Below, one piece after another: positions 1 through 28,710 of a DNA stretch of 28,710 nt. The translations under genes were made by a program, and so were the position numbers. This DNA is from a virus. Below the pieces are notes generated by a model that had not been told where the DNA came from, searched no databases, and was given only the letters and a program-made list of their open reading frames with translations. The DNA is taken from positions 1 through 28,710 of IMG/VR virus record IMGVR_UViG_3300032675_002209; one strand, written 5' to 3'. How positions within the stretch are numbered: the stretch's first letter is position 1; the number at the start of each line of letters is the position of its first letter.

Positions 1-1611
1 TTAGCCCGATAAAAATTCAAGAACAGAGGCAACAGCGGCATTACGCATCCGACGAGCCCGAACATCACCGACATAAGTTGCTTCTTTGAGTTTCTCTTCA
101 GAGGCTTCCAAGACATCACGCACTGTAATCAGATTAAGCTCCGTAAGTTTTTCCTTCTGCCAATCAGTTAAATCAAGCACATTTGCTGATTTATCCAACT
201 GAGTCGTCAGTGAAAGAGAAATTCCTTGGCTAACATTTTCAACAGTAGCTTCCGTTAATGGCCTGTAAGAGACATGGTTTGAACCAAACTCTGTCATACG
301 CTGGGGAGTTAGCGATTTTGCAATTTCAAATGCAGAACTGGCTGGAGTTGCTTCGTACGCAAATAGACAGCCAAGGTTTACTAAATACCTTTTTCCAATC
401 TCGGAACGAGTCGCCTTAATACCAACAGCATGTTCCGAAACAATCCCTGTATACGACAGTACTCTAAGAGCTTCTTTCACCACCTCAGGTGTGTCTCGAT
501 GAATCCAGAAAAATGCCGTTGTCGGTCTTTGGGATGATATATACAGATCGTTTTTCCCCTTGAGATCGGGTAGTACAAATGTTTCAATAAAGGTACGTCC
601 CCAGTCAATTAGCACTTTATGGCCAGCATATTTTTCCGAAAGAGTTGAATGTTCAGCCCAAATTTCTGTTCTATAAAACTCTCGTATTGTTTCATTCACT
701 TGCTGAGAGTTTACTTTTGGAGCTCGCGATATAGTTTTCAGTAATAAACGGGGATTTCCTGTGGCCGCATATGCAAGGATTGCAAAGTTTTTCCCGTACT
801 GTGCGATATTGGCTAATAACGCACTATCAGCTTGTTTTTGTACTATCTCACGCATGTTATCAACATAGTCTGACGATAAAACATCACGTTCGATTGAAAG
901 CATCGTTGCATCATGTACAGGCTGAAATGTCTCACCAAAGCTTGTTACCCCTGGATAAACAGCTGCATTGCACGTTATGCAATGTGATCGCAGGTCGCGA
1001 TATAGGGTAAAAAACTGTCGTTGTTGCTCAGGTAAAAAAATATGTGCGGCTTCATCAATAAAGAGAACAAATCGACGAATATTCAGTGCATCTGCGAGAT
1101 CCTCTAAAGCATCTTTGAATTCGTCTATAGTCGGCAATCCTTCAATATCTACCGCTGCAGAGGGCTGCTTCCATGAGTTTTCAAAAGCATCTGAGATTAC
1201 CTCGACCCTTGTACTCAAAACATTGTGGGAAACTTGATTCCCAGCTAGCAGATTAATACTTCTTGGTGCACTTCCAAGCATTCCCTCCTTATTTAAGGCG
1301 CGAATAATTGTGGAGCAGATTCGCGCCAACATCCAGTGTTTGAATTGATTTTCGTCGGATGTCTGTAATAATGAACTTCTAACAAAACTAATATAAACCG
1401 GAAATATTCTTTCTGAATCAAATACGTTTTGAAGTTCTCGCTGAGCCACTCTAAGAAGAAAAGACTTGCCGACACCACGGCTACCAATCAAAACAACTGG
1501 ATTTCTATTTTTTAAAGCATCAACGATCTGACGATCTTTTTGAGTTTCAACAAAATATGTCAAAACCTCATCTGGTCGAATATCTTCAGTTCGAAAGAAA
1601 AAATCAGCCAT
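1..1611 (-). CDS. ORC/CDC6-like AAA ATPase with C-terminal helix-hairpin-helix, partner of a HEPN protein
   Basis: 536 aa, complete; the TAA stop is the first three bases of the window. Residues 43-50 are a Walker A (GSRGVGKS), 182-187 a Walker B (LFIDEA), and TGNPRLL at 284-290 resembles the sensor region of ORC/CDC6 and STAND-type ATPases. A winged-helix-like segment follows around 340-410, and the last ~50 residues (LTELNLITVRDVLEASEEKL onward, with a VGDVRARR turn) look like a helix-hairpin-helix DNA-binding unit. The start is fixed by AAGGGG six bases upstream of ATG. The upstream gene ends only 3 bases before this ATG, so the two are one operon. Family knowledge: such ATPases often act as sensors or switches for an effector in conflict systems. 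Inference: it controls the HEPN protein next door. The exact family is not recognised. Confidence 0.8.
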   Translation of the reverse strand: MADFFFRTEDIRPDEVLTYFVETQKDRQIVDALKNRNPVVLIGSRGVGKSFLLRVAQRELQNVFDSERIFPVYISFVRSSLLQTSDENQFKHWMLARICSTIIRALNKEGMLGSAPRSINLLAGNQVSHNVLSTRVEVISDAFENSWKQPSAAVDIEGLPTIDEFKDALEDLADALNIRRFVLFIDEAAHIFLPEQQRQFFTLYRDLRSHCITCNAAVYPGVTSFGETFQPVHDATMLSIERDVLSSDYVDNMREIVQKQADSALLANIAQYGKNFAILAYAATGNPRLLLKTISRAPKVNSQQVNETIREFYRTEIWAEHSTLSEKYAGHKVLIDWGRTFIETFVLPDLKGKNDLYISSQRPTTAFFWIHRDTPEVVKEALRVLSYTGIVSEHAVGIKATRSEIGKRYLVNLGCLFAYEATPASSAFEIAKSLTPQRMTEFGSNHVSYRPLTEATVENVSQGISLSLTTQLDKSANVLDLTDWQKEKLTELNLITVRDVLEASEEKLKEATYVGDVRARRMRNAAVASVLEFLSG

Positions 1612-1614
1612 TAT

Positions 1615-2337
1615 TTACCCCTTAGAAGGCATTGAAAAAACTGCTTGAACAGCTGAAAGATGACCAATGACATCGCTAATGATGGGTTCTAAATTAGCTA
1701 TTGCGCTCGGATTAATATAATTCAGGTATCTAGCCGAAAAAACAAAAATAACTACCATTCTCATAGCTTCCGCCTTCTGATGCCAGGAAAAAAATATTTC
1801 TTTATCGAAAACAATATCAGGGGGCAGTGAAATGTGAGTGTTTGCATTTCCATGAACAAATTCGGAACACTCGCGGTAAACCGTTTCTGCGAGTGCTAAA
1901 TACTGTTTAGCATTCCCAGAAAAACCAGGGTTGAATGCATTTATAAAATTGGCAGAAAAAACACCTGTTTGTGTATCTTTAAGTGCTCCCCAGTTAATAT
2001 CTTTGGCATCTTTTGCCCACAATCTGTAATCAATTTCGTGCGCTGAAAACTGGACCGTAACGAGCATTAGCTCAAAAAATAATCGAAGCCCTACGAAAGC
2101 ATGCCGATATTGGCCTACAGATAAAGCAAATAGTGCGAACTGATATTCTTTTACAGCTGCACTTATAACCTCATTTTCTGGACGGTCACTAATAGCTGCC
2201 TGTATTTTTTCATAGTCTAAAAGATAATTTTGCGAAGTAGTCAGGGCTTCTAAAGCATCTTTGTCCGCCAACATTTCGCGCAGAACACTTTCCGAGTGTT
2301 TGTGGAGATTGCAATAGTACTCAGCTACATCCATCAT
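1615..2337 (-). CDS. HEPN-like protein with an R-X6-H motif, probable effector of the ATPase pair
   Basis: 240 aa, mostly helical, soluble. I do not recognise a named family. The visible clue is RECSEFVH at residues 155-162, an arginine and histidine six residues apart, followed by GN. This fits the R-X4-6-H motif of HEPN RNases, placed as usual at the start of a long helix in the C-terminal half. A second helical block (YQFALFALSVGQYRHAFVGL, about 66-85) precedes it, as in HEPN four-helix bundles. The gene is first in a two-gene operon with the ATPase, which starts 3 bases after its stop. The start is ATG 2337, or the second ATG at 2334; the ribosome site (GGTGA) is weak. Inference: an RNase toxin held or triggered by the ATPase. 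It could instead be a non-catalytic HEPN scaffold. Confidence 0.62.
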   Translation of the reverse strand: MMDVAEYYCNLHKHSESVLREMLADKDALEALTTSQNYLLDYEKIQAAISDRPENEVISAAVKEYQFALFALSVGQYRHAFVGLRLFFELMLVTVQFSAHEIDYRLWAKDAKDINWGALKDTQTGVFSANFINAFNPGFSGNAKQYLALAETVYRECSEFVHGNANTHISLPPDIVFDKEIFFSWHQKAEAMRMVVIFVFSARYLNYINPSAIANLEPIISDVIGHLSAVQAVFSMPSKG

Positions 2338-2578
2338 AAGTCACCATCGTTTTATGTTAAGTAAAGAATAAATAAGTTAAGTCTGGTGTTCTGTTGATAT
2401 CAAGTAAATTTTGAATCAATCAAGGGCATACACGTCACTCTTAATTTATGTGCTGAAAATTATAAGCTATCAGTATCTCATATTGGCACTCAACCCACCG
2501 ACCTGCATTATTGCACATCAAAATATGGACGCAGGGTGTTTATCTGACAATGTCCCGGGTTGCCGTATCCGTCCCCCT
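2338..2578. other. Intergenic gap between the mazEF operon and the HEPN-ATPase operon
   Basis: About 240 AT-rich bases with no convincing ORF. It must hold the promoter of the leftward HEPN-ATPase operon and the 3' end of the leftward mazEF transcript. I see no clear intrinsic terminator, so read-through from mazEF into HEPN-ATPase is possible. Confidence 0.4.
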
Positions 2579-2950
2579 TCAGGCTAACTGGATGATCTGG
2601 TTGAGCCGCTCACATACCTGCATAAAAAACACATCATCCAGCCTGACCAGCGGATGGGGGGTCGCGCTGCGCAATCGCCAGTCAAACGATTTGGGCTGGT
2701 GGCACAGCACATAACTTGTTTTGCCAACTTTACGACCCGTGGCATTTCCAGCCACCACCGCGAACGGATTATCCGCATTGTATTCGGCAGTCGTCATAGG
2801 CAGACCGATGACCAGCGAGGTTTTATCGTTAAAGGCACGCGGGGACAGCACCAGAAAGGGATGAACGTCGCGCATCTCACGCCCGACCTGCGGGTTGCAA
2901 TCGATCCAAATGATTTCCTGACGATCCGGCACCCAGGAGGCTTTTACCAT
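2579..2950 (-). CDS. mazF: MazF/PemK-family endoribonuclease toxin
   Basis: 123 aa, the normal length for MazF/ChpB/PemK toxins. The N-terminal strand and loop IIWIDCNPQVGREMRDVHPF matches the family pattern (IVWVDFDPQ-G-EQ-x-R-P). VIGLPMTT at about 47-54 and SYVLCHQPKSFDWR at about 79-92 match the later conserved strands. Known role: a sequence-specific mRNA interferase that arrests translation when its antitoxin is lost. The ATG overlaps the last 7 bases of the antitoxin gene upstream, the usual coupling in mazEF operons. Inference: it stabilises the element or acts as abortive defence. Confidence 0.93.
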   Translation of the reverse strand: MVKASWVPDRQEIIWIDCNPQVGREMRDVHPFLVLSPRAFNDKTSLVIGLPMTTAEYNADNPFAVVAGNATGRKVGKTSYVLCHQPKSFDWRLRSATPHPLVRLDDVFFMQVCERLNQIIQLA

Positions 2951-3198
2951 TTTTCGGCACCCACGCTCGCGGATGTCTGCATCGCTTCGCCGCCGTGCCG
3001 TGCAGGATCAAATGCGGCTAAGCGCTGTTCCAGCGTCAGCGGTATGTCTTGCACGGGCGCAATGGTGATCAGGCCTTCCGAAACCGAAATGCGAACGCGC
3101 TGGTGAACGTGCAGATGCGCTTCGCGTGCAATCGCGGCAGGTAGACGCACACCCAGATTATTTCCCCATTGTTTTAAATCCAGCATTACTTCAGTCAT
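2944..3198 (-). CDS. mazE: MazE-like AbrB-fold antitoxin
   Basis: 84 aa. The N-terminal LKQWGNNLGVRLPAAIARE is the swapped-hairpin AbrB/MazE DNA-binding motif; the acidic, flexible C-terminal tail is the toxin-binding part in this family. A GTG at 3204 would add two residues, but GGGAG lies 7 bases before the ATG at 3198 and only one base before the GTG, so the ATG is chosen. It is first in the operon and overlaps mazF. Known role: neutralises MazF and represses its own promoter, probably in the 3205-3276 gap. Confidence 0.9.
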   Translation of the reverse strand: MTEVMLDLKQWGNNLGVRLPAAIAREAHLHVHQRVRISVSEGLITIAPVQDIPLTLEQRLAAFDPARHGGEAMQTSASVGAEKW

Positions 3199-3276
3199 GT
3201 TCACTCTCCCGCACCACGTTTAGACACGAGTATAAACATCAGTATTCATTAATGCAATAGACGTTATCTTTTAACC

Positions 3277-3435
3277 TTACAACGCAAAAATCAGCATAGC
3301 TGCCGCTTGAATAACGACTTGCGATTGATCCGTGTCGCCGGATCGATCCAGATCAATGACGATGGTGTTTGATGCAGGCGGCGTATAAGTGCCCGTAAAG
3401 TTCATGTTGACCGGTGCGGGTGGAACGTAGGGCAT
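3277..3435 (-). CDS. 52-aa phage protein, copy 1 of a duplicated gene
   Basis: Starts MPYVPPAPVNMNFTG and runs 52 residues. The second copy (4167-4325) has the same length, about 40 of 52 identical residues, and about 136 of 159 identical bases by hand alignment. The match extends a few bases upstream of the ATG, including a TAA a few bases before it. Family unknown; its place after tail-type genes suggests a virion-associated or late protein. Substitutions are spread over the gene and the frame is kept in both copies, so both may be functional. A longer frame extends upstream to 3498, but the conserved start shared with copy 2 is preferred. Confidence 0.6.
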   Translation of the reverse strand: MPYVPPAPVNMNFTGTYTPPASNTIVIDLDRSGDTDQSQVVIQAAAMLIFAL

Positions 3436-3623
3436 GGCGTTTACAGGACAACGCCATACTTGGAAGCGCACCCAGCCAAAATAACACCCCATTTTCAAGA
3501 TAGTGTGAATATAGCATGAGCGACCACTTACATCTTACCCACTGATATAGTACACCTATCAACTTACACAAAACAAAATTCTGCAGTACTGTAAACGCTT
3601 ATTCATCAAACGGAGTCACAATA

Positions 3624-4154
3624 TTGGAAACGAACACAACCTCGATAGTAATCTCGGCAATATCAGCAGGGATATCATTACTCACTCTTATTCGCACTAG
3701 ACAAATTCCAAAACTTTCCGAATGGGCATGGCGTCAGAAGGTTGGTGAGGAACTGAACGCAGTATCGTATCTACTCGTGCAAAATGAACTTGCATGCCAG
3801 CGTGAAGAGCTGCAACACAAGGAGACCGAGCGTAAAATTGATCTACTTGGCGATAACCTAAAAAATCATCCAATTACAGCAGACATTATCAACAGTATTG
3901 CCACAAATAGGACAGCAATTCTCGAGCAGGACGCGAGTTTCACCGTAACGCGTGGAATACTTACAGATATGTGGCAATCCTCGAGTCCGCGCATAGATCA
4001 GTTTGCAAAGCTCCAACAACTGCGTTCGTTCTTAGGTGAATCACTTGCAAAGCGCGAGCATTTTGAAATGGTACAAGACCGTTACCTAAACGACCTGAAC
4101 AAATACGTTGCAGACACGCAAAAAACTCCTAAACCAATTAATAGCACGTTATAA
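3624..4154 (+). CDS. Membrane-anchored hypothetical protein on the opposite strand between the duplicated genes
   Basis: 176 aa, unrecognised. Residues about 6-23 (TSIVISAISAGISLLTLI) form one hydrophobic segment followed by RTRQIPK, so an N-terminal membrane anchor with a cytoplasmic body is likely. The rest is charged and helical, with possible coiled coil around 50-80. The start is TTG: CGGAG lies 8 bases upstream, and no ATG or GTG sits as well. It is read against all surrounding phage genes and is bracketed by the two copies of the 52-aa gene. This is the arrangement of a moron, a cargo gene with its own expression in a prophage. Inference: superinfection exclusion or another lysogenic trait. 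Nothing in the sequence proves it. Confidence 0.65.
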   Translation: METNTTSIVISAISAGISLLTLIRTRQIPKLSEWAWRQKVGEELNAVSYLLVQNELACQREELQHKETERKIDLLGDNLKNHPITADIINSIATNRTAILEQDASFTVTRGILTDMWQSSSPRIDQFAKLQQLRSFLGESLAKREHFEMVQDRYLNDLNKYVADTQKTPKPINSTL

Positions 4155-4166
4155 AGCTGCACTATT

Positions 4167-4325
4167 TTATGGCGCGAAAAACAGCATACCTGCCGCCTGA
4201 ATAGCGACCTGTGATTGATCCGTGTCGCCGGATTGAGCCAGATCGATGACGATGATGTTTGATGCGGGCGGCGTATAGCTGCCCGTAAAGTTGATAATGA
4301 CCAGTGCAGGTGGAATGTAGGGCAT
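4167..4325 (-). CDS. 52-aa phage protein, copy 2 of a duplicated gene
   Basis: Starts MPYIPPALVIINFTG, 52 aa. It follows the 134-aa gene with only 4 bases between that gene's TAA and this ATG, so it is the natural last gene of the late operon and copy 1 is the displaced duplicate. No recognised domain. Between the copies, TYTPPASN/SYTPPASN and SGDTDQSQV are the best conserved stretches. Confidence 0.6.
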   Translation of the reverse strand: MPYIPPALVIINFTGSYTPPASNIIVIDLAQSGDTDQSQVAIQAAGMLFFAP

Positions 4326-4329
4326 GGCG

Positions 4330-4734
4330 TTACCCCGGCACGACTAGGTCGAAGATTTTCGCGTTGTAGTCCGGCGCAACACCCAGATCATCGAGCGCCA
4401 CGACATACACCGGATCAGTGCCGGTGAGCTCGATTGAAAAATGTCCGTTGCTGCCCGACGAGGTGGCTTGTCCCCGAAGTGCGCCGCTGGCACGCGAATA
4501 AGCACGGACGATACGGGCAACCGGGATGCCAGATTCGGTGACAGTGCCTGATATGCTGGTGGCAGGCCCTGCCAGGCTGTTGCTCTGGTAAAAATTGGGC
4601 GTTAGCTGATTGCTGCCATTGACGGACTGAGAAGGCATCAACGACAGCATACCGCCGGGTGCAGCGGGAGCAACCGCATTCGCGTCCTCACCTCCGGGCA
4701 GCGCAGATTTTCCTATCAGTCCGAGATCCGTCAT
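4330..4734 (-). CDS. Phage tail-associated protein with a carboxypeptidase-regulatory-like beta domain
   Basis: 134 aa. The N-terminal half is low complexity (Ala, Gly, Ser, Pro, Asn). From about residue 60, ISGTVTESGIPVARIVRAYS followed by GHFSIELTGTDPVYVVALDD is a seven-strand Ig/CnaB-type pattern seen in carboxypeptidase-regulatory-like domains, common on phage tail and baseplate proteins. The stop is 4 bases before the 52-aa gene and the start 2 bases after the 321-aa gene's stop, so this is one late operon. Probable role: virion surface or tail-tip decoration. Confidence 0.7.
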   Translation of the reverse strand: MTDLGLIGKSALPGGEDANAVAPAAPGGMLSLMPSQSVNGSNQLTPNFYQSNSLAGPATSISGTVTESGIPVARIVRAYSRASGALRGQATSSGSNGHFSIELTGTDPVYVVALDDLGVAPDYNAKIFDLVVPG

Positions 4735-4736
4735 CG

Positions 4737-5702
4737 TCAGCTCCAGGTATTGCTGGTCTCGGCAATCAGCTCACCGGGCACGCCTTGTCCGCTGCAATAT
4801 TGCGCCAAAAACGTCTTGCCGCTCATATTACCCGTGCCAGAGAACGTATTGCCGTGCGCGATCGGCCGGTTGTAGAGCGGATTCCACAGCCCCTTCATAT
4901 AGCCACGAATAGACCCGTTGTGATACACAAAAATGGGTGCCATCAGTAGCGCATTGTCCGGGCCGTTCGGATAGCTGATCTGAGAAGATGAACCGCAACA
5001 GGTGTTCTGCCCCCCTTTCTGGTAATCCGTGCATTTACCAACCAGTATCGATCCAGACAGCCCCGTCCAGGTATCGGCCATGTAATTGCCCGCCAGTGTG
5101 GTTGTCAGCGGGTAGGAATTAATGATCCCAGCCGTGTATTGATACGAACTGCTTCCGCCCGTGCTGGTCTGCCCGGTGATCAAACAGGCGTTCGCATCGC
5201 CCGGCCCGTAGGCATAAATATCACCGAATGAGCAGTTGCGCGTCTCACCCGTGGTATCGCCCGTCTCGACGAACAGATAAAACACCGTGCCGTCAGCCAG
5301 CAGCACCCAGGGACGCGCGGTCGCATCCGCCGTGAGTGATTTACGCACCAGCAGCCCACCTAGCCCGGACGAGTAAAATGAACTCTGAGTATAAGTCGGG
5401 AACTGGCCCGTGCCGGTATCAATGGCGGACATGGTCTTGAATCCGGTGATCAGCGCCTCCTGCGCGCCGTAACTGCCGCCCGGCGTATTGTCCTGCACGT
5501 TGAGGTAGTAACCGGTGGAGGAACCCGTCGCCATTCGGTAGCTGCGCTTGTTGCTTGCCGTATAGGCGATACTCCAACCAGCCGCCGACTTGCTGCCGTA
5601 GCCGTTGACCAGGCATGCGTCCAGCAGATCAGTGAGTTTACCGAATTGCCCGGACAATACGGGCGCGCCGCTGTCGGTCGATTTGTAGATTTGCACGGTC
5701 AT
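4737..5702 (-). CDS. Phage structural-type protein, function unknown
   Basis: 321 aa from ATG 5702, beginning MTVQIYKSTDSGAPVLSGQF. AGGGAG lies about 6 bases upstream of this ATG; the open frame continues upstream to 5777 but that part overlaps the preceding gene. Rich in Gly, Ser, Thr and Tyr with many short beta-type stretches, and no signal peptide or membrane segment. The composition and the position among tail-type genes suggest a virion structural protein such as a tail fibre or tip accessory. I do not recognise a named family. Confidence 0.7.
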   Translation of the reverse strand: MTVQIYKSTDSGAPVLSGQFGKLTDLLDACLVNGYGSKSAAGWSIAYTASNKRSYRMATGSSTGYYLNVQDNTPGGSYGAQEALITGFKTMSAIDTGTGQFPTYTQSSFYSSGLGGLLVRKSLTADATARPWVLLADGTVFYLFVETGDTTGETRNCSFGDIYAYGPGDANACLITGQTSTGGSSSYQYTAGIINSYPLTTTLAGNYMADTWTGLSGSILVGKCTDYQKGGQNTCCGSSSQISYPNGPDNALLMAPIFVYHNGSIRGYMKGLWNPLYNRPIAHGNTFSGTGNMSGKTFLAQYCSGQGVPGELIAETSNTWS

Positions 5703-5712
5703 TTTTATCTCC

Positions 5713-6150
5713 CTAGAATCCGTTGTTGTATGCGAGCAAGTGCCATTTGGCGGCGCTGGTGTCATAGCGCAGCGCAAGGTAGTCGGTTTTATTTGCGCCG
5801 GTGCTGGCCTGCCATGCCGGCAGCGATGTACCGGCGGCGATGGTTGAACCTAATGTAATGGTGTGGCCTCCGGTTGCGTCCTGAGTGATACGAATCAGCA
5901 ACGATTTACCCTCCGTACCCGACAGAATGTCGATGGTGGTATCCGTGGTCGCGGTAAAGATGATCAGGTCATCCGCGCCGGGCACTAGGTCGAGGTGTGC
6001 GCCGGGGGATGCGATATCAGCCGTTTTCGGCAAAATCACAGCCGCCTGCAACGCTTCGATCTCGGTTTTAGCCGCCACAAAATTAGCGCGCACCGCCGCC
6101 GTGGTGGCATGGACTGCCGGAGGTTGCGTGATGTCGATATTTGAACTCAT
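5713..6150 (-). CDS. Phage late protein, probable fibre or tail accessory
   Basis: 145 aa from ATG 6150 (MSSNIDITQPPAVHATTAAV); AGGAG sits 6 bases upstream, which rules out the longer start at 6201. A short helical N-terminal part (TTAAVRANFVAAKTEIEALQ) is followed by a beta-rich body with Thr and Ile repeats (LIIFTATTDTTIDILSG). This layout, a coiled N-terminus and a beta C-terminus, is common in trimeric phage fibre proteins. It ends 10 bases before the 321-aa gene starts. No precise family recognised. Confidence 0.68.
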   Translation of the reverse strand: MSSNIDITQPPAVHATTAAVRANFVAAKTEIEALQAAVILPKTADIASPGAHLDLVPGADDLIIFTATTDTTIDILSGTEGKSLLIRITQDATGGHTITLGSTIAAGTSLPAWQASTGANKTDYLALRYDTSAAKWHLLAYNNGF

Positions 6151-6151
6151 A

Positions 6152-6271
6152 TCAGCTCCTGTCCCAAACGGTCGCGCCCAGATCCCAACTGGTCGAACCA
6201 CGATCCCAGCCCGCTACAATTGCCGGGCACGCCGCCCTGCCCGATCGGTTATTTCTGAAGTCTCGTCTCAT
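6152..6271 (-). CDS. Small Trp/Asp-rich phage ORF (39 aa)
   Basis: 39 aa from ATG 6271, beginning MRRDFRNNRSGRAAC and ending with a WD-rich repeat-like tail (AGWDRGSTSWDLGATVWDRS). AAGGG stands 8 bases before the ATG, and the stop lies just before the start of the 145-aa gene, so the ORF exactly fills the gap between its neighbours. The spaced W-D residues suggest a short beta-structured virion peptide. The length makes this tentative. Confidence 0.42.
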   Translation of the reverse strand: MRRDFRNNRSGRAACPAIVAGWDRGSTSWDLGATVWDRS

Positions 6272-6299
6272 ATCCATATCCCTTATGGCCCAGCACCGG

Positions 6300-6638
6300 T
6301 CACACCCGGTCGAAAAATGCCAGGACAGCCTGGACGCCAGACGCGCCGACGGCCACCAGCGTGACGGCCGCAAGTTCCGAGTCGATCAGTCTGGTCGCGC
6401 CGTCGTACAGGCAAAAACCGCTTAAAGGGGTGACCGTATCGCCCGCCAGTGCCAAGCGTATCGTTCCGCCATCGGCCTGAATCTCGCAGGTCAGCGCACC
6501 TTCCGGAATGCCGGAAGGCAACAAACTGGTAAGCGTTACGCCCGTCGTGGCCGGCACGGTGATCGCAGGGTGAGCCAGACAGGATCGCGGCGTGATCGCG
6601 ACTGCCGGGATCGAATGATGTAGCGTGCTAGTTTCCAT
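6300..6638 (-). CDS. Hypothetical phage protein directly after the portal
   Basis: 112 aa from ATG 6638 (METSTLHHSIPAVAITPRSC). A GGAGG lies 4 bases upstream, inside the last codons of the portal gene, and the genes overlap by 11 bases. Ala, Thr, Leu and Gly rich with a hydrophobic C-terminus (VGASGVQAVLAFFD), beta-type. Family unknown. In lambda-type phages the portal is followed by the capsid protease, decoration and capsid genes; this protein does not look like any of them. Confidence 0.65.
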   Translation of the reverse strand: METSTLHHSIPAVAITPRSCLAHPAITVPATTGVTLTSLLPSGIPEGALTCEIQADGGTIRLALAGDTVTPLSGFCLYDGATRLIDSELAAVTLVAVGASGVQAVLAFFDRV

Positions 6639-8133
6639 GCTGCCTCCCTTGTGCGGCGTTATCGGATTTGTCCGTTGCGGACTGGTCAGTTGATATCTGA
6701 TCGGCGGTGGCCTTATCTGCGGCCGTGCCCAACGCCAGCAGCGTGTCGATCTGGATTTTGATTCCGGCCTTTTTGAAGGCTTCCTGTTCCGCCTTGATCT
6801 CATTGATGTTGGCCTGCGGATCGAAGCCGCGCCCTCTGACCGCCTCGCTCCAGGGTTTCAAGCCCGCTGCGATTTCCATCAGTTCGCCGGTCACATCCCT
6901 GACCGGATCCACCCAGTCGAATCGCGTAGTAGTCCAGCTCACCTTCGCGTCGCTGCTTTTAAGCTTCCCGGCCAGCACCGCCGCATCCAGCCAGGCTTTC
7001 ATCAGCGGCTGGCAGAACATCGGAATGAAGGTCAGCCACTGCCACTGTTCGACCATGCGCCTGAATTCGAGAGTGCCCGCGCGGATGCTGGAATAGTTGA
7101 CCTGCGAGAGGTCACCCGTCAGTTGCTCATAGGTGATGCCCGCTCCCGCCGAGATCGCGTGCAACTGGGTCTTGATGTAGTCGTTGTAGCCGTTCACGCC
7201 GGTCGGCGCGCCGAAGGTGACCGACTCGCCGGATTTGAGGTACTGGATCATCCCGGCTGAGAGATTTTCCAGCCGGTGGCCGGACTCGGTAGACGCATCG
7301 CCGAGTGTCAGCGCGTCATTGTCGGTGGTGACGAAGGCAGCGAAACAAGACTCGATGCCCTTCCTGACCAGCTCGGCCTCCTCGTAATCGTCCAGATCGC
7401 GCATCTTGAGCATGGCAGGTGCCAGTACCGGTACGCCGCGCGATTGCCCCGGGCGAGTCTTCTCGTAGATGTGCAGCACATCACTCGCGTCCACCCGGTA
7501 CGGCAGCAGGCCGTTCAGTTGCGGTGCCAGTTCTCCGGGGTGTTGTTTGTAGAGCCAGTAGGCGACTCGTCTGCCGATCGCGTCGTACTCGATGCCGTGC
7601 TGGATGTAGCCGCCGCCCGTCAGGTTCTCGAATTTCCAGTCGCACAGGTAGTCGGGTTCGAGCACCTGCAATTGCATCGGCACGGAGAGTCCGTCGGATG
7701 GCAGCCGGTAGCGGAACCGGACCAGGCATTCGCCCGATTCCCGGACGGTTCTTGCGATCAGCATCTGCAAGCCATACAGATCGAGCTGCCCGTCCGCGTC
7801 GCATTCAGCAGTCCATTTCTGCCAGAGTTCCTGCCCTTCGGACAGCGTCGGCGTGATGCCGGTGCCAATCGCGTTGGACACCAGCGAGTTGATGGCTTTC
7901 GCGGCATACGGGTTATTGCGCACCAGATCGCGCGAGCGGTTGCGCAGCAGCGACAACGCCGGTGCGATCTCAGAATTCGCCGAATTGCCGCCGGTGCTCC
8001 AGCCGCTGGTTCTGCGCCCTGTCTTGGCACCGTCATAGGAACGTTCGACGATTTCGAGCGCTGCGCGCGCCCTTGCGCGTTTGAGTTGAATCGCCGGGCT
8101 GATGAAACCGACGATACGATCCAGCGGATTCAC
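6628..8133 (-). CDS. Lambda-family phage portal protein
   Basis: 501 aa, close to lambda gpB (533 aa). The N-terminal part contains LLRNRSRDLVRNNPYAAKAI followed by NAIGTGITP, the signature of the lambda portal family. The middle (ITYEQLTGDLSQVNYSSIRA, then EFRRMVEQWQWL) is the stem/wing region. Known role: a dodecameric DNA channel at one capsid vertex that docks terminase and the head-tail connector. The start is GTG 8133, overlapping the TGA of the gpW-like gene (GTGA). The C-terminal 40 residues are Asp, Ala and Thr rich and likely flexible. Confidence 0.95.
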   Translation of the reverse strand: MNPLDRIVGFISPAIQLKRARARAALEIVERSYDGAKTGRRTSGWSTGGNSANSEIAPALSLLRNRSRDLVRNNPYAAKAINSLVSNAIGTGITPTLSEGQELWQKWTAECDADGQLDLYGLQMLIARTVRESGECLVRFRYRLPSDGLSVPMQLQVLEPDYLCDWKFENLTGGGYIQHGIEYDAIGRRVAYWLYKQHPGELAPQLNGLLPYRVDASDVLHIYEKTRPGQSRGVPVLAPAMLKMRDLDDYEEAELVRKGIESCFAAFVTTDNDALTLGDASTESGHRLENLSAGMIQYLKSGESVTFGAPTGVNGYNDYIKTQLHAISAGAGITYEQLTGDLSQVNYSSIRAGTLEFRRMVEQWQWLTFIPMFCQPLMKAWLDAAVLAGKLKSSDAKVSWTTTRFDWVDPVRDVTGELMEIAAGLKPWSEAVRGRGFDPQANINEIKAEQEAFKKAGIKIQIDTLLALGTAADKATADQISTDQSATDKSDNAAQGRQHGN

Positions 8134-8336
8134 GTCCGGCTCCGGGTGGCGTAGGAAGTTCGGGTGGCTGCGGGCAATGTCCCTGCCGATTGCAGCGATG
8201 CTTTGATGGTGTCCCGCGCGCGGATCAGGTCGGCGATGCTGCGATACCCGACCTCGCGCCCGTCAAACATGACCTTGAGCTCGCCGCTGGAGATCGCCGA
8301 TTCGACTGCGTCAAGATTTGTCTGCGTGAATGACAT
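8130..8336 (-). CDS. gpW-like head-tail joining protein
   Basis: 68 aa, the same size as lambda gpW. It starts MSFTQTNLDAVESAISSGEL, then VMFDGREVGYRSIADLIRAR, the helix-hairpin-helix pattern of the gpW family. Known role: seals the portal after DNA packaging and provides the tail docking surface. In lambda it lies between the large terminase gene and the portal gene; here the portal follows directly, but the terminase is 10 kb away beyond the inserted defence genes. GAGG lies 5 bases before the ATG and sits inside a hairpin (8340-8363). Confidence 0.85.
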   Translation of the reverse strand: MSFTQTNLDAVESAISSGELKVMFDGREVGYRSIADLIRARDTIKASLQSAGTLPAATRTSYATRSRT

Positions 8337-8339
8337 AAG

Positions 8340-8363
8340 AACCTCGCCTGTGATGGTGAGGTT
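8340..8363 (-). promoter_or_regulatory. Hairpin covering the gpW ribosome-binding site
   Basis: In the gpW mRNA, AACCTCACC pairs with GGCGAGGTT (8 of 9 pairs, 6-base loop), and the second arm contains the GAGG that serves gpW. If it forms, it would lower translation initiation of gpW when transcription starts upstream. Seen in sequence; the effect is inferred. Confidence 0.45.
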
Positions 8364-8375
8364 TTACGCGATTCC

Positions 8376-8404
8376 TTGTGCCATTTCTGCCAGGAATGGC
8401 ACAA
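8376..8404. repeat. Perfect 10-bp inverted repeat between gpW and hsdM
   Basis: TTGTGCCATT at 8376-8385 and AATGGCACAA at 8395-8404 are exact reverse complements around 9 bases that contain another TGCCA. It lies in the divergent region that must hold the promoter for hsdM. Candidate operator for a restriction-modification or phage regulator; no regulator is assigned. Confidence 0.5.
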
Positions 8405-8464
8405 CCTGCAACCATAGCGTATTACAATCGCGCCCTTAATCCTCAAGCAACACAATCAACACCA

Positions 8465-10507
8465 ATGAACATTCTGCAATACGAATCGAAAATATGGGCA
8501 ACAGCGGATCTGTTGCGCGGCTGCGGTATCAAGGAATCTGAATGGCCGTCATTTATGATGCCGTTTTTCGCCCTTGCCATGATTGAAAGCCGTCTGATGC
8601 GGATGTTTGGCAATCTAAAAGAAAAAATCGGTGAGGCCAGTTTTGCGAACATCCGTAAAGATGATCTCTATGACCTGATCAAGGACGAGGGGCAAGGCTA
8701 TAACATCTATATTTTTGAACACACAAAATCGCTCGCCGATATTTGCAAGAACGACAAATCTTTCGATATCGATTTCGATGCCTACCTCAAGGGTTTCGAT
8801 GGAGAAACCAAAGACCTGCTCGGTGTAGAGGCTTCCGAAGGGGAGAAATTCCTCGATATCAAAGGCGTGATCACAAAACTCAAGGCCAAAAAGATACTTC
8901 TGGGCTACACCAAGCTGTGGGCCGAAATCGATCTCAAGCCCTACAATAACTCCGAGATCACTACGCTCGAAGAACACATCAAGCGCAAATGGGCGGATAT
9001 TTCTGCCGAAACAGCCGGAGAGCAATACACACCGGACGACGTAATCTCATTGATTGCTGAGATCATCGCCTCGAAGATCGAGGAATCAGACACCCTACTG
9101 AAAATTTATGACTGCACCTGCGGCGGCGGCAACATGCTGTTCGGCGTGGAAGATCGCATCAATCAGAAATTCAAACGCCTGACACAGACCTTCGGACAGG
9201 ACTGGAACGATGCGCTGTACGCGCTGGCAAAGATTGAAAGTCGTTTTCGCCCCGACGCTAGAATTGAACACGGCAACACCTTGGTGGACGATAAGTTTTA
9301 CAACGACGAGTTCGACGTCGTCATCGCCAATCCACCCTACGGCGTGAGCTGGAAGGGTTATGAAAAGGACATCAATAACGACAAGACCGGGCGATTCAAA
9401 TTTATCCCATCGATCTCAGACGGGCAACTGCTATTCATGCAGCACCTAATCTCCAAGCTGGACGCAGTCGGTATGGGCGTGGTGGTTCACAACGGCTCAT
9501 CTCTGTTTAGCGGGGATGCGGGATCGGCTGAGAGCAATATTCGTAAATGGATGCTGGACTACGACATCGTTGAAGCGGTGATCCAGTTACCGACCGATGA
9601 ATTTTTCAATACTGGCATCTACACCTATCTGTGGATACTGAATAAGAACAAACAGTCACATCACAAGGACCGCGTGATGCTGATCAACGCCAGTGAGAAA
9701 TTCAAGCCGCTGAAAAAGAGCAAGGGTTCCAAGCGCAAGGAAGTCGATGAAGCCAGCCGCCTTGATATTGTCGCGACGCTCACCGCCTACCAAGACAACG
9801 ATTACGCCCGCGTGTTCGACAAGGAATTTTTCTACTTCAATAAACAGGCCATCATGCTCACCAACGTGGACGAGCATGGCAATAGTTTTGAGGCGAAGCT
9901 AAAGGAGGGAAAATCCGGCGAAAAACTGACACCAGTCAAACTTTCCAACGGAGAACGTGAACTGACAGCATTCACCCTCACCACTTTTGAGCAATACGGC
10001 TCGCTGGCCGATTATTTCGAGCAAGACATCAAACCATTTGTCGCCAGCCTAGATTACAAGGAACAGCCGCTGGTGGTCACAACCCGCGAGGCAAGCTATT
10101 ATTTCGACAGCGACAAGGAAACCCTGATCAGGGAAGCTGGCGGAAAGAAGGAAGCGCTGGGCTGCGGCAAGATCGTGGTGAAATCAGCATTGAAAAACGC
10201 CAGCAAAACTCAGCCTATGCGCATCGAAATCACAGTCGAGCTCACCCCCGATTATCAGAAGGATTATGAGATCATTCCTTTTCACAAGGATGAAGATGCC
10301 AACAAGGCGGCGATCGCCGCATTCATGGCCAAATACATCACAAAGCCTTTTGCATATCTTGAAAACGTTGTCGGTGTGGAAATAAACTTCAACAAGATCT
10401 TCTACAAACCGGAAAAACTGCGACCCGTCACCGTGATTCTGCGCGAAATCGCAGCTCTGGATGAGGAACTCAAGGCGTTGGAACAGCAATTGAAAATGGA
10501 TAATTGA
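8465..10507 (+). CDS. hsdM: Type I restriction-modification system DNA methyltransferase subunit (HsdM)
   Basis: 680 aa from ATG 8465 (MNILQYESKIWATADLLRGC); the frame runs upstream to 8378, but the typical HsdM N-terminus begins here. SAM-binding motif I is at about 216-222 (DCTCGGG) and the N6-adenine catalytic motif NPPYG at 289-293. The C-terminal part (DEELKALEQQLK) is a coiled coil as in other HsdM proteins. Known role: with HsdS it methylates adenine on both strands of a split target and is needed for cleavage by HsdR. No strong ribosome site precedes the ATG. It opens a plus-strand operon against the phage genes. Confidence 0.95.
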   Translation: MNILQYESKIWATADLLRGCGIKESEWPSFMMPFFALAMIESRLMRMFGNLKEKIGEASFANIRKDDLYDLIKDEGQGYNIYIFEHTKSLADICKNDKSFDIDFDAYLKGFDGETKDLLGVEASEGEKFLDIKGVITKLKAKKILLGYTKLWAEIDLKPYNNSEITTLEEHIKRKWADISAETAGEQYTPDDVISLIAEIIASKIEESDTLLKIYDCTCGGGNMLFGVEDRINQKFKRLTQTFGQDWNDALYALAKIESRFRPDARIEHGNTLVDDKFYNDEFDVVIANPPYGVSWKGYEKDINNDKTGRFKFIPSISDGQLLFMQHLISKLDAVGMGVVVHNGSSLFSGDAGSAESNIRKWMLDYDIVEAVIQLPTDEFFNTGIYTYLWILNKNKQSHHKDRVMLINASEKFKPLKKSKGSKRKEVDEASRLDIVATLTAYQDNDYARVFDKEFFYFNKQAIMLTNVDEHGNSFEAKLKEGKSGEKLTPVKLSNGERELTAFTLTTFEQYGSLADYFEQDIKPFVASLDYKEQPLVVTTREASYYFDSDKETLIREAGGKKEALGCGKIVVKSALKNASKTQPMRIEITVELTPDYQKDYEIIPFHKDEDANKAAIAAFMAKYITKPFAYLENVVGVEINFNKIFYKPEKLRPVTVILREIAALDEELKALEQQLKMDN

Positions 10508-10555
10508 CAATGGATATCGAGCAATTATCAACCCTCAATTCTCAATTCTCAATTA
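10486..10555. repeat. Degenerate 7-bp tandem repeat array across the hsdM stop and hsdS start
   Basis: Ten consecutive heptads can be laid out from 10486. The last three are near perfect (TCAATTC, TCAATTC, TCAATTA at 10535-10555); earlier ones are degenerate (GCAATTG, AAAATGG, ATAATTG, ACAATGG, ATATCGA, GCAATTA, TCAACCC). The array covers the end of hsdM, its TGA and the first 15 codons of hsdS. A 7-bp unit is not a multiple of three, so copy-number change after the hsdS ATG would break its frame. Confidence 0.6.
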
Positions 10556-11814
10556 AGCGATATGAATCCCATAAGGACAGCGGCGTTGAGTGGATAGGCG
10601 AAGTGCCAGCGCATTGGAAAGTTAAGCGGGTTAAGGATGTTGGTATAGGTGGTCTGACTAATGGAATTTTTAAAACCAAAGATCAATTTGGCTCAGGGCT
10701 GAAATTAGTAAACGTTACTGACCTTTATCAAAAAAATAGTGTTATTAACAATGAAAATCTTGATAGGGTCTGTGCGACAACAACTGAAACAAATAGATAT
10801 TGTGTGCGTGATGGAGATATATTTTTTGTAAGGTCTTCATTAAAGCTCGAAGGAATTGGTGTGTCAGCCATTTTTGAAAATGGCATAGAGGCAACCGTTT
10901 TTGAATGTCATATCATTCGATTCAGACCAAATCAAAAATACGTTTTTCCGAAATTTGCCATATACCAACTTAACTCAAATGAGATTCGTTATAAATTTGT
11001 AATTGTTTCAAAAACCGTAACAATGACGACTATATCGCAAGATAAGATATCAACGGTTGATCTGATATATCCATCTTGCCGCGAGCAAACCGCAATCGCC
11101 GCCTACCTTGACACAAAAACCGCGCAGATCGACCGGAAAATTGATCTGCTCGGTCAAAAGGCGGCGGAATACGGCAAACTCAAACATTCGCTCATTAACG
11201 AAACTGTCACCCGTGGGCTGGATAAAACCGTGCCGATGAAAGACAGCGGAGTTGAATGGATAGGCGAAGTTCCTGCACACTGGGAGATAAAGCGCGTAAA
11301 AGATTCGTCTTTACTTCAAAGTGGCGACTCGATCGTATCTGAGCAAATTGAAGAGGCTGGACTATTTCCCGTTTATGGTGGCAATGGATTGCGGGGTTAT
11401 TTTTCAAAATATACAAATGACGGCGACTACATTTTAATTGGCCGACAAGGAGCTTTGTGTGGAAACATCAATTACGCGTCTGGTAAATTTTGGGCTTCCG
11501 AGCATGCCGTCGTCGCTTATTTAAATCGTTCCATCGACATTAGGTGGTACGGAGCAATGCTCTTGGTGATGAACCTTAACCAATATTCAGTATCAGCGGC
11601 ACAACCAGGTTTGGCAGTTGATCGAATAAAACGATTATTACTTCCAGTCCCTCCTTTTACTGAACAACGAGCCATCGCGGCCTATCTCGATGAAAAAACC
11701 GCGCAGATCGACAGCATCGTTGCTACGATCAACAGCCAAATCGACAAACTCAAAGAACTGCGTAAAACCCTGATTAATGATGTAATCACTGGAAAAATCA
11801 AAGTTATCGGATGA
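10510..11814 (+). CDS. hsdS: Type I restriction-modification specificity subunit (HsdS)
   Basis: 434 aa from ATG 10510; a TTG at 10504 inside the hsdM end is the only earlier start. Two target-recognition domains are visible. Each is introduced by the same phrase, GVEWIGEVPAHW (about residues 25-36 and 247-258), and each is followed by a conserved helix: REQTAIAAYLDTKTAQID in the first half and TEQRAIAAYLDEKTAQID in the second. Known role: the two domains each read one half of a split DNA target and hold two HsdM subunits. The first 15 codons lie in a heptad repeat array. The stop overlaps the next gene by ATGA. The target cannot be predicted from the sequence. Confidence 0.95.
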   Translation: MDIEQLSTLNSQFSIKRYESHKDSGVEWIGEVPAHWKVKRVKDVGIGGLTNGIFKTKDQFGSGLKLVNVTDLYQKNSVINNENLDRVCATTTETNRYCVRDGDIFFVRSSLKLEGIGVSAIFENGIEATVFECHIIRFRPNQKYVFPKFAIYQLNSNEIRYKFVIVSKTVTMTTISQDKISTVDLIYPSCREQTAIAAYLDTKTAQIDRKIDLLGQKAAEYGKLKHSLINETVTRGLDKTVPMKDSGVEWIGEVPAHWEIKRVKDSSLLQSGDSIVSEQIEEAGLFPVYGGNGLRGYFSKYTNDGDYILIGRQGALCGNINYASGKFWASEHAVVAYLNRSIDIRWYGAMLLVMNLNQYSVSAAQPGLAVDRIKRLLLPVPPFTEQRAIAAYLDEKTAQIDSIVATINSQIDKLKELRKTLINDVITGKIKVIG

Positions 11815-12950
11815 TGGACATGGAATTTGAGCAGTTACTAAACCTCTTCACTCAAACTCAGCAAGAATTACAATCGCGTGCGGCTCGGTCTGTGGACATT
11901 ACTTTGGTCGTCCGCAATTGGCTTTTTGGCTGGTATATCGTGGAATTCGAGCAGGGAGACGCAAATAGAGCTGATATGTATGGCAAGCGTTTGCTGGAAA
12001 GGCTCGCGGTTGACCTGACCGCACGCATGGGTCGCGGCTTTTCCAAGCGCTCCCTTGAACAATATCGCCGTTTTTACGAGTTTTATCGGGAGATTGCGCA
12101 GACACTGCCTGCGCAATCTTTGAATGATGATTCCAGACGAGAGATTCGACTGGCATTGACAGGCTCAAATTCCACTTCAGGTATGCCCGGAATTTTACAA
12201 ATAATGTCCGCAGAGTTGGCAAACCGCTTTGTTATCGGCTGGTCACACTATGTTGCATTGTTATCTGTTGCCAGCCCTGACGAAAGAAGATTTTACGAGA
12301 TTGAGGCGCGGGAAAATAGCTGGGGTGCTCGTGAATTGGAACGTCAGATTGCCTCGTCGCTTTACGAGCGACTGGCTCTGAGTCGAGACAAGGAAGGTGT
12401 TAGAGCACTGGCACAAACAGGGTTGGTCATTGAAAAGGCATCCGATGTCATCAAAGATCCTTATGTGCTTGAATTTTTGGATATGGAAGAGAAAAGTAGC
12501 TATTCAGAACATGAGCTTGAATCCGCCATTATCGATCACCTCGAACACTTTCTATTGGAACTGGGTAAAGGTTTTCTCTTCGAGGCACGTCAAAAACGAT
12601 TCACTTTTGATAATGACCATTTCTATGTTGATCTGGTGTTTTACAACCGACTGCTTCGCTGCTATGTCTTAATTGATCTCAAGAGAGAAAAATTGACACA
12701 CCAGGACTTAGGACAGATGCAAATGTATGTCAATTATTTTGACCGCTATGTTAAGACTGCTGATGAACTACCGACTATCGGCATCTTGTTGTGCCATCGC
12801 AAAAACGACGCACTGGTTGAACTGACCCTACCCGAAAATTCAAATATTTTTGCATCGAAGTACCAACTGTACCTACCGTCCAAAGAAGAGTTTAAGAGAG
12901 AGCTGGAAGACGCGGCCGGGATTGAACATCAAAGTGATCACGATCAATGA
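11811..12950 (+). CDS. YhcG-type PD-(D/E)XK nuclease (DUF1016) inside the hsd operon
   Basis: 379 aa. The N-terminal domain (ITLVVRNWLFGWYIVEFEQG, FSKRSLEQYRRFYEFY) matches the DUF1016 N-terminal domain. The C-terminal domain has a PD-(D/E)XK-type core: VDLVFYNRLLRCYVLIDLKR, with D274, D289 and K291 as likely metal and catalytic residues (a DxK variant of ExK), then QDLGQMQMYVNYFD. These proteins often sit with type I RM genes, and their role there is not settled; extra nuclease or recombination-like activity has been proposed. It is coupled to hsdS by ATGA (11811-11814). Its TGA overlaps the ATG of a 52-codon ORF that leads to hsdR. Confidence 0.9.
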   Translation: MMDMEFEQLLNLFTQTQQELQSRAARSVDITLVVRNWLFGWYIVEFEQGDANRADMYGKRLLERLAVDLTARMGRGFSKRSLEQYRRFYEFYREIAQTLPAQSLNDDSRREIRLALTGSNSTSGMPGILQIMSAELANRFVIGWSHYVALLSVASPDERRFYEIEARENSWGARELERQIASSLYERLALSRDKEGVRALAQTGLVIEKASDVIKDPYVLEFLDMEEKSSYSEHELESAIIDHLEHFLLELGKGFLFEARQKRFTFDNDHFYVDLVFYNRLLRCYVLIDLKREKLTHQDLGQMQMYVNYFDRYVKTADELPTIGILLCHRKNDALVELTLPENSNIFASKYQLYLPSKEEFKRELEDAAGIEHQSDHDQ

Positions 12951-13105
12951 TAGTTCTAATGAAATTCCAGCGAAAGCAATGGCGGCAATTATCTTATACG
13001 GCATGCTGCGATCAGGCTAGCGCACAGTCGACACACACGACTCCTGAAAAACCATCCAGCCAAAAACAACGTTACGTGACAGTCAGAGGTCAGTTAATCG
13101 CATGA
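12947..13105 (+). CDS. Small bridging ORF (52 aa) between yhcG and hsdR, tentative
   Basis: ATG 12947 overlaps the TGA of the YhcG-type gene, and its own TGA overlaps the ATG of hsdR, so both ends are ATGA overlaps and the frame is open for 52 codons. It begins MIVLMKFQRKQWRQL and is basic and Gln/Thr rich. No family recognised. It fills the only gap of the operon, and hsdR has just a poor, distant ribosome site (AGAGG, 12 bases from the ATG). The ORF may serve to carry ribosomes to hsdR rather than to make a stable protein. A chance ORF remains possible. Confidence 0.3.
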   Translation: MIVLMKFQRKQWRQLSYTACCDQASAQSTHTTPEKPSSQKQRYVTVRGQLIA

Positions 13106-16100
13106 ACGAACTACACCTGCAGGACAAATTTCTCATCCCTTTTTTTCGTGACGGTCTGAGCTATAAAGAAGTTAAAGCCAACACCATCACGCAGTCGCTG
13201 ATCATCGAGGAAGACCTGCAGGCATTCATCTCTGATACCGAGATGAACAAAAAGCCCTATGAGCAGCTGCTGAAAAAATATCACGGCGATAAAAAACTGC
13301 TGCTGGCGGAATTGATCGCGCTGATCCAGGATCGCATCAGCAGCAGCCGTAACATGGCGCTGTTCATCAATGCGAATAAATCCATCACCCTGCAGGGCAT
13401 CAAGCTCCATCTCTTTTACACCAGTGACAGTGTGATCCACAACAACGCGCTGTTTGAAGAAAACATTTTTTCTGTGGTACAGGAGCTGCCCTACAAATAC
13501 AACCATCAGGGTAAGCAAATATTTTCATTCCGCCCAGATATTGCACTGTTTGTGAATGGCATATATCTGGGTTACAGTGAATTGAAATCCAACTACACCA
13601 ACCAGAGTGCCAGCAGGAATGGTCGCGGCAAGGTCATCAAGGATTATTTTGAGGCGGTGAAGGTCTATCACCTGCATATCGACAGCAACACCATGCTGTC
13701 CGATAGCGAGAAACTGGCCGTCCGCAAAGATTTCCTAAAGATTTTCGAGAAGGCGATCCATATCACCACCACCGACATCGGCGAGACCTTTGTGATCCGC
13801 ACCCTGGCGGATTATTTTGACGAGATACTGTCCACCTGCCGCGATGGCAAATTCGATCGTGAAGAGATCGAAAAGAAGGCGCGGAGCGTGTTCAAACCCT
13901 ACCCTTTGCTCAAACCCGAGGCCGAAAAGAAGGACAAGCTCAAAGAGCTGTTCGACGCGCTCTACGGCAAATATTTCATTGAAAAAGAAATACTGTATTA
14001 CAACTTCATCGAGCGCGACGTGTTGGTGATCAAAGGTGTAAAGGAAGTCAAAAACGAAACCGGGCATCTGATTTCACCCCGGCCAAAGCAAAAATTCGGC
14101 ACCGACAAGATCATCGCCAGGATAGATGAATTCCTGGTACATGAGCAGGAGGCAGACTACTTTGAAAAGCTGCTGGAAAAACAGCTGACGGGTGTGGGGG
14201 AAGCCAAGAAAAAAGAACTGCTGGACAAGCGTAAGGCCTACTCCAACAACAAAAACGTCTATTCGCTGCTGATGCAATATGCAGCGGGTTTCGGCAAATC
14301 CAATATCATCGGCTGGTCGGCCCTGCAGTTGAAGGACATGAGACGCAATGGCGAGTACGTCTACGACAAAATCATGATCGTGGTGGACAGGTTGCAGCTG
14401 CGCAGCCAGATTGATTCGCTGATGCTGAACATGAATATCGACAAACGCATGGTTGTGGAAGCCACCAATAAAAAAACCTTTCAGGAGGCGCTGGCATCCG
14501 ACACCCGCATGGTGATCGTGAACCTGCAAAAATTCGGTGCAGTGCGCGAAATGCTGGATGAAGAAGTGCTGAAGAAACTGGCCAATATGCGCATTGTGTT
14601 TCTGATCGACGAGATCCATCGCTCTAACAGTGGTGAGCAGCATGAGGAAATGATCAGTATTTTCGATGAATTGCAAACTCCGTTTGATAACTCAGCCTAT
14701 GCCACAGGGCACAGCAAAAAAAATCTGATCATCGGATTTACCGCCACGCCGGACGACCATACGCTGGCACGCTTTGGCGAATACAGCGGCTATGCCGAAA
14801 GCGAAAAACTCTGGCGGCCCTTCGACAGCTACACCATGAAGGAGGCGATCGAGGACGGTTTCATCCTGAATCCGTTGAAAAATATTGTCCCTGTCGCATC
14901 GAAAATGCTGTTCGACTTGCCTGGCAACCCTTTGGAAGGTTTCACCGAGAGGGAGCACAAGGACGCTCAGAAAAAACAGGTTTATGAAAACCGCGACCGT
15001 ATCGATGCCATCTCAAAATATGTGGCAGATTTACTGGTAAAGGACGTGTATCGCCAGATTCGCGGCACTGGTAAGGCGATGCTGGCTGTCTATTCCATCA
15101 AGGCGGCGATTGCCTACCAGCAGGCCGTGACTCAGCACTTCAACGCGCTGGTGCAGGAACCTAAATATGCAAAATATGCCGATGCGCCGATCCATGTGGT
15201 GTATTCGAGCAATCAGGACGAACAAAGCGCTTCGGGATTGAATGGCGGCTTGTCGGAAGAAAAGGTACTGGAAAGTTTTGCCCGGCCAAACAACAACGGT
15301 CTGATGATCGTCGTGGCCAAGCTGCAAACGGGATTCGATGAGAAGAAGCTGCACACGCTATTCCTAGATAAGGAAATCAGGGGCATCAGCGCGATACAGA
15401 CCATCTCCCGGGTAAACCGGACTGCCAAATACAAGAACGATTGCAAGATCGTGGATTTCTCGTACAACAACGTCAACGTGCAGAACATCAAGGATGCCTT
15501 CGAGCATTATTCCGACGTCGTGGTGAGCGACTTCGACCCGTTCGGCGACAAAAAGGTGCTGGATGTATTGCTGAGTGTGTTGAATAAATCAGATGCTTAC
15601 GACAAGTTTTATAGCGTATTCATGGGAATTTACAAAAATGCGGTGCTACGCAATAACCCGGAAAGCTTTCTCGACTTTGAAAGCAGTCTGAAAAAATACA
15701 TCGACGCCAATCCGCAGCGCACCGCCGATATCAAGGCCAAGGTGGCCCAGTATTTCACTATCCTGAACCGGATTGAATATGTGATCGAACTGGATGCGAA
15801 ATACAGCGATAGCGGTTTTCTATTTTTCTGGCGCAAGTTCAATACGCTCTACAACATGATGCACCGCAGCGAGGACATCAAGGATCCGATCGAGGTCTAC
15901 TTCGACAATCAGATCGGCATGGTTGAGGTGGTCGCTGAAGACACCAAGACAAAGAAAAAGAAACCCACAACGGTGGCCGAGGGTTTGCCGCCAGGTGCCG
16001 GGGGGCAATTCGATATTCTGGCTGTGATCGCCGCACGCAATGAGCAGGAAGCGAAAACGGGGACGCTGATCAGTGACTTTGAGGCGAAAATATCGGATTT

Positions 16101-16323
16101 ATTTGTCTATGTGCGCAATGCCAGCGAGGGCCAACGTCTGATCGTGAAGATCAAATCACATGTTTCCGAAGCTGAAATTTACGATGATTTCGCGAAGATA
16201 TTCCGCCGCTATAAGGCGCTTAACCGTCAAACCGTTGGCGACTACTTCTTCAAGGAAACCGAAGATCTGGTGGATAAGCTGTGCGATGATTTTGAGGTGA
16301 CAGTTCGAAACTCAGTGAGCTAA
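13102..16323 (+). CDS. hsdR: Type I restriction endonuclease subunit (HsdR)
   Basis: 1073 aa, the usual length for HsdR. Domains in order: a RecB-like PD-(D/E)XK nuclease with P145-D146 and E160-L-K162 (FRPDIALF, then YSELK); a superfamily 2 helicase with Walker A AAGFGKS at 394-400, DEIH at 503-506 and FTATP at about 546-550; motif VI around QTISRVNRT; then a helical C-terminal domain for binding HsdM/HsdS. Known role: ATP-driven translocation and cleavage of unmethylated DNA. All key residues are present, so the enzyme looks active. It converges with the HEPN gene on the other strand, with only 42 bases between their stops. Confidence 0.96.
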   Translation: MNELHLQDKFLIPFFRDGLSYKEVKANTITQSLIIEEDLQAFISDTEMNKKPYEQLLKKYHGDKKLLLAELIALIQDRISSSRNMALFINANKSITLQGIKLHLFYTSDSVIHNNALFEENIFSVVQELPYKYNHQGKQIFSFRPDIALFVNGIYLGYSELKSNYTNQSASRNGRGKVIKDYFEAVKVYHLHIDSNTMLSDSEKLAVRKDFLKIFEKAIHITTTDIGETFVIRTLADYFDEILSTCRDGKFDREEIEKKARSVFKPYPLLKPEAEKKDKLKELFDALYGKYFIEKEILYYNFIERDVLVIKGVKEVKNETGHLISPRPKQKFGTDKIIARIDEFLVHEQEADYFEKLLEKQLTGVGEAKKKELLDKRKAYSNNKNVYSLLMQYAAGFGKSNIIGWSALQLKDMRRNGEYVYDKIMIVVDRLQLRSQIDSLMLNMNIDKRMVVEATNKKTFQEALASDTRMVIVNLQKFGAVREMLDEEVLKKLANMRIVFLIDEIHRSNSGEQHEEMISIFDELQTPFDNSAYATGHSKKNLIIGFTATPDDHTLARFGEYSGYAESEKLWRPFDSYTMKEAIEDGFILNPLKNIVPVASKMLFDLPGNPLEGFTEREHKDAQKKQVYENRDRIDAISKYVADLLVKDVYRQIRGTGKAMLAVYSIKAAIAYQQAVTQHFNALVQEPKYAKYADAPIHVVYSSNQDEQSASGLNGGLSEEKVLESFARPNNNGLMIVVAKLQTGFDEKKLHTLFLDKEIRGISAIQTISRVNRTAKYKNDCKIVDFSYNNVNVQNIKDAFEHYSDVVVSDFDPFGDKKVLDVLLSVLNKSDAYDKFYSVFMGIYKNAVLRNNPESFLDFESSLKKYIDANPQRTADIKAKVAQYFTILNRIEYVIELDAKYSDSGFLFFWRKFNTLYNMMHRSEDIKDPIEVYFDNQIGMVEVVAEDTKTKKKKPTTVAEGLPPGAGGQFDILAVIAARNEQEAKTGTLISDFEAKISDLFVYVRNASEGQRLIVKIKSHVSEAEIYDDFAKIFRRYKALNRQTVGDYFFKETEDLVDKLCDDFEVTVRNSVS

Positions 16324-16365
16324 ATTCATATACACGATGCTATTAAGGTCACTCTATCGTTCACC

Positions 16366-16947
16366 TCATGTATTGCTTGCGGATTGCTCTATAGCTTTTG
16401 CGTAGGAAATAAAAACATCAATGTGTCCAAAAACATCACCCAACGACGTATCGGTCGCCGAGTCATTATGATGAATTATATTATTCCTTTTTCCAACGAC
16501 CGAATTAACAAGTTCCCGATTCAGCTTAAACTCGTCATTGGACTCAAGATCAATGCCCATCCAGCGAAAAAGTTTTGCAGTTTTAAATGGATTTCCAGAA
16601 AGTTTTTCGTCCACATCCTTTTTGCTTAAAGGTAGTGAGAATTGCTTATAAGCTAGCGCCCCATCTTTAACATCGGCATCTAGAGACCAAAGCATCAGAT
16701 TATGTGGGACTTTTGCATCTAAAATCCGCTGATTAACGCTTGTTACATGCTCTGATGCAATATCTTTAAGGAATGCCTCTAGGTATGAACAGAGGCAGAT
16801 TAAGTAAGATTTAACAAGAAAATTGGAGTGTTCAACAAAAAAAATATCAGGTGGATCTTGCTCCAATCGCACCTGCGATTGGCTAATAATTTCTTTAAGA
16901 CTATTAAAAAGTCCAAGGTAATGGGCGTAAGTTTGCGCGTAGGTCAT
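16366..16947 (-). CDS. MAE_28990/MAE_18760-like HEPN protein, partner of DUF262
   Basis: 193 aa from ATG 16947, which overlaps the TGA of the DUF262 gene (ATGA). A longer start at 16977 would overlap DUF262 by 34 bases and is less likely. RNNIIH at residues 154-159 is the R-X4-H HEPN motif, preceded by LVNSVVGK and followed by HND, as in the MAE_28990/MAE_18760 HEPN group. An earlier helix (FLVKSYLICLCSYLEAFLKD, about 43-62) matches the first half of the HEPN bundle. Known of the family: frequent genomic partner of DUF262 proteins in defence loci. Inference: RNase effector. AT-richer than the phage genes, which fits acquisition. Confidence 0.8.
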   Translation of the reverse strand: MTYAQTYAHYLGLFNSLKEIISQSQVRLEQDPPDIFFVEHSNFLVKSYLICLCSYLEAFLKDIASEHVTSVNQRILDAKVPHNLMLWSLDADVKDGALAYKQFSLPLSKKDVDEKLSGNPFKTAKLFRWMGIDLESNDEFKLNRELVNSVVGKRNNIIHHNDSATDTSLGDVFGHIDVFISYAKAIEQSASNT

Positions 16948-18059
16948 TTGAGATGAGCGGTTAGAATTTTTTCCCAAATGGTCCGGCGATTAATAATCGA
17001 ATTCTTCCGTTGTAGGCCGCCAGAAAGTGTTTTTTGAAAGGCCGCTGAACCGCAAAGTTCTGAAAATGCATTTTGAATATCTGCTTGTCTTTTCTTAATA
17101 ACGGAATCTTTCAAACCACCAAGACTATGCATCAAAAGATCGTAATAAACCATGCTTTGTTTGGTTCTTTTCTTTGAAGTATCTTTAAATACAGTTTCTT
17201 TAAAAACTAAAAGACAGTTGTTCAAACTATTAGTAAAGGATACTTCTAATGTTTCGATTTCCGCATCAGAAATATCTTGCTTAGAAGACATAAATTCGTC
17301 AAGAAAACGTGAAAGTCTATCGCCATAGTTACTAATATTTCCAGAAAACGCGAAAAATCTTAGAACCTGTTCTTCAGCCTCTAAACTGTCTTTTATGCTC
17401 TCAGAATTTGGCCCTTTACCAAAATTTCTAATTGCTTCTTTCAATGCCAGTTTTTTTAGAAGATCATCAAATTTTCCTGGATAAATAGCATGTCTTATTT
17501 CTTGATCAGACAGTGATACTGCCCCCTGATTTAATCTGGAGAATATTTCTCGTATTAGTGACTGAGGATTTTCCTTACGTAATACGATACACCGTATTGT
17601 AGTAGCTTCTAGTTCTGACTTATACTCTCCAAGCTGCGAAAACTTCTTTCCTTCCAACTCGCTGAATGTAGACAAACCTTCAAGAGAAAACTCATCATTA
17701 AAAAATCTAACTATGGTTGTAAGCCTTTGTACACCATCGATTACGATATGACGGCTATCTTTATCTTCGGCAAAATAGCAAGATGGCAAAGGTATTCTCA
17801 TAAGGCATGACTCAATAAATCTTGACGCTCTTTCCCATCCTTCCTTATCCCATTTGTATTTTCTCTGAAATTCAGGATTCAAAAGTAGTTTTGGATTTTC
17901 CGAATTAATTCGTGCTACTAACGTTTCAAAAGGGTAATCAATAGGATAAAGATTAAGAGTTTTTTTATCTGCGAGTTCATTCATAATATCATTATGTGTA
18001 GCAATAAAATTCTCAAGCGTCCGTGCCGAACTCCGACCATATTTCGCCAATTGAGACAT
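16944..18059 (-). CDS. DUF262 (GmrS/ParB-like) protein coupled to a HEPN nuclease
   Basis: 371 aa. The DUF262 domain spans about residues 42-190: LNPEFQRKYKWDKEGW at 60-75, then VIDGVQRLTTI at 107-117, a slight variant of the usual DGQQRLTTL. This is a ParB/Srx-like fold with NTP-binding or hydrolysis activity; in GmrSD the same domain drives cleavage of modified DNA. The second half is helical and has no HNH (DUF1524) nuclease domain, so the nuclease role probably lies in the HEPN protein made from the overlapping downstream gene. It reads in the direction of the phage late operon, 162 bases after the Mor-like gene. Confidence 0.85.
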   Translation of the reverse strand: MSQLAKYGRSSARTLENFIATHNDIMNELADKKTLNLYPIDYPFETLVARINSENPKLLLNPEFQRKYKWDKEGWERASRFIESCLMRIPLPSCYFAEDKDSRHIVIDGVQRLTTIVRFFNDEFSLEGLSTFSELEGKKFSQLGEYKSELEATTIRCIVLRKENPQSLIREIFSRLNQGAVSLSDQEIRHAIYPGKFDDLLKKLALKEAIRNFGKGPNSESIKDSLEAEEQVLRFFAFSGNISNYGDRLSRFLDEFMSSKQDISDAEIETLEVSFTNSLNNCLLVFKETVFKDTSKKRTKQSMVYYDLLMHSLGGLKDSVIKKRQADIQNAFSELCGSAAFQKTLSGGLQRKNSIINRRTIWEKILTAHLK

Positions 18060-18221
18060 ATATGTTGTAAAAATGCTATTTCAAGCCCAGATTGCTAAAT
18101 GGTTACGCCGAAACTAACCAACTTACTCATTACAACTTGTTGCTAGTCACGGCCATCAACTTTGACGCTGATCATTCTACACCCGAGCAGGCAGTTAAGT
18201 GCATCTCACCTGCGTAGATGA
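18060..18221. other. Gap between the Mor-like gene and the DUF262 gene, right boundary of the defence insert
   Basis: 162 bases without a convincing ORF. It should contain the promoter of the DUF262-HEPN pair and the right junction of the cargo. CACCT...AGGTG arms (18207-18227) overlap the end of the Mor-like gene but have no T-run. I found no clear direct repeat shared with the 8337-8464 gap. Confidence 0.35.
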
Positions 18222-18488
18222 TCAAGGTGTCTTATGCCCTCTTTGCAGCGACCGGTAAACCGTACGGCGGGATATTTTCAACTCAGCCGCCAGTTTTTCG
18301 ACATTGTTGCCTGTAAAGCGTGACCGGACGATGTCGTGCAGGTTGTCCGGATGCTTGGCGATGTACACTCGCTCACCCCGGTATTCGTGGCGCAACTGGC
18401 GTTCAATATTCGTTGCCAGCTCTTCGCTGAAGGTCGGCTGCGCGGCATTCAGCAGTTCGATAAAACGGCTGATGATATCGGCACTCAT
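18222..18488 (-). CDS. Mor-like helix-turn-helix DNA-binding protein coupled to TerL
   Basis: 88 aa. The C-terminal half, SRFTGNNVEKLAAELKISRR followed by TVYRSL (about 57-80), matches the F-x-G-x-N-x-x-x-L-A-x-x-x-x-x-S-x-R-T-V-Y-R pattern of the Mor/C activator HTH of Mu-like phages; the N-terminal helices would dimerise. Its ATG overlaps the TGA of terL. Known role of the family: activation of middle or late phage promoters. Inference: it could drive late transcription from terL into gpW and portal, a link now broken by the defence insert. It is shorter than Mu Mor (129 aa). Confidence 0.72.
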   Translation of the reverse strand: MSADIISRFIELLNAAQPTFSEELATNIERQLRHEYRGERVYIAKHPDNLHDIVRSRFTGNNVEKLAAELKISRRTVYRSLQRGHKTP

Positions 18489-20437
18489 CGCCCTCGCCCC
18501 TTGATCCGATCCATCAGCGCGGAATGCCGCGAGCTGACGCCCGGTTCGCGCCTGACTTCAGGTGTTGCGGCAGGCGCGGGTAAAGCAGGTGGTTCAACTT
18601 TATCCCCGGCCCGGGGTTTTGCCTCCCTGGGCTCCAGCATCACTTTGAGTCGTTCCCAGTAATGCGGGTCAGGCCGACCTGTGCGTCCGCGCCCCAGATT
18701 GATGGCGCGGTGCTGGCCGATCGCCCAGGCATACACCAGCGTGTCGAGCGGCTCGTTGCGCTTGTATTTCGCACCGATTCTAGGGACGTAGCGTTTCTTC
18801 TCGGGGTCGTACACCTCCGAAAGCAACCCGTCGTAATACTCATCGACCAGCCCCTGCGGAAAGACAAAGATGCGCTCATCGGGCGGGCGCTCACCGTCCG
18901 AGGCCAGATTGCCGAAGATGAAATCCTTGCAGTGTTCGGTGCCGATGTTCCACACGCAATAGCCCGACTTGATCACCTTGCCGGTGCGGCTCTTCACCGG
19001 ATAGCTGGCAGTCTGTGCGATAGCGCGCCCGATACGGTTGGTCGCACCCTGCACCGAATACACTGGAACGCGCAAACTGGTACGACCGACAAAGTTTTTC
19101 ACCTGCTCAGAACGGTGACCACGCGAATCGATCCCAGCGGCGCGTATCGTCATCGCGACACCGAACGAATTGACGCGCGGTGCATGCAGCCAGGATTCCA
19201 TCTCGTCCCATACCTGGGAGCCGGTGGTATCGCCCTGAATCTCAATCCAGTCGATCAAAAAATGTTTGCCGTCCGCCCCCCAGCCCAGCAAAGTGGCGGC
19301 CAGCCACTGATCCTGCGTGTCGATGCCACAGGTCAGCGCAAGGCAGCCGGGCGGAATGACGCTGATGCCGTAGTCGCCTGCACGTTTAGCCAGATCGTGC
19401 GCTTTGAGCTTATCGGTCAGGTCTTCCCACTCTTCGCCAAGATCCTGATTGACGAAAGTTTTCAGTTGGATCGCATCCTTGTGCACTCGCTTAAATTTAA
19501 TCACCAGATCCAGCCAGGAGGGTCCGAGACCGATGGGCGCGTACAGCGCCGAGATGTGATAACTGCGCACCTGCCGTTCCGGCTGTGCCGGGATCCATAC
19601 ACCGCCTGCCAGCATCGCGCTCTTGTGATGCTCTTCAATGATGCAGCCGTTCTCGCAGACGTACCAGGCATCTGTGAGCGTCTGGTTCGCACGGACGTTA
19701 CTCCATTTGAGCGTCTGGCGCTCGCTGCACTGCGGACAGGCAACGTGATAGCGGCGCTGGTCGCCCTCCTCGAAGCCACGCCCGATCAGGCTGGCACCTT
19801 TAATAGTCGGCGTGGAAGCAAACAACAGTTTGTGCCGCATGAAGGCTTTGACACGCGAGCGGGCCAGTTCGACAGGATCGCCCTCCTCGCCGATCTGCGC
19901 AGGGAAACGATCCAGATCGTCCATCATCAGACAGCGCACCGATTTCTGCGCGTAGGAGTTGGGCGAATTGCCGCCGGCCAGAAACAAAATACCGCCCGGA
20001 AAGTCGATCAGTTCTTTGGAAAACGCCGCATCGCGGGATTTCATACTGCCCAGCAGCTCGCGGATGCAGGGCGTGTCGGTCAGCAACGGATTGAGCTTTT
20101 GCACCTTCCAGGTGTCGCGCGCCTCTAAGGTGGGCATCAACACCATCGCGGGCCCCGGCGCATAGTCGAGGGTGTAGCCGAGCCAGTTCACCGAGGCCTC
20201 GGTGACACCGACCTGCGAAGATTTCATCACCCAGATTTCTCTGACGGGCGAATGGATGGACAAGCAGTCCATGATCTCTTTGAGCATCGGGTTGCGCGAC
20301 GTGCGCCAGCGTCCCGTCTCTCCCGAACCTTTGCTGGACAGCACGCGGTGGTTGTCCGCCCACTGGCTGACCGTGAGGCGCCCTCTTGGCCGGACGGCGC
20401 GAGCGGCTGCGGTGGCCATGATCTGTCGGGCTGTCAT
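18485..20437 (-). CDS. Phage terminase large subunit (GpA family)
   Basis: 650 aa from ATG 20437, which overlaps the terS stop (ATGA); a GTG 12 bases upstream is an alternative. Lambda gpA is about 640 aa. The ATPase Walker A variant KSSQVGVT is at 72-79 and the Walker B region LMMDDLDRF near 171-178 (D173, D174). A Cys pair with a second Cys set (CPQCSERQ, then CENGC) is the zinc-like insert typical of GpA. The C-terminal RNase H-like nuclease has LTCGIDTQD near 360-370. Known role: packages DNA into proheads through the portal and cuts cos ends. Confidence 0.95.
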   Translation of the reverse strand: MTARQIMATAAARAVRPRGRLTVSQWADNHRVLSSKGSGETGRWRTSRNPMLKEIMDCLSIHSPVREIWVMKSSQVGVTEASVNWLGYTLDYAPGPAMVLMPTLEARDTWKVQKLNPLLTDTPCIRELLGSMKSRDAAFSKELIDFPGGILFLAGGNSPNSYAQKSVRCLMMDDLDRFPAQIGEEGDPVELARSRVKAFMRHKLLFASTPTIKGASLIGRGFEEGDQRRYHVACPQCSERQTLKWSNVRANQTLTDAWYVCENGCIIEEHHKSAMLAGGVWIPAQPERQVRSYHISALYAPIGLGPSWLDLVIKFKRVHKDAIQLKTFVNQDLGEEWEDLTDKLKAHDLAKRAGDYGISVIPPGCLALTCGIDTQDQWLAATLLGWGADGKHFLIDWIEIQGDTTGSQVWDEMESWLHAPRVNSFGVAMTIRAAGIDSRGHRSEQVKNFVGRTSLRVPVYSVQGATNRIGRAIAQTASYPVKSRTGKVIKSGYCVWNIGTEHCKDFIFGNLASDGERPPDERIFVFPQGLVDEYYDGLLSEVYDPEKKRYVPRIGAKYKRNEPLDTLVYAWAIGQHRAINLGRGRTGRPDPHYWERLKVMLEPREAKPRAGDKVEPPALPAPAATPEVRREPGVSSRHSALMDRIKGRGR

Positions 20438-20958
20438 GATGATTCCCACTGTTTGATTTTGTCGGACAGATCAATCAGCACCTGTTCAAACGATTCCACC
20501 AGCACGGCACGCACCGCTTCCGTTTCCCGCAGCGGCACCAGTTCCGGTGCCAGACGGTCGGGCAAAACTTCCAGCGCCGCACGGAAGGTCGCAGCAAGAT
20601 CCGCTGCAAAAAGCCGCGCCTCGTCCGCCTCGATCAATTTGCCGGAGGACTTTTCGTATTCAAGCTTGGCAATCAGCGCCTTATATTTCTCGTTGACGGC
20701 ACGGGCGGTCTGGTAGCTGTTGCCGATGGCGTTATCCTGCGGTGCTGAACGCTCTTTGCCCAGTTGCTCGCTGGCACGGGCTTCCACGGCAGCGGCGCGC
20801 GAAGGATCAGCGGTGGCCGCGATCAGGGCCTGGCTTTTCTCCACCTCAACCTGTCCATCGACTGTGAGCACCAGTCGTCCGGCCTGTTTAAGACGGGTGA
20901 CATAGGATTTATCCTTGCCGAGCAGGATTGCGAATTCAGACTGGCTGACGGCTGACAT
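20434..20958 (-). CDS. Terminase small subunit-like protein (Nu1-type)
   Basis: 174 aa from ATG 20958 (MSAVSQSEFAILLGKDKSYV); a TTG at 20964 would add two residues. The first 50 residues form a winged helix-turn-helix (SQSEFAILLGKDKSYVTRLK, then a VDGQVEVE wing) as in the gpNu1 DNA-binding domain. The C-terminal half is helical and would bind the large subunit. Known role: recognises cos or pac DNA and loads the large subunit. It starts 7 bases after the methyltransferase stop and overlaps terL by ATGA. Confidence 0.85.
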   Translation of the reverse strand: MSAVSQSEFAILLGKDKSYVTRLKQAGRLVLTVDGQVEVEKSQALIAATADPSRAAAVEARASEQLGKERSAPQDNAIGNSYQTARAVNEKYKALIAKLEYEKSSGKLIEADEARLFAADLAATFRAALEVLPDRLAPELVPLRETEAVRAVLVESFEQVLIDLSDKIKQWESS

Positions 20959-20965
20959 GATCAAA

Positions 20966-22342
20966 TCAATCCGGGAACGGTGATCCAGTCACAGCGTGAA
21001 CGGCACGCTGCCCGGTATATTCCTGCCAGCGACGCACAATCACATCCGCATAGTTCGGTGACAATTCGGACAGGCGCGCCTTCATGCCCAGACGTTCGGC
21101 CGCCATTAACGTGCTGCCGGATCCGCCAAAGGCATCCAGTACGATCGCACCGCGCTTCGCACTGTTGCGCAACTGGCGCTCAATCAGGGCGACCGGCTTC
21201 ATGGTCGGATGAACATCGTTCCGGCGCGGCTTGTCCTCGACAATGATAGACGTGAGCAGCTCCTCGATTTCCGCCTTGCCCTCCACCACGAACACGCCCG
21301 CGCCCAGATGCAGCTCCCACCGGCCATCGGCGCGCCTGACGAAAGGACTGTCATCCCCCATGTGCTCGATGGTGGTTTTTTTACGTCCGCCGTACCAGTG
21401 ATGCGCGCCTCCCGCTTTCCAGCCATACAGAATCGGCTCATGAATCCACTGATAGTCGGAACGTCCCAGCACCAGAGCATTTTTACGCCAGATCACCACA
21501 CCGGAGAGTTTGAAACCGTTGGATAGCATGGCTGTGGTGAAATTGGCGCGTTCAGTCTCACTATGCGCCACATAGATTGCGGCACCCGGTTTCATGACCG
21601 AATAAGCGGCACGGTAAAAATCGCTGAGAAATTTCGCGAAACTCGCGTCATCCATATCATCATTGAGAATGCGCGAGGTATTGCGCTGCGTGCGGCCATT
21701 GTCGCCAGCATTCAGATACTCAGCCTTATCTCCATAGGCGACGTTATACGGCGGATCCGTCCAGCAGACATCGGCCAGCTCGCCTTTCATCAGTGCGGCC
21801 ATCACGGCGGACTCAGTGCAGTCGCCACAGATGACCCGATGCGGACCAAGCAACCAGATATCGCCCAGGACACTGACGGGCACAGATTCAACCAGCGGGC
21901 AGTCCTCCGGATCCTGTCCGGTCAGGTCGTCTGATGTTCCCAGCAAGGTATCCAGCTCCTCGTTGGAAAAGCCGATCAGGTCCAGATGAAATCCATCGGC
22001 CTGCAAATCACGCAATTCAGCCGAGAGTATCTCGTTATCCCAGCCCGCATTCATGGCAAGGCGATTGTCCGCCAGGATGTAGGCCTTTTTCTGCGCCAAG
22101 GTGAGCCAGTCGACCCGCAGACAAGGCACAGATACCACCCCGATACTGCGGGCGGCCAGCACACGACCGTGACCGGCCACGATACCACCCTCCCCGTCGA
22201 TCAGCACCGGATTGGTAAAACCGAATTCGCGCATGCTGGCGGCAATCTGCTCAACCTGATCCGGTGTATGCGTGCGGGCATTTTTTGCATAAGGCACCAG
22301 GACGGATACCGGCAGCATTTCGATTTTCTCCTGAACTTTCAT
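20966..22342 (-). CDS. Phage DNA methyltransferase with N-terminal ParB-like domain
   Basis: 458 aa. Residues about 8-100 are a ParB/sulfiredoxin-like domain (VLVPYAKNARTHTPDQVEQI, then VAGHGRVLAA). The methylase part has DPPYNVAYG at 196-204 (catalytic motif IV, adenine-N6 or cytosine-N4) and the SAM motif FGGSGST at about 405-411 near the C-terminus, the beta-class motif order. Known role: orphan phage methylases protect DNA from host restriction or mark replication and packaging sites. GGAG lies 8 bases upstream of the ATG, which also overlaps the stop of the 92-residue ORF (ATGA). No matching restriction gene is adjacent. Confidence 0.95.
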   Translation of the reverse strand: MKVQEKIEMLPVSVLVPYAKNARTHTPDQVEQIAASMREFGFTNPVLIDGEGGIVAGHGRVLAARSIGVVSVPCLRVDWLTLAQKKAYILADNRLAMNAGWDNEILSAELRDLQADGFHLDLIGFSNEELDTLLGTSDDLTGQDPEDCPLVESVPVSVLGDIWLLGPHRVICGDCTESAVMAALMKGELADVCWTDPPYNVAYGDKAEYLNAGDNGRTQRNTSRILNDDMDDASFAKFLSDFYRAAYSVMKPGAAIYVAHSETERANFTTAMLSNGFKLSGVVIWRKNALVLGRSDYQWIHEPILYGWKAGGAHHWYGGRKKTTIEHMGDDSPFVRRADGRWELHLGAGVFVVEGKAEIEELLTSIIVEDKPRRNDVHPTMKPVALIERQLRNSAKRGAIVLDAFGGSGSTLMAAERLGMKARLSELSPNYADVIVRRWQEYTGQRAVHAVTGSPFPD

Positions 22343-22617
22343 GGCAATTCTCCAATTTCAGATAAAAACAGGACATGCAGGGCATGGAGCAGGAGCAAAA
22401 GCAGGACATCCAACCCTTTCAACATATGGAATACAGGACATACAGGAGATAAAAAACAGGGATATGCGCGGGAACGTGATGACGTGTCTGAAACGGCGCA
22501 GCAATCACTTACGCAGGCACGCGCGCGATGTCCTGTATGTCCTGCAAGCCAACAGGCGCGGGATTTTTGCTCCTGTTTTTGGTCCTGCTCCATGCCCTGT
22601 ATGTCCTGCCTTTTCAT
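22339..22617 (-). CDS. 92-aa ORF read through the nested inverted repeat, tentative
   Basis: ATG 22617 overlaps the primase TGA, and the TGA at 22339 overlaps the methyltransferase ATG, so both ends are ATGA overlaps. It starts MKRQDIQGMEQDQKQEQKSR, which is simply the translated repeat DNA; it has a Cys-rich middle and ends with a Leu/His-rich hydrophobic run (LLLLLLHALHVLFL). The peptide looks like a by-product of the inverted repeats, yet the frame is kept open and coupled at both ends. A real protein is doubtful; a role in carrying ribosomes across is possible. Confidence 0.35.
   Translation of the reverse strand: MKRQDIQGMEQDQKQEQKSRACWLAGHTGHRARACVSDCCAVSDTSSRSRAYPCFLSPVCPVFHMLKGLDVLLLLLLHALHVLFLSEIGELP
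22369..22608. repeat. Nested inverted repeats built from a CAGGACATRCAGG unit
   Basis: The outer arms, 22369-22394 and 22583-22608, are 26 bp each with one mismatch. The inner arms, 22434-22447 and 22531-22544, are perfect 14-bp reverse complements (CAGGACATACAGGA). Four copies of the 13-mer CAGGACATRCAGG result, two in each orientation, with a partial GCAGGACATCC at 22401. A GAGCAAAA/TTTTGCTC element recurs next to both outer arms. It sits between the primase and methyltransferase genes. Candidate replication origin iterons, or a large mRNA hairpin. Confidence 0.75.
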
Positions 22618-25019
22618 CGGATCGCCTCCAGTGCCTGTTTAAACTTGGTGCATTGGGTCGTCAGCCAGGCGACTTTGCTTTCCGTGTCATCCCTGGCGCT
22701 TCCATGCTTGATCAGCATGACAGACGGCGGAATGACGGTGCCCCGGACGATGCGGCGAGTGCCGTCCATGCGGTTTTCCTCGCCGTACTCCCAGCCGGGC
22801 AGATGTTTGACGCTGCCGATGAACTGGCGGGAGGCACGCGGTTTCGCTTCGCCGTTGACCCGACAGAACCAGCAGTAAGCCTCATACAGCTCGGCGGATC
22901 CGGCTGGCCCCACAGGGAGATCCAGTCGACCGGCCAGCCATTCGTCGATGAACATCTGCACCGAGTCACGACTGATGTCGATCAGGTCACGTTTGGCGCG
23001 CGTCATCGGCGGTTTGGTGTGTTCGTCGAAGTCGCCCAGATCCAGATTGAGCATATGCCAGTGCAGTGCCGCGATGCCACCGTTGTCCAGTTCGTCGCGC
23101 ACCTGCTGATAAAACTCGGCAGGCAGTTTCTCCGGCGTATGGATCACGCCGAAGCGCCGGTCATCCTTGTCCAGATGCAGCGGCTGAGACTCGTTGGACA
23201 GGAACACCAGATTGACGTGATTGCGCTCGTCGTGTGCCGCAACATTTTTCGGGTTGATGCGGATCCACTCGCCGGTGACCAGCCCTTTCAGCTTGTTCTT
23301 CAGGTGGAACAGCTCGTTGCGAGCGACGATCTCATCCGCGATCATGAACAGCTTCTTGGACGCCCAGTCGTTGAACTTATCCTCGATGGCCGACTGGTCG
23401 ATGATGCGGCCGTATTCGCCGTAGATCGCCATCACCGCCTCAAAAAACAGATTCTTGCCGGTGCCCTGCGCGCCGTGAAAGATCAGCGCGGTGCGCATTT
23501 TCGCGCCCGGATGCTGAACCGGATAGGCCAGCCAGCGCATCACCCAGAGAAAAACCTCAAGATGCGCTTCCTCCTCGTTGCACAGGTATTCGAGCAGCCC
23601 CAGCAGACACTCACACGAACCCTGTTTCGGCACGGTGGGCCAGCCGCCCCACAGATTGCAAGTGATACGAGGATCGTTCCCGGGCGGATCGAAACCGACC
23701 TCGTCCATGCGCGCCACGCGTTTGATCGCCCGCATGTCACGCCAGCCGTGTTCGGGGATGATGTCCAGCACATCCACCTTGGGCACCAGGATGTGTTCCT
23801 GATAATCAAACATGGTGCCCTTGCTGCCGAACACTAGCGCAAAACGCTCGACCGCCTCCTCCAGAGTCAGCATGGATTTCAGGGCTTCGCGCGCCCCTCC
23901 CCCCCGCATAGCAGGTTCCGCGCGCGGCATAGCATCGCGCCATTTCAGCGCATCGAGCGCGGCATTGATCTGCTCGGCCAGCGTGACAGGCAGTCCGCTC
24001 AACACCAGCAGGTCGTTGTAGTCGGTGAGTTTTTTGCCATCGCGCAGGTCGCGCCCCTCTGCATCGACCGGAAAAGCCGGCTTGATCCAGGACGACTGCT
24101 CGAGTCCGGCGGAGGCCTTGGCCGCTTCCGTGCAACCGGGATTGCCGTCGGTCAGATAATCGTCATCCGCACAGAACAACAAACGCAGTGCCGGGCAGGC
24201 TTTGGCGATCTCCTTGCCTGCGCGGGCCAAGTTGTTCGCCGAAAACGCGTAGGCCGCCGGATAGCCGGTGGACTCATGCAGGCTGGCGGCGGTGGCATAG
24301 CCCTCCGCGATCAGCAGCACGCCGCTGCGCGGCAAATTTGCGATCAGACCGAACGTGCCGCCCATCGCCATACCGGACGGCCAGAATTCCTTGTCGCGGC
24401 CAATCTTGGTGCGGCGCGGATGCCCCTTCGCGTAGACGAACTGCAACCCCATGATGCCACCTTTGGTGTCGTGCATGGGGATGACCAGAGCACCGGCTGC
24501 CATCTTCAGCCGGTAGAAATTGGAGTCGTCCAGCCCAGTGAGGCGCATGCCGTCGGTACTGTCCGGCATAAGGCGCAGGCCGTGCGCCCGAATCTGTTTG
24601 CGGGTCAGGTATTCATGCCCGGATGCCGGCGGGCATTTATTCCACACCGCCCCGGCCCACGATGCCGCACGATTGACTTCGGTCTTGCGAATCTGCGCCA
24701 ACCGGCGCGTCTCCTCTTGATGTGCGGCACGCAGCGCGCGTTTATCCTCCTCGGTCAGCAGGGCCGCCCGGTCGCCCCCGAATTCGATCCTGGTGTAGCC
24801 GTCGTCGTTGCCGTGCCAGACGCCGAAGGATCCGACGATATAGGTTCTGCCGGAATTGGGCGACGTCCATTCGCGAAGGCGAGACCACCCGCGTTTCTCC
24901 TGATCCTCGCCCTCCACCTTCCAGCGCTGGATCTTCGCGTCCAGGTTGAGTGGCTTGTCGATGATGAGACCCGCCCCCGCCATCTGCGCGCGTATGTCGT
25001 CATCATTCTCCCGGCTCAT
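22614..25019 (-). CDS. Phage primase/helicase with Toprim and SF3-type ATPase domains
   Basis: 801 aa. The N-terminal third contains a primase-type region; the Toprim domain has IAEGYATAAS with E239 and CADDDY with D285-D287. The C-terminal half is a superfamily 3 / DUF5906-type helicase: Walker A FHGAQGTGKN at 514-523, Walker B KLFMIADEIV, and NLVFLSNESQP as the sensor. Known role: primes and unwinds DNA at the phage or plasmid-like origin, as in P4 alpha and related proteins. Its ATG overlaps the stop of the gpZ-like gene (ATGA). The stop overlaps the 92-residue ORF, beyond which lie the origin-like repeats. Confidence 0.93.
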   Translation of the reverse strand: MSRENDDDIRAQMAGAGLIIDKPLNLDAKIQRWKVEGEDQEKRGWSRLREWTSPNSGRTYIVGSFGVWHGNDDGYTRIEFGGDRAALLTEEDKRALRAAHQEETRRLAQIRKTEVNRAASWAGAVWNKCPPASGHEYLTRKQIRAHGLRLMPDSTDGMRLTGLDDSNFYRLKMAAGALVIPMHDTKGGIMGLQFVYAKGHPRRTKIGRDKEFWPSGMAMGGTFGLIANLPRSGVLLIAEGYATAASLHESTGYPAAYAFSANNLARAGKEIAKACPALRLLFCADDDYLTDGNPGCTEAAKASAGLEQSSWIKPAFPVDAEGRDLRDGKKLTDYNDLLVLSGLPVTLAEQINAALDALKWRDAMPRAEPAMRGGGAREALKSMLTLEEAVERFALVFGSKGTMFDYQEHILVPKVDVLDIIPEHGWRDMRAIKRVARMDEVGFDPPGNDPRITCNLWGGWPTVPKQGSCECLLGLLEYLCNEEEAHLEVFLWVMRWLAYPVQHPGAKMRTALIFHGAQGTGKNLFFEAVMAIYGEYGRIIDQSAIEDKFNDWASKKLFMIADEIVARNELFHLKNKLKGLVTGEWIRINPKNVAAHDERNHVNLVFLSNESQPLHLDKDDRRFGVIHTPEKLPAEFYQQVRDELDNGGIAALHWHMLNLDLGDFDEHTKPPMTRAKRDLIDISRDSVQMFIDEWLAGRLDLPVGPAGSAELYEAYCWFCRVNGEAKPRASRQFIGSVKHLPGWEYGEENRMDGTRRIVRGTVIPPSVMLIKHGSARDDTESKVAWLTTQCTKFKQALEAIR

Positions 25020-25732
25020 CGCGCACTCCTGATCGCATCACGAAAGGCTGCATCGAAAGTTGGCTGAAATTCGCGAGCGACCACCTCAACGGCGTTACGT
25101 TCGAAGTCGATCACCTTGCGGTAACGCGCCGACTGCACGAAGATGAACATGGCCTTGATGGCGGCGCGATCCAGCCGCTTGTAAATGCCAGGATGCAGAT
25201 GGGTGGGAGCGCCAACCGGCACGATAAAATAGCCCGTCAACATCATGCGTTTGCCGCGTCCCTTGTAAATTTGCAGGTGCGAGCGCAAAGCGCCCAGCAT
25301 CTCGCCGATCTCGCGGCGGCTCGGGTTGCCGTAGGCGTCAAGTTTGATGCCGGATCCGGGGATCGCGCGCCAGCCGGACGGCAATCCGCCGAGCGATGCG
25401 ATCGCCTTCTCGAACGGCTTGTTACCGCGCAGGCCGCCGGTGAAATGCTCCTTGAGTAATACGGCAGGTGCCGTGCCACCCGCAGGCTTGATGTCCTTGA
25501 GGCCGATGGTGGCTGTCAGATTCTGCTTGGTGGCCGCAGTAGAAAATGTGGAGTGCGCGACATACGGGCTGGCTGGCTTGAACGCACTGCTCATGTCGGC
25601 CAGCAGGCGCTGCTCGACCGATTTCGCCACGCGGGTAATGGCCAGCGCGGTGGCATATGGCAGCTGCTTCTGCCCGATATCGCTCAGGGATCTTTTTAGT
25701 TCCTCAACGCCTTCGATACGGACAGTGAACAT
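25016..25732 (-). CDS. gpZ/HK97-gp10-like phage morphogenesis protein upstream of the primase
   Basis: 238 aa. The start MFTVRIEGVEELKRSLSDIG, then QKQLPYATALAITRVAKSVE resembles proteins of the lambda minor tail Z / HK97 gp10 kind, where a short strand-helix is followed by QLPFATALALT. The middle (GLRGNKPFEKAIASLGGLPSG) and the basic C-terminus also fit. Known role of that group: tail completion or head-tail connection. GAGG lies 9 bases upstream of the ATG. Its place in the replication operon, ATGA-coupled to the primase, is unusual for a structural gene, so a different role is possible. Assignment by pattern only. Confidence 0.5.
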   Translation of the reverse strand: MFTVRIEGVEELKRSLSDIGQKQLPYATALAITRVAKSVEQRLLADMSSAFKPASPYVAHSTFSTAATKQNLTATIGLKDIKPAGGTAPAVLLKEHFTGGLRGNKPFEKAIASLGGLPSGWRAIPGSGIKLDAYGNPSRREIGEMLGALRSHLQIYKGRGKRMMLTGYFIVPVGAPTHLHPGIYKRLDRAAIKAMFIFVQSARYRKVIDFERNAVEVVAREFQPTFDAAFRDAIRSAR

Positions 25733-25794
25733 GGCAGCGGCCTCAGTTGACCTAGTTTAAAACTCCAAAATCTGGACATTCTGCGCGGCGCGGA

Positions 25795-25926
25795 TTACCC
25801 GCGATGAGAAAAGCCAGGGAGTACCTTCGATCCGGATTGCGTTGAACCATCCGTTGCACGCGTTGCAAAGGAGTGCAACAGTGTTGATCTGCCACAGCCA
25901 TCCAGCATCAAGGGGGACGGGGTCAT
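25795..25926 (-). CDS. Small ORF (43 aa) coupled to the Cro-like gene, tentative
   Basis: ATG 25926 overlaps the TGA of the Cro-like gene. 43 residues, starting MTPSPLMLDGCGRSTLLHSF, Ser/Gly/Thr rich. No family recognised. It covers most of the gap between the regulator and the gpZ-like gene. The DNA here also carries GTTGCA at 25853 and 25862 and TGCAAC at 25874, which could be a binding site instead. An overlapping frame on the same strand (25757-26104) is open too but has no better support. Confidence 0.25.
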   Translation of the reverse strand: MTPSPLMLDGCGRSTLLHSFATRATDGSTQSGSKVLPGFSHRG

Positions 25927-26138
25927 GATGTGCCTTCAAGGCTGCAAGTCTGCACGCTAACCTTCTGACTTTGAATATGACCAAACAGGTCCAGGTACTG
26001 AAGGCGAATTTTTGAAGGTATTCCACGTATCTTCCAGTTCTGCACACGCTGAGGCCCTTTGACCAGCTCGAACCCGAGCAGCCGCGCAACATTGGTCGGG
26101 CCACCTAATTCATCAATAAGTTGTTTATCAGTTTTCAT
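25923..26138 (-). CDS. YdaS/Cro-like phage regulator
   Basis: 71 aa, starting MKTDKQLIDELGGPTNVARL. The helix-turn-helix runs over about residues 5-50, with GPQRVQNWKIRGIPSKIRLQ as recognition helix and following turn, the pattern of YdaS/Cro antitoxin-like phage regulators. It is divergent from the CI-like gene and first in the leftward early/late operon. The TATAAT of its promoter lies only 8 bases before the ATG, so the mRNA probably begins at or next to the start codon (leaderless or nearly so). Known role: competes with the repressor at the shared operators to favour lytic genes. Confidence 0.85.
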   Translation of the reverse strand: MKTDKQLIDELGGPTNVARLLGFELVKGPQRVQNWKIRGIPSKIRLQYLDLFGHIQSQKVSVQTCSLEGTS

Positions 26139-26146
26139 GGCGAGAT

Positions 26147-26188
26147 ATTATAAACACTACGTTTAATCATGGTCAAACAATTTGTTTT
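26147..26188 (-). promoter_or_regulatory. Leftward early promoter with two repressor operators
   Basis: Read on the minus strand: -35 TTGACC (26171-26176), an 18-base spacer, -10 TATAAT (26147-26152). Two 15-bp operator-like sites overlap it: TAAACACTACGTTTA at 26151-26165 (covers spacer and -10) and CAAACAATTTGTTTT at 26174-26188 (covers -35), 23 bp centre to centre. The same layout recurs at 26630-26671. A repressor bound here would block the Cro-like operon. Confidence 0.75.
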
Positions 26189-26223
26189 ACAATGAGTCAA
26201 CAATTAAAATTATGATGTGCAAC

Positions 26224-26541
26224 ATGAACACTGACTTTGAACGCTTACTTGAAGCCGCTAAAAAACTGCATAACTGCAAATCATCGGCAGCTGCTGCACG
26301 ACTGATCGGAACCTATGATCAGATGCTGACGAACTGGAAATCACGCGGCCTTCCTCGTGCAGATATTATGGATATCGCAAGTAAATTGGGATGCAACCCC
26401 TACTGGCTAAGGGATGGAACAGGATCAATGACCGACCCTTTACTGAACGAGAGAATTAAATCTGTTGTCGAATCCATGCAAACCATGCCGACATACAAGA
26501 TGGATTTACTGGTACAGATATGCAAGACAATGGAAGAGTAA
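26224..26541 (+). CDS. CI-like helix-turn-helix repressor without peptidase domain
   Basis: 105 aa from ATG 26224 (MNTDFERLLEAAKKLHNCKS); an ATG at 26215 is an alternative. The HTH is at about 14-45 (SSAAAARLIGTYDQMLTNWK, then SRGLPRADIMDIASKLG), followed by NPYWLRDGTG, a phrase very common after the HTH of phage CI-type repressors. The S24 peptidase domain is missing, so classical RecA-stimulated self-cleavage is not expected. It lies between two operator clusters and is followed by an intrinsic terminator. Probable role: keeps both the leftward Cro-like operon and the rightward promoter off in the prophage state. Confidence 0.85.
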   Translation: MNTDFERLLEAAKKLHNCKSSAAAARLIGTYDQMLTNWKSRGLPRADIMDIASKLGCNPYWLRDGTGSMTDPLLNERIKSVVESMQTMPTYKMDLLVQICKTMEE

Positions 26542-26567
26542 TTGATTTGTAGTGCCCAAATTATAAA

Positions 26568-26589
26568 CCCGCTCAGGCGGGATTTTTTA
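26568..26589 (+). terminator. Intrinsic terminator of the CI-like gene
   Basis: CCCGC (26568-26572), loop TCAG, GCGGG (26577-26581), then ATTTTTTA. A short GC-rich stem followed by six T, 26 bases after the repressor stop. Confidence 0.85.
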
Positions 26590-26629
26590 TGCCCGGAATA
26601 ACCAACACAAACAGAATCGCAATAAAAAT

Positions 26630-26671
26630 CAAACAATGTGTTTGCATTTAATTAAACATAGTGTTTATAAT
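26630..26671 (+). promoter_or_regulatory. Rightward promoter with two repressor operators, a near copy of the leftward one
   Basis: Operators CAAACAATGTGTTTG (26630-26644) and TAAACATAGTGTTTA (26653-26667) are 23 bp apart centre to centre. A TATAAT at 26666-26671 overlaps the second; a weak -35 TTGCAT (26642-26647) lies 18 bases upstream. Over 26651-26671 the sequence matches the leftward promoter (minus strand, 26167-26147) at 20 of 21 positions. A third, weaker site may be at 26685-26699. It would drive the 67-aa gene and the genes towards the integrase. Confidence 0.72.
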
Positions 26672-26798
26672 TAAATCGGAACACTAAACACATTGACTGC
26701 CACACCCACCGAGCAGCATCGTTGTCACACACATACATTACAGAGTGACCGTGCACCATATCATTTCCGGAAAACTCTGATTTTTGAGGAAGAAGATT

Positions 26799-27002
26799 AT
26801 GAGCAACTACACCGACGATCTGAGATACACCATCGCAAAGCGCATTCCGGACATGAATCGCGGCTTCAAAATCTGCACTAATTATGGCGATTTTTTCATT
26901 GAAGAGAATGAAACTGAGCCAATCACCAAGCTGGTGCGCAAGGCATTCGAAAAGCATTTGAAAATAGCCATGGCAGCAGAGTCAAATCGGAGGCCATCAT
27001 GA
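26799..27002 (+). CDS. Small hypothetical phage protein (67 aa)
   Basis: 67 aa from ATG 26799 (MSNYTDDLRYTIAKRIPDMN); GAGGAAG precedes it at good distance, while the longer frame from 26784 would bury that site. No known domain. It has a mixed alpha/beta pattern with a helical C-terminus (TKLVRKAFEKHLKIAMA). First gene behind the rightward repressed promoter, and its TGA overlaps the next ATG (ATGA). Probably an early or lysogeny-control accessory protein. Confidence 0.6.
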   Translation: MSNYTDDLRYTIAKRIPDMNRGFKICTNYGDFFIEENETEPITKLVRKAFEKHLKIAMAAESNRRPS

Positions 27003-27196
27003 GTGCCTGCGCTTATAACTACACGGTCGCGGTCGTCACTGATCAGTTAGAGCGCACCGACATAGCCATCGCAACTTATCTGAAAAGTTACCCTGACTCA
27101 AGCGTGGATGACGCACTGGATGCACTATTTCAATTGGGCATCAACACTTTCCTGACGTGCAGCACGCACACGAAATCGAATATAACAGCCGAGTAA
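26999..27196 (+). CDS. Small hypothetical protein (65 aa)
   Basis: 65 aa, coupled to the previous gene by ATGA. The helical core (DIAIATYLKSYPDSSVDDAL followed by DALFQLGIN) resembles small DNA-binding or RHH-like proteins only in a general way; no family is claimed. The last ~12 residues (LTCSTHTKSNITAE) look unlike the rest, and another reading frame stays open just downstream (27157-27291), so a frameshift near 27140 is possible. Confidence 0.5.
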   Translation: MSACAYNYTVAVVTDQLERTDIAIATYLKSYPDSSVDDALDALFQLGINTFLTCSTHTKSNITAE

Positions 27197-27291
27197 TTTA
27201 TATTCCGGAATTGAGTGAACTCAATGGCGGTTATCTCGCTCTATCCACGCAGGAATGGTTGAGCTATCTATCTAATTTAAAAGAAAAATAA
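27157..27291 (+). pseudogene. Possible frame-shifted tail or separate small ORF after the 65-aa gene
   Basis: A frame open from an upstream TGA (27109-27111) to TAA 27289-27291. It encodes a protein-like sequence including RVIYIPELSELNGGYLALST then QEWLSYLSNLKEK. The only start is a GTG at 27157 without a ribosome site. It overlaps the end of the 65-aa gene by 40 bases. Either the original C-terminus of that gene, cut off by a frameshift, or an independent ORF. Confidence 0.3.
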
Positions 27292-27427
27292 ACAATCAGC
27301 CAAATCAACAACATCCGCCATGATTGTTTGAATTTATAGCTAAAGGAAGATAGTAGCCTCCCTGCAAAAAAATCCTGCGAAGCTTTTGCATCAAGTTTTA
27401 TAACGACACTGAAACTGGATCAATCAA

Positions 27428-27856
27428 ATGAACATCATGCCTAGACTGATACGTCACCGCGATGCACCTGCCTACCTGGGCATGTGCCGCGATGTGTTTG
27501 ACGTATCGGTACGGCCGTTTATCGTTGAAATTCCAATCGGTGGCAGAGGCGTTGCATTTGACCGGATTGACCTGGATGCATGGGCAACCCACCACAAAGA
27601 AATTAACGGAAAAAGACCAATCATCAACGGAGAAAAATCATGGCAACAACCAGAACGCGCGGAATATCAATTGAAGCAGACGGATCGCGCACCCTCAACA
27701 AAGTCTGCAAAGGTGAACGCATCTTCATCAGACTCGGAAAAGTATCGCAAGACCAGGCAGAACAGCGACTCGCAGACGAAATCAGAAAACGGCAAAGTCA
27801 GCATCATCGAGCGGACGCTCGCCCTGTGTTCGCAGACTGCGCAGCGCGTTACCTGA
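27428..27856 (+). CDS. Excisionase-like small DNA-binding protein overlapping the integrase gene
   Basis: 142 aa as an open frame. Residues about 4-60 (MPRLIRHRDAPAYLGMCRDV, then VEIPIGGRGVAFDRIDLDAW) have the winged-helix pattern of AlpA/Xis-type proteins: a short helix, an ARG-like turn, a hydrophobic wing and a final D-x-x-D-L-D-A-W helix. Known role: directs the integrase towards excision and may regulate its promoter. The last ~72 residues lie in the same DNA as the integrase N-terminus in another frame, are Ser/Lys/Gln rich and look unstructured. Start ATG 27428 or 27437; the ribosome site is weak. Confidence 0.65.
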   Translation: MNIMPRLIRHRDAPAYLGMCRDVFDVSVRPFIVEIPIGGRGVAFDRIDLDAWATHHKEINGKRPIINGEKSWQQPERAEYQLKQTDRAPSTKSAKVNASSSDSEKYRKTRQNSDSQTKSENGKVSIIERTLALCSQTAQRVT

Positions 27857-28710
27857 CCGAATCGCAACATAAGCGCACAGCTGATCTGCTGGCCTACCAC
27901 ATCACGCTACTACTGCCATTTATCGGCACCATGGATATCGCCCACGTTCACGATGCGACCCTGGAAGAATTCAAAGAATCCAGACGCATGGACGAGGTCA
28001 GCCCAACCACCATCAACCGCACCCTGGAAGTCGTGCGCGCGATTCTCAATCGAGCAGCCCGCGCATGGCGCGACGACAACGGCCAACCCTGGCTGATGAC
28101 AGCACCGCCACTGATCACCATGGAGCAGGAAAATCGCCGCCCGCCACATCCGTTAAGCTGGGAAGAACAGGATGAACTGCTGCCGCTGCTGCCAGCACAC
28201 TTGCAACCGATGGTACTTTTCGCGATCAACACCGGTCTTCGCGATGAAAACGTGGTCGGTCTGCGCTGGAAATGGGAGCGTCCAGTTCCGGAAGCCGGGC
28301 GTAGCGTCTTCATTATCCCGCCAGCAGATTATAAAACAGCAGTCGGGCACGTCGTGATTCTCAACGATGCCGCCTGGCGCATCATTGAGGCTCAACGCGG
28401 GAAACATGCCGATTTCGTGTTCACCTATAGCGGACACCGCGTCGACACTATGAACAACAACGGCTGGCAGACTGCTCGCGCAAAAGTCGCGCTGACCGAT
28501 GTCAGAATCCACGATCTGCGACACACCTACGCCAGCCGACTGAGGTTAGCAGGCGTAGCACAAGAAGATCGCAACGCACTGATGGGACATAAATCCGCAT
28601 CAATACCTGAACACTACGCCAGCGCCGACATAGGCAGGCTGATTGAGCTATCAAATAAAGCGCTAGATCGGAAAGGCACTCGCACGCTATTGCGCGTAGT
28701 AAATGGATAA
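27640..28710 (+). CDS. int: Phage tyrosine recombinase / integrase
   Basis: 356 aa, complete; the TAA is the last codon of the window. The N-terminal arm-binding part (about 1-60) is followed by a SAM-like core-binding domain (about 62-160) and the catalytic domain. Catalytic residues: R201 (NTGLRDENV), H291 and R294 (HDLRHTYAS), H317 (MGHKSA) and nucleophile Y326 (EHYAS). GGAG lies about 7 bases before the ATG. Known role: site-specific integration and excision between attP and a host attB. As the last gene of the element, attR or attL should lie just right of 28710, commonly in a tRNA gene. Confidence 0.97.
   Translation: MATTRTRGISIEADGSRTLNKVCKGERIFIRLGKVSQDQAEQRLADEIRKRQSQHHRADARPVFADCAARYLTESQHKRTADLLAYHITLLLPFIGTMDIAHVHDATLEEFKESRRMDEVSPTTINRTLEVVRAILNRAARAWRDDNGQPWLMTAPPLITMEQENRRPPHPLSWEEQDELLPLLPAHLQPMVLFAINTGLRDENVVGLRWKWERPVPEAGRSVFIIPPADYKTAVGHVVILNDAAWRIIEAQRGKHADFVFTYSGHRVDTMNNNGWQTARAKVALTDVRIHDLRHTYASRLRLAGVAQEDRNALMGHKSASIPEHYASADIGRLIELSNKALDRKGTRTLLRVVNG

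Follow-up and report, generated by a model that had tools for sequence, protein, structure and literature searches.

How can one small repressor hold two promoters on opposite sides of its gene, and how is such a switch released when the repressor carries no cleavage domain? This question is raised by a locus of the viral record IMGVR_UViG_3300032675_002209 (IMG/VR), of which we analysed positions 1 to 28,710, a stretch of 28,710 nucleotides hereafter called the window. We are highly confident that the locus is a lambda-like immunity region of a temperate phage, in which a small repressor acts on paired operators at both outward promoters and induction comes from elsewhere.

Between the two promoters lie the repressor gene and a terminator-like hairpin, and nothing else (Table 1). 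The two promoter arms, 26147-26187 and 26631-26671, are inverted copies of each other with 33 of 41 bases identical, whereas 200 dinucleotide shuffles of the region gave 26 of 41 at best. This bears out the preliminary description, which had reported near-identical promoter/operator pairs flanking the repressor gene. It was also correct about the 21-base core ATTAAAC[G/A]TAGTGTTTATAAT, in which 20 of 21 positions match between the two arms, the TATAAT box at -10 and the 18-bp spacer of both promoters, and the 23 bp that separate the operators in each pair. The rightward promoter is missed by a simple scan because its weak -35 box, TTGCAT, matches the consensus at only three of six positions.

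The claim of two operators per promoter stands as well, but the core of each is a 13-bp palindrome, AAACAnnnTGTTT, and not the 15 bp first proposed. Sites with at most one mismatch to this palindrome are found at these four places only across the whole 28,710-base record, and four or more such sites anywhere were obtained in one of 100 shuffles. At each promoter, one operator touches the edge of the -35 box and the other lies within the spacer and touches the -10 box, so that a bound protein would block the polymerase. No third operator is recognisable on either side in the window, the best candidate next to either pair having at least 4-5 mismatches; a third operator on the Cro side is present in many relatives.

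Table 1. Features of the repressor locus and its two flanking operons (positions in the window; operators are predicted).
Feature	Position	Strand	Remarks
Cro-like protein, 71 aa	25923..26138	-	phrog_8008, 3.4e-21; first gene of leftward operon
Leftward promoter (PR-equivalent)	26147..26176	-	-35 TTGACC 26171-26176, 18-bp spacer, -10 TATAAT 26147-26152
OR1-equivalent operator, AAACACTACGTTT	26152..26164	.	1 mismatch; in spacer, touching -10
OR2-equivalent operator, AAACAATTTGTTT	26175..26187	.	0 mismatches; over -35 edge
Putative PRM -10, TATGAT	26211..26216	+	8-13 nt before ATG 26224
CI-like repressor, 105 aa	26224..26541	+	HTH domain and two C-terminal helices, no S24 domain
Terminator-like hairpin	26568..26589	+	3' of repressor gene, 5' of rightward promoter
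OL1-equivalent operator, AAACAATGTGTTT	26631..26643	.	0 mismatches; over -35 edge; matched in relatives
Rightward promoter (PL-equivalent)	26642..26671	+	-35 TTGCAT 26642-26647, 18-bp spacer, -10 TATAAT 26666-26671
OL2-equivalent operator, AAACATAGTGTTT	26654..26666	.	0 mismatches; in spacer, touching -10
67-aa ORF	26799..27002	+	phrog_27325; first gene of rightward operon
65-aa ORF	26999..27196	+	rightward operon
Excisionase-like ORF, 142 aa	27428..27856	+	phrog_13517; putative xis, from its place before int
Tyrosine integrase	27640..28710	+	rightward operon

The leftward operon runs from the Cro-like gene through a minor-tail-like gene, a primase and a DNA methyltransferase to the terminase, and the rightward operon from two small ORFs through the excisionase-like ORF to the integrase. 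An ORF that resembles the 67-aa ORF by eye is also found upstream of xis/int in the related record L121. Several features of the neighbourhood deserve mention in their own right. The minor-tail/neck-like protein (phrog_1924, 2.4e-54; 25016-25732, minus strand) belongs to the early operon, where its gene lies between those of Cro and the primase. Between the terminase and the portal, at 8378-18059, lie genes of a type I restriction system (HsdM, HsdS, a DUF1016/YhcG nuclease and HsdR) together with a GmrSD_N gene, the four restriction genes being oriented against the late genes. A MazEF-type toxin-antitoxin pair is located near the left end of the window (2579-3204, minus strand).

We found the same layout in many other records. 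IMG/VR was scanned for two exact palindromes 8-12 bp apart, and this returned 114 stretches, against seven for a control palindrome pair of equal base composition. With the window counted, 69 of 115 records encode homologues of both the repressor and Cro, and 60 loci, again including the window, have the two genes as a divergent pair. In nearly all of these 60 the operators occupy fixed places, near -74, -50 and -35 relative to the repressor start; the OR1-equivalent place is occupied at about -74 to -72 and the OR2-equivalent place at about -50/-49. Because these loci were selected by operator pattern, one pair per locus is expected, but the other is not; a second pair is nonetheless present beyond the repressor in 52 of the 60. 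The distal promoters of these loci point outwards and have a TTGACA or TTGCAT box at -35 and a TTTAAT or TATAAT box at -10, fused to the operators. At the counterpart of the rightward promoter, relatives have TGTTTGACA or TGTTTGCAT, followed by TGTTTAAT.

Operator-selection bias was removed by retrieving loci with the repressor sequence alone. Among 45 repressors outside the first set, Cro is divergent in 40 and an operator pair precedes the repressor in 28. The distal pair was counted in the 37 loci whose sequence continues for 1 kb or more past the repressor, and it was detected in 27, 32 and 33 of them at total mismatches of at most one, two and three, respectively; the rate in shuffled sequence was 0.000. 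Since distal pairs recur in loci picked by protein alone, the twin arrangement is a rule of this family. The earlier reading of the locus as an OL/OR-like switch is thus upheld, and the fixed operator distances, the divergent Cro and the second outward pair of independent relatives strengthen it.

The repressor was said to lack a cleavage domain, and this is confirmed. It has no match to Pfam Peptidase_S24, which was found in 18 of 30 aligned family members. About 35 aa follow the HTH domain of the protein, and between its stop codon (26541) and the start of the next operator (26631) there is no room for an S24 domain. Most relatives have S24, the motif being absent in 15 of 61 scored repressors (about a quarter). 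A tree of the N-terminal domain contains about seven changes of the S24 trait, at least three of which are forced by well-supported branches; the window repressor sits on a long branch of this tree and its exact place is unsure. Its closest full-length relatives (L168, L169 and L170) are 115-159 aa long, 32-45% identical and likewise without S24, and they have the same two-helix C-terminal tail. Because the absence of S24 is shared by this small clade of 105-159 aa repressors, it represents an evolved type and not decay.

AlphaFold places helices at residues 72-86 and 91-104 of the tail with modest confidence, and the two-helix tail may serve dimerisation. The repressor model resembles the DNA-binding domains of P22 C2 and 434 Cro/repressor, although these Foldseek matches are weak (best E-value 0.012). 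In a PDB sequence search, only the S24 part was matched for the repressor family and nothing significant was found for Cro; when GTDB genomes were searched with the repressor alone, the one match was irrelevant.

From this layout we propose the following switch. The 105-aa repressor would bind the paired AAACAnnnTGTTT palindromes, one pair at each outward promoter, and would thereby silence Cro and the replication genes in the leftward operon as well as the small genes, xis and int in the rightward one. Cro, whose recognition helix shares a Q...NW..RG motif with that of the repressor, probably competes for the same sites and would lock the lytic state. The repressor itself is probably transcribed from a promoter reading out of the left operator region. 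Its start codon is most likely the ATG at 26224, and in relatives the bases at -12 and -8 before the repressor start codon are conserved as A (85%) and T (82%), respectively. An mRNA start near 26224 would give a near-leaderless repressor mRNA and place the OR2-equivalent site about 43 bp upstream, close to where lambda CI activates its own promoter; both features, putative in the window, would match lambda PRM. With a two-helix tail instead of S24 the repressor cannot cleave itself, so induction must come from elsewhere, most likely from a protein that inactivates the repressor or from a drop in repressor level that gives Cro the upper hand.

The canonical SOS route, in which an antirepressor under LexA control inactivates a non-cleavable repressor, may apply here, although we consider it somewhat less than probable. 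Other small non-cleavable repressors are inactivated by antirepressors (PMC3121763), and the record, which is without capsid genes, is probably incomplete, so an antirepressor gene may be missing from it. In addition, a LexA-like box is present in four prophages of a different non-S24 clade with 180-aa repressors. However, no exact CTGT-N8-ACAG box was detected in the window and the records of L168-L170 (144 kb in all), this being the canonical motif and perhaps not that of the hosts' LexA, and boxes with one mismatch are no more frequent in the window than expected by chance. No Bro-N antirepressor domain was found in 14 records, and among the stretches compared the only genes that the window clearly has in common with the short-repressor loci are the repressor, Cro and the primase. 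In these records, which may be incomplete, the absent canonical boxes and the absent shared candidate gene lean mildly against a canonical SOS antirepressor. LexA boxes were also considered as a separator of S24 from non-S24 records and rejected, being about as frequent in the former (3/16) as in the latter (4/14). In the 180-aa clade (L163-L166), the LexA-like box, at about 1501, lies between an SRAP-like gene (recognised by eye) and a divergent ORF of about 170-230 aa, and this region is a possible SOS locus.

Induction independent of SOS is conceivable to the same degree: a small phage protein or a host cue could inactivate the repressor, or the switch could flip at a low rate via Cro. The short-repressor records have no LexA boxes of the canonical kind, in line with this mode of induction, but that absence carries little weight if LexA of the hosts recognises a different motif. 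The small ORFs of the rightward operon are available as candidates, although no specific inducer gene was identified. The transcription-factor/small-protein modules of vibriophages provide a precedent for SOS-independent induction, though with cleavable repressors (PMC10432266).

A defective prophage that can no longer be induced, with the switch as a relic, seems unlikely. No capsid gene was seen in the window between the portal and the tail-fibre-like ORFs, and the late genes are interrupted by the type I restriction cassette; yet the promoters, the operators, the repressor and Cro are all intact, a stretch identical to the window is present in a second metagenome contig, and short repressors are conserved in other records. 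A defective phage body would in any case leave the nature of the switch unchanged. Finally, it is very improbable that the divergent small gene encodes a toxin of the YdaS type, with the palindromes autoregulating a toxin-antitoxin pair. This is hinted at by a weak Pfam match of the Cro-like protein to YdaS_toxin (E 0.0057, short of the curated cut-off) and by one relative annotated as antitoxin. However, YdaS itself is a Cro-like HTH protein, and the position, the promoter, the recognition motif in common with the repressor and the presence of a second operator pair at the int operon agree with a lysogeny switch.

Returning to the lambda-like switch, a speculative extension, which we regard as doubtful, is that the family keeps its operator code while the C-terminal part of the repressor is repeatedly swapped, between a self-cleaving type and several non-cleaving ones. 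A non-cleavable repressor like that of the window could then silence a co-resident, normally SOS-inducible prophage of the same code, and the short clade would be induced independently of SOS. The code is simple and searchable, and by it the lysogeny switches of dozens of prophages, most of them undescribed, can be recognised. Its use with both cleavable and non-cleavable repressors allows a direct comparison of the two types, and makes it testable how non-cleavable repressors are lifted, including any cross-immunity that they may impose on SOS-inducible relatives.

Not all relatives use this code. Among relatives identified by their integrase, L121 and L122 retain the int end, but their records contain no match to Cro, and operator pairs are absent near int. 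The Acinetobacter-type prophages L124-L150, which encode a related Cro, have other palindromes beside it (ACACATTTTGTGT and AATCAAAATGATT), suggesting, from sequence, a second operator code; the first code is therefore not shared throughout the Cro family. In L168-L170, which are uncultured prophages, operator pairs 21-24 bp apart are found on both sides as in the window, but at least one gene separates the repressor from the distal pair, and the operators diverge by 0-2 bases per site. The Shewanella phage vB_Sb_QDWS (OK094664; L004) has the operator code beside its divergent CI/Cro pair (5910, 5925 and 5949) and a distal operator pair (4629 and 4653), while its repressor gene is much longer (about 265 aa). 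A literature search for the operator letters returned unrelated papers only.

The closest parallel is lambda, whose side of the comparison is general knowledge. In both, the repressor gene has an outward promoter on either side, each promoter carries a pair of palindromic operators spaced by about 23-24 bp, and cro is found on one flank and int on the opposite one. Likely counterparts in the window also exist for the site near -42 of the repressor promoter and for the leaderless cI mRNA. Because the Cro gene is on the leftward promoter, that side corresponds to lambda OR/PR, and the window read from the other strand gives the lambda order of int, PL, cI, PR, cro and replication, in mirror orientation. 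The differences are the 105-aa repressor without S24, two recognisable operators per side instead of three, about 440 bp between the operator modules, and a 13-bp core of another sequence. Lambda cooperativity and OL-OR looping depend on the repressor C-terminal domain, so that looping of the lambda type through this domain is not available to the window repressor. Repressors without a cleavage domain are already known from Gifsy, 186 and N15, and that point alone is not new. The repressors of Gifsy-1/-2/-3 (GfoR, GtgR), of 136 aa, match the CI N-terminal domain only and are not cleavable, and are bound by LexA-controlled antirepressors (PMC3121763). The window repressor is similarly small and devoid of a cleavage domain; it differs in that neither a canonical LexA box nor an antirepressor was found in the window and the short-repressor records, which may be incomplete. 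The locus is thus a genuine lambda-type switch, well conserved and built around a minimal repressor, and belongs to a known kind of immunity region.
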